From Caldilinea sp. CFX5 (GTDB taxonomy: Bacteria > Chloroflexota > Anaerolineae > Caldilineales > Caldilineaceae): DNA of 64,000 nt. Positions 1-64,000 of the stretch are shown here, one piece after another. How positions within the stretch are numbered: position 1 is the first letter of the stretch; the number at the start of each line of letters is the position of its first letter. The position numbers and the translations under genes were made by a program. The stretch lies in assembly GCA_021405325.1 (NCBI GenBank), contig QWII01000001.1, positions 186,001-250,000 on the forward strand, read 5' to 3'. The notes beneath the pieces were generated by a model, which was given only the letters and a program-made list of their open reading frames with translations, was not told the origin of the DNA and did no database searches.

Positions 1-967
1 TGGCAAAGTAGCTGGGCGAACCACTGGAACGGATGACCACTTCATCTTTCTCATTCTTCGGGTAGTTGCTGGCTAAAAACCAGACCGCCCCATCGCGCCG
101 TTCGAGTTCGCCTCGTTGATCGAGATAATCAAGCGCTTGTTGCACCAACCCTTCGTCGTACAGGCTCTGTTCACTGAACCAGTTATCAAAACGCACGCCG
201 ATCAGCGCCAGTTGGGCTTTGAAGACATCGATAACTATGGCGATGCCAATGGGGGTTAATTCATGGATTGCCTGCTCTTTTTCCATCTCAACAAAGTGGT
301 CGCCATACTGGTCAACCAGACGACGGGCGTATTCAAGTACATAGTCACCCTGATAGCCGTCGGCCGAAATTGGTTCATCAAGCCCCAGTTGTTGCAAATA
401 GCGGGCGCGCAGGGTTTCGGCAAAGAGACGCATTTGGGTGCCGCGATCATTGACATAGAATTCGCGTTGAACACGATAGCCGGCCGCTTCCAGTACGTTA
501 GCCAGGCTATCACCCAACACCGCATTGCGCCCACTGCCGATGTGCAACGGTCCATTCGGGTTGGCGCTGACAAATTCGACCTGCCAGTGCTGCCCTTCCC
601 CCACGGTGAGATTGCCAAAGCGTTCGCCCATCTGCAGAATTGTCGCAACCTGGGTTTGTAACCAGCGCTCAGCCAGGTGCAGGTTGATAAAACCAGGGCC
701 GGCAATTTCCACAAGGCCAAGCATGTCACTGACAGGTAGATGGGCAATCACCGCTTCCGCAATGGCACACGGATTGATTTTCGCGCCCGTCGCTTTGCGG
801 ATAGCAGCCGCCACCACTAAGGCCACGTTGGTGCTGTAGTCGCCATGATCGGCCTGTTTGGGGCGGAGGATTTCCACTGTCGGTATTGCGAAAGTTGGCA
901 GTACACCGGTGGCTCGTGCAGCGATAATGGCTTGTTCGACAAGAGCTTGAATTTGATCACACAGCAT
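1..967 (-). CDS. argS: Arginyl-tRNA synthetase, N-terminal part (gene runs off the window)
   Basis: Class I synthetase that charges tRNA-Arg in the cytosol. Read on the minus strand from ATG at 967, the frame stays open to base 1, so about 322 N-terminal residues are present and the C-terminus lies outside. The N-terminal Add-1 domain carries HGDYSTNVAL near residue 41. The catalytic start is VEFVSANPNGPLHIGSGRNA near 130-149, with HIGS as the HIGH-type signature. A possible promoter (TTGAAC, 17-bp spacer, TAGAGT; 974-1002) would place the transcript start at or next to the ATG, which would make the mRNA nearly leaderless. polA lies upstream on the same strand. Confidence 0.95.
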   Translation of the reverse strand, partial: MLCDQIQALVEQAIIAARATGVLPTFAIPTVEILRPKQADHGDYSTNVALVVAAAIRKATGAKINPCAIAEAVIAHLPVSDMLGLVEIAGPGFINLHLAERWLQTQVATILQMGERFGNLTVGEGQHWQVEFVSANPNGPLHIGSGRNAVLGDSLANVLEAAGYRVQREFYVNDRGTQMRLFAETLRARYLQQLGLDEPISADGYQGDYVLEYARRLVDQYGDHFVEMEKEQAIHELTPIGIAIVIDVFKAQLALIGVRFDNWFSEQSLYDEGLVQQALDYLDQRGELERRDGAVWFLASNYPKNEKDEVVIRSSGSPSYFA

Positions 968-973
968 GAATGT

Positions 974-1002
974 ACTCTAAAATTTTTTCCAGTTTTGTTC
1001 AA
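974..1002 (-). promoter_or_regulatory. Candidate sigma70-type promoter of argS
   Basis: On the minus strand TTGAAC (997-1002) and TAGAGT (974-979) are separated by exactly 17 bases. The predicted transcript start falls within a few bases of the argS ATG at 967, implying a leaderless or nearly leaderless message. The interval also overlaps the tail of a 27-codon ORF, so the assignment is tentative. Confidence 0.35.
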
Positions 1003-1060
1003 ATAAATGAACACCAAGATCATTTATTGGTCCAAAGTGCTTGATATATATCTTCTGCAT
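977..1060 (-). pseudogene. 27-codon ORF resembling the first residues of an AAA/SMC-type ATPase
   Basis: Between polA and argS an ATG at 1060 opens a 27-residue frame whose first dozen residues, MQKIYIKHFGPI, look like the N-terminal beta strand of AAA/OLD/SMC-like ATPases, which often begin with an IxIKNFGPI pattern. The frame stops after 27 residues and no Walker A follows, so it is at most a decayed N-terminal remnant. A short in-frame peptide that resembles this by chance cannot be excluded. Confidence 0.3.
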
Positions 1061-1088
1061 TAAACCCTCGTGCCTACCATATGACGAC

Positions 1089-3896
1089 TCACGCCGGCTG
1101 CAAGTCGTACCAATTCGGCCCCACCTCGACATCCACCTTGAGCGGCACATCCAGTTGATAAGCATTTTCCATCACCTCGCAGATGACCGGCACCAATGCC
1201 TCTTTTTCCCCAACCGGCGCTTCCAATACCAACTCGTCATGCACTTGCAGCAACATGCGCGCCTGGAAGCCCTCCGCCTGTAATCGTTCATGCAGGCGAA
1301 TCATCGCGATCTTCATAATGTCAGCGGCGGCGCCTTGAATGGGCGCGTTGATGGCGGCCCGTTCAACCGCGGCGCGCTGCATAAAGGGCAGGCGACCGCT
1401 TTGCAACTCAGGGAAGAAGCGTTTGCGCCCCAGCAACGTCTCGACATAGCCGGCTTCGTTCGCCATTTTGGTTGTCTTCTCGATATACTCCTTGATGTTG
1501 GGGTAGGTGACAAAGTATTGATCCATAAAGCGCCGCGCCTCTTTGGGGTCCATGTCGGTGCGGTTGCTGATGCCAAAGGCGCTGGAGCCGTAGATGGTGG
1601 CAAAGTTAATCGTCTTGGCCAGACCACGCTGGTCGCGCGTCACCTGCTCAATCGGCACGCCAAAGAGTTTGGAGGCGGTAGTGGCGTGAATATCCTGGTC
1701 GTTGCGGAAGGCGTTGATCAGCGTCTCTTCCTTGGCGACATGGGCCAGAATGCGCAGTTCGATCTGGCTATAGTCCGCAGAGATGAGCAGGCACCCTGCC
1801 GGCACAACAAAGGCGCGGCGAATCTCACGCCCCAACTCGGTGCGGATGGGGATATTTTGCAGGTTAGGGTTGCTGCTGCTCATACGGCCGGTGACGGCGC
1901 CAGTCTGGTTAAAGCTGGTGTGCAGCCGGCCGGTCTCTGGGTTGACCAGTTCGGGCAGTGAATCGACATAGGTGCCGCGCAACTTTTCCAACTGGCGCTG
2001 TTCAAAGATGATCGCCAACAGTCGCCGTTGCTTGTCGGTCAGGTCAGTGGTCATGGAAGCGAGTTTTTCCAATTCCAGCGCCGCCGTGCTGATCTGACCG
2101 CCTTTGGTGCGCGTTAACCCTTTGGTCGGCAGCTTCATCTCTTCAAAGAGAACCTGATTGAGTTGCTGCGTGCTGCGCTGATTGAAGGGATGGCCGACAA
2201 TTTCAAAAAGTTCCGTCTCCAACACGTTAAGTCGGTCCGTCAACTTCACAGACATAACGGAGAGGTAGTTGGTATCCAGGGTAATGCCGGCCATCTCCAT
2301 ATCGGTCAGCACCGGCAGGAGCGGCATTTCAATGGTCTCATAGAGCGACCACATGCCCGCCGCCTGGAGACGAGGCGCCAGCTTATCAAAGAGTTGAATC
2401 GTAGCATCAACATCGGCGCCGCAGTAGGCCGTGACGCGGTCGATGGCAATCTGGTCAATCGTCACCTGTTTGCGCCCGCTGCCGATCAGAGAGATGATGT
2501 CAGTCATCTGCCACTCCAACTCGGTGGCGGCGAGATCTTTCAAGCCCAGTGCGCGACTCGCCGGATCTAATAACCAGGCCATCGTCATCGTATCATGAAT
2601 CGGGCCGGCAATATTCAAGCCATAGCGCCGGCAGACCGTCAGGTCATATTTGCCGTTATGGGCCAACTTCGGAACGGCTGGATTGGCCAGAATTGGTTGC
2701 AGTGCGGCCTGCACCGCAGACCACGGCAACTGGGCGCCTTCGGTATGGGCGATGGGAATATAGGCCGCTTGTCCAGCCGCCCACGCCAGCCCCAGCCCAA
2801 CCAGTTTGGCCTGGACAGCATCGGTGCTGGTGGTCTCCACATCAAAGCTGATGCGTTCGGCGGCGCTGAGTGTTTTAACCAGTTCAGCCAGACCAGCCTG
2901 GTCTTGAACACAGAGATAGCTGGTGCTGATCGGCGCAGCCGGTGCGGCGGCGACAGCAACGCCTGGTTCTGCAAATAACCCCATCTGTCCGCTCGCGGTG
3001 GCGCCGGGCGTTGTTTCATTGCCAAAGCCGTCGGCTTGCGGCAACTCTTTCAGGAGGCTGCGAAATTCCAGTTCAGTAAAGAGCGCCACCACGGCATTCT
3101 GATTGTAACTGCGTAGCCGGCACGCTTCAGGCTCGAAAGTCACCGGCAGATCACGCACAATCGTCACTAGCCGCTTGTTCAATTCCACTTGTGGTTGGGC
3201 ATCGAGCAGGCTCTGGCGCGTCTTGGGGCCGGGAATGGCGTCGAGGTTAGCATAGAGCTTTTCTAGGCTGCCAAATTCTTTAAGCAACTTCGAGGCCGTC
3301 TTTTCACCCACCCCCGGCACGCCCGGAATATTGTCCGAGGTGTCGCCGGTGAGTGCTTTGAGGTCGATAAACTGGGCCGGGGTCAACGCATACCGTTCCT
3401 GCACTTCCGCCAGCCCATAGACGCTGGTGACCGGGTTGGGACCACCGGAGGTGTAGAGAATCTTGGTGCGCTCATCGACCAGTTGAAACATATCACGGTC
3501 GCCGGTCATCACCAGCACATCAAAATTTTGTTCCGCCGCCTGACGCGACAGCGTTCCCAACACATCATCCGCTTCATAGTTAGGATAGGTGATAATGGGA
3601 ATCATAAAGGCGCGCAACAGTTGGTCGATGCGCGTCATCTGGGTGCGCATCTCGTCCGGCATACTGTCGCGGGTGGCTTTATAGGCCGTGAACTCGCTAT
3701 GGCGCCAGGTGTCGCCCAGGTCAAAGGCAACGGCCACATACTCTGGCTGATACTCTTTGAAGACGCTCAACAATTTGCGCGCAAAGCCAAAGACTGCGCC
3801 CGTTGGCTCACCCTCGCGCGTCGAAAGCGGCGTCTTCATGCCGAAAAAGGCGCGATAGGCTTGGGAATGACCGTCGATGAGAAGAAGTGTAGGCAT
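1089..3896 (-). CDS. polA: DNA polymerase I with 5'-3' exo, 3'-5' exo and polymerase domains
   Basis: Family A polymerase for Okazaki-fragment maturation and repair, 935 residues, which is full length. The 5'-3' exonuclease/FEN domain covers about 1-290 (YEADD, TGDRD, GDTSDNIPGVPGVGEKTA). The 3'-5' proofreading domain appears intact: FDVET near 351-355, AHNGKYDL for Exo II and YCGAD for Exo III. Polymerase motif A is SADYSQIEL, motif B is RGLAKTINFATIYG with the ddNTP-discriminating Phe, and motif C is VHDELVLEAP. Chloroflexota and many thermophiles often have lost proofreading in PolA; here it looks retained. ATG at 3896; argS follows downstream on the same strand. Confidence 0.98.
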   Translation of the reverse strand: MPTLLLIDGHSQAYRAFFGMKTPLSTREGEPTGAVFGFARKLLSVFKEYQPEYVAVAFDLGDTWRHSEFTAYKATRDSMPDEMRTQMTRIDQLLRAFMIPIITYPNYEADDVLGTLSRQAAEQNFDVLVMTGDRDMFQLVDERTKILYTSGGPNPVTSVYGLAEVQERYALTPAQFIDLKALTGDTSDNIPGVPGVGEKTASKLLKEFGSLEKLYANLDAIPGPKTRQSLLDAQPQVELNKRLVTIVRDLPVTFEPEACRLRSYNQNAVVALFTELEFRSLLKELPQADGFGNETTPGATASGQMGLFAEPGVAVAAAPAAPISTSYLCVQDQAGLAELVKTLSAAERISFDVETTSTDAVQAKLVGLGLAWAAGQAAYIPIAHTEGAQLPWSAVQAALQPILANPAVPKLAHNGKYDLTVCRRYGLNIAGPIHDTMTMAWLLDPASRALGLKDLAATELEWQMTDIISLIGSGRKQVTIDQIAIDRVTAYCGADVDATIQLFDKLAPRLQAAGMWSLYETIEMPLLPVLTDMEMAGITLDTNYLSVMSVKLTDRLNVLETELFEIVGHPFNQRSTQQLNQVLFEEMKLPTKGLTRTKGGQISTAALELEKLASMTTDLTDKQRRLLAIIFEQRQLEKLRGTYVDSLPELVNPETGRLHTSFNQTGAVTGRMSSSNPNLQNIPIRTELGREIRRAFVVPAGCLLISADYSQIELRILAHVAKEETLINAFRNDQDIHATTASKLFGVPIEQVTRDQRGLAKTINFATIYGSSAFGISNRTDMDPKEARRFMDQYFVTYPNIKEYIEKTTKMANEAGYVETLLGRKRFFPELQSGRLPFMQRAAVERAAINAPIQGAAADIMKIAMIRLHERLQAEGFQARMLLQVHDELVLEAPVGEKEALVPVICEVMENAYQLDVPLKVDVEVGPNWYDLQPA

Positions 3897-3912
3897 GGTT
3901 TGTTTGTCAATG

Positions 3913-3993
3913 TGCTGCGTGCTTCGTGGCCTTCGACAGGCTCAGGCCACGAAGCACGCAGCACGCAGCACGCAGCACGAAGCACGAAGCACG
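3913..3993. repeat. Palindromic intergenic repeat with TTCGACAGGCTCA centre
   Basis: Perfect 19-bp arms (3913-3931 and 3945-3963) surround TTCGACAGGCTCA, followed by several tandem copies of a CACGAAG/CACGCAG word. The 51-bp palindrome is repeated without change at 49146-49196. It lies between polA and the next upstream minus-strand gene. Confidence 0.85.
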
Positions 3994-3995
3994 TT

Positions 3996-4214
3996 CTAAT
4001 TTTCAATCACCAAATTGCCCTGCTGGAGCAGATCTTTCACCTGGCTGATCTTGAGGATCGAGCGCAGGGTGCGCATCCGGCGCCCGGCATCCAGGCGGTA
4101 GCGACCGGCGGGCAGTTCCAAAATATAATTCTTGTTGGACCGATTGGCGAGGATGATGATGTCGTCCTTATCTTCCTGCCAGGTGTTACTGTTGCTGGAT
4201 GTGTTCTTTCCCAT
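3996..4214 (-). CDS. Small conserved-looking protein of unknown function
   Basis: 72 residues from ATG at 4214, read toward polA. The middle part (LANRSNKNYILELPAGRYRL) followed by a basic DAGRRMRTLRS segment reads like an ordered small domain. There is no signal peptide or membrane segment. I chose the internal ATG because the longer frame back to 4277 is made of low-complexity intergenic repeat. A weak AGAAAAGG lies upstream. It could form an operon with polA, though a palindromic repeat separates them. I do not recognise the family. Confidence 0.6.
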   Translation of the reverse strand: MGKNTSSNSNTWQEDKDDIIILANRSNKNYILELPAGRYRLDAGRRMRTLRSILKISQVKDLLQQGNLVIEN

Positions 4215-4236
4215 GACAATGATTGCCTTTTCTAAG

Positions 4237-4290
4237 GTTAGTTGGCTGGTTAGTTGGTTTGCTAGTCGTCTATTCAACCAGCTAACTAAC
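4237..4290. repeat. Imperfect inverted repeat of GTTAGTTGGCTGGTT words
   Basis: GTTAGTTGGCTGGTT at 4237-4251 faces AACCAGCTAACTAAC at 4276-4290 with one mismatch. This is the same architecture as the other palindromic spacers in this window but with a different word. Confidence 0.6.
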
Positions 4291-4501
4291 TAGCTAATCA
4301 ACAAAATTTCATCTCTTATTGCACCTATTATACCGCCGGAAACGCCTTTTTGACAAAGATACGGGGTAACTATTCAGCCATCAGATTGTGCAGGTTACAC
4401 AGCTTAACAAATCGGCCTGAATCGTTACGCTACATTGCAGATCACTACTGGTCCTTCCCCGACACGCTTGTTGCCGCGATCGCGGCTTTTCAAACAGCTT
4501 C

Positions 4502-6046
4502 TCAGGTAACCACTGGGTGGCTGCTGTTTTGTTGTTGGGCCGGCGCTGGCGGCTGGGTGGGTTGGGGCCAGGCTTGCCAGAGCGTTGCGCCGACCATCAA
4601 GGCAAAGCCGCCGACATAGATCAACAAAAAGGCGCCCAGCATCCAATGCCCTTGGGCTAGGGCAATGCTCACGGTACACACCGCATAGAGGAACAGCCCT
4701 GCCTCGCCGATCAGGGTGCCGTCCAGCGGCAAACGGTAGGCGCTGCGCTGCCAGCCGTCGCTTTTGGTTTCCACCCGAAACTTGGGGGTGCGCAAGAAGA
4801 CGCCGCCCTGGTTGCGTAACCCTTGCCAGACGGCCAGCGTGTTGTTAAAGCAGAGACCAGTCCCCAGCAGCGTAAGGAGCGGCAAATAGCGCCACTGACG
4901 CCACCAGTAGCGACCATGCAGCACAATTTGGGCCACAGCGTATAAGAGCGGCGGGCCCAAAGAGGCCAAACTGAGCAGCGCCAGTTGCGAACCAGGGTTC
5001 TGACCGGCCAACAAGAGCGGCAAACTGACCAACAACAGCAGCAATAAGAGCGGGTGAATCAGATAGTTGCCCAGGTGAATCAGCGCCGTCAGCCGCACTA
5101 GAAGCGGCCACTCACTGCGCCAGACCCGTCCGCCCACTTTGCGCAACGTCTGGATACTGCCCTTGGCCCAGCGGAACTGTTGGCGCTTGAAGGCAGCCAG
5201 TTGGGGTGGAATTTCGGCGGGCGCCTCGACCGCGCACAGAAAGCAGGGTTGCCAGCCGGCCAACTGGGCGCGATAGCTCAGATCCAGGTCTTCACAGAGG
5301 GTGTCGGCGTGCCAGCCCCCTACCGCCGGGTCGTCAATGCAGGCGCGCCGCCAGATGCCGCCGGAGCCGTTAAAGCCAATGGGAAAACCGCCCGCTTGCC
5401 GACCGGCCTGTTCGACCACAAAGTGACCATCCAGCGCCAGCGCCTGGCTGCGGGTCAACGGCGAATAGGCCGCATTGAGATGGCCCCAGCGGGATTGTAC
5501 AAAGCCGACCCGTTCACCGCCAGATCCGGAAAAGCGCGGCAAAGTGCGCACCAGGAAATCGCGCGGCGGTGCAAAGTCGGCGTCAAAGATAGCAATAAAC
5601 TCACCTTTCGCCAGCGGCGCCGCATAGGCCAGCGCGCCGGCTTTGAAACCATCACGCGTTGGCCGGCGAATGACGGTGACATCCACCCCCTGCCGTTGCC
5701 AATATTCGGCGCGTCGCAACGCGATGGCGGTCGTCTGATCAGTTGAATCGTCTAAAACCTGAATCTGCAAAAGCTGACGCGGGTAATCGAGCGCAGCACA
5801 GGCGTCAATCAGGCGTTCAATCACATGCCATTCATTGTAGATGGGTAACTGGATTGTGACAGTGGGCCGCGCCTGTAAACGCCGCGGCTGATGATGAGCA
5901 GCAGGTTGACTGCGCCACTGTTGACGCAGAAAGAGAAAGGTTAAACCAAACGCTTGGAGACCATAGAGAGCCAGGCCAATCATGCCAACGGCATAGAAAC
6001 TTTGCAAGATGAATGCAAGCGCAACCAGCAGCGGTGTCATGTGCAT
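4502..6046 (-). CDS. Membrane-bound family 2 glycosyltransferase (cellulose-synthase-like)
   Basis: About 514 residues. An N-terminal membrane helix is followed by a cytosolic GT-A domain and about four C-terminal membrane segments. The processive GT2 signatures are visible: DDSTD, FDADFAP (DxD), GFNGSGGIWRR, CEDLDLSYR in place of the usual TED, and QQFRWAKG (QxxRW). This matches glucosyl/mannosyl transferases of the CslA/ceramide-glucosyltransferase-like group that extend a polysaccharide or glycolipid across the membrane. The substrate cannot be told from sequence. ATG at 6046 is preferred over TTG at 6061, although an AAGGAAG sits directly before that TTG. It stands alone, divergent from lon. 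Confidence 0.85.
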   Translation of the reverse strand: MHMTPLLVALAFILQSFYAVGMIGLALYGLQAFGLTFLFLRQQWRSQPAAHHQPRRLQARPTVTIQLPIYNEWHVIERLIDACAALDYPRQLLQIQVLDDSTDQTTAIALRRAEYWQRQGVDVTVIRRPTRDGFKAGALAYAAPLAKGEFIAIFDADFAPPRDFLVRTLPRFSGSGGERVGFVQSRWGHLNAAYSPLTRSQALALDGHFVVEQAGRQAGGFPIGFNGSGGIWRRACIDDPAVGGWHADTLCEDLDLSYRAQLAGWQPCFLCAVEAPAEIPPQLAAFKRQQFRWAKGSIQTLRKVGGRVWRSEWPLLVRLTALIHLGNYLIHPLLLLLLLVSLPLLLAGQNPGSQLALLSLASLGPPLLYAVAQIVLHGRYWWRQWRYLPLLTLLGTGLCFNNTLAVWQGLRNQGGVFLRTPKFRVETKSDGWQRSAYRLPLDGTLIGEAGLFLYAVCTVSIALAQGHWMLGAFLLIYVGGFALMVGATLWQAWPQPTQPPAPAQQQNSSHPVVT

Positions 6047-6061
6047 AGATCGGATTCTCAA

Positions 6062-6518
6062 CTTCCTTATGACAAAAAATAGGCCGGCGCGCCCTGTCGC
6101 CAGCCTTCGCTATTATAGCCAAAGTGTTCAGGAGACCCAATTCCAGTCAGGGCGCGATGACAGATGTTCGGTCTGGCAAGAGGACGAAACTTAATAGGAA
6201 GCAGCGGTACTGCATAAGTAAATTGACGGGTTTATAATCTGAGAGTTTTAGCCCTGATGTAGTACAATCAAGCTATAATCGGTAGACCGCAATCCAGCCA
6301 AGAGCGCAACAACCCGACGCTGGACTGCCTGACTGCGGACTACGAATCATCCTTTTTCAGTGGATTGGATTCATCTGCTTGCCCATCATACGCCCTAGCG
6401 CAACGAAATCCGCTGTAAAACTATCCTGATTGTCACATGGCGAACGGGGAGAAATTGTTGCGCGCAATCAATAGTTGTCTGGGGACTGGTGCGCGGCAAT
6501 CATACTGTGATACATTTT
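6062..6518. other. Intergenic region between divergent glycosyltransferase and lon
   Basis: About 450 bp without a credible gene. It contains AT-rich patches including two TATAAT words (near 6231 and 6274), but neither has a convincing -35 element at the right distance. I saw no CIRCE-type heat-shock operator (TTAGCACTC-N9-GAGTGCTAA) although the next gene is lon. Confidence 0.5.
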
Positions 6519-8969
<2,451 letters not shown>

Positions 8970-8970
8970 T

Positions 8971-9110
8971 GGTAGTAAAGACTTTAGTCTTTGGCACGCT
9001 TCCAAAGACTAATGGGAGTTAGGAATTTGTTTCGGTAATCGTAGGTGCGGTTACAAACCGCACCTACGATTACCGGTTTATTTACCTAATGTTCATAAGT
9101 CTTTACTACC
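8971..9110. mobile_element. 140-bp MITE-like palindromic element, copy 1
   Basis: It begins GGTAGTAAAGACT and ends AGTCTTTACTACC as terminal inverted repeats. It holds a perfect internal hairpin with 20-bp arms (9033-9052 and 9056-9075). The element starts right after the lon stop, and its other end supplies the TAG stop of the acetyltransferase gene at 9106. A related 149-bp copy with the same ends lies at 45583-45731. No transposase is encoded. Confidence 0.75.
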
Positions 9111-9519
9111 ATTCATTGACCAACCACGTTCCCACCACCCGCCCCATGCCAATTTCTTGCGGCTTGAAACCCACTTTTTCATACAGTCCGACAGCGGTAT
9201 TGGTGAAAAGATAGACATGTTGACCGGGTAAACGGTGCAACAACGTTTCCATCATGGTGCGGGCAATGCCGCGGCCCCGATAAGGCGAATAAGTCCAAAC
9301 ATCCACCACATAGGCATTGCAAACGCCATCGGAGAGCGCCCGCGCTTTGCCAACAATTTCGTTGCCGGCGTAGGCCAGCACGGTGACGGCGCTGTTGCGG
9401 AAGGAAGCCTCCAATTGGGCCGGTGTCCGCCCATTGTCAAAGTCATCTTCCTGCACCTTGGCTTTGAGATCAGCCCAGTCTACATTTTCCAGATCCAGTT
9501 TATAGGTAATTTCGGCCAT
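9106..9519 (-). CDS. GNAT-family N-acetyltransferase
   Basis: 137 residues, one GNAT fold: an acidic N-terminal strand, VLAYAGNEIVGKARAL, then VVDVWTYSPYRGRGIARTMM, where RGRGIA is the acetyl-CoA pyrophosphate loop, and a YEKVGFKPQ end typical of the family. Substrate unknown. ATG 9519 is chosen because GGGGAGAGGG lies about nine bases upstream; the longer frame to 9732 overlaps the neighbour. It is the last gene of a RIO kinase-GNAT-GNAT-GNAT operon, 17 bases after the previous stop. Its TAG stop is part of the terminal repeat of the element at 8971-9110. Confidence 0.88.
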   Translation of the reverse strand: MAEITYKLDLENVDWADLKAKVQEDDFDNGRTPAQLEASFRNSAVTVLAYAGNEIVGKARALSDGVCNAYVVDVWTYSPYRGRGIARTMMETLLHRLPGQHVYLFTNTAVGLYEKVGFKPQEIGMGRVVGTWLVNEW

Positions 9520-9536
9520 TGGCGCCCTCTCCCCAC

Positions 9537-10313
9537 TCAATAACTGATTTTCAATAACCTTGTTGCCGAAAAGAGTCCAGCTTTTTCCAAGGTCTTTTTG
9601 GAACGATGGTTGTAATACCAACAACCGGCCACCGGTCGTAACCCCTGGGCGTGACAACAGCCGATCAGATGGGTAATGATGGCCGGGCCGATGCCTTGGT
9701 TGCGATGCTCGGCAACGGTAAACATGCCACAACTGCCGAATGTCGGCAGGAGCCGTCCTTGGTCGATGATGCCAAAGCCGACACAGTCAGCGGTAGCGCC
9801 CCGTTCGGTGATGTACAATTGTCCCGCTGCCAGGCGTTGCTCCAGCTTATCAAAAAAATCACCGGAGAGTGCTTGGAAGGTTGGCAAATCGGCCAAGATC
9901 GCTGGTCGATGGCGCAATCCCGGCGGCGCTTGATAGGGTAGGCGTTGAGGGTCATGTTGAAAGAAGTAGGCTTGCTTTTCGAGTTGGCGATAGTCATCCA
10001 GCGCATGGGCCAGAAAGAACTCATCACAGGTCGGGACAAAGGCCGCTTGCACCTCTTCCAGCTTGCGCGCCAGGGCAAAAACCCGCTGCCCCAACTGCCG
10101 ATAGCCCGGCAGCAAGGCAAATTGAGTCAGCAAGGATTGTTGATAGACCGCTGCCCAGCCGATTTGTCTATCCCCATCGTGAATCGCGTAATGATTCGAG
10201 GCGAGAATGTGGTCTTCCAGAAACGAATCGATAGGTGAGGGGAAAGCACCAAGGTATTGCTGCAAGGTCGGCAACAGATCAGTCAATGTGACTGGAACAA
10301 ATTGAATTGTCAT
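9537..10313 (-). CDS. GNAT-family N-acetyltransferase, two-part
   Basis: 258 residues. The C-terminal half (about 130-258) is a GNAT domain with CGMFTVAEHRNQGIGPAIITH, carrying the QGIG acetyl-CoA loop, and a final strand WYYNHRSKKTLEKAGLF. The N-terminal half looks like a degenerate acetyltransferase-like domain (DRQIGWAAVY), so it may be a tandem GNAT with one active half. Its start overlaps the stop of the upstream gene by four bases (ATGA), implying translational coupling. Substrate not predictable. Confidence 0.85.
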   Translation of the reverse strand: MTIQFVPVTLTDLLPTLQQYLGAFPSPIDSFLEDHILASNHYAIHDGDRQIGWAAVYQQSLLTQFALLPGYRQLGQRVFALARKLEEVQAAFVPTCDEFFLAHALDDYRQLEKQAYFFQHDPQRLPYQAPPGLRHRPAILADLPTFQALSGDFFDKLEQRLAAGQLYITERGATADCVGFGIIDQGRLLPTFGSCGMFTVAEHRNQGIGPAIITHLIGCCHAQGLRPVAGCWYYNHRSKKTLEKAGLFSATRLLKISY

Positions 10314-10891
10314 ACCAATAGTATATCTTCTCTGTCAAGGAGTGCTTGCTGCCGTCGGCGGATGAGTATTGTGCTGCCCGCGCCTGCGGGCGCAAAGCCC
10401 AGCCGTTGGAAGAGGGCGAAGGAACGATGATTGGGCGCATCAATGTCGGCTTTGATCGTTTGCAGGTTGAAACCATCAAAGCCAAACGCGATGACAGCGG
10501 ACAGAGCCTCTCGCATGAGGCCCTGTCCCCAGTAGGCGCGCCCCAGGATGCAACCGATCTCGGCGCATTGCGCTTCCTGGTCGAAGCTATGCAGGCCACA
10601 AGTGCCGATGATCCGCCCCGCTGCCCGCAAGCCGACGCCCCACTCAAGCGACGCCCGTTCAGCAAAGAGCCGGGCGACGCTCGCCAACATCTGGTCAACG
10701 TAGGTGAGATCGGGGAACGCCGGGTCACTGGTAAACACCATGACGGCGGCGTCCCCGTAAATCGCAAAGAGGTCAGCACGGTCAGCCGGCGTGAGCGCAC
10801 GCAGATCGAGGCGTGGCGTCCTGAGTGGCGGAACAGCATCCCACCCAAAGGGCGCCACTGCCTGCGGCGCGGTCAAGCACACGGCGCTCAT
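10310..10891 (-). CDS. GNAT acetyltransferase of the RimJ/RimL type
   Basis: 193 residues, opening after a short tail with LRTPRLDLRALTPADRADLF, which is the start pattern of ribosomal-protein-alanine and related acetyltransferases. It continues with IIGTCGLHSF, AEIGCILGRAYWGQGLMREA (acetyl-CoA loop) and NHRSFALFQRLGF. The RimJ/RimL subfamily acetylates N-termini of ribosomal proteins in some bacteria, but many members have other targets. Four-base overlaps with genes on both sides place it firmly in an operon with the RIO kinase upstream. Confidence 0.88.
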   Translation of the reverse strand: MSAVCLTAPQAVAPFGWDAVPPLRTPRLDLRALTPADRADLFAIYGDAAVMVFTSDPAFPDLTYVDQMLASVARLFAERASLEWGVGLRAAGRIIGTCGLHSFDQEAQCAEIGCILGRAYWGQGLMREALSAVIAFGFDGFNLQTIKADIDAPNHRSFALFQRLGFAPAGAGSTILIRRRQQALLDREDILLV

Positions 10892-11895
10892 GCCGGTTCA
10901 TCCGTCATCATGCGCCCCGGTTCGACGCCGATGTAATGCCACCAGAGCTTTTCCGCCATCGCCGTCGGGTTGAGGCTCATGCCCTGCAACTGGAAGTATT
11001 CACAGACCCGTGTGATATCGCGGTGAAAGATCTTGTAGGCATTGCGGTTAGAGACGGCCATCGTCACCTGCGGGAAGTCGATGAGCGTCACCTTGCCCTG
11101 CCAGTAGAGAATGTTATAGGCGGAGAGATCGCCATGAATCAGCTCGTGCTTGAGCATCAGTTCGACGTTGCGCATGACTTCGGCAAAGAGCGGCTGGCGC
11201 TCGGCCGGCGGCAAGGTAACGCCATGCAACACCGGCGCCGGCATCTTGGCATCGCCGATGTACGCCATGAGGATGGCATTTTCCCCCAGCGCGACCGGCT
11301 TGGGAACCGTCGCCCCCATGCCATACAGCCGTTGTAAGGTGCCGTATTCATACATGATCCAGGAACCATGCAAAAGTTCGGCGCCAAAGCCGGTCTTCTT
11401 TTTCATGGCGCGCATCTCCCGCCCATCGCGCCGCTTGACAATGCCGCCTTCACTGCTTAGGATCTCGCGCCCTTCGCGATAGGTGATGTCATTGCGCAGG
11501 TTGCGAAACTGGCGCGGGCGATAGACCTTGGCCGCCAGCAGATCCAAACCGGTGTCCGGGTTGGCTTTGCAGAGATAGACATTGGCTTCCTTGCCCCCCT
11601 TGACCTGGCTCAATACATCGACAATCAAGCCCTGATCATAAAAAATCCGGAGCGAGTCGAGCAGCCACTGGGTTTCAAAGAGCTTCGGCTTATAGGTGAT
11701 CTGGAAGCCCGCTTCTAAGCCGGCGGCGTTCTCGGTCAGTTGCGCCACAACATCGGTGGCGGATTTCTTCGGTTTTTGCTTGGGCTTGCCATTGCGGGTG
11801 CGGCGCGCCGCCCGGTCGAGCAAGCCAAAACGATCCATTACATCTTCATATTCGTCTTGATAGAAGTCGTTAGTAACTGTGTAGTTGGAAGTCAC
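10888..11895 (-). CDS. RIO1-family atypical serine kinase
   Basis: About 335 residues. The RIO fold shows a flexible-loop kinase core: nucleotide loop KGGKEANVYLC, catalytic lysine in AAKVYRPRQF, catalytic loop LIHGDLSAYNILYW, and metal-binding TLIDFPQ where other RIO1 proteins have IDVSQ. In archaea and eukaryotes RIO1 matures the small ribosomal subunit; bacterial members are less studied. I use GTG 11895, eight bases after AAGGAAAAA, since codons farther upstream run through an intergenic repeat and terminators. It heads an operon with three GNAT genes. Confidence 0.85.
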   Translation of the reverse strand: MTSNYTVTNDFYQDEYEDVMDRFGLLDRAARRTRNGKPKQKPKKSATDVVAQLTENAAGLEAGFQITYKPKLFETQWLLDSLRIFYDQGLIVDVLSQVKGGKEANVYLCKANPDTGLDLLAAKVYRPRQFRNLRNDITYREGREILSSEGGIVKRRDGREMRAMKKKTGFGAELLHGSWIMYEYGTLQRLYGMGATVPKPVALGENAILMAYIGDAKMPAPVLHGVTLPPAERQPLFAEVMRNVELMLKHELIHGDLSAYNILYWQGKVTLIDFPQVTMAVSNRNAYKIFHRDITRVCEYFQLQGMSLNPTAMAEKLWWHYIGVEPGRMMTDEPA

Positions 11896-12018
11896 GGTTG
11901 TTGTTTTTCCTTGTAAATAACGCTGATTCGTGTTACGTGATTCGTGTTGCTTGTTGCGTGAACTATTCATTGTGTGCATTGATTCGTTGGATTGAGCTTG
12001 CGACAAGGCCCGTGACAC

Positions 12019-12050
12019 GAAAAATGCCACGGGCTGGACAGTCCCGTGGC
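12019..12050 (-). terminator. Intrinsic terminator, minus strand
   Basis: GCCACGGG (12043-12050 complement) pairs with CCCGTGGC across a nine-base loop and is followed on the minus strand by ATTTTT. It lies inside the leader of the RIO operon rather than after a recognised gene. Confidence 0.6.
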
Positions 12051-12152
12051 GTGTACGTTGGCTGCTTTTATCAACAGCACAACAGGGTTCTTTTGCTCGG
12101 CTACGCTTGCAGCCGCCGGTATAACCAGGCAAGATGACAAGACGCAGGGAAC

Positions 12153-12185
12153 AAAAAAGCCACGGGTGATACACCCGCGGCTTTT
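12153..12185. terminator. Bidirectional intrinsic terminator
   Basis: Ten-base arms (12159-12168 and 12172-12181, one mismatch) with a three-base loop are flanked by A6 on one side and T4 on the other, so a U-run follows on either strand. It lies upstream of the RIO kinase leader. Confidence 0.65.
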
Positions 12186-12366
12186 CTATCAAAGGAATAA
12201 CCATCCCGTCAGCTTGTACAAGCGTTGCCGCCATCGGCTACAGGCAGGACAACACGTACACAACAACCTGCTTTAACCCTATAACAGGCTAAAGCCAAGT
12301 AACGGCTATGGTGATATGATAGCGGTGGTGAGTTATAATGAACTCAGGGCGAAGTAGTAAGTAACG

Positions 12367-12444
12367 CTACTTCAACACCGGCAGCAGGCATATCAATGGA
12401 CGATTGCTTTGGGTTTGGGTATAGACCTTGACTTGAGCTGGCAT
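12367..12444 (-). CDS. Possible 25-residue small protein or leader peptide
   Basis: ATG at 12444 stands seven bases after a perfect AAGGAGG (12452-12458), the strongest ribosome site in this region, and opens a 25-codon frame (MPAQVKVYTQTQSNRP at its start, a hydrophobic end, then TAG). It is too short for a family assignment. It lies about 180 bases upstream of the first of two terminators, which in turn precede the RIO kinase, so it may be an independent small gene or a leader peptide. Confidence 0.45.
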   Translation of the reverse strand: MPAQVKVYTQTQSNRPLICLLPVLK

Positions 12445-12672
12445 CGACATGCCTCCTTTCGGGAAAAACTTCCATAATCACCATGAGCAACGGCGAACTT
12501 TTCCACAAGAATTGCGTTCACCGCTTTTCAGCATAACTTACAAACAAACCAAGCTATGTATGCTATGCTACAATTACCAAACCAGTCTATCACGAAAATT
12601 AGCCGATGGCAAAACTGGCTTGTACAAAAATTGAATTTGAGAATTTACCGAGCATTGAAAGGCTTGACCGGC

Positions 12673-13455
12673 ATGATTAAAACGCCTGATCCGTTTATGC
12701 AATTGACCGAGCCGCCGCCAACCGAACCGCCCTTGCCCTGGGGCTGGCGCGAGATTGTCAAGGCGCTGTTGTTTATCATTGTCGGCATGCTGGTGGTCGG
12801 CGCGCTGGTGGTCGGCATTGGCGTTGCCACCGGCGCGTTACCACTCCCGGAAGGGCAAGGCATGGCGGCGGCGCCGTTGTTTTGGTTGGGCATCCTGATC
12901 TACGGCGTGGTGGCGCTGGCGGTCTATCTCTTTGCCGTCCGCCGGGCGCAGGGGGATTGGTCGCAACTTGGCTTTGGCTCCTTTGGCTGGGGCTGGCTCT
13001 TCATGGCGCCGGTGATCACCATGACAATGTTGTTTGGCATGGGTGTCATTAATGTACTCCTCGTCATGCCCTTTACCGGCGGCGAATTTGAGAATCCGCA
13101 AATTGAAGCGCTCACCGGCGGCTCGACGCTCTCCCTCGCTGAATTAGGCGCGCTGATGGTGCTTGTCGCCATCGTTGCGCCGCTTGTCGAGGAGCTTTTC
13201 TTTCGCGGGATGCTCTACCCGGTGCTGCGCCGCCGGTGGTCGGCGCCGGTCGCCATCGTCGTCAACGGTTTTCTGTTTGCCCTGATCCATGTCATTCCGC
13301 TCTTGCTGCCCGGCCTCTTCTTCGTCGGCATGGTGTTGGCCTGGGTACGTGAGCGCAGTGGCTCTGTCATCCCTTGCATGGTGATCCACGCCCTGCAAAA
13401 TGGCATCGTCTTGCTGGTGATCTACGCGACAATCAATGGCATGGTCAGTCAGTAG
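12673..13455 (+). CDS. CPBP-family intramembrane metalloprotease (CAAX-like)
   Basis: About 260 residues with roughly six to seven membrane helices. The Abi/CPBP motifs are present: EELFFRGMLYPVLRR (motif 1, the glutamates and Arg), FALIHVIP (motif 2 His) and MVIHALQN (HxxxN). These are intramembrane glutamate-type proteases related to eukaryotic CAAX prenyl endopeptidase Rce1; bacterial members are linked to bacteriocin immunity or peptide processing, and the substrate here is unknown. ATG 12673 follows GAAAGG by about nine bases; a longer frame from 12556 lacks a ribosome site. Confidence 0.88.
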   Translation: MIKTPDPFMQLTEPPPTEPPLPWGWREIVKALLFIIVGMLVVGALVVGIGVATGALPLPEGQGMAAAPLFWLGILIYGVVALAVYLFAVRRAQGDWSQLGFGSFGWGWLFMAPVITMTMLFGMGVINVLLVMPFTGGEFENPQIEALTGGSTLSLAELGALMVLVAIVAPLVEELFFRGMLYPVLRRRWSAPVAIVVNGFLFALIHVIPLLLPGLFFVGMVLAWVRERSGSVIPCMVIHALQNGIVLLVIYATINGMVSQ

Positions 13456-13651
13456 GACAGGAAGGCAACCTTAGGCCATACCAAGAAAATAATCATACGT
13501 GATGCGTGAAACGTGTTGCGTGAACTGTTCGACAGTCGCTGTATGATTTATTTCCTGGAATGGCCTTATTGATTTACCGTTTCACTGTCCTGCTGTCAAC
13601 TTAGCGCTTGTGAATTATTTACTTACCTCCACCGTGTGGTACACTGGGGGG

Positions 13652-14536
13652 ATGAGTACAACGCGAACACTAACTGATAACGAATATGTGCTGCTCGATT
13701 CCGGCAACGAACAGAAGCTGGAACGGATTGGTGAATATACCCTGGTGCGCCCGTCGCCGCAGGCCGTCTGGCGACCGCAGTTGTCGGAAGCCGAATGGCA
13801 GCGCGCCGATGCGGTCTATGTCCGTTCCGCCGATGGGGGTGGAGCGTGGACGTGGAAGCGCAAGATCAAGCGGGAATTTGATATTTTGTATAATGGCCTC
13901 TCCTTCAACGTTCGCCTGACCAACTTTGGGCATCTGGGTCTCTTCCCGGAGCAGGCAGCGAACTGGGATTGGCTGCGCCAGATCATTCGCCAACGACTGG
14001 CGCGCACGAACAACCGCAATCTTCATGTATTGAATCTCTTTGCCTACACCGGCGGCAGCACCTTGGCGTGCAGTCAGGCCGGCGCCCATTTGACCCACGT
14101 TGACGCAGCCAAGGGGGTGGTCGATTGGGCGCGCAAAAATGCCCAGCAGTGCCGCCTGGATGAGCGCCCGATCCGCTGGCTGGTGGAAGATGTGATGAAG
14201 TATGTCGAACGCGAGGTGCGCCGCAACCACACCTATCACGGCATTATCTTCGACCCGCCCTCCTTTGGGCGCGGCCCCAAGGGGGAAGTCTTCAAGATCG
14301 AGAATGATTTGATGCCGCTGCTGGAGGCGTGTCAGACGCTATTAGCGAAGGATGCGCTCTTCGTCCTCTACAGTTGTCACACCCCCGGCTTCACCCCGCT
14401 GACGCTGGAGAATCAACTCCTCACCATGCTGGACGACCGCGACGGGACGTTGGAGAGCGGCGAAATGACGGTGACGGCGCAGACGGGTCGTCAACTGCCG
14501 AGTGGGACCTATGCACGCTGGGTGGCGGAGGAATGA
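13652..14536 (+). CDS. SAM-dependent methyltransferase (RlmI/RlmK-like)
   Basis: 294 residues. The Rossmann core has [20 protein letters not shown] as motif [16 protein letters not shown] as motif II and [14 protein letters not shown] as the DPP(S/F) catalytic motif seen in rRNA m5C and m2G methyltransferases. The small N-terminal part lacks a clear PUA domain, so the rRNA-binding role is inferred. Seven Gs directly abut ATG 13652 with no proper spacing, and TACACT eight bases before it could be a -10 element, so the gene may be translated leaderless. Confidence 0.85.
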
Positions 14537-14859
14537 AGCAGGAGTAAATTAATGGGAAACACAGATTTTGCGAAAGTCCTATAATATTGTAAGCCAAGAT
14601 ACTCTTTTCACGGCTTGACTATAGGTTGCTTACGTAATATGATTAAAGTGAACGTTTGTTATCATTCAGTTTCAGTTGTTTACCGAGGATCATGGTAAAG
14701 GGGGAGTGCTACCCACGCCAGCAAACTTAGCAGCCGAGAGAGCACCAATTACTCTTCCAGAGTACGTCTGTTGTTAAGAACTGTCATTACAATTGATGTA
14801 ACCAGTTTTCTACACCCCTACTAACCATTATCGCTTGAACTGTTACGGAGCTAGCACCT
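14537..14859 (+). promoter_or_regulatory. Promoter and about 210-nt leader of the TPR/HTH gene
   Basis: TTGACT (14615-14620), a 17-base spacer and TATGAT (14638-14643) form a good promoter. The transcript would run about 210 bases before the GTG start. The leader includes a 12-codon ORF (ATG near 14692) with a weak CGAGG before it. No known riboswitch motif was recognised. Upstream of the promoter I see nothing. Confidence 0.55.
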
Positions 14860-16668
14860 GTGTTGGCCAAAGCTGTTGAGGCGATCGTACAATTTGCGCA
14901 CGAACTCCATACCAACAATGATCCCATATTAGAATTTTTACCGTGGGATCAGGTAGAAAGCTGGTTGGTGGCCGGCGAATGGGAAAAATTGCGTTTTCTA
15001 CTGCGCAAGCTGCCGTTGCCCCTCATTCCAGAGACGCCGGAGTTTTTCTTTGTGCGGGGTCATGCGCTCTGGGGACAGCATCGTTTAGAGGAAGCGCGCC
15101 AGATCTTCGAGAAAGCCCACTATTTTTACCGCATTAGTTGCGATAAGCCAGTCTTAGCGTCGTTAAGTTGCCTTGAGATTGCCGATCTAGCCCATGCCCA
15201 GCGCCACTATCAGGATGCGCTCCATGCTTTACAAACAGCGGAGACCCTACTGGCCGCAACGCCGACTAGCAACCCGTACATTACGGCACGTTACCACCTT
15301 GTCTACTCCGTCATCTTGCATGATCTGGGTCGCTTACAGGCTGCCATTGACCACGCGCAGGTTGCCTACCATCAATTTGAGTTCACCAAAGAAATTACAT
15401 CGCAACTCCTCTGCCTGATCGCCATCGCATCCGCAGCCGTGCAACTAGGTCGGCTGGATCTAGCCGCCGACCAAACCACGCTTGCACGTAGAATTTTTGC
15501 AACAAAGACCGTCCCGACGCTTTACTATGCACGCATTCTCAACGCAGAAGTCCATATTGCCTGGCACCGGGGCCAGTTGCTGGACGCGCAAAAGGTAGCG
15601 GATGAGTTGTGCCAGTACGCCAGCGTACAAGAAATTCCCCACCAGCAACTCTATGCCACGACGCTTTTGGGTCATCTTCAACGGGCCTTGGGCAACTATG
15701 CCGAGGCGACAGCCCACTACGACACAGCGACGGCTCTTGCCACCAAGATTGGCTACGATGCCTATTTGACTGAGCTGACGTTGCAGCGGGCGTGGCTCGC
15801 TGTCTTGACCGGCGCCACTGAGGTCGCCCGCGCCATGCTCCAACAGGCAGCGACTGCGATGACCATTGGACAATGGATGAGCGCCAATCTTGTGCGAGGC
15901 GTAGCCGATCTGCTGGAAGGCGTGACCGGTCATGGCGAGGAATTGCTGACAGCGGCGTTGAGCTATCAAACCGAATACGAAGCGGCAGCCGTGACTTGCG
16001 CCCTTCATTGTTACCTGGCTCTAGCCGCCTTTCGCAATGGCGCAGCGGAACGCGGTCAACACCATGCTCATGCCGCCTTACGCTGGCTCAATGAACATCA
16101 TCTTGCCTACTTTCCCCAGTGGTGGCACCCAACGCTGCTGGCAGAGTGGGCAACCTACGCCCTCGAACATTGTCCGGCCTATGACTTCTTGCTGCATCAG
16201 ATCTGTGTCAACCACTTGGGCGATGCTGCTATAACGTCCTTGACACGACTGCACCAGCAAGCCGAACCGCCCTTGCGTGTACGCAGCCAACCCATTCTCG
16301 ACGCCTTGCAGCAAAACAATTTTGTAGAACTGACATTTGTGAAGGATGACCATATTCGCGCCGTGTTACTGGCATTAGTGGCCGAACGCAAATTACGGCG
16401 CGCCGGTCTCCCCTTGCTCTTTGCCCGGTTGACCACTGCCGAACAACAAGGAACGCCAAACCCGACGCTCGTCGCCGTCTTTGGTCTTTACTTGGCCGGT
16501 CTACCCCGTGAAGCCATCGCCAAACGGCTGGGCTATAGCCTACCCTTGGTGCGCAACTATATTAGCGAAATCTACGCCCGCTTTGATGTGACGAAAGAGG
16601 GGTGGCCTAAAAAACGGGAACGCTGGGAACGGCTGCGTCTTGTAGCACAAGAGGCGGGGTTTGTGTAA
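14860..16668 (+). CDS. TPR-repeat protein with C-terminal LuxR-like helix-turn-helix
   Basis: 602 residues from GTG 14860 (CGGAG about eleven bases before). The bulk is alpha-solenoid: repeated LEEARQIFEKA, YQDALHALQTAE and YAEATAHYDTATALA helices of TPR type from about 50 to 400. The last 65 residues hold LAGLPREAIAKRLGYSLPLV followed by NYISEIYARFDV, a degenerate LuxR/GerE-type helix-turn-helix. The MalT-type NTPase domain normally placed before the TPRs is missing, so this is the solenoid-plus-DNA-binding half of a LAL regulator. It may sense a partner protein and act on the secreted-protein gene that follows it by 140 bases. Confidence 0.75.
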   Translation: MLAKAVEAIVQFAHELHTNNDPILEFLPWDQVESWLVAGEWEKLRFLLRKLPLPLIPETPEFFFVRGHALWGQHRLEEARQIFEKAHYFYRISCDKPVLASLSCLEIADLAHAQRHYQDALHALQTAETLLAATPTSNPYITARYHLVYSVILHDLGRLQAAIDHAQVAYHQFEFTKEITSQLLCLIAIASAAVQLGRLDLAADQTTLARRIFATKTVPTLYYARILNAEVHIAWHRGQLLDAQKVADELCQYASVQEIPHQQLYATTLLGHLQRALGNYAEATAHYDTATALATKIGYDAYLTELTLQRAWLAVLTGATEVARAMLQQAATAMTIGQWMSANLVRGVADLLEGVTGHGEELLTAALSYQTEYEAAAVTCALHCYLALAAFRNGAAERGQHHAHAALRWLNEHHLAYFPQWWHPTLLAEWATYALEHCPAYDFLLHQICVNHLGDAAITSLTRLHQQAEPPLRVRSQPILDALQQNNFVELTFVKDDHIRAVLLALVAERKLRRAGLPLLFARLTTAEQQGTPNPTLVAVFGLYLAGLPREAIAKRLGYSLPLVRNYISEIYARFDVTKEGWPKKRERWERLRLVAQEAGFV

Positions 16669-16808
16669 AGTTTGGGACTATTAGGCATAGTACAGGTATT
16701 TAACATTATCATACTATTATCTTAACTGCTTATCTACGCTTATTGATCGTTGATTCTGCAGTTTTATCACTTTCTCTATCTACAGCTTACAGCAGTTAGG
16801 AGCTTCAC

Positions 16809-17414
16809 ATGCAACGCAAGTTCGCTACATTCTTTACAATTTTAATTGTGCTTTCCCTTCTCTTCTCTTCAACAGGAAATTCTGCTCTATATGCCGCGCC
16901 CGCAGAGACAACAAATTCACCTACCGGATGGTTTGCTGTCGTTATCGGTGTCGCAACCGTTATTGCTGCTCTTCCTGTGGTTCAGACTGGTTGGGATTCG
17001 TGGGCATGTTGGCGCGAAACTGGAAACCATCGAACGACAACCTATGGTTCCAAAGAATACGGAACCAAATATTATAATTCCAGCATGGCGCGGTATACTT
17101 ATGAATCGCCCGGGACAAACTTTGCTATACTCCGGGATACGCGGATGGATGGCATTTTGAATAGTGGGTTGAACAACGCCATCAAAGCCAAAATTAATGT
17201 GGATGTGTTGGGTGGCACTAAGTATGTAGAGCGGAAAAGCTACAGCTTTTCTACCAATCGAAGTGTCCAACGCGCCTATAGCCGAGCAACACTCACCAAA
17301 TATACCTTTGACGTATATAAAAAATGTTTAATCGGCGGCAAAACTTTAGTGCTGGGTGCAACATGGTTTGTCGCCCCTTCAGCAAGCCATGCTTATTATG
17401 TCGAGCTGCGCTAA
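16809..17414 (+). CDS. Secreted protein of unknown function
   Basis: 201 residues. The N-terminus is a Sec signal peptide: MQRK, a hydrophobic stretch TFFTILIVLSLLFSS, then a likely cleavage after YAAPA near residue 31. A second hydrophobic segment WFAVVIGVATVIAAL follows at about 41-56, so the mature protein may stay membrane-associated. The rest is polar and rich in Tyr, Thr, Ser and Asn, with only two cysteines (in SWACWRE and KKCLIG) that could form a disulfide. AGGAG lies eight bases before the ATG. Base composition is visibly lower in GC than its neighbours. I recognise no family. Confidence 0.7.
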   Translation: MQRKFATFFTILIVLSLLFSSTGNSALYAAPAETTNSPTGWFAVVIGVATVIAALPVVQTGWDSWACWRETGNHRTTTYGSKEYGTKYYNSSMARYTYESPGTNFAILRDTRMDGILNSGLNNAIKAKINVDVLGGTKYVERKSYSFSTNRSVQRAYSRATLTKYTFDVYKKCLIGGKTLVLGATWFVAPSASHAYYVELR

Positions 17415-17431
17415 GAAAAGCATTTGCTCTC

Positions 17432-17482
17432 AGGGCTATGTAGGTAGCCAAACCCTAAGGGTTTGGCTACCTACATAGCCCT
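17432..17482. repeat. Perfect 24-bp-arm hairpin
   Basis: 24-base arms (17432-17455 and 17459-17482) match perfectly around a three-base TAA loop, 17 bases after the stop of the secreted-protein gene. No U-run follows, so it is more likely an intergenic repeat element or mRNA 3'-end stabiliser than a classical terminator. Confidence 0.85.
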
Positions 17483-17594
17483 GGCTGCCTTGCCGACGGT
17501 TCTTGAGTTTAGTTCTTTAAAGCTAGACTCAAGGCTTTTTGCTTAGGGTCCAGCAGCTCACCTTCCCCATTTTGTGATCAATCCCACAACCATC

Positions 17595-17623
17595 TTGACA
17601 AGCCCCGCACTTCATGCTATCTT
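17595..17623 (+). promoter_or_regulatory. Consensus-like sigma70 promoter
   Basis: TTGACA (17595-17600), exactly 17 bases, TATCTT (17618-17623). The predicted start is near 17630. The only thing downstream before a strong terminator is about 150 bases of sequence without a convincing protein, which points to a small RNA. Confidence 0.75.
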
Positions 17624-17629
17624 GTACCC

Positions 17630-17785
17630 ATCATTGATTTTGTTCTAACCAAGAAGAGCTTATGAAACCGGCAAACGCCCAGCGAACCTTGCAGCTTCAA
17701 CCCACTGCCCAGACGAGCAATCAAGTTGCTGGTCCATTGGCGTTTGTCGAAAACCCACGCGATACTGTGCGTGGGTTTTCTTATT
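17630..17785 (+). ncRNA. Candidate structured small RNA with its own promoter and terminator
   Basis: The stretch starts at the promoter above and ends at a terminator hairpin (AAAACCCACGC 17750-17760 with GCGTGGGTTTT 17769-17779, then a T-rich run). Inside, GGCAAACGCC (near 17671) can pair with GGCGTTTGTC (near 17740), closing a long rod with an unpaired middle, a shape reminiscent of 6S RNA; that identity is only a guess. A 64-codon ORF starting at 17662 crosses the terminator and is unlikely to be a gene. Confidence 0.55.
17750..17782 (+). terminator. Intrinsic terminator of the small RNA
   Basis: An eleven-base-pair stem (17750-17760 with 17769-17779), eight-base loop and T-rich tail. 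Confidence 0.75.
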
Positions 17786-17880
17786 GGGGCTACTTTTATT
17801 TTACGTTTACCAACCCTTCGCCATTCAACGCGGAGAGAACGGTGATGCCTGGGTAGCGCCAGTGAGCAGACTGAACTTTC

Positions 17881-17918
17881 AAGAGCGGGGATGGCGAAAG
17901 CCCCCCGCTCTTTTTTGT
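17881..17918 (+). terminator. Second intrinsic terminator with GAAA tetraloop
   Basis: AAGAGCGGGG (17881-17890) pairs with CCCCGCTCTT (17903-17912). The inner part GGC-GAAA-GCC closes a stable tetraloop, and six Ts overlap the 3' arm. The 95 bases between this and the first terminator may be a second short transcript or a read-through product. Confidence 0.75.
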
Positions 17919-17953
17919 TGCCCGCAACAGGGACACAGAGTTCACAAAGTTTA

Positions 17954-18005
17954 CACAGAGAGCCAGAGAGAGTAACTCCCGCTTTTCTCTCTGTGGCTCT
18001 CTGTG
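17954..18005. repeat. Inverted repeat of CACAGAGAGCC words
   Basis: 19-base arms (17954-17972 and 17987-18005) with one mismatch, directly upstream of aroH. One of the family of word-repeat palindromes in this window. Confidence 0.7.
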
Positions 18006-18053
18006 AATGCTCAGCGCTCTCTGTGTTACTTAAAACCAAAGGGGAATTGGCGT

Positions 18054-18485
18054 ATGACACTTTGTCGAGGAGTGCGCGGCGCAACCACCGTCGAGGCGGA
18101 TGACCGAGAATTAGTGCTCAAGGCGACCCGTGAGCTATTGGCGCTCATGATTCGCCTCAACGGCATCCGCAGCGATGAGGTGGCCAGCGCCATCTTTACC
18201 ACAACGCCCGATCTGGTGTCGGTCTTTCCGGCAACAGCGGCGCGCCAGTTGGGCTGGCTTGATGTGCCGCTCATGTGCGCCCACGAAATGAGCGTGCCGG
18301 GCAGCCTGGGACGGTGTATCCGCATCCTGTTACACTGGAATACGGCGAAAAGTCAGCAGGAAATTCAACATGTCTACTTGCGCGAAGCCCGTAACCTGCG
18401 CCCCGACAAACGGATTGTCCTCTCCGAGCAGGATATGGACGAACTGAATGCGTGGATCGAGGAACAGCTCAGTAAAAATAATTAA
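18054..18485 (+). CDS. aroH: Monofunctional chorismate mutase, AroH class
   Basis: Converts chorismate to prephenate, the shared step to Phe and Tyr. 143 residues, slightly longer than Bacillus subtilis AroH, with the family signatures [11 protein letters not shown] (substrate-binding arginines), [34 protein letters not shown] (active-site Glu and Arg) and [13 protein letters not shown]. This is the trimeric pseudo-alpha/beta-barrel class, not the helical AroQ class. ATG 18054 follows AAGGGG by about eight bases; the frame is open to 18003 but that part is intergenic repeat. First gene of the aromatic cluster. Confidence 0.95.
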
Positions 18486-18572
18486 TGGAGAATGGAAAAT
18501 AATTAATTGTTAGAGCCTGTGCGGCACACGAGCATTAACAATTCTCCATTCTCCATTGACAATTAATTATTA
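18484..18572. repeat. AATGGAGAATGG-type inverted repeat
   Basis: AATGGAGAATGG after the aroH stop faces ATTCTCCATTCTCCATT before pheA, with AT-rich flanks TAATTAATTGTTA and TAACAATT also complementary. It separates aroH from pheA. Confidence 0.6.
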
Positions 18573-18582
18573 AGGAGATTGT

Positions 18583-19443
18583 ATGACCATCGTTGCTTTC
18601 CAGGGCGAGCATGGCGCTTATTCGGAAGAAGCGGTGCGCCAGCACTTTGGCCCGGATGTCGAGACACTGCCTTGTCACGCCTTTGAACATATCTTTGACG
18701 CCGTGGAGAGCGGTAAGGCCGACTTTGCCGCGGCGCCGGTCGAAAACTCGACCGCCGGCAGCATCAACAAATCGTATGATCTGCTGCTGGATCATGATCT
18801 GCGCGTGCATGGGGAGATCATGTTACGGGTCCGTCATTGCTTGCTGACGACGCCGGGCAATGCCGACAAGATCAAAGAAGTGCGCAGCCATCCGCAAGCG
18901 CTGGCCCAGTGTGAAGGCTATATGAATCGACATGGCTACACCGCCGTCCCCTGGTATGACACTGCCGGCAGCGCCAAAGACCTGGCCGCCAAACCGGAGC
19001 CGGGCGTCGCCGTCATTGCCAGCCGTTTGGCGGCGGAAACCTATGGATTGGAGGTTGTCGAAGCAGGCATTGAAGATATTCAACACAACTACACCCGCTT
19101 TTTTGTGATCGGCAAGGGGGAGGCCGCCCGCGCCGACCGTTGCAAAACATCACTGGTCTTTGCTGTACCCAACACCGCCGGTTCGCTCTATGGCGCGCTG
19201 GAAGAGTTTGCCCGCCGGCGCATCAACCTGACCAAGCTCGAAAGCCGACCGCGGCGCAACCGGCCCTGGCAATATGTCTTTTATGTCGATTTTGATGGGC
19301 ATTGGCAAGACAAAGACGCCGGCGAAGCGCTAGTCTATCTGCTCAACCGCGCCGCCTTTGTCAAATTGCTCGGCAGCTATCCCGCCGCTGCACCCTTGGA
19401 AAATGGCAACACGAATGCCCAAGCGCAATTATTGCAAATTTGA
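18583..19443 (+). CDS. pheA: Prephenate dehydratase with C-terminal ACT domain
   Basis: Makes phenylpyruvate from prephenate. 286 residues, the monofunctional form without a mutase domain, consistent with the separate aroH just upstream. The catalytic domain occupies 1-175 with [11 protein letters not shown] and the NYTRF motif (Thr171-Arg172-Phe173). The ACT domain (about 188-265) has the LESRP motif at 219-223 that binds Phe for feedback inhibition. AAGGAG six bases before the ATG. Followed by two DAHP synthase genes. Confidence 0.97.
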
Positions 19444-19445
19444 AC

Positions 19446-19553
19446 CGTGATTCGTGATTCGTAATTCGTGCTACGTGATTCTTACTTGACACGGTACACG
19501 CAACACGTAGCACGAATCACGCAGCACGAATCACAAAATCACGAATCACCAGA
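19446..19553. repeat. CACGAATCACG-type palindromic repeat
   Basis: The pheA-aroF gap is filled by GTGATTCGTGATTCG words followed by their complements (CACGTAGCACGAATCACGCAGCACG). It is the same word family as at 3913, 11920, 31370, 41130 and 49138. Confidence 0.7.
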
Positions 19554-19563
19554 GGAGAAAACC

Positions 19564-20633
<1,070 letters not shown>

Positions 20634-20634
<1 letters not shown>

Positions 20635-20858
20635 GGTAGGTAGATAGGTAGACAGGTAGACAGGTAGACAGGTAAATAAGTGATCGCTCATCTACAGAAA
20701 GTGTGAGGTTTCGACCCGCCACACCTGTCAGGTTTTGGAAACCTGACAGGTGTTCACACTTTCCGTAGATGAGCCATAAGTGATTACTTCCCTATCTACC
20801 TATCTACCTGTGTACCTGTCTACCTGTTTACCTATCTACCTATCTACCTACAAACAAG
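20634..20858. repeat. Giant nested palindrome between the two DAHP synthases
   Basis: Outer layer: GTAGGTAGATAGGTAGACAGG tandem words at 20634-20675 face their complement at 20787-20852. Middle layer: CTCATCTACAGAAAGTGTGA (20687-20706) faces TCACACTTTCCGTAGATGAG (20754-20773). Inner hairpin: ACACCTGTCAGGTTT (20721-20735) faces AAACCTGACAGGTGT. The region has no open frame of interest. Confidence 0.85.
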
Positions 20859-20870
20859 GAGCAAACAACC

Positions 20871-21890
20871 ATGATTATCGTCATGAAACAAGGCGCTGGC
20901 CAGTCAGACATTGAAGCCGTGGTCAAGCGCGTCGAGGAAATGGGCAAAAAGGTGCATCTAAGCCGCGGCGAGGCGCGCACCATTATCGGCGTCATCGGCG
21001 CTGATGAACACATGATCAACGAAGCCAGCTTTGAGGTGATGGATGGCGTCGAGAAGACCATGCGCGTCATGCAGCCCTACAAGCTCGCCAGCCGCGACTT
21101 CAGCCATGAAGATACCCAGATCAAGGTTCACGGTGACATTACGATTGGCGGCAAAAAGATCGCTGTTATGGCCGGCCCCTGTAGCGTGGAAAGCCGGCAG
21201 ATGATTTTGGAAACGGCGCACATGATCAAAGAAGCCGGCGCCACCGTACTACGCGGCGGCGCCTTCAAGCCACGCAGCAGCCCCTACAGCTTCCAAGGCT
21301 TGGGTGAAGAAGGGTTAAAGTACCTGGCCGAAGCGCGCGAAGAAACCGGTCTCGCCATTATCACCGAAGTGATGAGTGTGGATGAGATCGATCTGGTCGG
21401 CGAATACACTGACATTTTCCAGGTCGGCGCCCGCAACAACCAGAACTACTCGTTGCTCAAAGCGTTGGGCAAGGCCAATAAGCCGGTCTTCCTCAAGCGC
21501 GGCATCAGCGGCACGATTCAGGAATTGCTTATGGGCGCTGAATACATTCTGAGCGGCGGCAATATGCAGGTGATGCTCTGCGAACGGGGCATCCGCACCT
21601 ACGAAACCGCCACTCGCAACACCTTTGACATCAATGCCATCCCGCTGCTCAAAGAGTTGACCCACCTGCCCGTCGTGGCGGACCCGGCCCACGGCACGGG
21701 CATGGCGAACCTCGTGCCGGCCATCTCCAAAGCGGCGGTCGCCGCCGGCGCCGATGTCCTCATGGTCGAAGTCCATCCCGACCCCAAGCGGGCCTGGAGT
21801 GACGGCGCCCAGAGTCTCAACCCGGCGGGCTTTGCCAAATTGATGAACGACCTGCGCCCGCTTGCGGCGGCGGTTGGTCGCGAAATCTGA
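20871..21890 (+). CDS. aroF: DAHP synthase, second copy
   Basis: 339 residues, clearly paralogous to the previous gene across the whole length: regulatory domain [20 protein letters not shown], then [81 protein letters not shown] and [14 protein letters not shown]. All barrel metal and PEP residues seem kept in both, so neither is a pseudogene. The regulatory domains differ more than the barrels, which fits two isozymes with separate feedback control. AAGGAG lies eight bases before the ATG. Confidence 0.95.
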
Positions 21891-22058
21891 CAGGGTGACA
21901 AGGTGACAAGGTGACAAGGTGACAAGGTGATGCTATAGACAAAGCTATAGTGCAAGTTATGGCTGTATCGCTTTAGCGTCTTAGGCCGGAACACACTAGT
22001 TAGCGCGTAGAAATCACCCTGTCATCTTGTCACCCTGTCACCTTGTCACCTTGTCTCC
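21889..22058. repeat. CAAGGTGA tandem words with distal complement
   Basis: Four tandem GACAAGGT(GACAAGGT) units just after the second aroF stop face CACCCTGTCACCTTGTCACC units just before tyrA, with about 75 unrelated bases between. Again the gap between two genes is a palindrome of a locus-specific word. Confidence 0.7.
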
Positions 22059-22072
22059 CAGTGGAGATGGTA

Positions 22073-22945
22073 ATGACCAAACGTCTATCTGATTGCAGCG
22101 TCGCTGTCATTGGTTTGGGGTTGATGGGGGCCAGCCTCTGTCTGGATTTGACCAAGGGGAAGCTCTGTCGCGAGGTGCGTGGGGTGGCGCGCCGGACGGC
22201 GACGGTGTTGGAGGCTTTTTTTGCCGGCGCAGTTGATCTGGCGACCAATGACCTGATCACCGGGGTGCTGGGCGCTGATATTGTGATTCTGGCGACGCCG
22301 GTGCGGACGATTGTCGATATGCTGAATGAGATCGGCCCCCATCTCCAACCGGGGACGGTGGTGATGGATATGGGCAGCACGAAGGCGGAGATTTGTGCAG
22401 CAATGGCAGAGCTGCCGCCGGCGGTGCAACCCATCGGCGGCCATCCCATGTGCGGCAAAGAGACGGCCGGTTTTGGCTCGGCGGAGGCGGGGTTGTATCT
22501 CAATGCGCCGTGGGTCTTGACGCCACTCCCCCGCACCAGCGAAACAACCGTCCGGCTGGCGACTGAGTTGGCCCAAGCCGTCGGTGCCCGACCCGTTGTC
22601 CTGGAAGCGGCGCGCCATGATCGGTTGGTGGCCAGCATTAGCCATTTGCCCTTTCTGCTGGCTAGTGGGTTGGTTCATGCTGTGGCCCAAACCGGCAACG
22701 ATGACGCAATGGTCTGGAAGCTGGCGGCCGGCGGTTTCCGTGACACCAGTCGCGTGGCGGCCAGTGACACCCGCATGTTTATGGATATTCTCATGACCAA
22801 TCGCACGGCGGTGTTGGAACAATTGGATAATTTTACGCAACATCTCAGCGAAATTCGTGCTTTGTTGGCGCAAGCCGATGAAAGTACCTTGAGTAGCAAA
22901 TTAGCCGTTTCGCAGAAGGCGCGGGCAGAATGGAAGAAGAGTTAG
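22073..22945 (+). CDS. tyrA: Prephenate dehydrogenase
   Basis: Oxidative decarboxylation of prephenate to 4-hydroxyphenylpyruvate for tyrosine. 290 residues: Rossmann domain with [13 protein letters not shown], then [24 protein letters not shown] and [15 protein letters not shown] (the conserved GSxK and GxHPMxG), followed by the helical dimerisation domain with [11 protein letters not shown] and [15 protein letters not shown]. No ACT domain. Start ATG 22073 lies six bases after GGAG. The next gene, aroA, begins six bases after its stop, so they are cotranscribed. Confidence 0.95.
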
Positions 22946-22951
22946 CCCAAG

Positions 22952-24262
22952 ATGAGCCAGATCCAAACCCAGTCCGGCCACGCCCTTACCGGGCAATGCA
23001 GCGTCCCCGGTGACAAAGCGATCAGTCATCGCGCCGTCATCTTCGGCAGTATTGCTGAAGGGAAGAGCATTGTGCGCAATTTTCTTGATAACCAGGAGTG
23101 TCGTGCGACGGTTGGCGTCATGCGAGAATTGGGCGTACAGATTGATCTGTTGACCCCAACCGAGCTTGTCATCCACGGGCGGGGCTTAACTGGTTTGCAA
23201 GAGCCGAATAGTGTGCTGAATTGTGAACATTCCAGTGTGACGATCCAGTTATTGATTGGATTATTGGCCGGTCAATCATTCGCCACTTTCTTGAACGGTT
23301 CGGCCCAAGTTCGTCGCCAACCACTGGGTCGCCTGGTGAACCCGTTGCGTGGCATGGGCGCCGACATCATCGGTCGCCAGAACGGCAACTATGCGCCCTT
23401 GGCCTTTCGCCCGACCCGTTTGCGTGCGGTTGAGTATGAAATGCCGGTCGCCAGCGAGCCGGTTAAGAGTTGTCTGTTGTTGGCTGGTCTCTACGCGCAC
23501 GGGCTGACCATTGTGCGCGAGCCAAGCCCAACGCATGATCACACCGAACGGCTCTTGCAGGCAATGGGGGCGCCCATTGAGATCATCGGCCCAACGGTGC
23601 ATAGCGAACGGCCAACGCATCCGCTACGTGGTCACGAAGTGATTATTGCCAGCGACATTTCATCTGCCGCCTTTTTTTTGGTGGCCGGCAGCATCATCCC
23701 TGGCAGCCGCCTGACCATCACCGGCGTCGGCATCAACCCAAGACGCGTCGGTATCATTGATGCGCTGCAACAGATGGGGGCGCAGATCAGCTATCGCAAT
23801 CAACGCGAACAGACCGGCGAACCAGTGGCGGATCTGGAAGTGCGTTACAGCGAACTGCACGGCGCAACCTTTGGCGGCGCCGGCATTGTCACCATGATCG
23901 ACGAGTTGATCGCTCTCGCTGTCGCCGCCACCCAAGCCAGGGGGCGGACCATCGTCAAAGACGCCGTTGACCTGCGCAGCCAGGAGACCGACCGCCTTGT
24001 CGGCGTCGTCACCGAATTGCGCAAAATGGGCGCCAAAATCGAGCCGACAACGGATGGTTTTATCATCGACGGCCCCACCGAACTGCGGGGCGCACCAGTC
24101 GAAAGCCAAGGCGACCATCGGCTGGCAATGACAATGACCATTGCCGGGTTGGTGGCGAAAGGCACAACCACCGTTTACGGCACAGAAGTGATTGCCAATA
24201 GCTTCCCCGGCTTTGAAGTGACGCTGCAAGCGCTGGGAGCGGAGTTAACAGTCACGGAGTGA
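22952..24262 (+). CDS. aroA: EPSP synthase homologue with altered substrate-binding motifs
   Basis: 436 residues with the two-domain inside-out barrel of 3-phosphoshikimate 1-carboxyvinyltransferase. Retained: PGDKAISHR (20-27, catalytic Lys22), MIDEL (315-319, the catalytic Asp), QETDR (344-348) and GDHRLAM (387-393). Changed: the PEP/glyphosate loop, normally CGNSGTTMRL, is CEHSSVTIQL at 91-100, losing Asn, Gly, Thr and Arg. The usual KESDR/KETDR has Gln344 in place of Lys. The usual SAQ(V/L)KS is SEPVKS at 168-173. It is in the right operon between tyrA and aroE, so either it works with a different loop or it has a modified role. See findings. Confidence 0.85.
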   Translation: MSQIQTQSGHALTGQCSVPGDKAISHRAVIFGSIAEGKSIVRNFLDNQECRATVGVMRELGVQIDLLTPTELVIHGRGLTGLQEPNSVLNCEHSSVTIQLLIGLLAGQSFATFLNGSAQVRRQPLGRLVNPLRGMGADIIGRQNGNYAPLAFRPTRLRAVEYEMPVASEPVKSCLLLAGLYAHGLTIVREPSPTHDHTERLLQAMGAPIEIIGPTVHSERPTHPLRGHEVIIASDISSAAFFLVAGSIIPGSRLTITGVGINPRRVGIIDALQQMGAQISYRNQREQTGEPVADLEVRYSELHGATFGGAGIVTMIDELIALAVAATQARGRTIVKDAVDLRSQETDRLVGVVTELRKMGAKIEPTTDGFIIDGPTELRGAPVESQGDHRLAMTMTIAGLVAKGTTTVYGTEVIANSFPGFEVTLQALGAELTVTE

Positions 24263-24368
24263 CGGCTGAGGGTAGCCGAGTTTCAACCCTCGATCCGCAA
24301 ACCCGCCGCCCGATGCCGCAGGCCATGTGAAACCGGTCTTGAAAGACCGGTCTACCGTCAGCCGTCAC
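24259..24368. repeat. Nested palindrome overlapping the aroA stop
   Basis: GTGACGGCTGAGGGTAG (24259-24275) faces CTACCGTCAGCCGTCAC (24352-24368) with one mismatch. An inner hairpin AACCGGTCTTGAAAGACCGGT lies beside the right arm. The left arm starts within the aroA stop codon. Confidence 0.7.
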
Positions 24369-24434
24369 GCCGTGGCTGGTTGGCAGATCATTGCAACTTT
24401 CAATTGCGCATGCTCTTGATTGGATAAAAAACCG

Positions 24435-25325
24435 ATGACTATCTATCCGATTTCCGGCAAAACCAACATCGTCGGCGTTATTGGCTGGCCGGTCAGTCAT
24501 AGCGTCAGTCCAGCGATGCATAATGCGGCCTTTGCCGATTTGGGTCTGGACTGGTGTTACATACCGATGCCTGTACCTACTGAACCCGTAGAGCGGGTGG
24601 GGGAAGCGCTGCGCGGCTTACGGGCGCTTGGCTTGCGCGGGGCAAATGTTACCGTGCCGCACAAACAAGCCGTTATGCCTCACCTGGATTGGCTCACACC
24701 GGCGGCGCAAGCCATTGGCGCCGTGAACACAATTCGGGTGGAAAGCGATGGCAAACTTTCCGGCGACAATACCGACGCCCGCGGCTTTGTCGCCGACTTG
24801 CGTGATCATGGCGTCGATCCGGCAAGGAAACGGGCGCTGGTCTTAGGCGCTGGCGGTTCAGCACGCGCTATTGTCTTTGGGCTGGCCGAAGCCGGTTGCC
24901 TTTCGATTACCATTCTCAACCGCACAGTGGACAAGGCCCATGATTTGGCAATGGATATTCGAGCCGTCTTCCCTTTCTGTCGCCTCTCCGGTCATGCCAT
25001 GCCCGATGAAATCGCCGTACTGGCCCAAGAAGCAGACATCATTGTCAACTGCACCTCGCTCGGCATGACGCCCAACGTCGAGGGGCTGCCGTGGGATGAA
25101 CAGGTCGCCTTCCGGCCGGGACAGGTGGTCTATGACCTGGTCTATAATCCGCCGCAAACGCGCCTGTTGCAAAAAGCCGCTGCCGATGGCGCGCAAGCGA
25201 TTGGCGGACTGGGTATGTTGATCTGGCAAGGCGCGATTGCCTTTGAACGCTGGACCGGCCAACTGCCGCCGGTGGCAGTCATGCGCACCGCGGCCGAAGC
25301 TGTCTTTGCCAAACGGAGGACTTAA
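24435..25325 (+). CDS. aroE: Shikimate dehydrogenase
   Basis: NADPH-dependent reduction of 3-dehydroshikimate. About 296 residues: N-terminal shikimate-binding domain with GWPVSHSVSPAMHNAAF, NVTVPHKQAV (catalytic Lys) and GDNTDARGF (catalytic Asp), then the Rossmann domain with VLGAGGSARAIVFGL, ILNRTVDKA, NCTSLGMTPNVEG and YDLVYNPPQT. C-terminal GGLGMLIWQGAIAFERWTG is typical. ATG 24435 chosen; an in-frame TTG at 24420 is possible. aroB, aroD/Q, aroK and aroC are not in this window. Confidence 0.95.
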   Translation: MTIYPISGKTNIVGVIGWPVSHSVSPAMHNAAFADLGLDWCYIPMPVPTEPVERVGEALRGLRALGLRGANVTVPHKQAVMPHLDWLTPAAQAIGAVNTIRVESDGKLSGDNTDARGFVADLRDHGVDPARKRALVLGAGGSARAIVFGLAEAGCLSITILNRTVDKAHDLAMDIRAVFPFCRLSGHAMPDEIAVLAQEADIIVNCTSLGMTPNVEGLPWDEQVAFRPGQVVYDLVYNPPQTRLLQKAAADGAQAIGGLGMLIWQGAIAFERWTGQLPPVAVMRTAAEAVFAKRRT

Positions 25326-25330
25326 TCTCA

Positions 25331-26059
25331 ATGCGTGACCGTGAACTGATTTTCCCCCATCTGCTCAACCTACGCGACTTGGGTGGTTGCCGCACACGGG
25401 ACGGCCAGGAAACGCGGTGGCGTTCGCTGTTACGCGCCGATGATCTCTGTCGGCTGGCGCCCGGCAATGAGCAATACCTGATCGACTATGGCGTGCGCAC
25501 GGTGATCGATTTGCGCTGGCCGCTTGACGCCGACACCCACCCTAATTTTCTGCACGAAACCAGGGGACCGCTGGCCCATCACACCATTTCGTTGCTCGGT
25601 GAGAGCATCGACGCGTGGCGCGCCATTCCGGCCAGGGGCAAAGAACAATTTAACTGTCTCGTTCTCGAACATTTCCAGGCTGAACTGCGCACCGTCCTCC
25701 AAGTGATTGCGGCAGCGCCACCGGGTGGGGTCCTCTTTCACTGTGTTTCCGGCAAGGATCGCACCGGTATGGTGGCCGCCTTGCTCCTGGCGCTGGTCGA
25801 TGTCGAAGTTGAGACCATTGTTGAGGATTATGGGCTTTCGACCAAAAACCTGCGCGAGCCTTACCTGGCCGCCTTTCCGACCGAACCGGAAGCCGTGTTG
25901 GAACGGGTGCGTTGTCCACCGGAACAGATCCACAATATGATAGCTTATCTTGTTGATCGTTACGGTGACACAACACGCTATCTGCAAGCCATTGGCTTGA
26001 GCAATCACGAGATCATTCGCTTAAAAGCACGACTCTTATCAGATCCGACAACGATCTGA
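25331..26059 (+). CDS. Tyrosine-phosphatase-like protein
   Basis: 242 residues. The N-terminal FPHLLNLRDLGGCRTRDG and SLLRADDLCRL match the bacterial protein tyrosine/serine phosphatase family. The catalytic P-loop is HCVSGKDRTGMVAALLL (CX5R with Asp and Thr). Family members dephosphorylate proteins or phosphoinositides; the target is unknown. It starts five bases after the aroE stop, with the ribosome site (CGGAGG) inside aroE, so it is cotranscribed with the aromatic genes although no role there is obvious. Confidence 0.88.
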   Translation: MRDRELIFPHLLNLRDLGGCRTRDGQETRWRSLLRADDLCRLAPGNEQYLIDYGVRTVIDLRWPLDADTHPNFLHETRGPLAHHTISLLGESIDAWRAIPARGKEQFNCLVLEHFQAELRTVLQVIAAAPPGGVLFHCVSGKDRTGMVAALLLALVDVEVETIVEDYGLSTKNLREPYLAAFPTEPEAVLERVRCPPEQIHNMIAYLVDRYGDTTRYLQAIGLSNHEIIRLKARLLSDPTTI

Positions 26060-26125
26060 CCAGGTGTAGATTCGCTAATTCCACTGATTCGCGGTGATAC
26101 GGTGATAGCTGACAAGGAGACAACA

Positions 26126-27358
26126 ATGGCAACCTTCCTCGCAGTTGACCAACAGATGGAAATCCTCATGCGCGGCGTCAAGTTTGGTGACGAACTCACC
26201 CACCAACACATGGCGCAAGAGCTACACGCACGGCTAACCGAAAGTTACGCCACCGGTCGTCCGCTGCGGGTCTACTGCGGCTTTGATCCGTCGGCGCCCG
26301 ATCTCCATTTGGGCCACACCGTACCCATGCGCAAATTGCGCCAGTTCCAGGATCTGGGCCACGAAGTCGTCTTTCTCATCGGCAGCTTCACCGGCACGAT
26401 TGGCGACCCTAGCGACAAGGAAAGTGTACGCAGCCAGCAAACCCTGCAGCGGGCCTTGGCGGCGGCCCAAAGCTACACGGCTCAGGCATGGCGCGTGCTG
26501 GATCAACACAAAACGCTGGTGCGCTACAACCATGAATGGCTCGGCGAACTAAGCTTTACGGATGTGATCGATCTCGCCAGCCACTTTACTGTGCAGCAAT
26601 TCCTGGCGCGCGACAATTTTAGCCAACGCTTTGCCCGTGGCGACGCCATCTGGCTGCATGAATTTTTCTATGCCCTCATGCAAGCCCATGACGCCCTGGC
26701 GCTGGAGACCGATGTTCAGGTCGGCGGCACCGATCAACTCTTTAACTTGATGGCTGGCCGTAAGTTGATGGAAGCGAAAGGCCGCAAACCGCAAGTCATC
26801 TTAACTTTTGATATTCTGGTCGGCGTCGATGGCGTCAAACGCATGAGCAAATCAACCGGCAACTACATTGGCATCAACGAAGCGCCCGGCGTGATCTTCA
26901 CCAAGGTGCTAAATGTGCCGGACACCGCTATGCGCAATTACGCTGAATTGGTCACCCGCTGGACGCCGGAAACGATCAACGCCCACCTGGCGCAGGTCGA
27001 AAGTGGCGCACTGTCCATGCGTGAATTCAAACAGCAGTTGGCCTGGGAAATCGTGAGCATCTTTCACGGCGATGACGCCGCCAATCAAGCCGCCGCCGAT
27101 GCCCGCAAAATGCACGAAGGCGAAGCGCCCAGTGATGCCCCGGTATTTCACCTGACCGGCGAAGTGCCATTGGTGGAATTACTCCAACAAGCTGGTCTGG
27201 TGCAGAGCAAAAGCGAAGGCCGCCGCTTGATCCAGCAGAATGGCGTGCGCCTGAACGGAGAACTTGTTGTGGATGTCGATGCCGTTATTCAACCGGCAAC
27301 CCATCAGGGCCAAACCCTGCGCGCCGGCAAACGCAACTATTTGCGTCTCACCGCCTGA
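26126..27358 (+). CDS. tyrS: Tyrosyl-tRNA synthetase
   Basis: Class I synthetase charging tRNA-Tyr; 410 residues. Signature HLGH in [16 protein letters not shown] stands for HIGH, and [12 protein letters not shown] for KMSKS; the tyrosine pocket includes [12 protein letters not shown]-terminal S4 RNA-binding domain ([17 protein letters not shown]) ends the protein. The [10 protein letters not shown] insertion and overall pattern match the TyrZ-like subgroup rather than the E. coli-like one. AAGGAG before ATG 26126. It stands within the aromatic cluster. Confidence 0.96.
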
Positions 27359-27361
27359 TTG

Positions 27362-27410
27362 CTGGTTCCCACGCTCGGCGTGGGAATCCCGGATGGACGC
27401 TCTGCGTCCC
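27362..27410. repeat. Double hairpin repeat GTTCCCACGCTC...GGACGCTCTGCGTCC
   Basis: Two adjacent small hairpins, TTCCCACGCTCGGCGTGGGAA and GGACGCTCTGCGTCC, between tyrS and the Nudix gene. The same double-hairpin wording recurs in many unrelated bacterial genomes from general experience; it has not been checked here. Confidence 0.65.
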
Positions 27411-27440
27411 AGTGCAAAACCGTGTAAGCGGGAGGTTGGC

Positions 27441-27875
27441 ATGTTCACCCATAACGTCAAATTCTTTCAGAAAGCAATGGTCTTTCATCCCGAACAAGCG
27501 CGCTTTCTTGCGCTCAAACGCGCCGACGACGATTCATCGGCCCCAGGACAATGGGATTTTCCTGGCGGCGGCATCGATTTTGGCGAACTTCACTTGACAG
27601 CACTGGCACGCGAAATTTGGGAAGAGACGGGCCTCACCATTGTCAACCCGCGCGTCGTTGAAGTGATGACGAAGTTTGACGCCAATCGGCAGATCTACTC
27701 GATCTTTGTGGCCCATCAATGTCAAGCGACGAACACGGCGATTCAGTTGAGTGCTGAACATACGGCACACCGATGGGTCACGGTAGCAGAATGGCTACAG
27801 ATGGATGCGCCAGTTGCGCTAAAACAGGTTGTGCAAACTTATTCTGGCATCGCAGGTACAGGTATCCTAACATAG
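27441..27875 (+). CDS. Nudix hydrolase
   Basis: 144 residues with a complete Nudix box: GGIDFGELHLTALAREIWEE followed by TGL (G-X5-E-X7-REUXEEXGU). Such enzymes hydrolyse nucleoside diphosphates linked to other moieties; the specific substrate cannot be told. GGGAGG lies six bases before ATG 27441; the open frame farther upstream overlaps tyrS and a repeat. pheS starts 11 bases after its stop, implying cotranscription. Confidence 0.92.
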   Translation: MFTHNVKFFQKAMVFHPEQARFLALKRADDDSSAPGQWDFPGGGIDFGELHLTALAREIWEETGLTIVNPRVVEVMTKFDANRQIYSIFVAHQCQATNTAIQLSAEHTAHRWVTVAEWLQMDAPVALKQVVQTYSGIAGTGILT

Positions 27876-27886
27876 GAGGGTAAACA

Positions 27887-29404
27887 ATGACGTTCGAACA
27901 AACGGTAAGCCCACACGAAGCCGCCATTCTGTTAGCCTTTACTGCCGTCGATGAAGAGGTAGCCTTGCCAGCTTTGACGAAACGCAGCGGGCTTGCGCTG
28001 GCCCAAGCCCGTTCCGCCGTTGAGCGCTTGAAATTGCGTGACGCGGTTGATCAAACGGCTGAACAGGTTAACACACAGGTGGCATTAAACGAGCTAGGCG
28101 AACAGTGCCGTACCCGGCAAATCCCTGAGCTACGGTTAGTAACAACGTTGACCACCCACGGGGTGCAACTCGTTGGCGCTCTACAAAGCCGTGATGACTT
28201 AGATCGCGCCGAGGCAGGCGCAGCCTTTGGCGCGTTGCGGCGCAATGGCCTGTTGGTGATCGAAAACAATGAAGCCCACCTTGCCCCCAATGCTGACCTT
28301 AGCGAGTTGCAAGCGCGCCAGCAATTGGTCGAACGGATTGGCGTTGCTGGCGAAGTATCGCTACACGAAATTTCCACCACCGACCAGGCCCGCCTACAGG
28401 ACAAGCGTCTGCGTCACCTGTTCAAGTTCACCGAAACCAAAGTGCGCAGCTATCGTTTGACAGCAGCAGGGCTGGCCTTGCGTGAACAAGCCAACACCGC
28501 CAAAGATGAAATCAGCCGCCTGACCCCGGCCATGCTCCAAGATGGCAGTTGGCAGGGCAAACGCTTCCGGCGCTACAACATCGGCTTGCCGCCGCGCTTG
28601 GTCGCCGGTTATCGCAACCCCTACCGTCGCTTTTTGGATAAAACCAAACAGACGCTGTTGGCCCTCGGCTTTGAAGAGATGCGCGGCTCACTGGTCGAAA
28701 ATGAGTTCTGGAACATGGACGCGCTCTTTATGCCCCAGTTCCATCCGGCGCGGGAGATTCATGATGTCTACTTTGTCGAAGAACCGACGCACGCCCAAAG
28801 CCTTCCTGAACCTTATTTATCCAACGTTGCCGCTGAACATGATGGGCGCTCAACCAGCGGCAGCCGGGGCTGGGGTTATCTCTTTGACAAACAGCGCACC
28901 CATCGCCTGGTGCTGCGCAGCCAGGGGACGGCGCTCTCGGCCCGGCAACTGGGCTTGCAACCAAAGATACCGGGCAAATACTTTTCGATGGCGCGCTGTT
29001 TCCGCTATGACACGGTCGATGCGACCCATGCGCCCGACTTTATTCAGATCGAGGGCATTGTCCTTTCCGAGGAGATGACCCTGCGCCACCTGCTGGGGAT
29101 GCTCATGATCTTTGCCCGCGAAGTGGCCCAAGCGACTGAAGTGCGCGCCGTGCCGGCCTACTTCCCCTTTACCGAGCCGTCGGTCGAAGTCCACATGCGC
29201 CACCCGACGCTGGGCTGGATCGAACTGGGCGGTTCCGGCATCTTTCGCCCGGAGGTGACCAAACCCTTTGGCATTGACGTGCCGGTCATCGCCTGGGGTC
29301 TCGGTCTCGACCGCATGGCGATGATGGCGCTGGGCAAAGATGACATTCGGCACTTGTTCACCAACAACCTGCCAAATGGGTTGGCGGATAATCGGAGTTT
29401 CTAA
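27887..29404 (+). CDS. pheS: Phenylalanyl-tRNA synthetase alpha subunit, archaeal/eukaryotic type
   Basis: 505 residues, far longer than the roughly 340 of the usual bacterial PheS. The N-terminal 200 residues form winged-helix modules instead of the bacterial coiled coil (SPHEAAILLAFTAVDEEVAL, LNELGEQCR). The class II core has GYRNPYRRFLDKTKQTLLAL, NMDALFMPQFHPAREIHDVY, LVLRSQGTALSAR, CFRYDTVDATHAPDFIQIEG and GLGLDRMAMMALG as motif 3. These are the signatures of the archaeal/eukaryotic PheRS alpha, also known in spirochaetes. AGGAGG precedes ATG 27887; pheT follows after 73 bases. Confidence 0.94.
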   Translation: MTFEQTVSPHEAAILLAFTAVDEEVALPALTKRSGLALAQARSAVERLKLRDAVDQTAEQVNTQVALNELGEQCRTRQIPELRLVTTLTTHGVQLVGALQSRDDLDRAEAGAAFGALRRNGLLVIENNEAHLAPNADLSELQARQQLVERIGVAGEVSLHEISTTDQARLQDKRLRHLFKFTETKVRSYRLTAAGLALREQANTAKDEISRLTPAMLQDGSWQGKRFRRYNIGLPPRLVAGYRNPYRRFLDKTKQTLLALGFEEMRGSLVENEFWNMDALFMPQFHPAREIHDVYFVEEPTHAQSLPEPYLSNVAAEHDGRSTSGSRGWGYLFDKQRTHRLVLRSQGTALSARQLGLQPKIPGKYFSMARCFRYDTVDATHAPDFIQIEGIVLSEEMTLRHLLGMLMIFAREVAQATEVRAVPAYFPFTEPSVEVHMRHPTLGWIELGGSGIFRPEVTKPFGIDVPVIAWGLGLDRMAMMALGKDDIRHLFTNNLPNGLADNRSF

Positions 29405-29457
29405 ATCTCTCAATCTCTTGGCTAGTGGAGATTGGGAGATTCAGAGATTGAGAGATT
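29404..29457. repeat. Inverted repeat between pheS and pheT
   Basis: AATCTCTCAATCTCT (29404-29418) faces AGAGATTGAGAGATT (29443-29457), 15-base perfect arms. It starts on the last base of the pheS stop codon. Confidence 0.7.
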
Positions 29458-29477
29458 AAACATGAAGGGGTTAGCGT

Positions 29478-31292
29478 ATGCCTACCATTACTGTGCAAAA
29501 AGCGGACTTATACCGTCTGGCTGAATTACCTGACACGCTTACGCTGGAAGAGTTAGAGGCGCGCTTGCCGCTGGTCAAAGGTGAGTTGAGCGTTCGTGGC
29601 CGCGACGGGCGCAAACTGAACGCCGTCGAAGCAAATAAACTACTGGTCGAGCATCAACTTGACTTGCGCATTGAGCTAAACGACACCAATCGCCCTGATC
29701 TGTGGTGTGTCGAGGGGGTGGCGCGCCAGTTACGCGACCACGCCCGTGGCTACACGAATAAATACTCATTTTTCACAGCAAGTCCAGTTGAACGCCGAAT
29801 TGAGGTTGATCCTGACCTTGCGACCTTCCGCCCGTTTATCGGCGGCTTTCTGGCGACCGGACAGGTGGTGACCGAAGAAAGTTTGCTGGCCTTTATCGAC
29901 GCCCAGGAAACTTTGACGCGCAACTTTGGTCGCAAGCGACAGAGTGTTTCGATTGGGTTGTATCGAGGCGACACCTTAACCTTTCCCATCCGCTATCAAG
30001 CGGTAGGGCGGTCGGCGTTGCGTTTTGAACCCCTAGCCCCGGCTAGCGAAGCAGGCACAACCTGGCCGGTTGGCACAGCGCTTACGCCGGACGAAATTCT
30101 AGTGCAACACCCAACGGGGCGCGAATATGCCTGGATTCTGGACGGCCTTGAGCAGGTGCCGCTGCTCACCGATGCGACGGGCAACGTCCTCTCCTTCCCG
30201 CCGATTATCAACAGCGCTGACCTGGGACGGGTGCAGCCGGGGATGAGTACGCTCTTTGTTGAGGCGACCGGCACGGAGTTAGATCAGGTGTTGCTGACGC
30301 TCAACATCTTAGCGGCGAACCTGGCGGATCGGGGTTGGCAGATCGAGCCGGTCACCACTTGCTATCCGTATGATACAGTGCGGGGGCAAACCGTTACAAC
30401 GCCCCATCCGCTGGCAATCACCCTGGATGTACCACTGGGCGAGTTTGAACGCCTGTTGGGTGAACGGCTGAACACAGATGAAGTGCAACAACGGCTAGCG
30501 GCCTATGGTGTTGCGGCGGTTTCGCATGACCAGCAGATCACCGCCACCGCGCCCAGCTATCGCCAGGACTATTTGCATGTCGTCGATGTGGTTGAAGATT
30601 ATGCCATCAGCCGCGGGTATGACAGCTTTGCCATTGCCATGCCCGCCGATTTCACCGTGGGTAAACTACAGCCGCTGACTGAGTTTGAGGATTTGGTGCG
30701 CGATTTGCTGATTGGCTTTGGCTTTGAAGAGGCGTTTTGCAACATCCTGACCAGTCGAGAACAATTGCAACAACGAATGAACCTTGTTGCTGACGGGCCG
30801 GGCGCGCCCCCCTTTCATGGCGGGACCGTCGTGCAGATTGCCAATGTTATGAATCGCAACTATGCTTATGTGCGTGACTGGATTATCCCGTCGTTGATGG
30901 AAATTGCCGCCCATTCCCTGGGTGCGATCTACCCGCATCGCATCTTTGAGATCGGCGAGGTGGCGGTCTATGATCCGACGCAGAATCTTGGCTCGCGCAC
31001 CGAGTCGCGTGCAGCCGGTCTCATTGCCGATGACGAAGCATCGTTTGACAGCGCACAGTCGGTGATCTATGCACTGCTGGGTAGCTTGGGCATTCAATTT
31101 ACCGTGCAACCGTGGACGCATCCTTCCTTCATTGAAGGGCGCGTCGGCCTGATTCGTACAACCAACGGTGCGCCAGTCGGTTTTCTGGGCGAACTGTCAC
31201 CCCAAGTGTTGACGGCTTGGGGTGTGCGTACACCCATCGCAGCCTTTGAAGTTGGTTTGAATGGACTTTGTGATACGGCTCGTATGGTATAA
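29478..31292 (+). CDS. pheT: Phenylalanyl-tRNA synthetase beta subunit, archaeal/eukaryotic type
   Basis: 604 residues, shorter than the roughly 800 of bacterial PheT. It lacks the N-terminal EMAP-like tRNA-binding domain and the C-terminal ferredoxin-fold anticodon domain. Signatures: IELNDTNRPDLWCVEGVARQ (the archaeal form of NRPD), FPPIINSADLGRV, DVVEDYAISRGYDSF and RDWIIPSLMEIAAHSLGAIY. Together with pheS it forms the alpha2-beta2 enzyme of archaeal type. Both subunits are of one type, as required for pairing. Start ATG 29478 with AAGGGG nine bases before. Confidence 0.94.
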   Translation: MPTITVQKADLYRLAELPDTLTLEELEARLPLVKGELSVRGRDGRKLNAVEANKLLVEHQLDLRIELNDTNRPDLWCVEGVARQLRDHARGYTNKYSFFTASPVERRIEVDPDLATFRPFIGGFLATGQVVTEESLLAFIDAQETLTRNFGRKRQSVSIGLYRGDTLTFPIRYQAVGRSALRFEPLAPASEAGTTWPVGTALTPDEILVQHPTGREYAWILDGLEQVPLLTDATGNVLSFPPIINSADLGRVQPGMSTLFVEATGTELDQVLLTLNILAANLADRGWQIEPVTTCYPYDTVRGQTVTTPHPLAITLDVPLGEFERLLGERLNTDEVQQRLAAYGVAAVSHDQQITATAPSYRQDYLHVVDVVEDYAISRGYDSFAIAMPADFTVGKLQPLTEFEDLVRDLLIGFGFEEAFCNILTSREQLQQRMNLVADGPGAPPFHGGTVVQIANVMNRNYAYVRDWIIPSLMEIAAHSLGAIYPHRIFEIGEVAVYDPTQNLGSRTESRAAGLIADDEASFDSAQSVIYALLGSLGIQFTVQPWTHPSFIEGRVGLIRTTNGAPVGFLGELSPQVLTAWGVRTPIAAFEVGLNGLCDTARMV

Positions 31293-31402
31293 TTCTGATA
31301 AAGTGATAATTCTGATAAAGTTACTACGCAGAATTAAGGCTATGTGATTTGTGAGGTCAGCAGCCACGAATCACGTAGCACGTAGCACGAACAGGATCAG
31401 CC

Positions 31403-31660
31403 ATGTATGTAAGTGCGAAAACACCTAGAGAACATTGCCGGTTGGAGCAGATGGATGACAACCAGTGGCGGGCGTACCACACCGGTCAAGGGGTGGTGAT
31501 TGACGCGCCGGAGCAGCGTTGGGATGAGGAGCGAGCAGCGTTGCGCGCTTTGCATGAGGCCAAGTGGGTTCTCGTTGCCATCACAACGCCGCCCGACAAG
31601 GCAATGCCGGATCGGGTTTATGCACGGTATTTGCCGGAAACAATGGATGCGAAGGCATAG
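31403..31660 (+). CDS. Small protein of unknown function
   Basis: 85 residues, rich in Arg, Glu and Asp, without signal or membrane segment. Features: REHCRLEQMDDNQWRAYH at the N-terminus, PEQRWDEERAALRALHEAK as a probable helix and WVLVAITTPPDKAMPDRVY. AGGATC lies just before the ATG. It ends 18 bases before the AAA-like/PD-(D/E)XK gene and might be its partner. Family not recognised. Confidence 0.6.
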   Translation: MYVSAKTPREHCRLEQMDDNQWRAYHTGQGVVIDAPEQRWDEERAALRALHEAKWVLVAITTPPDKAMPDRVYARYLPETMDAKA

Positions 31661-31678
31661 GGTAAGGCAAGGTGGGCA

Positions 31679-33463
31679 ATGAAATTTCCTTATGGCGATA
31701 GCGATTTTTATCAAATTATCACGGAAGGCTATCTCTATGTGGATCGCACGGATCGGATTCCGCTGCTCGAAGAGGCCGGTAAAAATCTGACCTTCCTGCG
31801 CCCGCGCCGTTTTGGCAAAACGCTCCTGCTCTCGATGTTGGAGTACTATTATGACCTTGCTAAAGCAGATGACTTTGCACGCTTATTTGGGCAACTGACG
31901 ATTGGTCGCAATCCAACGCCACTTCATAACCAGTTCTTGATCATGAAGTGGGATTTCTCGAAGGTGAATTCACAAGGCGCAACCGAAGAAATCAAAAGCG
32001 CCCTACATGACTACTTGAATGAGCGCATCGCCATATTCGTTGACACCTATCAGCCATATTTGACGACGCCGATTCGTCACTACCCGAATAATGCCCTTGT
32101 CTCCTTTGAATCGGTAGTCGCAGCCGTGCAACGCACACCCCATCGGCTCTATTTGCTGATCGATGAGTATGACAATTTTGCCAACGAAGTGATGATGAGT
32201 AACCACCCGACCGGCCATGAACGTTATGAAGCGCTGGTAACTGGTGAAGGTCTACTCAAAACGATCTTTAAGAATGTCAAAGGGGCGATGGATGAAGGAC
32301 TAGGTCGGGTATTCATTACCGGCGTCTCCCCTATCCTCCTGAGCGACATCACGAGCGGTCATAATATTTCTGAGAGCATCACGTTACGCAACGATCTCTT
32401 TGATCTTTGCGGCTTTACAGCAGCAGAGGTGCAGGTTATGGTGGCACAGATTGCCGAACAACGTAACTTGCCGATCAGCAAAGCGCAGGAACTGTTAGCC
32501 TTGATGCGCACCTTCTACAATGGCTCCCGCTTTGTCTATGGCGAACAGCCGTTGATCTATAATCCGACGCTGGTCTTTTATCTCTTGAAATATTTCCAAC
32601 GGGAAGGCAGCTACCCGCGCGAACTGCTTGACACCAATCTAGCACCTGACTATCAGAAATTGGTCTATATTTCGCAGCGACCGAATGGGGAACGACTCAT
32701 TGCCGCCGCCTTGAATGAAGCGGAGCCAATCACCGTTGTGGCGCTGGCCAATCGCTTTGGTCTACGCCAGTTGTTAGCCGAAACCAAGACAACAACCCTC
32801 TTGGCCTCCTTACTTTATTATTTGGGGGCATTGACGTTAGGTGGTGAAACAACAGGGGGCAAGCTTGCGCTACGCGTGCCTAACCTGGTCATGCGCAAAC
32901 TATATATTGAACGATTGCGCGAGTTGGCATTGCCCGAAGTACAAGATCGCGCTGATGGCGTCCAAGCCGCTGAAACGCTGTACGAAAAAGGCGAGTTGCA
33001 ACCGCTGTGCGCGTTCATCGAACAACACTATTTTAAAGTTCTGGACAATCGCGACTATTTACACGCCAATGAGCTAACCGTGAAAATGGCGTTTCTCAGC
33101 CTGCTCTACAATGACACCTTTTACATCATTGACTCAGAGCAACCGGTAGCCCGCGGCTATGCGGACCTAACGATGATTCTCCGCCCGGAGATGTGGCGCT
33201 ATCGGTTGCTCAACATTCTGCTCGAATTCAAATTTATCAAGCCGGGTGAGTTGGGGTTGACCACGGAGCAGGTGAAAACAAAGAGCGAGGCTGAATTAAA
33301 CGCGCTGGATCTGGTCAAAACCAAAATGAGCGAAGCAGTGACCCAAGCCAAACGGTATCGTGCGGTACTCAGCGCCAAATATGGCGAGCCGGAGCGTTTA
33401 CATAGCTATGCAATCGTCGCCATCGGCTTTGAGCGCCTCTTATGGCAGCCAGTCACAGAGTAG
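31679..33463 (+). CDS. AAA-ATPase-like protein with C-terminal PD-(D/E)XK nuclease-like domain
   Basis: 594 residues of the large family usually named AAA-ATPase-like/PD-(D/E)XK nuclease. N-terminal YLYVDRTDRIPLLEE is followed by the short P-loop LRPRRFGKTLLLSML and Walker B LYLLIDEYDNFAN, with VFITGVSPILLSDITSG as sensor-like region. The C-terminal part has GYADLTMIL...LLEFKF, the D and ExK of a restriction-like nuclease, within a 100-residue domain. Such proteins occur in many copies in some phyla and are suspected mobile or defence-related genes, without known function. Flanked by repeats on both sides. Confidence 0.85.
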   Translation: MKFPYGDSDFYQIITEGYLYVDRTDRIPLLEEAGKNLTFLRPRRFGKTLLLSMLEYYYDLAKADDFARLFGQLTIGRNPTPLHNQFLIMKWDFSKVNSQGATEEIKSALHDYLNERIAIFVDTYQPYLTTPIRHYPNNALVSFESVVAAVQRTPHRLYLLIDEYDNFANEVMMSNHPTGHERYEALVTGEGLLKTIFKNVKGAMDEGLGRVFITGVSPILLSDITSGHNISESITLRNDLFDLCGFTAAEVQVMVAQIAEQRNLPISKAQELLALMRTFYNGSRFVYGEQPLIYNPTLVFYLLKYFQREGSYPRELLDTNLAPDYQKLVYISQRPNGERLIAAALNEAEPITVVALANRFGLRQLLAETKTTTLLASLLYYLGALTLGGETTGGKLALRVPNLVMRKLYIERLRELALPEVQDRADGVQAAETLYEKGELQPLCAFIEQHYFKVLDNRDYLHANELTVKMAFLSLLYNDTFYIIDSEQPVARGYADLTMILRPEMWRYRLLNILLEFKFIKPGELGLTTEQVKTKSEAELNALDLVKTKMSEAVTQAKRYRAVLSAKYGEPERLHSYAIVAIGFERLLWQPVTE

Positions 33464-33482
33464 GTTGATTACGGTTGTCACC

Positions 33483-33560
33483 GACACGACAACGGATGCG
33501 GGAAGGAACGGAAATTTCCTGTGCCGGAGAAATCCGCTCCCGCCCACATCCGCTGTAGTG
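33483..33560. repeat. Imperfect palindrome with CGACAACGGAT start
   Basis: The left half (from 33484) and the right half (to about 33560) are complementary with several mismatches. It shares the opening CACGACAACGGAT with the more perfect element at 46819-46898. Confidence 0.5.
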
Positions 33561-33578
33561 TTGCCTGAATTCGTCTTA

Positions 33579-36380
33579 CTACTTCTGGATCAACGGCAGG
33601 AAGAGCGAACGCGTCGTCGGTTGCGCAACCGGATCACCCAGCAGCGCAAATTCGGTGAAGTGATCGAGCGCACCCATTGCTTTGTTGTTGGGAGCATCAA
33701 GCGTCGTCGCCACCAGCACCCACTGACCGGTCGCTTCATCATAGAAATAGAGTTTCAGCGTCCCCTCCACAATTCCCAGCTTTGCCAGGTCGGCATCTGT
33801 GTAGCTGACTTCCAGGTTGTAGTTGGCCTCAAACTGATTGATGGCATCACCCTGGCTGTTCTCGGCAATGAGCCGGAAGAGCCGTAGACCCCGTTTCCCT
33901 GGCGGCAGCGGATGGGTGGGCGTCTGGATCGAGGTATAGAGCAGATCGACGCCGGCGTGGGCATCGGTAGCCGGCAGATCGACCTTGACTTGCCCATCGG
34001 TGCTGGTAAAGCGACCCCACTCGATGATGATACAGATCCGCCACCGTGAGCCACTGATCCAAATCGAGATGCGACCCCGTGCGGCCAGCGTATCGGCAAG
34101 ATTGGTGAGCAGAATTTGCCCATCTTTCACCATGGCTTTGGCGTCGCTATCCGTCACCGGCTGACCGTTGGCCTGAATTTCGATCTTGTCAGCGGTGACT
34201 TCCTGTTTGCCCAGGAAGGTCAAGACGCGCTGTGGATCGACCGGTTGCCCATCCAACTCAGCTTCCGGGTGGTAGGCGATCACCGGGCGGCCATCGACCA
34301 CGACGCGTGGGCTATTGGCCGACCGCAGCGTGATGGTGATGCAGACGCGCCAGTTGCGGCCACTGATCCAGATACCGATGGTCTTGTGTTTCGCCAGCGT
34401 GTTGGCGAGACCGGTAAAGCGCACCTGGTTGCCGGTAACCGTCGCCGTCACTTTTTGGGTCGGGGTGATGATCACCGGATCGGTAAGCACAGCCGCCGCG
34501 CCAAGTGTCGGTTTAAAGAGTTCCACTTTATCCGCCACCACCGGCGTTGAACCAAGCAGGGCCAGCAACCGGCGCACTTCGGTTGGCTGTCCATCAATTT
34601 CGACGATCGGCTCGCTATTGGTCACCTCACGGCCATCCACCGTGACGGCGAGGTTGGCCTTGCTCTCCCAGGTGATGATAATACAGATCCGCCACCGTTT
34701 GCCGCTGATCCAGATGCCGATCTGGGTGCGCGCCGCCAACTCCTGGCCCAGACCGGTCAACAGCAGGTGATCATCGTCCAGGATTGCTTGCACCCCTTGC
34801 GTCAACACTTTGGTCACGCCGGGGTTGGCGGGGTCAAAGAGTTCGATCTTCCCGGCCGTTTCGGCTGCGCCGTCCAGCAGCGCCTGAATCTGCCGCAGTT
34901 CCGTCATCTGACCATCGACCTGGGCTTCCAGTCCTTTCAGCGTCACGTCGCGACCATCGACAGTGACATTTAGGTTGGCGTGACTGCCCCAAGCGAGGAT
35001 AATGCAAACACGCACCTCATCAAGGATCGTGATCCACAGCCCGATTGGGCGCGGCGCCAGGTGTGGCGAGAGGCCCGTGAAGCGCAGATGACTCCCTTCC
35101 ATCACGGCCTGGACGCCTTGGGTCAACACGGTGGTGCTGCTGGGATTAGCCGGGTCAAAGCGTTCGATCTTTTGGGCGGTGACAGCCGTCGTACCGAGCA
35201 GCGCCAGCACCCGGCGCAGATCGGTCGGTCGGCCTTGATATTCCGCTGCAACGCTTTGCAGGGTCGCTACTCGGCCATCAACGGTCACATCCAGGTTGGC
35301 TTTATTGCCCCAGACGATGATGATACAAATGCGCCAGCCACTGCCGCTGACCCAGATGCCAATCCGACCACGCGCCAGGTGTGTGGAGAGGCCGGTCAGC
35401 GAGAGGTGGCTTTCTTTGATCACGGCTTGTACACCCTGCGTCAACACTTTGGTGATGGTGGGAGTGGCTGTGTCGAACAGTTCAATTTTCTCTGCTGTCA
35501 CTGGCGCCGCCCCCAGGAAGGCGAGCACGCGCCGCAGTTCGACGGACTGGCCATTCAGTTGCGCCTCGGTGCCCTCAACCGTGACTTCACGGCCATCGAC
35601 GCTCACATCCAGGTTGGCTTTACTCTCCCAACGAATGATGATGCAGATACGCCAACCACTACCGCTGACCCAGATGCCGATCCGCCCGCGCAGGGCCACT
35701 TCACGGGCGAGGCCGGTCAGGTGCAAGGTGTTGCCATGCACAATGGCCTGCACCCCCTCCGTCACTACGCTGGTAACAGTGGGGTTGGCAGGGTTGAAGA
35801 GTTCGATCCTCTCCGCTGTCACCAGATCAGGCCCTAAAAACGCCAGGAGTTGCGGCAAGGGAACCAGTTGCCCCTGCAATTGCGCTTCCGTTCCCTCGAC
35901 GGTAACATCACGCCCATCGACGCTGACATCCAGATTCGCCTTGCTGCCCCAGGTGAAGATAATACAAACCCGCCAGTTGGCGCCGCTGATCCAGATGCCA
36001 ATGCGGCCACGCGCCGCCAGGGTTTGGGCCAGATTGGTGACTTTGATCGTGCGGCCATGTACCTCAGCGGCCACATTCGTGACGAGGATGGGCGTATCCG
36101 GCGGCGCAAAGACCTCCACCAAGTCCGCCGTGACCGGCTCCAGACCGATTACCTTTAACACCTCAGTATAGGTGGCGGTGCTGCCGTTGAGTTGGGCTTC
36201 CACCCCTTCGACCGTGACGGCGCGGCCATCGACCCAGACCGTCAGCTCATCCCCGTCGGCGGCGGCCACCGGTTGCGACCAGGCGCCAACCACCATGAAC
36301 AAGCCAAACAAAAGACCCAACGCCAACAGGCAGGGTCGCACAAAGGACAAACGTTTTGCAGAATTAGCGCTCCATTCCAT
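33579..36380 (-). CDS. Secreted protein made of seven ~105-residue repeats with an IGIWISG...CIII signature
   Basis: 933 residues. After a signal peptide (hydrophobic PCLLALGLLFGLFMVVGAW, cleavage near AAA) come seven tandem repeats of about 103-114 residues to roughly residue 760. Each opens with a V(D/T)VDGR strand, has an EAQLNGQ-like turn, an LLALLG helix and TAEKIELFDPANP, and ends IGIWISGSGWRICIIIxW. A C-terminal domain of about 140 residues follows (YNLEVSYTDADL, LKLYFYDEATGQWVLV). The last residues LFLPLIQK resemble the C-terminal tail common on exported Chloroflexota proteins. ATG 36380 has AGGAGG ten bases upstream. Single gene. I recognise no family for the repeat. Confidence 0.85.
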   Translation of the reverse strand: MEWSANSAKRLSFVRPCLLALGLLFGLFMVVGAWSQPVAAADGDELTVWVDGRAVTVEGVEAQLNGSTATYTEVLKVIGLEPVTADLVEVFAPPDTPILVTNVAAEVHGRTIKVTNLAQTLAARGRIGIWISGANWRVCIIFTWGSKANLDVSVDGRDVTVEGTEAQLQGQLVPLPQLLAFLGPDLVTAERIELFNPANPTVTSVVTEGVQAIVHGNTLHLTGLAREVALRGRIGIWVSGSGWRICIIIRWESKANLDVSVDGREVTVEGTEAQLNGQSVELRRVLAFLGAAPVTAEKIELFDTATPTITKVLTQGVQAVIKESHLSLTGLSTHLARGRIGIWVSGSGWRICIIIVWGNKANLDVTVDGRVATLQSVAAEYQGRPTDLRRVLALLGTTAVTAQKIERFDPANPSSTTVLTQGVQAVMEGSHLRFTGLSPHLAPRPIGLWITILDEVRVCIILAWGSHANLNVTVDGRDVTLKGLEAQVDGQMTELRQIQALLDGAAETAGKIELFDPANPGVTKVLTQGVQAILDDDHLLLTGLGQELAARTQIGIWISGKRWRICIIITWESKANLAVTVDGREVTNSEPIVEIDGQPTEVRRLLALLGSTPVVADKVELFKPTLGAAAVLTDPVIITPTQKVTATVTGNQVRFTGLANTLAKHKTIGIWISGRNWRVCITITLRSANSPRVVVDGRPVIAYHPEAELDGQPVDPQRVLTFLGKQEVTADKIEIQANGQPVTDSDAKAMVKDGQILLTNLADTLAARGRISIWISGSRWRICIIIEWGRFTSTDGQVKVDLPATDAHAGVDLLYTSIQTPTHPLPPGKRGLRLFRLIAENSQGDAINQFEANYNLEVSYTDADLAKLGIVEGTLKLYFYDEATGQWVLVATTLDAPNNKAMGALDHFTEFALLGDPVAQPTTRSLFLPLIQK

Positions 36381-36497
36381 CGATTGATGCCTCCTATGCA
36401 ATTGTCATCATGGGATTTGATTTCGGCGGGCGCGGAGAGAGTGCAGTGTATTTAAACAGACGTTTGGTATGCGCTTTCGATACGGTCAACATCGCAA

Positions 36498-36526
36498 TTG
36501 CCGGGAAATTTAACATAGTGTACACT
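36498..36526 (+). promoter_or_regulatory. Candidate trpB promoter
   Basis: TTGCCG (36498-36503), 17-base spacer, TACACT (36521-36526), predicting a start near 36533 and a leader of about 78 bases. No Trp-codon leader peptide or terminator/antiterminator pair is visible in that leader. Confidence 0.5.
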
Positions 36527-36610
36527 ACAGCCAGGCAATTTTGCGTGCAATCGAGAGCAAGCGGTGGTTGGCCGACAGGAAGACTGCCGCCGGTCAATTG
36601 AGGACAAGGT

Positions 36611-37849
36611 ATGACCACAACGAAACAACCGGCTGTTAATTACAGTGCCTACCCTGACGAATCCGGCCACTTCGGGCCGTATGGCGGCAAGTTTGTACCA
36701 GAGACGCTCATGCCCGCCCTGGAAGAGCTGGAAGAAGCCTACCTCCAGGCGCGCAATGACAAGGAGTTTATGGCCGAACTGGCCTATCTCCAACGCACCT
36801 TTATCGGTCGGCCCACGCCGATCACCTATGCGCGACGGCTCAGTCAACACCTGGGCGGGGCGCAGATTTATTTGAAGCGCGAAGACCTGGCCCACACCGG
36901 CGCCCACAAAATCAACAATGCGCTCGGTCAGGCGTTATTGATGAAGCGCAAGATGGGCAAGACGCGTATTGTGGCGGAGACAGGCGCCGGTCAACATGGC
37001 GTAGCGACGGCGACGGTAGCGGCCTGGCTGGGCATTGAGTGTGTGGTCTACATGGGCACGGTAGATATGGCGCGGCAACAGCCCAATGTCTTCCGCATGC
37101 GCTTGCTGGGCACCGAAGTGCGTGGCGTCGAGAGTGGCAGTAAGACGCTCAAGGACGCCATCAACGAAGCAATTCGCGACTGGGTCACCAATGTGCAGAA
37201 TACCCACTACCTGCTGGGCAGCGTCCTGGGGCCGCACCCCTACCCGGCCATGGTGCGCGATTTCCAGAGCATTATCGGCTGCGAAGCCGTTTACCAGATG
37301 CGTGACAGCGAGGATGGCCCCAAGCGCTTGCCCGATGCCGTGGTGGCCTGTGTGGGCGGCGGCAGCAATGCGATTGGCATCTTCCACTCCTTCCTCGATT
37401 TTGAAAATGTGCGGTTGATCGGCGTCGAAGCGGGCGGGCATGGCATTGCAGGAGGCGAACATGCGGCACGCTTTGCCGACCCCAAGATTGGTCGCCTGGG
37501 TATTTTACAAGGCACCAAAAGCTATGTCATGCAGGACGAAGATGGGCAGATCGCCCTCACCCACAGCATTAGCGCCGGTCTGGACTATGCCAGCGTCGGC
37601 CCGGAACATGCCTGGCTGCGCGACCTGGGCCGCACCGAGTACAGCTACTGCACCGACGACGACGCTATGCAGGGCTTCAAGCTCCTCTGCCAGTTGGAAG
37701 GGATTATTCCGGCGCTGGAAAGCTCGCACGCCATCGGCCATGTGATGAAGCTGGCGCCCCAAATGGCGAAAGACCAGATTATCCTGGTCAATGTCAGTGG
37801 ACGTGGGGACAAAGATTTGAATACGGTCATGCAGGTGTTGCAGGCGTAG
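36611..37849 (+). CDS. trpB: Tryptophan synthase beta subunit
   Basis: PLP enzyme joining indole and serine; 412 residues, TrpB1 type. Signatures: [49 protein letters not shown] with the PLP lysine, [29 protein letters not shown] (phosphate loop) and [21 protein letters not shown] lies before the ATG. trpA is not the next gene: an opposite-strand glycosyltransferase gene separates the two, so the usual coupling of trpB and trpA is lost. Confidence 0.98.
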
Positions 37850-37854
37850 CGTTG

Positions 37855-37919
37855 GTTAGGTGGTTGGTTGATTCGGTGGTTGAGCTTGTCGAAACCACCG
37901 AATCAACCAACCGCCTAAC
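37855..37919. repeat. Palindromic repeat with TTGAGCTTGTCGAAA centre
   Basis: 25-base arms (37855-37879 and 37895-37919, one mismatch) of GGTTGGTTGATTCGGTGG wording enclose TTGAGCTTGTCGAAA, the reverse complement of the TTCGACAAGCTCA centre. It starts six bases after the trpB stop. Confidence 0.85.
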
Positions 37920-37926
37920 TAGCCAT

Positions 37927-39450
37927 TCAACTTCCCGGCAAACGTCGATAGTACCGACCAGGATCAATTTCCAGCACCAGTACATAGTGGCGATGAATTT
38001 CGGCCATGACTTCAGCACTGTAGTCCTCATCGGTAAAGCGTTGGAGGATCACATACTGCGGTTTATATTTTGTCAAAGCGGCCAGCATATCCGCTTGGGT
38101 CAAGATCCCGGACTCTACCCGTTTGCGGCTAATAGCGGCAATCGGGGGCGTCACCGGCAGGCCGGCTTGAAAGGCGTAGAAGGGGCGATCGGTAAAGACA
38201 TAGCCCGGCTGGCGCTGCGCATCGGTTTGTAATTGTTGCACCATCTCCCAGATATAGAGTGGTCGGTAGATTTCCGCCTGTTCATCCAAGCGCTTTTCCA
38301 GTGGCGCCGGAAAGTAGAGGATGGCGGTGATCAAGGCGACAGCCGTACTGGCTAACAGAGCCGTTTGTACGAAACGGCGGCGGGTCGTTTGGCCGGCCAG
38401 ATGATCCAACACTTTGCCCCATGCTTCCAGGCTGAAGGCGCAGAGCCAGGCCATCGGAATCGTCAGCAACATAATGTGGTGATACCAGAGAGGGCGGTGA
38501 ACGATGAAGGCGGTGGCAACCGTGGCGAACCAGGTCAACGGCAGCAGAAAGACCCATTGGCGTTGCCGGATCGCGTAAAGGACGCCCATCAGCGCCACGA
38601 TCAGATAAACCGGCTGTTCTTGGATGAAGGTCACCAAGAATTCCTGGCCGCTGCTGGCAAAGGCCACTTGTTGTTGGGTTTGGGCGCCAAAGTGGGTCGT
38701 AAGGAGCATATCTACATTCAACGCGCCAAAGTAGATGCTCAGACTGCCAAAGGCCAGGGTGACAAGCAGGAGCCAGAGCAGCAGATCGCGCAAACGACAA
38801 AGCCAGGAGAAGGTTGGCGGCGTGGCCAGCAGCAGATAGAGGCCAATGGCTGGAAAGAGCGCAACGACAAAGAGCTTGGTTTCCAACGCCAGCGCCATCA
38901 AGAGCGCCGACAGCGCCAGCAGCCACCGCCGTTCTCTGGCATTGACCAAACAGGCAATGGCCGCCAGCGCCAACGCCAGCGCGGGTAGGCCGATCATGAC
39001 AGCGCTGCTCAACCGTAGATAATATTGACTCAAGAGCAAGAGCAGGGTGGCGCCAATGGCAGCAAAAGCGCTCACCGCTTTGTGAACAGCCAGATAGAAG
39101 CTCCACAATAACAGGGCCGAAAAGAGCGCAACCAAAATACGTGCGGTCGTAACTGATTCGCCAACCAGGGCAAACCAACCGGCGAGCAAGACGGTGAAAA
39201 GGGGGGGCTGATCGCTCCAAATATCGCTATACAACTGATAGTTTTGCTCGTGTAACAACGTTTTCATGAGGTTGATGCCTTCATCATAATCATAGTCGGC
39301 GGCATCGGCAAAAGGATTTTGCGCAAACATGAAAACGAGAAAAAGAATAGGGATCCACAGCCCTTGGTAATAAATAAAATCACCGACGCGCTTGAGCCAA
39401 GCCCAAGACACGGGACGAACAGCGAGGTTGGGTGCAGTTGTTGTAGTCAT
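37927..39450 (-). CDS. Membrane glycosyltransferase of the GT39/ArnT-like (GT-C) class
   Basis: 507 residues, about ten membrane helices. Just after the first helix the luminal loop has DYDYDEGINL, the acidic motif of GT-C enzymes using lipid-phosphate sugar donors, and SDIWSDQPPLFTVLLAGWF matches the PMT_2/GT39 pattern (QPPLF). The soluble C-terminal portion (about 400-507) contains YVFTDRPFYAFQAGLPVTPP. It probably moves a sugar from a polyprenyl carrier to a lipid or protein at the outer membrane face. ATG 39450 chosen; no clear ribosome site. Lies between trpB and trpA on the opposite strand. Confidence 0.85.
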   Translation of the reverse strand: MTTTTAPNLAVRPVSWAWLKRVGDFIYYQGLWIPILFLVFMFAQNPFADAADYDYDEGINLMKTLLHEQNYQLYSDIWSDQPPLFTVLLAGWFALVGESVTTARILVALFSALLLWSFYLAVHKAVSAFAAIGATLLLLLSQYYLRLSSAVMIGLPALALALAAIACLVNARERRWLLALSALLMALALETKLFVVALFPAIGLYLLLATPPTFSWLCRLRDLLLWLLLVTLAFGSLSIYFGALNVDMLLTTHFGAQTQQQVAFASSGQEFLVTFIQEQPVYLIVALMGVLYAIRQRQWVFLLPLTWFATVATAFIVHRPLWYHHIMLLTIPMAWLCAFSLEAWGKVLDHLAGQTTRRRFVQTALLASTAVALITAILYFPAPLEKRLDEQAEIYRPLYIWEMVQQLQTDAQRQPGYVFTDRPFYAFQAGLPVTPPIAAISRKRVESGILTQADMLAALTKYKPQYVILQRFTDEDYSAEVMAEIHRHYVLVLEIDPGRYYRRLPGS

Positions 39451-39581
39451 ATAGATCAAGGCAAGATCGTTACAATTGCGGTGTAGATACAACCTTAATT
39501 TGTGATTGAATTCACATTTTGGATAACAGAATCCACTATAATGCTGCAAGGCAAGGCCAGTTAGTAAGGAAGATTCTTTTT

Positions 39582-40421
39582 ATGAGTAACTCGCAAACAT
39601 TGTTAGGAACGCAACCAACAGGGCTAGAACGAATTCGCGCCGTCTTTGAAAAAGCCAAGCAGGAGCGCCGCGCCGCCTTTATGCCCTATCACGCCATGGG
39701 CTACCCCAGCCGCGCCGCCACTCTGGCGGTCATTGCCACCCTGGCGGATGTCGGCGCCGATCTCTTTGAAATCGGCATTCCCCATAGCGATCCGCTGGCC
39801 GATGGCCCGACCGTTCAGACCGCCACCTACACCGCCATCACCCAAGGCACCACCGTCAAGGATTGTCTGGCAATGGTGCGTGAATTGCGCGCGCAAGGAG
39901 TGACACAGCCCTTCTGCGCCATGACTTATTTTAACCCGCTCTTTGCCTATGGGGTGGAACGCTTTGTGCAGGATGCCGTTGCCGCCGGTTTTGATGGCTT
40001 GATCGTCCCCGATCTGCCGCCGGAGGAAGCCGACGAGGTAGAAAGCGCTTGTCGCCACGCCGGGTTGGCAACGATCTATCTCCTGGCGCCGACTAGCACC
40101 GAAGCACGCATCCAGCTTGTGGCGCAACGGGCGACCGGCTTCATTTATCTGGTCAGCGTCACCGGCGTCACCGGCGCTCGCACAGAATTGCCGCCCGATC
40201 TCAAGGCGTTTGTCCAGCGCGTGCGGCGCCATACCAACTTGCCCTTGGCGATTGGCTTTGGCATCGGCACCGGCGAACAGGCAGCGGCCGTGAGTGAAAT
40301 TGCCGAAGGGGTGATTGTGGGGTCAGCGTTGGTAAAGGCGGCGGGGAGTGACAAAGGGGTGGCGGCAGTACGTAAATTGGGCACAGAGTTGGCTGCCGGG
40401 TCACACCGCTTGGGAAAGTGA
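39582..40421 (+). CDS. trpA: Tryptophan synthase alpha subunit
   Basis: Cleaves indole-3-glycerol phosphate to indole; 279 residues, TIM barrel. [20 protein letters not shown] carries both catalytic acids (Glu49 and Asp60 equivalents). The usual PYxTAGDP at strand 1 is [53 protein letters not shown] and [13 protein letters not shown] follow the standard order. TAAGGA lies before ATG 39582, and a TATAAT at 39537-39542 may be its -10. It is followed after 13 bases by a DUF5674 gene. Confidence 0.96.
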
Positions 40422-40434
40422 GACAGAAGACGGC

Positions 40435-40773
40435 ATGATTATCCATATTATCCGTACACGCGCCACACCCCAACAAATGGTCGAGATGCAGCAGATGCTC
40501 CAAACCTATATCAAACTTGCGGTTGATGTCGAACGAAAAATTTTGGCCGGCGGCGGCGAAATGCACGCTGACTGCGAAGATGCTTTGTTGGAAGATGGCA
40601 GCCGGCAAGAGAATATTTGGGGAGCGGACTGGAGTGCGATTAAACAAGAAGTAGCGTACGAATCCCTAATTAACATTCGACCGCGCCAAAACAATCGCTC
40701 GATGGTAATCCAAGATCCTGTCCTACGACAAAAAATTGATGAGATTGTCTATCAGCTATTAGGAGGTGTATGA
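40435..40773 (+). CDS. DUF5674 family protein
   Basis: 112 residues. The family pattern is visible: VDVERKILAGGGEMHADCED followed by ALLEDGSRQENIWG, then ESLINIRPRQNNRSMVIQD and a C-terminal helix. The function of DUF5674 is unknown; conserved His, Asp, Glu, Gln, Asn and Arg residues could make an active or metal site. ATG 40435 is 13 bases after the trpA stop. Its own stop overlaps the next ATG by four bases, so these two are a translationally coupled pair. Confidence 0.8.
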   Translation: MIIHIIRTRATPQQMVEMQQMLQTYIKLAVDVERKILAGGGEMHADCEDALLEDGSRQENIWGADWSAIKQEVAYESLINIRPRQNNRSMVIQDPVLRQKIDEIVYQLLGGV

Positions 40774-41123
40774 GAGATTATAGCAAAACGCGTCACCGGT
40801 ATCTACGCGATCCGTTACCAATACGGCTGGGTGGCGTCGCCGCGAATCTGTCGCGGGTCAAATCATTCTCCACTCATCCAGAAAACAGTGTTTTGGTAAG
40901 CAGCCTTGTAGAGGAAAGCAAATATTTCATTGAATGGACCGCCGCCGAAGCTGAAGCTGAAGTCGCTGCCGAATTGGTAGAATTACAATTGCAACTTGTG
41001 CGCTGGCAACGCACCTGGCCCACCATCTGGCCCGACCCGATCAAACGCCAGGAAGTTGCCGATGCAGCCAAGCGTTGGTCAGATCGGGTGTTAGAGCTAT
41101 CCGGGCTTTTAGATGAAGCGTGA
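40770..41123 (+). CDS. Partner protein of the DUF5674 gene, unknown function
   Basis: 117 residues with AGGAGG ending three bases before the ATG and a four-base overlap with the DUF5674 gene. N-terminal basic part RHRYLRDPLPIRLGGVAANL, then a helical segment LVEESKYFIEWTAAEAEAEV and LQLQLVRWQRTWPTIWPDP. From memory a similar pair (small RDPLPIRLG protein beside DUF5674) exists in cyanobacteria; not checked. The two-gene coupled layout resembles toxin-antitoxin or small-complex operons. Confidence 0.65.
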   Translation: MRDYSKTRHRYLRDPLPIRLGGVAANLSRVKSFSTHPENSVLVSSLVEESKYFIEWTAAEAEAEVAAELVELQLQLVRWQRTWPTIWPDPIKRQEVADAAKRWSDRVLELSGLLDEA

Positions 41124-41126
41124 TTG

Positions 41127-41185
41127 GTGATGCGTGAAGCGTGCTACGTACTGCGTGGGGAACGGTTTCACGAATTACGCAACAC
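41127..41185. repeat. GTGATGCGTGAAGCGTG-type palindromic repeat
   Basis: Words of the CACG family (GATGCGTGAAGCGTGCTACG / CACGAATTACGCAACACG) between two convergent genes. Confidence 0.5.
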
Positions 41186-41188
41186 GTT

Positions 41189-42832
41189 TCACTTAATCAC
41201 TGGTCGCAACTTCAGGGCAAATTGTAGCGAAAAGCGCGCATCGGGGTCATCCAAATCGAGTTGGGTGATGCTGGCGATCTGCTCCAGCCGATAGGTGAGC
41301 GTATTGCGATGGATGTGCAGACGACTGGCGGTCTGGCTGGCGTTGCCGTGACATTCAAAGAAGGCTTCCAGCGTCTGCACCAACTCAGCGTTCTTGGTTT
41401 CGTCATATTGCAGGAGGCGGCCCAAGGTGCGCCGGTAGAAGCGACCGGCCTCGGCATTCCCGCCCAGGGTTGTCAGCAATTGATATAAACCCAGATCACC
41501 GAAATAGGTGACAGGCGTCCCCTTCCACTCTTTGCCCAGCCGCCAGCTTTCCCGCGCCTGTTGTTGACTTTGGAGCCAGTCACTCGGTTTCACTGCCGGT
41601 CGGCCAATGCCGATAATCAGTTGCGCCTTGCTGTATTGCACCAGTAAGCGCTCGGCAAAGGTGTTGGCAATGGTCTTAAACTCGCGCCCACTTTTGGGGT
41701 TGTCGGTAGGCCAGAAGAGCAAAATACCCTCATCGCGCCGGCTGATTGGCAGATTGACCCCCTGATCGCGCAGAAAGCGCAGGAGCGGCGCCGGCCATTC
41801 GGGCGTCTGTTTGGCCTCCACCACCCAGGCCACATGGGGGCGGGTCAGATCATAGCCCAGCGAGGCGCCCCGTTGAATCCAAGCCTGTTCATCGGCGATC
41901 TCCGCCGCCAACAATTCATCAACAAAGGCGGCGCGCATCCGCTCCTCGGCCAGCCCAACGGCGTTTTGTTTGGCCCATTCCAACGCCGCCGCCGCCGCAC
42001 CCTGGCTAACCGCGATCTCCTCCACCGCGCTGATCGGTTGGCCGGCATTGCCGGCAAGACGCAACAACAGACAGTAGCCGCGCACTGATTCGACAGCTAC
42101 AATCGGCGTAATCACCACCTGGCTATACCCGGCGGCATCACCGACGCCATTGAGCGGCAAGGCGCCCACGGTCTTGCTCAACTTGGCAATCGGTTGGGTC
42201 GCTGCCCAGCTTCGCAATGTGGTCATATTGGGCAACAGGCCAAAGAGGCCATGACGACGCGCTTCCGAAAGCAGCTCTAAACCGGCATGAGTGGCAATCT
42301 GTCCATCTTCACGTAGGAGGATCAACGGCTGTTGGGCAAACCGGGCAATATGTTGGGCCAGGTTAGCAATCCCGCCGCCGTCCAGGGCAATCTGGTTGAG
42401 TTCATGTTGCAACTCCGCCGAACGTTGCGCGACATAGCCGGCCCGGTCCACAATCAAGCGGATGACGGCGCGCTCAATTTGCACCAGTGACTGGGTATCG
42501 CCCAGTTGAAAAAGCGCGATGCGGTTGGCTTGTGCCGCCACAATTGCACTCTCATCGACGGCACCAAGCACGGCGATGGCGGAAATGCGCGCATTTTCCA
42601 GGCTGCGCACCACGCGCGCCAGTTGCATCTTGGGGTCAAGCCGACGCAGATCCGCCAGATCAATGAGCGCCAGTTCGTTGCCGTCCAACTTGGGAAAGGC
42701 GGGCGGGCTGGGGCGCAAGCTACAGGCCCAGCTCACCGTTCGGTCCAATAACTCTTCGCCGACCAGTAACTTGCTGTCCGGTGGTAGCGCCAGCCGGAAG
42801 ACATCATCAAGTGTTACACCATTTTTGTACAT
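41189..42832 (-). CDS. PucR-family transcriptional regulator
   Basis: 547 residues. The N-terminal PucR domain (about 1-130) holds [19 protein letters not shown] and [17 protein letters not shown]; a GAF-like middle follows. The GGDEF-like/CdaR region is around 290-430. The C-terminal PucR helix-turn-helix is [20 protein letters not shown] followed by TYRLEQI. Such regulators control purine, amino-acid or sugar-acid catabolism. ATG 42832 chosen over an upstream start at 42880. The zinc dehydrogenase and sugar cluster that follow are plausible targets, by position only. Confidence 0.85.
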
Positions 42833-43233
42833 AATGCCCAAATCAAAAGTGAAACCGCAGATGGTTTTTACGCAATACACTTAACAAAACTTCAACAAAA
42901 GTACGATTTGACCAAAAAAACAAGGCACGCTTATTGGTAAATTTTTTGTTACTCTTGCAGTAACTGTGCGGGCAATATGTGAATTATATATCTATCGCGG
43001 CTTTTTCAGCAATTCGCCAGGACTGTGTTATGCAAATTACACAAAGCAGCCCGATGGCTTGCGTCCATCGGGCTGCTTTAGGTGGGTTATTCGTTATTTG
43101 AACTGGTCGAAACAGACCTGTTACTTATGAAGGTTGCAGAATTATCTCGGTAGGGGCGTACCCTTGCGGTCGCCCTAGGGCACCGGCAAGCGGATGCCCT
43201 ACGGTGTTTACCGCTTTATTTGCGGAACCTTCA
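42833..43233. other. Intergenic region with a strong hairpin and a palindromic element
   Basis: About 400 bp without a gene. It holds a 15-bp-arm hairpin (43043-43057 / 43065-43079, AAAGCAGCCCGATGG wording) and a larger palindrome from about 43127 to 43240 with ATGAAGGTTGCAGA ends and inner CGGTAGGGGCG/CGCC-rich arms. The part next to the PucR gene is AT-rich and could hold its promoter. Confidence 0.55.
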
Positions 43234-43722
43234 TTAGTACTTAGCCCAGGCCGTCATGATGGCGCCACAAGCGCCGCCCCAAACGGCAAAGGTGAGGATG
43301 ACGCCGGTGCCAAACCAGCTTGGATCCTGGCCCATGACTGAAGCCAGGCCAAAGAAGACAGCCGCCCCCAAGATGGCGCCGATGATGCTGCCGAGCAGTA
43401 ACTTGCCGACCGATTGCGTTTTGGTAAAAGCGCCCACCAGAATTGGCCAAAGCAGGATGCTGACCACCGGAATAATGCTGCCGATGATCCCGCCGATCAA
43501 GCCGGGGATGCTGGCGCCGACGCGACCGGAGGCAAAAGCATAGCCCAACACCGGCCCAATCCCCGTCAGCAACAGGGCGACGGCAAAGGGAACCAGTTGG
43601 TCATTTTGCAGAAAATAGACGGCGGCATAGGCAATGAGCGCCGTCAAGACGCCGGCATAGAGCGAGGCCAGCAGCGGATTGCCGGACGGTTGGACAGCAC
43701 GAGTCGTCGCCAGAGGAATCAT
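43234..43722 (-). CDS. Small integral membrane protein, unknown function
   Basis: 162 residues with about five membrane segments: SLYAGVLTALIAYAAVYFL, VPFAVALLLTGIGPVLGYAF, IPGLIGGIIGSIIPVVSILL, LLGSIIGAILGAAVFFGL and TGVILTFAVWGGACGAIMT. Glycine-rich helices suggest tight packing. ATG 43722 has GGAGA eight bases before; the longer frame to 43770 lacks a ribosome site. No family recognised. Confidence 0.65.
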   Translation of the reverse strand: MIPLATTRAVQPSGNPLLASLYAGVLTALIAYAAVYFLQNDQLVPFAVALLLTGIGPVLGYAFASGRVGASIPGLIGGIIGSIIPVVSILLWPILVGAFTKTQSVGKLLLGSIIGAILGAAVFFGLASVMGQDPSWFGTGVILTFAVWGGACGAIMTAWAKY

Positions 43723-43845
43723 TGCAGTTTCTCCTATCTTATCAGTGCGGATGGGTTTGGAACGTCGCAACAGGGTTATTTCAAAAGTCTAGGTATGATA
43801 TACCACAAAGCCGGAAAAAGGGCAACCTTGTCAGCATCTGCTGTC

Positions 43846-44865
43846 CTATTCCCACGGCTGCAACAACACCTTCGCCGACTTTCCCGTCAACTGCAACTCC
43901 CAGGCGTCCTGCACCTGTGTCAGCGGGAAGCGATGGGTGACGAACTTGTCCAACTGTGGGCCGACTTTGCCGATGAGCGCCATCATCGTTGGCGTATCTT
44001 TCAGGTTGTAATGCCACGAACCGATGAGGGTCAACCCTTTGCGGATCATGTCAGGGCTGATGCGCAAGGGTGTTTCGTCGCTACATTCACCGACAAAGGC
44101 AATTTGCCCCTTGCGGCGGGCGGCATCGATACAGAGCCGATGGGCAGCGACAACACCGGAGCAATCAATGGCTTTGTCAATGCCCTTACCGCCGGTCAAT
44201 TCGCGAATTTGGGCCAACGCATCGGGGTTAGTCGGATCGACGACTACTTCGGCGCCCAGCGTTAAGGCCAGTTGGGCGCGCCAGGGGTTGCTCTCGACAC
44301 CGATGACCCGTGCATTGCGGTGGACGCCATTGATCACGCCTCCCAACCCCACTGGCCCTAGCCCACTAATCAAGACCGTATCGTTGGCATTGACATTCAT
44401 TAGCTGCATAGCGCCAAAGGTCGGCCCCAGCCCACAACAGGCCAGCGACGCATGATCATAAGAGATGCCTTCGGGGATCGGAACGAGCAGGTGATCGGGC
44501 TTGAGCAGGTATTGATTGTAGGTGGCGCTGCCGTCGCGGGTGCCGTGGAAGGCGGCAAAGTCGGTGTTGCTTTCACAGTGGATATAGTCGCCGGCCAGAC
44601 AGAGGGCGCATTTGCCGCAGCCATTCAACGGCATCACCACCACGCGGTCGCCGACCTTGACCCGCCCCGGTTGGGCCACGGCCACCACCTCGCCGGCCGC
44701 TTCATGACCCAGTTGGTCCACCGGGCGTCCAGCCACGTAGGCTTTGTATTCGGTACACATGGGGGCCGTATGGACTTTGACCACCACCCAGTTCTCCTTG
44801 GGTGTCGGGTCGGGGACAGTAATAACAGCGGCTTGGCGTTCGCCAGTAACAGTTGCTTTTAGCAT
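43846..44865 (-). CDS. Zinc-dependent medium-chain alcohol/polyol dehydrogenase
   Basis: 339 residues of the MDR family. Catalytic zinc ligands in APMCTEYKAY and LGHEAAGEVV; structural zinc cysteines in NGCGKCALCLAGDYIHC; NAD-binding VLISGLGPVGLGGV; IDCSGVVAAH and VGECSDETPLRISPD. This pattern is close to sorbitol, threonine or related sugar-alcohol dehydrogenases. AGGAA precedes ATG 44865. It faces the sugar-acid cluster at 45.7-50.9 kb across the cold-shock gene and may belong to the same pathway. Confidence 0.9.
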   Translation of the reverse strand: MLKATVTGERQAAVITVPDPTPKENWVVVKVHTAPMCTEYKAYVAGRPVDQLGHEAAGEVVAVAQPGRVKVGDRVVVMPLNGCGKCALCLAGDYIHCESNTDFAAFHGTRDGSATYNQYLLKPDHLLVPIPEGISYDHASLACCGLGPTFGAMQLMNVNANDTVLISGLGPVGLGGVINGVHRNARVIGVESNPWRAQLALTLGAEVVVDPTNPDALAQIRELTGGKGIDKAIDCSGVVAAHRLCIDAARRKGQIAFVGECSDETPLRISPDMIRKGLTLIGSWHYNLKDTPTMMALIGKVGPQLDKFVTHRFPLTQVQDAWELQLTGKSAKVLLQPWE

Positions 44866-44897
44866 TGTTAGGTTCCTCACTGATTGGTTGGTTCGTT

Positions 44898-44949
44898 GGC
44901 TGGTTGGTTCGTTGGTTTCGCGCCCGCGAAACCAACGAACCAACCAGCC
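44898..44949. repeat. Perfect 25-bp palindrome GGCTGGTTGGTTCGTTGG type
   Basis: Arms 44898-44922 and 44925-44949 match perfectly with a two-base loop, between the dehydrogenase start and the cold-shock promoter. Further GGTTGGTTCG copies precede it. Confidence 0.85.
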
Positions 44950-45072
44950 AGCCTTTGAATTGCAAATGAACGGAAGATATAGCCATATTAGGCAGGATTT
45001 TGGCAACTTTGTCAACCCGGCGACAACGGTTCTTTTTTCCACTGAAAACGCAAAAGTCGAGGAGCATTGCTA

Positions 45073-45101
45073 TTGACATATCAAAATAGTTATGCTATAA
45101 T
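45073..45101 (+). promoter_or_regulatory. Perfect consensus promoter of the cold-shock gene
   Basis: TTGACA (45073-45078), exactly 17 bases, TATAAT (45096-45101): both hexamers match consensus. The predicted start is near 45108, giving a leader of about 148 bases before the ATG, as is usual for cold-shock genes. Confidence 0.85.
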
Positions 45102-45146
45102 AGTCCCTGCAAGATGTTGTAGGTTCTATCACGAGTACTGATTTAC

Positions 45147-45178
45147 CCGCTCGCGCACAACAATCGAGCGGTTTTTTT
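45147..45178 (+). terminator. Intrinsic terminator inside the cold-shock leader
   Basis: CCGCTCG (45147-45153) pairs with CGAGCGG (45165-45171) and seven Ts follow. It lies 40 bases after the predicted start and 78 bases before the ATG, so it would end a 70-nt RNA or attenuate the gene. Downstream GATTGTTG (near 45186) can pair with the loop CAACAATC, offering an alternative fold. Confidence 0.7.
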
Positions 45179-45255
45179 GTGCCGGATTGTTGGGAACATC
45201 CATTTTGTACGTTGTAGTAAACCAAATTTTAGTTCGGAAAAGGAGTTTTCCAACA

Positions 45256-45474
45256 ATGAGCAACCAAGTAAAAGTAAAAGGCACCGTGAAGTGGTTCAAT
45301 GACCAAAAGGGCTTTGGCTTTATCACCCCCGAAAGCGGCGGCAAGGATGTCTTTGTCCACCAGACCGCCATCATCGCCAACGGCTTCCGCAGCCTGGCCG
45401 AGGGTGATCGCGTCGAATTCAGCATTGAGCAAGGGGCCAAGGGTCCCGCCGCTGCCGGCGTTACCAAGATCTAA
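45256..45474 (+). CDS. csp: Cold-shock protein
   Basis: 72 residues, single cold-shock OB fold that binds single-stranded RNA/DNA as an RNA chaperone. [19 protein letters not shown] contains RNP1 and [12 protein letters not shown]2; aromatic RNA-binding residues are kept. AAAGGAG lies ten bases before ATG 45256. A strong promoter and a long leader with an internal terminator precede it, and a strong terminator follows, so it is a monocistronic unit. Confidence 0.97.
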
Positions 45475-45532
45475 GAACCACGCCGCCGGCTAGTTGCCCT
45501 TGGGCGACAGGCCGGCAATATTGCGAACCGAA

Positions 45533-45573
45533 AGAGGGGAGTTGACAATCATTGTTAACTCCCCTCTTTTTTG
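45533..45573 (+). terminator. Strong intrinsic terminator after the cold-shock gene
   Basis: 17-base arms (45533-45549 and 45551-45567, AGAGGGGAGTTGACAAT wording, one G-T pair) and a run of Ts. Confidence 0.85.
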
Positions 45574-45582
45574 TCCAACGCC

Positions 45583-45731
45583 GGTAGTAAAGACTAATGA
45601 ACGTTACGAAAATAAATCGGTAACTGTAGGTCATCGCCGCCGGCGTGACAAGCTCCAAGGATTACCGAAACCATTCGCTACCCTTCATTAGTCTTCCGCC
45701 CACCCGCGCAGAAGCAAAAGTCTTTACTACC
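45583..45731. mobile_element. 149-bp MITE-like palindromic element, copy 2
   Basis: Same terminal inverted repeats as 8971-9110 (GGTAGTAAAGACT ... AGTCTTTACTACC) and shared inner words (CGGTAA.TGTAGGT, GATTACCG, TTCATTAGTCT), but otherwise diverged. Its right end supplies the TAG stop of the enolase-superfamily gene at 45727. Confidence 0.72.
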
Positions 45732-46770
45732 AGCCAAAGCCCGCCCCGGTCGGAATCTGCACCGAGCCATCCACCAACTTTAGCGGCGACTCCGGCCCGA
45801 TCCTGCCGGTCTCCAGGTAAAGCGCATTGGGCAGACAAGCCATGATGTTGAGTTGTTCCGGCCCGCCGCCATGCGAAGCATAGGGAATATGAAAGGCATG
45901 AGCAAGCAAACCAATTTGCAATAATGCGGTTGGGCCGCCGGCGCGCCGCAGATCGGGCTGGATAATATCAACGGCGCCTCGCTGTAAAAAGCGGGCAAAA
46001 TCGGCGGGCGTGTAGAGATTTTCCCCGGTCGCCACCGGAATATCGAGCGCACGCGTAAGGGCCGCGTACCCTTCAATGTCATCCGCCGGGATCGGCTCTT
46101 CCCACCAGCCGCAGCCCAACGCTTCAAAGGCGCGACCACGCCGGATCGCCTCTGCTGCCGTAAGTGATTGGTTCGCATCAACCATAACCTCGATGTCGTC
46201 ACCGACCGCCGACCGCACCGTTTCCACACGGCGAATATCTTCTTTGAGCGTCGGATAGCCCACCTTAATCTTTACGGCGCGAAAACCTTGCGCCACGGCG
46301 CCGGCGCAAATTTCCTGCACCTCCTTATCGTCATAGTTCAACCAACCCACCATTGCATAGGCGCGAATCCGCTCATTGACCCGCCCCCACAGTTGCCAGC
46401 AGGGAACGCCTAACGTCTTGCCTAGACAGTCCCACAGCGCGGTGTCCACGGCGGCAATGCCAAACATGGTCAAGCCAAAGGCGCCATGATATTCGGTCTC
46501 GCGCAGCATGGCCTGGTGTAAACCCCGAATCATGGTCAATTCCTGGTGCAAAAGCAACGGTTTGAGCGTATGCTCAATCACCGCCGCCAGCGCCGCCGGT
46601 CCGCCATCGATTCGCCCATACCCAACCTCGCCCGTCCCCTGCACACCTTCTTCCGTGGTCACCACCACCTGCACTGATCCCGTCCCTGGTAGCGCCTGAA
46701 GCGCATCACGCTTCGGCGTGGGGCTGGGTACACGGGTTTTGGCAATCACCTCTACATTGGCAATCCGCAT
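45727..46770 (-). CDS. Enolase-superfamily enzyme (mandelate racemase/sugar-acid dehydratase-like)
   Basis: 347 residues. The capping domain comes first, then the barrel with KIKVG (KxK base), MVDANQS (metal Asp), WWEEPIPADD (Glu), VATGENLY (Glu) and YASHGGGPEQ (His). This set fits the MR subgroup with a His-Asp dyad, whose members dehydrate or racemise sugar acids. AGGAGGAG precedes ATG 46770. Its reading stops inside the terminal repeat of the element at 45583-45731. Divergent from the sugar operon starting at 47027, which it probably serves. Confidence 0.88.
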   Translation of the reverse strand: MRIANVEVIAKTRVPSPTPKRDALQALPGTGSVQVVVTTEEGVQGTGEVGYGRIDGGPAALAAVIEHTLKPLLLHQELTMIRGLHQAMLRETEYHGAFGLTMFGIAAVDTALWDCLGKTLGVPCWQLWGRVNERIRAYAMVGWLNYDDKEVQEICAGAVAQGFRAVKIKVGYPTLKEDIRRVETVRSAVGDDIEVMVDANQSLTAAEAIRRGRAFEALGCGWWEEPIPADDIEGYAALTRALDIPVATGENLYTPADFARFLQRGAVDIIQPDLRRAGGPTALLQIGLLAHAFHIPYASHGGGPEQLNIMACLPNALYLETGRIGPESPLKLVDGSVQIPTGAGFGW

Positions 46771-46818
46771 CTGCTCTCCTCCTGTTTGTTCGTTGCCTGG
46801 ATCATCTATACGTCGGCA

Positions 46819-46898
46819 ACACGACAACGGATTTAGGAAGCAACGGATTTTTCCCGACAGGACAATACATCCGTTGCTTCCTAAATCCGTTGTTGTGT
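46819..46898. repeat. Palindrome CAACGGATTTAGGAAG type
   Basis: 24-base perfect arms (46825-46848 and 46869-46892), extendable to 30 with one mismatch, between the divergent enolase-superfamily and Gfo/Idh genes. It shares the start CACGACAACGGAT with 33483-33560. Confidence 0.85.
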
Positions 46899-47026
46899 AC
46901 CTGGGTCACGTCCAATAACACTTGCACATTATACTCGGAAGGGGTATGATCGCGCTATGTCTGCTTTTGGCACGCTCCTCCGGTGCAAGGATCCAACTTC
47001 TTCCCAACTAGAAAAAGGTATGTACT

Positions 47027-48073
47027 ATGACGCTCAAAATTGGCTTGATTGGCTGTGGCGGCATTACCGAGGCCCATGTCGAGGGCTGGAAAACTGTAAC
47101 TGATCAGGCGGAGATTGTGGCCGTGGCCGACGTTTCGCGCGAGAATGCCGAACGCCGCGCCGCCCAGATCGGCACTGACCCGGAAATTGTCAGCGATTAC
47201 CGCGACCTGCTGGTGGACAAGGGCATCGACGCCGTGGACATCAGCCTGCCCCATCACCTGCACTGTGAAGCGATTGTGGCGGCGGCGCAGGCCGGCAAAC
47301 ATTTGATGACCGAAAAACCGCTCTGTCTCAACCTGGCTGAGGCAGCACAGATCGCCAAAGCAGTCAAAGAGAGCGGTATCATCATGATGGCCGCCCACAA
47401 CCAGCTCTTCTTCCCCTCGGTGCAACAGGCCAAGGTGATGTTGCAGAATGGCGACTTGGGCAAGGTCTACATGATCCACTCGCTCGACTGTGGCGCCCGG
47501 CGACCGCCACTGAACCCCAACAAAGCCACCTGGGGGCAGCCCATGTCCGTCGCTAATTGGGGTTGGCGCAACGACCCGACCAAGATGGGCGGCGGCGAGT
47601 TGATCGACACCGGCTATCACCCCACCTACCGCCTGCTTTTCCTGGCCGGTCAGCGCCCGACCGAAGTGACGGCCATGCTCGGCACCTATCGCCTGCCGCT
47701 GGCGCGCGAGGATACGGCCATGGCGCTGGTTAAATTTGAGGATGGGATGATCGGCCAGATCTTCTCCAGTTGGGGGCTACGCGGCCCCGGCGCCAAACCG
47801 GCCCTTTTCTACATCATGGCCGAAGCCGGCCAGCTTTGGGGCGAAATCGACAAGCTCTACTACCAACCGGTCGGCTTCTCCAGCCCGGCGGCGGTCGAAT
47901 ATCCGGGTTGGGATTACCGTCGTTCCTTTGCCGCTGAAATCAAACACTTTACCGAAGCCATCATCGGCGGCTATGAACCGCTCCACTCAGTCGATGAGGC
48001 GACAACAACGTTGCAGATTATTCTGGGCGCGTATCAGTCGGTGGAAGAGAACCGGATTGTCAAGTTGGGATGA
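47027..48073 (+). CDS. Gfo/Idh/MocA-family oxidoreductase
   Basis: 348 residues. The N-terminal NAD(P)-binding fold has IGLIGCGGITEAHVEGW and VAVADVSREN; the EKP motif stands in HLMTEKPLCLNLAEA. The C-terminal sheet domain includes GGGELIDTGYHPTYRLLFLA with a likely catalytic Asp-x-x-x-His. Such enzymes oxidise sugars or inositols; the substrate cannot be told. First gene of the sugar set; the next genes are separated by palindromic repeats but point the same way. Confidence 0.9.
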   Translation: MTLKIGLIGCGGITEAHVEGWKTVTDQAEIVAVADVSRENAERRAAQIGTDPEIVSDYRDLLVDKGIDAVDISLPHHLHCEAIVAAAQAGKHLMTEKPLCLNLAEAAQIAKAVKESGIIMMAAHNQLFFPSVQQAKVMLQNGDLGKVYMIHSLDCGARRPPLNPNKATWGQPMSVANWGWRNDPTKMGGGELIDTGYHPTYRLLFLAGQRPTEVTAMLGTYRLPLAREDTAMALVKFEDGMIGQIFSSWGLRGPGAKPALFYIMAEAGQLWGEIDKLYYQPVGFSSPAAVEYPGWDYRRSFAAEIKHFTEAIIGGYEPLHSVDEATTTLQIILGAYQSVEENRIVKLG

Positions 48074-48074
48074 C

Positions 48075-48133
48075 TAGGTGATTGGTCATTCGGTGATTTC
48101 GACAAGCTCAATCACCGAATGACCAATCACCTA
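48075..48133. repeat. Palindromic repeat with TTCGACAAGCTCA centre
   Basis: 23-base perfect arms (48075-48097 and 48111-48133, TAGGTGATTGGTCATTCGG wording) around TTCGACAAGCTCA. It starts at the stop codon of the Gfo/Idh gene and ends just before the next ribosome site. Confidence 0.88.
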
Positions 48134-48147
48134 CCAGGGAGGATGCT

Positions 48148-49137
48148 ATGGAATACCGCCGATTAGGCCAAACCGATATGCAGGTTTCGGTGATGGCGCT
48201 AGGGTGCTGGCCCTTTGCCGGGGGCAACGTGTGGGGAGAACAGGATGATGCAGTGTCAGTAGCGACGGTTCACGCCGCGCTCGATGCCGGCATCAACTTT
48301 TTTGATAGCGCCGAAGGGTATGAAAACGGCCATTCGGAACGGGTGCTGGGGCGGGGGCTGCTAGGGCGACGGCAGGAAGCGATCATTGCCACCAAAGTCA
48401 GCCCTTCCCACCTGGCCAAGGCCGACGTGATCAAAGCGTGTGAACAAAGTCTGGTTAACTTACAGACCGACTATATCGACCTCTACCAGATCCACTGGCC
48501 CAACTGGAAGGTGCCGCTGGCCGAGACGGTGGAGGCGCTGCAACAATTGAAACAACAGGGCAAGATCCGCGCCAGCGGCGTGAGCAATTTCGCCGTCCAG
48601 GATTTGAGCGAGATGGTGACGTTGAGCGAATGCACCACCGATCAACTGCCCTACAGTCTGCTCTGGCGAGTGATCGAGCGGGAGATCAAGCCCCTTTGTC
48701 TTGACCATAACGTGGGGGTCATTTGTTACAGCCCGCTGGCGCAAGGGCTGTTGACCGGTCGCTATGCCAGCGCAGACGCGGTGCCGGACGGGCTGTCGCG
48801 CACGCGCCTCTATGCGAATCATCGTCCAATGGCCGAACACAGTGATCCCGGCTGTGAAGCGGAGGTCTTTACAGCGTTGCAGGGCATCAAACGCGTCGCC
48901 GATGACTTAGGCCAGCCCATGGCAACGGTGGCGCTGGCTTGGGTCAGACAACAGCCGGGCGTCACCTCCTTCCTGGTCGGCGCCCGCAAGCCGGAGGAGT
49001 TACAGTGGAATTTACCCGTGCTGGATCTCACCCTCTCGGCAGATGTGGTGGCGGAGTTAAACCGAATCACGGAACCCGTAAAAACCAAATTAAGCAATAA
49101 TCCCGATATGTGGATGTCAACGTCGCGGATGCGATAA
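48148..49137 (+). CDS. Aldo/keto reductase
   Basis: 329 residues, TIM barrel. Catalytic tetrad: Asp in FFDSAEGYENG with Tyr of EGY, Lys in AIIATKVSPSH, and His in YQIHWPNW. ICYSPLAQGLLTGRY and FLVGARKPEELQWNL bind the cofactor. The length and start MEYRRLGQTDMQVSVMALGC match AKRs of the L-glyceraldehyde-phosphate-reductase/YhdN-like group that often act in sugar catabolism. AGGGAGG precedes the ATG. Within the sugar set. Confidence 0.93.
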   Translation: MEYRRLGQTDMQVSVMALGCWPFAGGNVWGEQDDAVSVATVHAALDAGINFFDSAEGYENGHSERVLGRGLLGRRQEAIIATKVSPSHLAKADVIKACEQSLVNLQTDYIDLYQIHWPNWKVPLAETVEALQQLKQQGKIRASGVSNFAVQDLSEMVTLSECTTDQLPYSLLWRVIEREIKPLCLDHNVGVICYSPLAQGLLTGRYASADAVPDGLSRTRLYANHRPMAEHSDPGCEAEVFTALQGIKRVADDLGQPMATVALAWVRQQPGVTSFLVGARKPEELQWNLPVLDLTLSADVVAELNRITEPVKTKLSNNPDMWMSTSRMR

Positions 49138-49226
49138 GTGACTCGTGCTGCGTGCTTCGTGGCCTTCGACAGGCTCAGGCCACGAAGCACGCAGCACGAG
49201 TCACGCAGCACGAGTCACGAAAGGAT
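49138..49226. repeat. Palindromic repeat with TTCGACAGGCTCA centre, second copy
   Basis: 27-base perfect arms (49138-49164 and 49178-49204) around TTCGACAGGCTCA, followed by more CACGAGTCACG words. Its inner 51 bases are identical to 3913-3963. Confidence 0.9.
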
Positions 49227-49232
49227 CAAATC

Positions 49233-50009
49233 ATGACCAAAATCCCAATTGCCCTCGAACTCTATTCTGTGCGCAATGAGATGAAAGAGAATGTACACAC
49301 GACGCTTCATGCCGTCGCCGAGATGGGCTATGAAGGGGTCGAGTTCGCCGGTTGGCACAATCACAGCGCCAAAGAGTTACGCGCCATTCTGGATAGCGAA
49401 GGGTTGCGCTGCTGTGGGTCACACACCCCATTCTCGGCGGTGCAGGCTGATAAACTGGCAGAAACCATTGAGTTTAACCAGATTCTCGGCAACAACAAGC
49501 TGATCATTCCCGGCATCCCCGCCGATCTGCGCAAGACGCGCGCCGATTGGCTCAAGTTGGCCGCCTTTTTCAATGAGCTGGCCGACAAGCTGGCGCCCCA
49601 CGGCATGGTGACGGGCTACCATAATCACCACGTCGAATTTGCTCCCCTTGATGGCGAAACGCCGTGGGATACTTTTTTTGGCAACACCAAGGCGTCGGTG
49701 ATCATGCAGCTTGACAACGGCAATGCCATGTTAGGCGGCGCCGACACGGTAGCGATTCTCAAGCAATATCCAGGACGCGCCGTCACCGTCCATCTCAAGC
49801 CTTTCACCCGCGTCGCCGATATGAGCGACCACGAGGCGATCTTCCGCCCGATCATCGGTCAGGATCATGTACCGTGGGCCGACTTCTTCCAGGCGTGTGA
49901 AAGCGTGGGCGGCACCGAGTGGTACATTGTCGAATATGAAAGCGACGCCTATCCGCCCTTGGAAGCAGTGGCGCGTTGCTTGAATGCGTTGCGGAAGATG
50001 GGGAAGTAG
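49233..50009 (+). CDS. Sugar phosphate isomerase/epimerase (xylose-isomerase-like TIM barrel)
   Basis: 258 residues of the AP-endonuclease-2-like family. Start PIALELYSVRNEMKENVHTT, then MGYEGVEFAGWH, GYHNHHVEFAPL (metal His, Glu), QLDNGNAMLGGAD (Asp), TVHLKPFTR (His) and IVEYESDAYP (Glu). These fit a divalent-metal isomerase, epimerase or 3-keto-sugar-type enzyme. AAAGGATC lies before ATG 49233; codons upstream to 49110 run through a repeat. Confidence 0.9.
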   Translation: MTKIPIALELYSVRNEMKENVHTTLHAVAEMGYEGVEFAGWHNHSAKELRAILDSEGLRCCGSHTPFSAVQADKLAETIEFNQILGNNKLIIPGIPADLRKTRADWLKLAAFFNELADKLAPHGMVTGYHNHHVEFAPLDGETPWDTFFGNTKASVIMQLDNGNAMLGGADTVAILKQYPGRAVTVHLKPFTRVADMSDHEAIFRPIIGQDHVPWADFFQACESVGGTEWYIVEYESDAYPPLEAVARCLNALRKMGK

Positions 50010-50047
50010 GTAGATAGGTAGACAGGTAAACAGCCAAAGGAGAAACC

Positions 50048-50893
50048 ATGCTCAAACTCAGAACACTGATCGAAGACGGCGACCCTGAATTGCTTGCCGG
50101 TGGGTTTCAATTTACCGAAGGGCCGGTCTGGCAGGCGGATGGCTCATTGATCTTCTCGGACATTCCGGCCAGTCGGCTCTACCGCTGGACGCCGGAGGGT
50201 GGTGCGCAGGTCTGGCGCGAGCCGACGGGCAACGCCAATGGCAACACGCTGGATCGTCAGGGACGCCTGTTGACCTGCGAACATTCGGGGCGACGGGTCT
50301 CACGCACCGAAGCGGATGGCACGGTCAAAGCGTTGGCCGACCGCTACCAGGGCAAGAAGTTGAATAGCCCGAATGATATTGTGGTCAAATCGAATGGCGT
50401 GGTCTACTTCACCGACCCGCCCTATGGCATCCAGCCGGAGGAGCGGGAGCAACCGTGCAATGGCGTCTATCGCGTCCTGCCCGATGGGACGATTGAACGG
50501 CTGGTTGATGACTTTGATCGCCCCAACGGCCTAGCCTTTTCACCGGATGAAAGCATCCTCTATATTGACGATTCGCCCCGCCGCCATGTGCGCGCCTTTG
50601 ATGTCCGCGCCGATGGCACGCTGACCAACAGTCGCATCATCGCCGACATGGACCATCCTCAGCCCGGTTCACCCGACGGCATGAAGATCGACGAAGCCGG
50701 TCATCTCTATGTCACCGGCGCCACCGGCGTTTGGGTCTTTGAACCCAATGGCGAATTGCTGGGCGTTGTCGTCACGCCGGAGCGGCCGGCGAACTGTGCT
50801 TGGGGCGATGCCGATCGCAAGAGTTTGTATGTCACCGCACGCACGTCGCTTTACCGGATACGAACGAAGGTAGCGGGGTTGGCAGTACGGTAA
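50048..50893 (+). CDS. SMP-30/gluconolactonase-family lactonase
   Basis: 281 residues, six-bladed propeller. Metal and substrate residues: FTEGPVWQADGSLIFSDIPA (Glu), GNANGNTLDRQGRLLTCEH, KLNSPNDIVVKSNGVVYFTD (Asn), RPNGLAFSPDESILYIDDS and GSPDGMKIDEAGHLYVT (Asp). It probably opens a sugar lactone to its acid, the step that would feed the enolase-superfamily dehydratase encoded upstream. AAAGGAG is seven bases before the ATG. Confidence 0.92.
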   Translation: MLKLRTLIEDGDPELLAGGFQFTEGPVWQADGSLIFSDIPASRLYRWTPEGGAQVWREPTGNANGNTLDRQGRLLTCEHSGRRVSRTEADGTVKALADRYQGKKLNSPNDIVVKSNGVVYFTDPPYGIQPEEREQPCNGVYRVLPDGTIERLVDDFDRPNGLAFSPDESILYIDDSPRRHVRAFDVRADGTLTNSRIIADMDHPQPGSPDGMKIDEAGHLYVTGATGVWVFEPNGELLGVVVTPERPANCAWGDADRKSLYVTARTSLYRIRTKVAGLAVR

Positions 50894-50898
50894 AACAG

Positions 50899-50971
50899 CA
50901 AGCGTGCCAGGCACTGGCCAATCGAAGTTTGCAATGACAGGATATTTCCCGGCCAGTGCCTGGCACGCTTG
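50899..50971. repeat. Inverted repeat CAAGCGTGCCAGGCACTGGCC
   Basis: 21-base perfect arms (50899-50919 and 50951-50971) with 31 bases between, in the convergent gap between lactonase and DapF-like genes. It may work as a bidirectional transcription end. Confidence 0.8.
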
Positions 50972-51008
50972 CGGCCCCAATGAGCGCTAATGCGGAGCGT
51001 GTCACTTT

Positions 51009-51848
51009 TCACCCAAACGCCTCCGCCGCCAACTCGCCAACACACACCTTCGTCACGGCGCCCGTCATGCGGATCGACCAATCCGGGCCAATACCGATTT
51101 CGATCACACCGCCGGGGCAGTGGACATGAATCTGGTTATCACACAGCCCCAGGCGATGAGCTACCGCTGCCGCTGCGCTACTGCTGCTCCCCGACGCCAG
51201 TGTGTAACCGGCTCCCCGCTCCCAAATCTCTATGCGGATATTATTGCGATCCAGCACCTGCATGAATTGGACATTGGTGCGGTTAGGAAAGCGCTCGGCG
51301 CTTTCCAGGTGTGGTCCCAGAGTATAGGCGATGGCGGCATTCACTTCATCCATCAACACGACACAATGCGGATTGCCCACCGTCGCCGCGCAATAGCGTA
51401 ATGCTTGACCCGCCACTTCAATCGTTTCATTGAGAACTTCACGGGGCGGGCCGGCCACTGGGATGCGGGTGCTGTCAAAGCTGACCTGGCCCATATCCAC
51501 CGTCACGCGCCGGCCCTGGTCAAAGACCTGCGCCGTCACCCGTCCACCGGGGGTCATGATCGTGAAGGGTTCGTTCTGTACCAAGCCTTCATCCCAGAGG
51601 TAGCGGGCAAAGATGCGCAAGCCGTTCCCGCTCTTCTCAAACTCGCCGCCATCGGGGTTGAAGAGCCGCAAGCCAAAGTCGGCTGCTGTACTGAGCAGTG
51701 GCCCCAGCAAGATGCCGTCTGAGCCGACGCCGTAGTGGCGATCACAGATGCGGATGATTTCAGCAGTGGTGAGACCATTGGGGGTATCTGCCGGTGGAAT
51801 AACAATGTAATCATTGCCGAGCGCTTGGTATTTGTAAAAGCGCATCAT
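51009..51848 (-). CDS. dapF: DapF-family protein with both catalytic cysteines replaced by serine
   Basis: 279 residues with the two-lobed diaminopimelate-epimerase fold. KYQALGNDYIVIPP, HYGVGSDGILL, NPDGGEFEKSGNGLRIFARY and WERGAGYTLASGSSSSAAAA match the family line by line. DapF removes and adds the alpha proton with Cys73 (in MCGNG) and Cys217 (in ACGTG); here the codons read Ser73 (KSGNG) and Ser219 (ASGSS). Normal epimerase chemistry is therefore doubtful. ATG 51848 overlaps the stop of the thioesterase gene (TGATG), so it belongs to a PhyH-thioesterase-dapF operon, not a lysine operon. Confidence 0.88.
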   Translation of the reverse strand: MMRFYKYQALGNDYIVIPPADTPNGLTTAEIIRICDRHYGVGSDGILLGPLLSTAADFGLRLFNPDGGEFEKSGNGLRIFARYLWDEGLVQNEPFTIMTPGGRVTAQVFDQGRRVTVDMGQVSFDSTRIPVAGPPREVLNETIEVAGQALRYCAATVGNPHCVVLMDEVNAAIAYTLGPHLESAERFPNRTNVQFMQVLDRNNIRIEIWERGAGYTLASGSSSSAAAAVAHRLGLCDNQIHVHCPGGVIEIGIGPDWSIRMTGAVTKVCVGELAAEAFG

Positions 51849-52288
51849 CACCCACTCACCAATAGCTTCGCCAATGCCGTCCGAATCTTTGCCGGCACCG
51901 GCGTCGGTCGGTTGTCATTGGCGCGATCGACAAAGACATGGACAAAGTAACCGGTGGCGGCGGCCTCTTCGTACCCCGGCGTGAAGATGCCGATCTCATA
52001 GCGCACGCTGCTGTTGCCGATGCGCGCCACCCGCAACCTGGCTTCGACAATATCGGGGTAGGCGATCGCGCGCTTGTATTGACACTGATTTTCAATCGCA
52101 AAGGCGATCACCGGGTCGTGGCGAAAATCCAGCCCGCCTTCGTGGATCAGGTAGTGTCCGATCACCGTATCGAAAAAGGAATAGTACTGCACATTGTTGA
52201 CATGGCCGTAGACATCGTTATCCATCCAGCGGGTGGCGATCTGGAGGGCATAGGGGTATTCTTGACGGGTTACAATTTGCTTTTCCAT
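51848..52288 (-). CDS. Hot-dog acyl-CoA thioesterase (4HBT type)
   Basis: 146 residues. TRWMDNDVYGHVNNVQYYSF is the 4-hydroxybenzoyl-CoA thioesterase signature with the catalytic Asp, followed by FDTVIGHYL. Its length fits a single hot-dog domain (YbgC/FadM-like). ATG 52288 is used; a TTG at 52309 would overlap the stop of the upstream PhyH gene by four bases and is an alternative. The stop overlaps the dapF-like start. Substrate unknown. Confidence 0.87.
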   Translation of the reverse strand: MEKQIVTRQEYPYALQIATRWMDNDVYGHVNNVQYYSFFDTVIGHYLIHEGGLDFRHDPVIAFAIENQCQYKRAIAYPDIVEARLRVARIGNSSVRYEIGIFTPGYEEAAATGYFVHVFVDRANDNRPTPVPAKIRTALAKLLVSG

Positions 52289-52305
52289 TGTGGATTGCTG
52301 CTGGC

Positions 52306-53136
52306 TCAAGCCGGTTTGCGCTGCTGCGTGCGCGGGATTAGGCGTTGGGGCTGGACAATTTGCCGTCGTTCCGGGGTCAGGCGCGCCAGCAATTCAGGCG
52401 ACGGTTGATAGCCGTGGCGGAAGTTGCCCCACGAAGGGCCGTAACGGTAAACCGTGTTGCGCCGCTGGCCCGGATTCGTCCGCTTGGCCGAGCCGTGGGA
52501 GATGGCATCGACAAAGAGCAGCGCGTCGCCGGCCTTCATGTTGACTTCAAGCGCGCCTCTAATCCCATCAACGGACGCGTTGTGGGCCATACGATGCTTT
52601 TCAAAGTCGGGGTGTTGGAAATTGGCTTTATGGCTGCCGGGGATCACCATCGTCCCCCCATCGCCGGGGCCAAAGTCGGTGAGCGCCAACAGGATGTTGA
52701 TCTGTCCACATTGAAAGCGCCCGTTGTGGACCTGAAACTGGGTGCGTTTGGTGTGCGTATGACCGCCGGAGTGGAGACCGATGGCTTCGCCGGGGCCGCG
52801 GAAGTTGGCGAAGTTTTCGTCAATAAAGAGCGGACCGTGGTTGTAGTCAAAGGTGCCTTCGCCGCCGACAAAATACTTCACCTTCTCAATCCACGACGGG
52901 TGGTCGATCAGCTTTTCAAAGGGTTCACCCGCTTCATAGATCTGTTGCAAATTCAACCCATCAGTGGTGCCAAAAGAGTGGGCGTGGACATAGCCCCACC
53001 ACTCACCTACTTTCAAGGACGGAATTTCATCCAAACACGCATTGCATTCGTCCACTTCCGCTTTGGTCAGCGCATTTTCCAAGACCAAATAGCCGTTGAG
53101 GTCAAAGAGATAAATTTCCAAATCTGTCGGTTTCAT
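52306..53136 (-). CDS. Phytanoyl-CoA dioxygenase (PhyH)-like Fe(II)/2-oxoglutarate oxygenase
   Basis: 276 residues with a jelly-roll fold. Iron ligands are likely GLHSGGHTH (His with a nearby Ser/Gly rather than the common HxD) and the distal AISHGSAKRTNPGQRR (His), with Arg for 2-oxoglutarate; INILLALTDFGPGDGGTMVI and GSHKANFQHP are family hallmarks. Bacterial members hydroxylate many metabolites. GAGAAGG precedes ATG 53136. First gene of the operon with thioesterase and the DapF-like protein. Confidence 0.85.
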   Translation of the reverse strand: MKPTDLEIYLFDLNGYLVLENALTKAEVDECNACLDEIPSLKVGEWWGYVHAHSFGTTDGLNLQQIYEAGEPFEKLIDHPSWIEKVKYFVGGEGTFDYNHGPLFIDENFANFRGPGEAIGLHSGGHTHTKRTQFQVHNGRFQCGQINILLALTDFGPGDGGTMVIPGSHKANFQHPDFEKHRMAHNASVDGIRGALEVNMKAGDALLFVDAISHGSAKRTNPGQRRNTVYRYGPSWGNFRHGYQPSPELLARLTPERRQIVQPQRLIPRTQQRKPA

Positions 53137-53546
53137 AGGTTGCCTTCTCGATTGAGCAGTTGCCGGTTGAATCGTTGTGAAAGGGTCGGGTTGCCGCGGC
53201 GCAACATTACCGAATCTTCCAGTAAATGTAAGTTGAGATTTACTAAGTTGAGCTTTACAAGGGTCGGGTGGTTGGCTATTGATCCTAGCATGGGTCCAAG
53301 AAAGGTGCAACCTAATTGCCCACATCGTACGCTGATTGTTGTCAAAGTAGGAAGGGGTAGCATAAACTACAGAGCGCAAAAGTACATCTCCCCCAATGTA
53401 ACGACTCAGCCTCAGGTGCGCGGCACTGGTCAAACATTGGTAGGGTGAACAATCTATTCCTGACCAGTGCCACACACCTGAGTAGTTACCCCCAATGACA
53501 GTAGCTATGTGTACAAAGCGCCACCAGGAACGATAGTGATCAGATT
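53137..53546. other. Intergenic region with a palindrome, upstream of alaX
   Basis: About 410 bp between divergent genes. From 53393 to 53492 there is an inverted repeat (TCAGGTGCGCGGCACTGGTC faces GACCAGTGCCACACACCTGA, flanks CCCCCAATGTAACGACTCAG / CTGAGTAGTTACCCCC also complementary). The rest holds nothing I recognise. Confidence 0.55.
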
Positions 53547-54791
53547 ATGACAACACGTCTCTACTACACCAACGCCTATCAAACTGAATTTACCGCCAAT
53601 GTCACCACCCTCACCACAGTCAATGGCCAACTGGCGGTAATCCTTGACCAAAGCTGCTTTTATCCCACTTCCGGTGGTCAACCCAACGATACGGGGATCT
53701 TAGGCGGTAAAGCGGTTTTGGATGTCATGGTTGACGAACAAGGGGAAGTGCTGCACCTGCTGGCCGAACCATTGGCGCCGGAGCAAGCATGGGAACCGAT
53801 CACAGGCCAGCTCGATTGGCCGCGCCGCTACGACCATATGCAGCAACATAGCGGGCAACATCTACTCTCACAACTCTTTTATCAACATTTTGGCTTTGAG
53901 ACAGTCGCCGTTCACTTTGGCGCCGTCGAGTCGACCCTGGATCTGGCAACGCCGGAAGTGACGCCGGCCCAGGTTGAGGCGCTTGAGCAGGCTGCTATGC
54001 AGCTTGTCTACGCCGCCTTACCAATCAAAGCCTATTTCGTCAGCGACCAGGATCTGCCCACCATTCCCCTGCGCCGGGCGCCAAAGGTGACCGGAACCAT
54101 TCGCATTGTGGAGATCGATGGCTTTGATTACTCAGCTTGTGGCGGCACCCACTGTCGCACGACGGCGGAGATCGGGCCGATCAAATTGACCAAAACCGAA
54201 CGACGACGGGGACAAGTGCGCATCACCTTTTTGTGTGGGCAGCGGGCCTGGCGCGATTACCAAGTCAAACATGGGTTGATCACCACAGCGGCCAACCTCT
54301 TCAGCAATGAAATTACCCAGGTGCCGGCCCTGGTCGAGCGGAATTTGGGGCAGATCAAAGAACTGCAACAAACCATAGATGGTCTACAAGAAGAACTATT
54401 GCGCGCCGAAGCCTTGCAACTTTTGTCTGCGGCCAGCTTTGTCAACGGCTATCGGCTCCTGTCCCAGCATTTTGCCGACCGCGCGGTCAACCTGGTCAAA
54501 CGGCTTGCCCTGCAAGTGCAACAACAGCCGCGCGCGCTTTGTCTTTTCAGTGTACAGCAAGGGGAGAAGGCGACGTTGATCTTTGCCCGGTCAGCCGATC
54601 TCGATCTCCATGTCGGCAACCTGTTGCGCGACATTTTGCGTGAAGTTGGTGGTAAGGGGGGTGGGCGTGAAGATTTTGCCCAAGGGGGCGGTATTACGAT
54701 AGAAGAGAGCAGGCGGCTCCTACCCCTGAGTGCGACAATGGTAGAGCAACTGACCAGCGCCGATGCCGCCAAAGCCGCCATTGACGCTTGA
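53547..54791 (+). CDS. alaX: Free-standing alanyl-tRNA editing protein, AlaX-L type with DHHA1 domain
   Basis: 414 residues. It lacks the AlaRS catalytic core and begins with the editing region: LDQSCFYPTSGGQPNDTG, then HMQQHSGQHLLSQLF (HxxxH zinc site) and FDYSACGGTHCRTTAEIG (Cys and His zinc ligands). A linker with coiled coil leads to a DHHA1 domain ending LREVGGKGGGREDFAQGGG. Such proteins hydrolyse mischarged Ser-tRNA-Ala or Gly-tRNA-Ala in trans. It stands alone. Confidence 0.93.
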   Translation: MTTRLYYTNAYQTEFTANVTTLTTVNGQLAVILDQSCFYPTSGGQPNDTGILGGKAVLDVMVDEQGEVLHLLAEPLAPEQAWEPITGQLDWPRRYDHMQQHSGQHLLSQLFYQHFGFETVAVHFGAVESTLDLATPEVTPAQVEALEQAAMQLVYAALPIKAYFVSDQDLPTIPLRRAPKVTGTIRIVEIDGFDYSACGGTHCRTTAEIGPIKLTKTERRRGQVRITFLCGQRAWRDYQVKHGLITTAANLFSNEITQVPALVERNLGQIKELQQTIDGLQEELLRAEALQLLSAASFVNGYRLLSQHFADRAVNLVKRLALQVQQQPRALCLFSVQQGEKATLIFARSADLDLHVGNLLRDILREVGGKGGGREDFAQGGGITIEESRRLLPLSATMVEQLTSADAAKAAIDA

Positions 54792-54848
54792 GCAGCAGAT
54801 GACTACATTCAAGTCATCATCAATCACAGCAACGCGGTCAGCATTCCC

Positions 54849-54908
54849 ATAAACCAGCGCCGGACTACTCGACTACTCGACTACGGACTACGGGACTAGG
54901 GACTACAG
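54849..54908. repeat. Tandem GACTACTC/GGACTACGG words
   Basis: Repeated GGACTACTCGACTACTCGAC and ACGGACTACGGGACTAGGGAC words without an evident complement, between convergent genes. Same style of word repeats as the other gaps. Confidence 0.5.
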
Positions 54909-54919
54909 ACGCTTGTTGA

Positions 54920-55504
54920 CTACTTCAACATCACCTGAAACAGGTTCGTCAACCATTGATAGGTCGGGCCGGCAAAGACAAAGCCGATCAACACCAGACC
55001 GATCCGCTGTTCCAGTTCCAGCATCTGGTGCTTTGCCCAGTTGAGCAGAAAATGGCTTTGGACACGCTCTTCCGTCAAACTGTTAACCCAAACCCAACAG
55101 AAGACCATAAAGGCGAGGAGGAGCGCACAGACCAAAGCAATTATCGCAACGCCGGCAGGTACAATACTGGTCGGGGGTGGAAAATAGTAGGTGAGCGCTA
55201 AATAGGTGGCCAGCGCAATCGATAAAAAGTGCAAACATTGGTCAAAGACAAAATAGTAGGGTTCAAAGGTCTGTTTGTAGCGGGTCTTTAAGGCATCAAT
55301 GAAGAAATGAACAACGCCCAAGCCAACAATGAGCAGCCAGTAGTCGAGAGGGTGAACAAGAAAGAGCGCGGTAATGGCAACATAGACGAGAACATGAAGA
55401 AAGACGCCGGCAAGGCTCTCTTTCTTTAATTTGGCTAAGCCATTCGTCTGCAAGGGAAAATCAGCAAATAAGTGCGCAAGCAACAATGTTGTCAGTAAAT
55501 GCAT
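54920..55504 (-). CDS. DUF3307-family membrane protein
   Basis: 194 residues. The N-terminal LLTTLLLAHLFADFPLQTNG is the DUF3307 signature (AHxxADFxLQ); a second conserved part is HFFIDALKTRYK. About five membrane helices follow each other to the C-terminus. Function of the family is unknown. ATG 55504 has AAGGAT six bases before. Divergent from the NB-ARC gene. Confidence 0.82.
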   Translation of the reverse strand: MHLLTTLLLAHLFADFPLQTNGLAKLKKESLAGVFLHVLVYVAITALFLVHPLDYWLLIVGLGVVHFFIDALKTRYKQTFEPYYFVFDQCLHFLSIALATYLALTYYFPPPTSIVPAGVAIIALVCALLLAFMVFCWVWVNSLTEERVQSHFLLNWAKHQMLELEQRIGLVLIGFVFAGPTYQWLTNLFQVMLK

Positions 55505-55715
55505 GCTCGTATCCTTATGGCTAAATGTGAGAACTTCAACTTTGCCAGGCACACAGGAGCGATCTTGGCATACCGTTTCCTATCTCCTTAGCTGCAACAA
55601 GCGTACTATAGGTTTAGATAAGAGATACGTCATTATTGACGGATTTTTTGGTTGATGATCAGGCATACTATTGCGAGAAAAGCTGTGCGACGCTATATAG
55701 AATTACTTGTGACTT

Positions 55716-58700
55716 ATGAAACCAGTAAACCCTGAAAAAGAACGCATTATCCTGCTTGTCAATCAATTATTAGCGCGCTCCGGGTTAAGCATTGACCAGG
55801 TCGTTGCCCGCATGCAAGTAGACGGCTGTGAGATTACCCGCAGCACCTTTGAAAATCGCTTTACGACGCGTGTTCATCAGAAACCGAATGTACCGGCAGC
55901 TTGGCTGCTTTCGCTACTTCGCGCCTTCACACAAAATCTATTGAACGATGAGCGCTGTCGCGCCGAGGAGGCGCTTGAGTTGGCTAGGTTGGTCAGATTA
56001 CCGCTCGACCTTCTTTCTGAAGTAAACCACTTTTTTCCACCGGCAGAGTTTACAGGAGCCATAGAAAAGTACGTACCAACATTATACTTTTGGATTGGGC
56101 AAAACACAACATTTGCATCAGATTATCTTACAGAAACGAAAGAAACCCGATCAAATAATGGGCAAAAACGTCTCACAAATTCGACAGCGCGCCAAGCGCA
56201 CGAGCCCGAAGCTGATTGGGGGGAAGCGCCCGACATTGCTCATTTTCATGGCCGCAGCAGTGAGCTTGCCATCGTACAGCGCTGGATACAAGAGGAAAAG
56301 TGTCGCGCCATCGGCATCTTTGGCATGAGTGGCATCGGCAAGAGTCTGCTTGCCACCCGTCTGGCGCACCAAATGGCGCCCGAATTCCCCCGAATTTGCT
56401 GGCGTTCCCTGCACAATGCCCAGCCTTTATTCGATTTTCTTGGCGATTGTCTAACCAGCTTGACGGCGCAACCTGAAAGTGAATTGCCGCTAACGGTGGA
56501 AAAACGGCAGATGTTGTTCATTCAAACGCTCCGCCGGCATAAGTGCATTGTCGTGATTGATAACTTTGAAACCGTCATGGAAGAAGGGGACGCCACCGGC
56601 CGCTATCGCGCCGGGTACGAAAACTATGGCCCCTTCCTCCATACGCTTACCGCCACCCACCACCGCAGTTGCATCCTGCTGACCAGCCAGGAAAAACCGG
56701 TTGAATTTGCCCGCCTGGAGGGGAGCGGTCTCCCCATTCGGGCGCTCACCTTGACGGGGTTGTCGGCGGCAGTGGCCCAGCAACTGTTGCACAGCAAAGG
56801 GCTGTGCGGTGACGATGAAAGCTGGAACCACTTCTGTACACGCTACTCCGGCAACCCCCTGGCGCTCCAATTAGCCGCCGATGCCATTCGTGAACTCTTT
56901 GCCGGTGATATTGCCGCCTTTCTGGCCACCGATACCACCCTCCTGCACGACATTCGCGAGTTGGTCGATCAACAATTTAGCCGGATCACGCTGCTCGAAC
57001 GCGAGACGCTTTACTGGTTGGGCATCGAACGCAAGATGGTCACCCTGGAAACGTTGCAACAGAATCTCGTCCAACCCGTACCAGCCGTCCAACTGGTGGA
57101 CGCCCTGCACTCGCTTCGGCGCCGCTCCCTGATCGAAGCCAATCAACATGGGTTTAGCCTCGTTACGGTTGTCCTGGGTTATATTACCGAACGCCTAGTT
57201 GATCTGGTTGTCGCCGAGATCAAGGCCGAGATGCCATTGATCCTACGCAGCTTTGCCCTCTTAAAAACCGAGACCGAGGAACATCTGCGCGATACCCAAG
57301 CGCGCCGGTTGCTCCTCCCAATCATTGAACACTTACGCCGCACCTGGTCAGCCGAAGCGATCACCGGTCGGCTCTGGCAGATGTTACAACGGCTACAAAG
57401 CGAACAACCGCCCCCTCCCGATTACGCCGCCGGCAATCTGCTCAATCTGTTAGCCTATCTTTCGGCCAATTTTACCAAACGTGATTTATCCGCGCTGTCG
57501 ATCCGCCAGGCCCACCTGCATAACGTCATCTTGCAAGATGTCAATTTTAGTGGTTGCACCTTCCGTGACACTACCTTCTTGGAGACCTTCGGCAGCATTG
57601 CCACCGTCGCCTATAGCGCCCAGGGTGATCGACTGGCGGCCGGTATGACCAACGGGGAGATTCATATCTGGCGGCTTGATAGCGAGGCGCCCCCTTTGCG
57701 GTTGCAAGGTCATACCGACATGGTCTGGTCCGTCGCCTTTCATCCCAACGGCCAGCGGCTGGCCAGCAGCAGTGAAGACCAGAGCGTCCGCCTGTGGGAT
57801 GTAAACAGCGGCGAATGTCTCGTGCAGATCCATGCTCACAACGACTGGGTCAAAAGCGTCGCCTTTGACCGCACGGGCGACCACCTGATCAGCGCCGGCC
57901 ATGACGCCCTGGTGCGGATCTGGGAGGTTGCCACGGGGCAGAGCCGACAGGGTTGGCAAGCGCATGAAGGGTGGCTTTGGCACGCCATCTACAGCCCGGA
58001 TGATCGCCTCATCGCCACCGCCGGGCAAGATCAGTTGATCAAACTATGGGACGCGGCGACGGGACAATGGCGGCAAACGCTCACCGGCCACAGCGCGCCC
58101 GTGCGCGCCCTGGCCTTTGCCCCCAACGGCCAACTCCTCGCCAGCGGCAGCTTTGACCACACCATCAAGCTCTGGGACATTGCCACCGGTCGTTGTCTGC
58201 GCACCTTAACCGGTCATGCCAACTTAATCTGGTCAATTGCCTTTAGCCCCGATGGAACCCTCCTGGCCAGCAGCGCTGATGATCAGAGCGTCCGCTTGTG
58301 GGAGGTAGCCGGCGGCGAGGTGCGTCATCTCCTGACGGGTCATCACAATCGCGTTTGGTCCGTTGCCTTTCATCCAAGCGGCGGACTGCTGGTCGGCGGC
58401 GGTGACGATCAAACCTTGCGTTTTTGGGATGTCGCCACTGGTCATCTCGTGCGGAAACAGGAAGGGTACACCAACCAAATTTGGTCATTGGCGCTACCTA
58501 CGATGCAGGGCGGGGGCGGCCAACTGCTCGCCAGTGGCGGTGACGATGGGATTGTACGCTTATGGTCCCTGTGCACCGGCCAACATGTCCGTTTGCTGCA
58601 AGGTCATCGCGAACGAGTGCGTTCGGTGGCTTTCAGCCCCGCTGGCCAATGGCTGGCCAGCGGCAGCGATGATCACACCATCCGACTCTGGCAGACACAT

Positions 58701-59456
58701 CATGGCGTTTGTCACCAGATCCTGACTGGTCATACCAATCGCGTCTGGTCGGTTGCCTTTAGCGCTGATGGGCGCACCTTAGCCAGCGCCAGTGAAGATC
58801 AGACGGTGCGGCTTTGGGATCCGGCCAGCGGACGCACGCAGCGCACCATCCGTCACAGCGCCGGGCGCATCTGGTCCATTGCCTTTCACCCGCACAGTCC
58901 CTTGCTGGCCGGCGGCGCCGATAGCACGGCGGTTTGCCTCTGGGATGCCGAGAGCGGCGAACAGATTCAAAGTTGGCGCGGTCATCAAGGCCGCATCTGG
59001 CATGTCGCCTTTAGCCCCGATGGGCGCTGGCTGGCCAGCAGCAGCGCTGATTGTACGGTGCGCCTTTGGGAGGTGGCAACCGGGCGCTGTCGTTATGTAC
59101 TGGCGGGCCACAGTGACGCCGTGTGGGCCGTCGCCTTTAGTCCCGATGGCGAGTGGCTGGCCAGCAGCGGCGATGATCAGCGCATCTGCCTCTGGCATGT
59201 CGCACATGGCGCCCTGGTCCATACCCTGCACGGCCACCAGGGCTGTGTCTGGACGCTGGCCTTTGCCGACAACGGCTTGTTGGTCAGTGGCGGCCAGGAT
59301 GAAACCATCCGCCTTTGGGATGCCCACAGCGGCGCCTGGCAGCAAACCCTGCGCAGCGAACGCCCCTACGAGCGCATGAACATCACCGGCGTCACCGGCC
59401 TGACCGCGGCGCAAAAGGCGGCGTTACGGGCGCTAGGGGCGATTGAGCGCGAGTAG
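55716..59456 (+). CDS. NB-ARC/STAND ATPase with 14 WD40 repeats (bacterial NLR-like)
   Basis: 1246 residues. N-terminal 1-130: a helical domain that may bind DNA or another partner (LLARSGLSIDQVVARMQVDG). NB-ARC about 175-560: P-loop FGMSGIGKS at 202-210, Walker B KCIVVIDNFE, LLTSQEKP and GNPLALQLAADAI (GLPL-like). A short pentapeptide-like stretch (LSIRQAHLHNVILQDVNFSG) leads to 14 WD40 repeats (about 628-1215), enough for two seven-bladed propellers. A short tail ITGVTGLTAAQKAALRALGA ends the protein. No enzymatic effector domain is visible. Sensor propellers on a STAND switch fit signalling or defence. Confidence 0.88.
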   Translation: MKPVNPEKERIILLVNQLLARSGLSIDQVVARMQVDGCEITRSTFENRFTTRVHQKPNVPAAWLLSLLRAFTQNLLNDERCRAEEALELARLVRLPLDLLSEVNHFFPPAEFTGAIEKYVPTLYFWIGQNTTFASDYLTETKETRSNNGQKRLTNSTARQAHEPEADWGEAPDIAHFHGRSSELAIVQRWIQEEKCRAIGIFGMSGIGKSLLATRLAHQMAPEFPRICWRSLHNAQPLFDFLGDCLTSLTAQPESELPLTVEKRQMLFIQTLRRHKCIVVIDNFETVMEEGDATGRYRAGYENYGPFLHTLTATHHRSCILLTSQEKPVEFARLEGSGLPIRALTLTGLSAAVAQQLLHSKGLCGDDESWNHFCTRYSGNPLALQLAADAIRELFAGDIAAFLATDTTLLHDIRELVDQQFSRITLLERETLYWLGIERKMVTLETLQQNLVQPVPAVQLVDALHSLRRRSLIEANQHGFSLVTVVLGYITERLVDLVVAEIKAEMPLILRSFALLKTETEEHLRDTQARRLLLPIIEHLRRTWSAEAITGRLWQMLQRLQSEQPPPPDYAAGNLLNLLAYLSANFTKRDLSALSIRQAHLHNVILQDVNFSGCTFRDTTFLETFGSIATVAYSAQGDRLAAGMTNGEIHIWRLDSEAPPLRLQGHTDMVWSVAFHPNGQRLASSSEDQSVRLWDVNSGECLVQIHAHNDWVKSVAFDRTGDHLISAGHDALVRIWEVATGQSRQGWQAHEGWLWHAIYSPDDRLIATAGQDQLIKLWDAATGQWRQTLTGHSAPVRALAFAPNGQLLASGSFDHTIKLWDIATGRCLRTLTGHANLIWSIAFSPDGTLLASSADDQSVRLWEVAGGEVRHLLTGHHNRVWSVAFHPSGGLLVGGGDDQTLRFWDVATGHLVRKQEGYTNQIWSLALPTMQGGGGQLLASGGDDGIVRLWSLCTGQHVRLLQGHRERVRSVAFSPAGQWLASGSDDHTIRLWQTHHGVCHQILTGHTNRVWSVAFSADGRTLASASEDQTVRLWDPASGRTQRTIRHSAGRIWSIAFHPHSPLLAGGADSTAVCLWDAESGEQIQSWRGHQGRIWHVAFSPDGRWLASSSADCTVRLWEVATGRCRYVLAGHSDAVWAVAFSPDGEWLASSGDDQRICLWHVAHGALVHTLHGHQGCVWTLAFADNGLLVSGGQDETIRLWDAHSGAWQQTLRSERPYERMNITGVTGLTAAQKAALRALGAIERE

Positions 59457-59475
59457 GGTTCATACCGCCGCCCTT

Positions 59476-59641
59476 AGCGAGTCCATGACTCACCTTGCGC
59501 AGCCCTATGGCAACGCCACCCCAACCGCTCTTGACGAGTCCGTGACTCGCCTTGCGCAGCCGCTTGGCAACAAGCGCCCAACCGCTCTTGGCGAGTCCGT
59601 GACTCGCAACAGTTCAGTGCGAGTCACGGACTCGCCAAGAG
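59476..59641. repeat. 57-bp tandem repeat capped by a perfect 23-bp palindrome
   Basis: CGAGTCC(A/G)TGACTC... recurs at 59479, 59536 and 59593, a period of exactly 57 bases. The last unit ends in CTCTTGGCGAGTCCGTGACT (arm 59585-59607) facing its complement at 59619-59641 across 11 bases. Because 57 is a multiple of three, the frame stays open as a false 83-codon ORF. Confidence 0.85.
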
Positions 59642-59717
59642 CAGGCAGGGGGCAGGCAATGAGCGTAAAGGATTGCAAGCCAATCATCAAATAAAACTAG
59701 AGGAAAGCGAGTAACGC

Positions 59718-60581
59718 ATGACACAACAAGCAGCCGTCGCCTTGGAATCGACGGTGATCACCCACGGGTTGCCCTATCCCCATAACCTGGCGCTGGCGCA
59801 GGAGATGGAAGCCATTGTCCGCCGGTATGGCGCCGAACCGCGCACGGTTGCCATTTTGGGCGGGGAGTTGCTGGCGGGGTTGACAACCGAACAGATGACC
59901 CATCTGGCCCAAAGTCGCCAGGTGCGCAAAGTGAGCCGGCGCGACCTGCCGATTGTCGTCGCCCGCCGGGAAGATGGCGCGACCACCGTGGCGACGACCA
60001 TGTGGATCGCAGCGCGCGCGGGCATCCAGGTCTTTGCGACGGGTGGCATCGGTGGCGTACATCGGGGCAACGGCTTTGATGTGAGCGCCGACCTGCAAGA
60101 GCTGGCGCAGACGCCGGTCATTGTCGTCTGCGCCGGCGCGAAAGCAATTTTGGATCTGCCGGCAACGTTGGAATATTTGGAGACCCACGGCGTCACCGTG
60201 ATCGGCTGGCAGAGCGACGAGTTCCCCGCCTTCTACAGCCGCAGCAGTGGCCTGCCGGTCGATGTGCGCTGTGACAGTGCAGAAGAAGTGGTTGCTATCT
60301 GGCGCGCCAAGCAGGAATTGCAGTTGCCGGGCGGCCTGTTAGTGACGGTCCCCGTCCCAACTGAAGAGGAGATCCCTGCCACCGAAATCGAGCCGCTCAT
60401 TCGGCAAGCGGTGACCGAGGCCGAACACCAAAGGTTGCGGTCAGCCCAGGTGACGCCTTATCTCTTGTCGCGCCTGGTGGCGTTGAGTGGCGAGCGAAGT
60501 CTACATGCGAATCTGGCGTTGCTTAAAAACAATGCTGCCGTGGCGGCGCAGATTGCGGTGGCATTGAAACAGCGAGGATGA
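59718..60581 (+). CDS. psuG: Pseudouridine-5'-phosphate glycosidase
   Basis: Reversibly splits pseudouridine 5'-phosphate into uracil and ribose 5-phosphate. 287 residues with LESTVITHGLPYPHNLALAQ, VSRRDLPIVVARREDGATTV, FATGGIGGVHRG, VVCAGAKAILDLPATLEYLE and EFPAFYSRSSGLPV, all standard. The usual partner pseudouridine kinase (psuK) is not adjacent. AGAGGAAAG precedes the ATG. A clean hairpin follows the stop. Confidence 0.96.
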   Translation: MTQQAAVALESTVITHGLPYPHNLALAQEMEAIVRRYGAEPRTVAILGGELLAGLTTEQMTHLAQSRQVRKVSRRDLPIVVARREDGATTVATTMWIAARAGIQVFATGGIGGVHRGNGFDVSADLQELAQTPVIVVCAGAKAILDLPATLEYLETHGVTVIGWQSDEFPAFYSRSSGLPVDVRCDSAEEVVAIWRAKQELQLPGGLLVTVPVPTEEEIPATEIEPLIRQAVTEAEHQRLRSAQVTPYLLSRLVALSGERSLHANLALLKNNAAVAAQIAVALKQRG

Positions 60582-60594
60582 GCAGGTAAAAATT

Positions 60595-60627
60595 GCCGAA
60601 TGCAAGATTTCTAATCTTGCATTCGGC
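60595..60627. terminator. Perfect 15-bp hairpin between psuG and the PIN gene
   Basis: GCCGAATGCAAGATT (60595-60609) faces AATCTTGCATTCGGC (60613-60627) around TCT. It lies between convergent genes and probably ends both transcripts, though U-runs are weak. Confidence 0.6.
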
Positions 60628-60631
60628 CGAC

Positions 60632-61051
60632 TCAACTATATGTACTTGGAATGTAGCTTTGCAGAAACCGCTCAGGCGTCACGATTTCAAAGGCTGTCGT
60701 CTTTAATTCGACAAGAAAGTGGCGATTATCAGAAATCAAGTATGTTACCTGCTGCCACTCTGCAAATGCACCAATAAACGCGTCGCCTTTTTCACGTAAC
60801 CCTAATGCCACATATTTGTCGACCAAACTGCGCGGCACAGCTTCATAAATCACAGTAGTGTTTGACGATTTTCGCAGGAGCGTATGAAACGTCTTCACTT
60901 CGGCTGGACTTAGATTACGCGTTACTTCCGTGATCACGATGCGAGGGAGTACAACCTCCAGACGTGGTAACAAGAAGAGCAAGCGTTCACAAGCGGCATC
61001 CGTACCAGATATACCAAAGATGAACTGATTACTATCGATACAAATGCGCAT
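60632..61051 (-). CDS. PIN-domain toxin-like ribonuclease
   Basis: 139 residues. RICIDSNQFIFGISG gives the first acidic residue, ITEVTRNL the Glu, KGDAFIGAFAEW a central Asp and YLISDNRHFL the last Asp, which is the four-acid PIN arrangement. The start ATG 61051 lies behind GAGGCGGAG and inside the end of the antitoxin gene (20-base overlap). Likely a VapC-type RNase inhibited by the upstream protein. Confidence 0.8.
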   Translation of the reverse strand: MRICIDSNQFIFGISGTDAACERLLFLLPRLEVVLPRIVITEVTRNLSPAEVKTFHTLLRKSSNTTVIYEAVPRSLVDKYVALGLREKGDAFIGAFAEWQQVTYLISDNRHFLVELKTTAFEIVTPERFLQSYIPSTYS

Positions 61052-61325
61052 ACTCCGCCTCAAAAATTTGACGGCGCTGTTCACGCAGGTTGTTAATTAC
61101 TTCCTCTTTGGTCTCGCCTAACCGAAACCCGCCAGCCATGCGTACTTGCTTTTGGAAAGTGCGAAATTCTTGTTCCCAACTTTGATGCTCAATTTCGGCC
61201 AAATAGCGCTTTACAGCTTGCGCAATCAGATCAACCGGATTTTGAAAGGCAAGATCATGTTGTGCTTTAACAAGGTCTTGGTACAAATTTTCCGGCACGT
61301 CCCAAACAATTTCAGTTGATGACAT
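61032..61325 (-). CDS. Antitoxin-like partner of the PIN protein
   Basis: 97 residues: MSSTEIVWDVPENLYQDLVK reads like a ribbon-helix-helix/MraZ-free antitoxin start, followed by a helical basic-acidic C-terminal part KEEVINNLREQRRQIFEAEY that could wrap the toxin. GGGGGAC precedes the ATG. It overlaps the PIN gene by 20 bases, the usual antitoxin-first order. Confidence 0.7.
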   Translation of the reverse strand: MSSTEIVWDVPENLYQDLVKAQHDLAFQNPVDLIAQAVKRYLAEIEHQSWEQEFRTFQKQVRMAGGFRLGETKEEVINNLREQRRQIFEAEYAHLYR

Positions 61326-61351
61326 CGTTATGTCCCCCCTGTAGCGATTAG

Positions 61352-63241
61352 TTACGCGCCCGCCGGCGCATCCAACAACTTGAGGAAATCCTGGCGATCC
61401 AGCACTTCCCGCTCCAAGAGCGCTTCGGCGACGCTGGTGAGTTTGTCCTTTTGTTGGAGCAGGATGGTCTTGGCCCGGTCATAGGCGGAGTTGACGATGC
61501 GCCGCACTTCCTGGTCGATCTTGCGGGCGACATCTTCGCTGTAGGAGCGCTGTTCGCCGATCTCCATGCCCATGAAGGGGTTGCTATCACCCTGTTGCAA
61601 CTGCATGGGGCCGATCAACTCACTCATACCAAAGCGGGTGACCATCGCTTTCGCCAGCTTGCTGACCCGTTCCAGGTCTTCAGCGGCCTTGGTCGTCGGC
61701 TCGGCGAAGACGATCTCTTCGGCGGCGCGACCGGCCAAGAGCGCCGCAATCGCATCTTCATATTCGGCGCGGCTGCGCAGCCGCTTCTCTTCCTCCGGCA
61801 GTGACATGACATACCCCAGCGATTGGCCGCGGCTGACAATGGTCAACTTGGCAACGCGATCAGTGTGTTCGAGCGCTTCAATGACCAGGGCGCGACCGGC
61901 CTCGTTGTAGGCCACCACGCGGCGGTCTTTGACATCCAATACCCGGCTACGGCGGGCCGGGCCGGCCATCACCCGTTCAATCGACTCCACCAGTTCATCC
62001 ATGCTGATCGAACGCTTGTTGCGCCGGGCCGAGAGAATGGCCGCTTCGTTGATCAAGTTTTCCAGATCAGCGCCGACCATGCCTGGGGTTTGGGCGGCAA
62101 TGGTTTCCAGATTGACATCCGGTCCAATCGGCTTGCCACGGGCGTGGACTTTAAGAATCTCTTCGCGGCCTTTGCGATCCGGCTTATCCACAATCACCTT
62201 GCGGTCAAAGCGACCGGGGCGCAGCAGCGCCGGGTCGAGAATGTCCGGGCGGTTGGTGGCGGCGATGATGACAATGTTGGTATCGGTGTCAAAGCCATCC
62301 ATCTCGACCAGGATCTGGTTGAGCGTCTGTTCCCGCTCATCGTTGCCGCCACCCATGCCGGCGCCACGGTGGCGACCGACAGCGTCGATTTCGTCCACAA
62401 AGATGATACAGGGCGAATTCTTTTTGGCCTGTTCAAAGAGGTCACGCACCCGGCTGGCGCCAACACCCACAAACATTTCGACAAATTCAGAACCGGAGCT
62501 GCTAAAGAAAGGAACGCCGGCTTCCCCGGCCACTGCTTTCGCCAGCAAGGTTTTACCGGTGCCGGGCGAGCCAACCATCAAGACGCCCTTAGGAATGCGG
62601 GCGCCCAGTGCAGCAAACTTTTGTGGCTCCTTCAAAAATTCCACCACTTCGGCCAACTCTTGTTTGGCTTCATCAGAGCCGGCGACATCGTCAAAGGTGA
62701 CGGTAGGGCGATCGGCGTTGTCCAGCTTGCGCGCCCGGCTGCGGCCAAATTGCATGGCGCGATTCTGGCCGCCACCACCCGCCTGCCGCATGATGAAAAT
62801 AAAGAAGCCAAAGATCAAGATCATGGGCAACATCATGATCAACCAATTGAGAATGATGGCCGTATTGGGGGCGCTCTCAATCTCCAGGGGCACAGCTTCC
62901 AGCTTGGCCTTATTCACACCAAAGGCGCTCAGCGTGACCAGCAGGCTTTCATTGCCCTCTTTCCGCGTGCGCACCGCCTTTTGATCATTTTTCAGATCGA
63001 CTATAACCGATTCACCCTGAACGGTGATCTTTTCTACCTTGTCGTCATTGATCAAGTCAGCCACCTCATTCAGGCCGACCATGTCGCCAACTTCGCTGGT
63101 GGTGTTAAAGAGAAAGCGCGAGCCAAAGAGCGCCAACACCACCAGGATAATCCAAAACCAGCCCCGGCTAAAAAAGTTACCGTTCTGGCCTTTATCATCG
63201 CCACCTTTGCGCTGTGGTTTAGGGTTTTTCTCAGATGCCAT
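61352..63241 (-). CDS. ftsH: FtsH homologue lacking the zinc-binding histidines
   Basis: 629 residues with the full FtsH layout: membrane helix about 27-45, extracytoplasmic domain, membrane helix about 127-151, AAA+ module with GSPGTGKT at 224-231, FVDEID, and SRH. The protease domain continues to the end, but the zinc motif HEAGH reads N446-E-A-G-R450; the downstream aspartate (EDLE, about 522) remains. Without both His ligands proteolysis is not expected, while ATPase/unfoldase residues look intact. ATG 63241 chosen. TA pair downstream. Confidence 0.9.
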
Positions 63242-63272
63242 GCAATCATTCCATTCTGTTAAGCACAAGTGT

Positions 63273-63338
63273 GTAATTGAATTACGAGTTACGAATTACG
63301 GGTTGCGAATGTAGTATCGTAACTCGTAATTCAATTAC
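63273..63338. repeat. Inverted repeat GTAATTGAATTACGAGTTACGA
   Basis: 22-base perfect arms (63273-63294 and 63317-63338) directly upstream of ftsH, between it and the gene at the window edge. Confidence 0.8.
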
Positions 63339-63357
63339 CACACAACTTTCGCTAATC

Positions 63358-64000
63358 CTACCGCAACCCGCGCAACTTCTCTGCAATCGATATGCCGATT
63401 CGGTGGGTTTTCATGCGATGCAGGGGCTGGAACGCCGTCGCCAGTTGCCGGGTGGGGCAGGAGGCCTCATAGGGCTTGTCACTGAGACAGAGCAAAAGGG
63501 CGCCGCGGCTTTTTAGCCATTCACACAACTGGCAGATTTCTTCGGTCAACGTGATCTCTTCGGCCAGGATTTTGTCAATCGGTGCATCTTCGGCCATGTT
63601 GCCCATGCGGGCCACTGTGCTGCGAAATTCTTCGCGGCGGAACTGTTTGAAAGGGGTCGGGTCGCCAACATGGAGGGCAGCGCGCACGGCTTCATGCACC
63701 TGACGGAACGCTTCCGTGACACTATTGCGACTCATCAGCCGGGAATCAACCCAGCGCACAAATTGTTCAAAGTTGTCAAGGCTCTTGCTGTCGATCTCGC
63801 TTAACAACTCATCAAAGGTGATCAGCCCGGTGTTGAGAACGAGGCAGATATAGGCCAGATAGTCCTGATTGTCGGCGGTCAACCCATGATAGCGGGCGCG
63901 GTTGAGGGCGCTATATTGTTGTTCAAATTCGGTGCGATGAAAATCTTCGCCCAAGACCGCATCCATGGTGTGGAAGATGCCTTCCAGGCGCGCCCGGTCG
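63358..64000 (-). CDS. Unidentified protein, C-terminal part (5' end outside)
   Basis: The frame is open from the window end to a stop at 63358, giving about 213 residues; an internal ATG at 63966 exists but the codons before it (ending LEGIFHT) read as protein. Mostly helical and charged: NQDYLAYICLVLNTGLITFD, FRQVHEAVRAALHVGDPTPF. The segment SRGALLLCLSDKPYEAS and a final KTHRIGIS suggest the end of a HAD-like phosphohydrolase, but this is weak. Same strand as ftsH. Confidence 0.55.
   Translation of the reverse strand, partial: DRARLEGIFHTMDAVLGEDFHRTEFEQQYSALNRARYHGLTADNQDYLAYICLVLNTGLITFDELLSEIDSKSLDNFEQFVRWVDSRLMSRNSVTEAFRQVHEAVRAALHVGDPTPFKQFRREEFRSTVARMGNMAEDAPIDKILAEEITLTEEICQLCEWLKSRGALLLCLSDKPYEASCPTRQLATAFQPLHRMKTHRIGISIAEKLRGLR

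Follow-up and report, generated by a model that had tools for sequence, protein, structure and literature searches.

A DapF-like protein of Caldilinea sp. CFX5 with serine at both catalytic cysteine positions, and its relatives

Results

The dapF-like gene and its surroundings

The stretch of 64,000 nucleotides from Caldilinea sp. CFX5 that was analysed here (the window) contains a dapF-like gene on the reverse strand together with genes for a hot-dog thioesterase and a PhyH-family oxygenase (Table 1). These neighbours are as first described in a sequence-only reading of the window, and no lysine gene in the window is adjacent to the dapF-like gene. Where the SGL and dapF genes converge, a perfect inverted repeat, each arm about 20 bp long, was seen by eye in the space between them; it is perhaps a two-way terminator. 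Elsewhere the window encodes a stand-alone alanyl-tRNA editing-like protein, which scores below the AlaXM cut-off, and by eye two adjacent DAHP synthase-like frames and a large protein with repeated motifs were also seen.

Table 1. Positions of the features described (window coordinates unless a locus is named)
Feature	Position	Strand	Remarks
dapF-like gene, Ser/Ser type I	51009..51848	-	279 aa plus stop; single open frame
Ser73, codon AGC	51630..51632 (read 51632-51630)	-	First catalytic Cys position; sequence and alignments
Ser219, codon TCG	51192..51194 (read 51194-51192)	-	Second catalytic Cys position; sequence and alignments
Lys72	51633..51635	-	Weighted: type I K 0.95, R 0.03; Cys/Cys Met 0.60, Ala 0.24
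Gln194	51267..51269	-	Cys/Cys Glu 0.86 (weighted); Gln also in Cys/Ser class
Tyr215	51204..51206	-	Cys/Cys mostly Glu, Ile or Leu
Ser222	51183..51185	-	Cys/Cys Gly 1.00 (weighted); Ser also in Cys/Ser class
Hot-dog thioesterase, 4HBT_2, PF13279	51848..52309	-	Stop overlaps dapF start
PhyH-family oxygenase, PF05721	52306..53160	-	Upstream of thioesterase
Inverted repeat	50898-50972 (arms 50898-50919, 50951-50972)		Perhaps a two-way terminator
Alanyl-tRNA editing-like protein	53547-54791	+	414 aa; DHHA1 domain
DAHP synthase-like frames	19468-20634, 20871-21890	+	In aromatic amino acid gene cluster
Protein with repeated motifs	33579-36401	-	940 aa; several VDGR...GIWISG...CIII-like repeats
LysA-DapF fusion frame	L212:166-2445		
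LysA-DapF fusion frame	L202:1498-3723		
LysA-DapF fusion frame	L210:1462-3720		
LysA-DapF fusion frame	L220:79-2430		
LysA-DapF fusion frame	L201:1474-3822		
LysA-DapF fusion frame	L209:1-2418		
LysA-DapF fusion frame	L215:1483-3549		
Ser/Ser DapF region, Kitasatospora	L035:5558-10814		Adjoining aminotransferase and NRPS module

The protein matches the DapF model TIGR00652 over its whole length with 231.8 bits, well above the equivalog cut-off of 114.65, and yet it lacks the two catalytic cysteines of DapF. Ser73 and Ser219 align with the catalytic Cys columns of Cys/Cys DapFs, so that the serines claimed for both positions are borne out by codons and by alignment columns alike. From the PROSITE signature of DapF, quoted in PMC8225329 as N-x-(DN)-(GS)-(SENGFT)-x(4)-C-(GI)-N-(GA)-x-R, NPDGGEFEKSGNGLR departs in a by-eye comparison by having Ser for Cys, and agrees with it otherwise. 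The window protein (P0001) did not reach the Pfam Pro_racemase cut-off and matched PF01678 alone at E 0.001, and against the bifunctional DapF/glutamate racemase model NF038284 it scored 67.8 bits, with a cut-off of 350 bits.

An AF2 model of the protein (pLDDT 95.0, pTM 0.89) has the DapF fold, with DapF structures as its top PDB matches (Foldseek/VIA). In the model, Ser73 and Ser219 are placed immediately N-terminal of helices H74-86 and H220-232, and the catalytic cysteines of DapF are described in the corresponding helix-preceding place (PMC12039745).

Relatives and active-site classes

The protein search gave at least 8000 homologues of the window protein. Serine is found at both positions in all 119 of the matches listed, the window's own cluster (P0002) being excluded from 120, and the substitution is therefore beyond chance or sequencing error. 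An artefact of sequencing or assembly, or local decay, at both codons has next to no chance of being the explanation and was rejected, since these homologues and further genomes share both serines. The proposal that the paired replacement is selected and not decayed agrees with this conservation across homologues.

A pattern search of named genomes gave 38 loci, 37 of them Ser/Ser and one (L038) a distant Cys/Cys protein. Their titles name, among others, Chloroflexota, Planctomycetes, Opitutaceae-type bacteria, Nostoc, Marinomonas and Kitasatospora. The plasmid collection gave 118 matching records, every one below 60% identity. A DapF match was found in 97 of 251 Chloroflexota genomes, one in each, and 95 of the matches were above the cut-off. 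Seven of the 97 were left outside the classification (G206, G067, G139, G099, the fragments G086 and G229, and G001, which is the same as L001), and the other 90 consist of 62 Cys/Cys, 23 Ser/Ser (21 type I and 2 type II), 3 Ser/Cys and 2 Cys/Ser proteins. Judged by their titles, many of the genomes are draft MAGs.

The relatives fall into stable classes, namely Ser/Ser type I with the window protein, Ser/Ser type II and Cys/Ser, and in addition there are the three Ser/Cys cases. With L169 as query, 120 of 120 among the matches listed were Cys/Ser (L152, L169 and P0122-P0241), which makes this a second stable class, and with L175 as query 120 of 120 among the matches listed were Ser/Ser type II. 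Names in these two match lists include Tepidiforma (in the Cys/Ser list), Dehalococcoidia and SAR202.

A careful tree was built with the seven signature columns removed and with 66 rows: 18 type I, 4 type II, 7 Cys/Ser, 3 Ser/Cys and 34 Cys/Cys (L192, L181 and L052 were excluded). The type I rows, including the window protein, form one clade (SS1, 100/91), as do the Cys/Ser rows (100/100) and the type II rows (100/100), the last nested among Cys/Cys and Ser/Cys proteins in a supported group. Three changes are needed to account for the three Ser/Cys proteins, and supported branches force two of them. A tree constrained to unite the two Ser/Ser types was worse by 35 log units but was not rejected with the 66 rows (AU p 0.065); nor was a single Ser/Ser clade rejected in a quick tree of 107 rows (AU p 0.643), where the forced tree was even better. 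Type II is found amid Cys/Cys rows but the AU p value is 0.065, and the sequences therefore suggest at most that the double replacement occurred independently in the two Ser/Ser types.

It had been asked at the outset whether the Ser variants form a clade tied to PhyH and thioesterase neighbours. The clade was recovered, and the tie was not: the thioesterase, PhyH, AlaX and SGL proteins of the window had no tblastn match at 1e-3 in the loci of the relatives, which have up to 69% identity and in some cases flanks of only about 1.5 kb or almost none. Closer kin of the window protein, with 70-93% identity, are found among the protein matches listed. Ten neighbours from the Nostoc, Marinomonas, Kitasatospora and other loci had no partner in common when scanned with Pfam.

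Copy number and replacement of Cys/Cys DapF

TIGR00652 matched once in 25 of the first 37 genomes and more than once in the other 12, the second match in G019 being a fragment below the cut-off. No extra DapF was found by PF01678 in the 25 single-match genomes, 17 of which have LysA above the cut-off and 10 TIGR03542 DapL. DAP dehydrogenase above the cut-off was found in none of 37 and none of 42 genomes. Nostoc and Marinomonas carry a Ser/Ser protein in addition to a Cys/Cys DapF, and Kitasatospora has two DapF matches. The Ser/Ser gene of the Kitasatospora locus L035 adjoins an aminotransferase gene and an NRPS module with condensation, AMP-binding and carrier domains, and the region is possibly a biosynthetic cluster.

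In the family of G006, a genome titled Opitutaceae, the window protein was matched in 141 of 150 genomes. These comprise 121 strong near matches (55-67% identity), two short fragments (G718, G779), 17 genomes with a distant match only (27-33% identity) and one ambiguous case (G709). All 17 distant DapFs are Cys/Cys. The near loci read Ser/Ser in 29 of 30 cases, and L254, which escaped the pattern, has the same place as L012 (Ser/Ser). Three more near-type loci also read Ser/Ser, and the remaining near-type genomes were assigned by identity.

A near-type and a distant DapF were seen together in none of the 150 genomes; in G713 the near match is accompanied by a weak partial match (39%) within a frame of 1596 aa. 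If the two were independent, co-occurrence would be expected in about 14 genomes (shares 123 and 17 of 150), a number that stands without a formal test because the genomes are related. DapL was above the cut-off in 18 of 20 near-type genomes, chosen from the 123 mainly for long contigs, and in 16 of 17 distant-type genomes. Isolates of Opitutaceae contain DAP according to GC/MS, the isomer being unnamed, a thin-layer test found no DL-DAP, and DapA, DapB, DapL and DapF are reported for one strain (PMC5303756).

Linkage and fusion to lysine genes

A TIGR03540 aminotransferase (DapL) match adjoins the dapF match in 6 of the 23 Ser/Ser Chloroflexota genomes. In G222 and G126, both type II, it is on the same strand and about 30-36 bases away. 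It is also on the same strand in G141, G117 and G133, with only about 300 bits in the last two, and convergent with dapF in G093. The same gene order is found in Ser/Cys (G256, G215), Cys/Ser (G243, G173) and Cys/Cys (G041, G187, G250) genomes, and 15 of the 30 Cys/Cys loci L108-L137 show it as well. The lysA gene is near a Ser/Ser dapF in three other genomes: it is divergent at about 200 bases in G103, convergent at about 40 bases in G174, and about 1.2 kb away in G216. Two of the closest dapL cases are type II and the neighbouring lysA genes do not share the strand of dapF, which makes the linkage thinner for type I.

The TIGR03540 cut-off of 593.25 was reached in none of the 23 Ser/Ser Chloroflexota genomes, where the best score was 579.2 bits; 15 of them had at least 556 bits and 8 at most 330. 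LysA was above the cut-off in 22 of the 23 (G093 has LysA in two pieces), in all five Ser/Cys or Cys/Ser genomes, in 10 of 12 Cys/Cys genomes and in 5 of 12 DapF-less Chloroflexota genomes. These last five (G040, G047, G049, G051, G057) have neither a DapF match nor a DAP dehydrogenase above the cut-off, which makes a second route to meso-DAP, or incompleteness, possible. The presence of LysA in DapF-less genomes means that a sole DapF in a genome does not prove it to be 'the epimerase'.

In the class of G001 the window protein was matched in 58 of 396 genomes, and the 28 new loci from this class are all Ser/Ser. A LysA match is adjacent to dapF in 10 of them, and in nine of these LysA and dapF share one open frame (L217 and L228 are cut at the locus end and L227 is ambiguous). 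Seven Chloroflexota frames were scanned (Table 1), and every one exceeds the equivalog cut-off of lysA as well as that of DapF; the match to lysA in L215 begins at the locus end, from position 52 of the profile. The fusions L201 and L202 are the two best-scoring relatives of the window protein among the 396 genomes. Neither a LysA-DapF fusion nor a natural Ser-type DapF was found in a literature search of titles and abstract openings, a search of incomplete coverage that is no proof of absence. The distance from lysine genes described in the sequence-only reading applies to the window and finds no support as a general rule, because some relatives adjoin dapL or lysA or share a frame with lysA.

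Residues that accompany the serines

Weighted residue frequencies were compared between 202 type I rows and 70 Cys/Cys rows (L052 and L181 excluded). The two sets are separated by S73, S219, K72, I79, Q194, Y215 and S222, and the position of I79 is Cys in the Cys/Cys set (weighted 1.00). Among the matches listed for the Cys/Ser class, Ser222 was found in 120 of 120 and Gln194 in 119 of 120, with one His. Positions 194, 219 and 222 appear coupled, because the Cys/Ser class is found elsewhere in the tree and has both Ser222 and Gln194. Type II, on the other hand, has M72, E215, E194 and G222 in 120 of 120 among the matches listed, and the changes to K72, Q194 and S222 are therefore no universal requirement.

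The residues described as holding the substrate are conserved. Asn66, Asn164, Asn197, Glu215 and Arg216 of Anabaena DapF are described as gripping the distal end of DAP (PMC12039745), and they correspond to N64, N159, N192, E210 and R211 in the window protein. All five pass the conservation limits of 0.95 in type I and 0.93 in Cys/Cys, and the proteins compared from the type II, Cys/Ser and Ser/Cys groups retain them as well.

Discussion

Comparison with known enzymes

The O-ureidoserine racemase 7vdy is a DapF-like enzyme that has the Cys pair and acts on another substrate. PddB and HisR/CntK are likewise DapF-like racemases for other substrates that retain the Cys pair, unlike the Ser/Ser window protein. 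In DapF itself (TIGR00652; E. coli 4ijz, P. aeruginosa 8qzy, Anabaena 9mro) the Cys pair is found where the window protein has its Ser pair together with K72, I79, Q194, Y215 and S222. The single-Ser DapF structures among the PDB matches, 2q9h and 2q9j, are engineered mutants, whereas the serines of the window protein are natural.

Two enzymes of the proline racemase superfamily resemble the window protein in their related fold and in a natural Ser at the first catalytic position. They differ in that they act on other substrates and either retain one Cys or carry out an elimination, whereas the window protein is Ser/Ser with an intact DAP site. The natural Ser/Cys 4-hydroxyproline 2-epimerase is described as still being an epimerase, so that there Ser in place of one Cys is compatible with epimerase activity; the other enzyme, trans-3-hydroxyproline dehydratase, has a Ser/Thr pair (PMC4113996). 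The aspartate/glutamate racemase EcL-DER has a Thr/Cys pair and is described as cofactor-independent with a one-way reaction (PMC8142540). It is similar in that a hydroxyl residue replaces one Cys, but it differs in its family, in the retained Cys and in the one-way reaction. The Ser/Cys epimerase and EcL-DER are precedents for a hydroxyl residue on one face, and no description of an epimerase with Ser on both faces was found in the portions of the literature examined.

Function of the Ser/Ser proteins

The window protein is probably (at roughly 0.6) a working DAP epimerase that converts LL-DAP to meso-DAP with Ser73 and Ser219 as acid/base pair, and that belongs to a large group derived from DapF. 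DAP epimerisation by the Ser/Ser proteins is suggested by the conserved fold, the DAP-holding residues and the conserved Ser pair, by the linkage or fusion to dapL or lysA in some relatives, by the frequent single-copy status and by the replacement of Cys/Cys DapF in one family. Confidence in this reading is moderated because the lysine-gene linkage is thinner for type I and because the gene surroundings compared come from relatives with at most 69% identity to the window protein.

Alternatively, though this is unlikely, the Ser/Ser protein has lost catalysis and, as a DAP-binding DapF, serves as a regulator or scaffold of LysA or DapL, with meso-DAP coming from another enzyme. Engineered mutants do point in this direction, with a single Cys-to-Ser change reported to leave less than 0.1% activity in PddB (PMC8225329) and greatly reduced activity in HisR (PMC11602996). 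A second function is also known for E. coli DapF, which has a side role as a partner of RppH (PDB 6d13; title of PMC4227774), and the LysA of some DapF-less Chloroflexota suggests that another route to meso-DAP may exist. However, near-type (Ser/Ser) and Cys/Cys proteins were not seen together in the 150 genomes of the one Opitutaceae-type family, where DapL is found with both. The DAP-holding residues are conserved, and the coupled changes near the serines point to a working site and not to decay. Moreover, no TIGR03540 match exceeded 293 bits in the eight DapF-less Chloroflexota genomes tested, as against the scores of at least 556 bits in most of the Ser/Ser genomes.

The sequence-only reading proposed a new activity by analogy with the proline racemase group; such a changed reaction, for instance an elimination or a different racemisation, is clearly improbable for the Ser/Ser proteins. 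The Ser/Thr pair of the dehydratase gives it a precedent, and the gene beside the NRPS module in Kitasatospora, the extra copies in Nostoc and Marinomonas and the PhyH and thioesterase neighbours in the window would all suit it. It is difficult to reconcile with the lysA frame shared in some relatives and the dapL or lysA neighbours in others, and with a Ser/Ser protein that is often the sole DapF. DAP has no beta leaving group. The proposal keeps some chance and becomes the weaker reading because of this and because the DAP-holding residues are kept; members present as an extra copy, or the closest kin of the window protein, may have acquired a new activity.

The Ser/Ser proteins might also be DAP epimerases whose serines only shape the site, the true base being Lys72, Tyr215 or a bound water, and this we regard as quite unlikely. 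In its favour, Lys72 is next to Ser73 and nearly invariant in type I. However, both K72 and Y215 are absent from the type II matches listed, and position 72 is Thr, Val or Leu in a few type I rows.

The chemistry of the DapF class rests on a thiol/thiolate pair, and the proton that DapF moves has a pKa of about 29. With the preferred reading of a Ser/Ser epimerase, Ser73 and Ser219 would themselves move protons as a two-sided acid/base pair in place of the two cysteines. The helix N-termini that follow them would raise their acidity. In type I, the added Lys72, the lost charge of Glu194 and the change to Ser222 could favour an alkoxide-like serine.

Conclusions

On the evidence from homologues and gene neighbourhoods there is about an even chance that thiol-free, cofactor-independent amino acid epimerisation is widespread in bacteria. 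It would be carried out by lineages of DapF, among them those of Chloroflexota and Opitutaceae-type Verrucomicrobiota, that have Ser in place of one or both Cys, possibly with more than one origin, and that still supply meso-DAP for lysine and the cell wall by means of a tuned Ser pair, fused to LysA in some Chloroflexota. Cys/Cys, Ser/Cys, Cys/Ser and Ser/Ser proteins make up an evolutionary series in which positions 194, 219 and 222 are apparently coupled. Annotation is affected because the DapF equivalog model passes Ser-type proteins silently, and so are expectations for thiol-directed DapF inhibitors. The Ser-type lineages, which often have this protein as their sole DapF, would allow proton transfer driven by hydroxyl groups to be probed directly.
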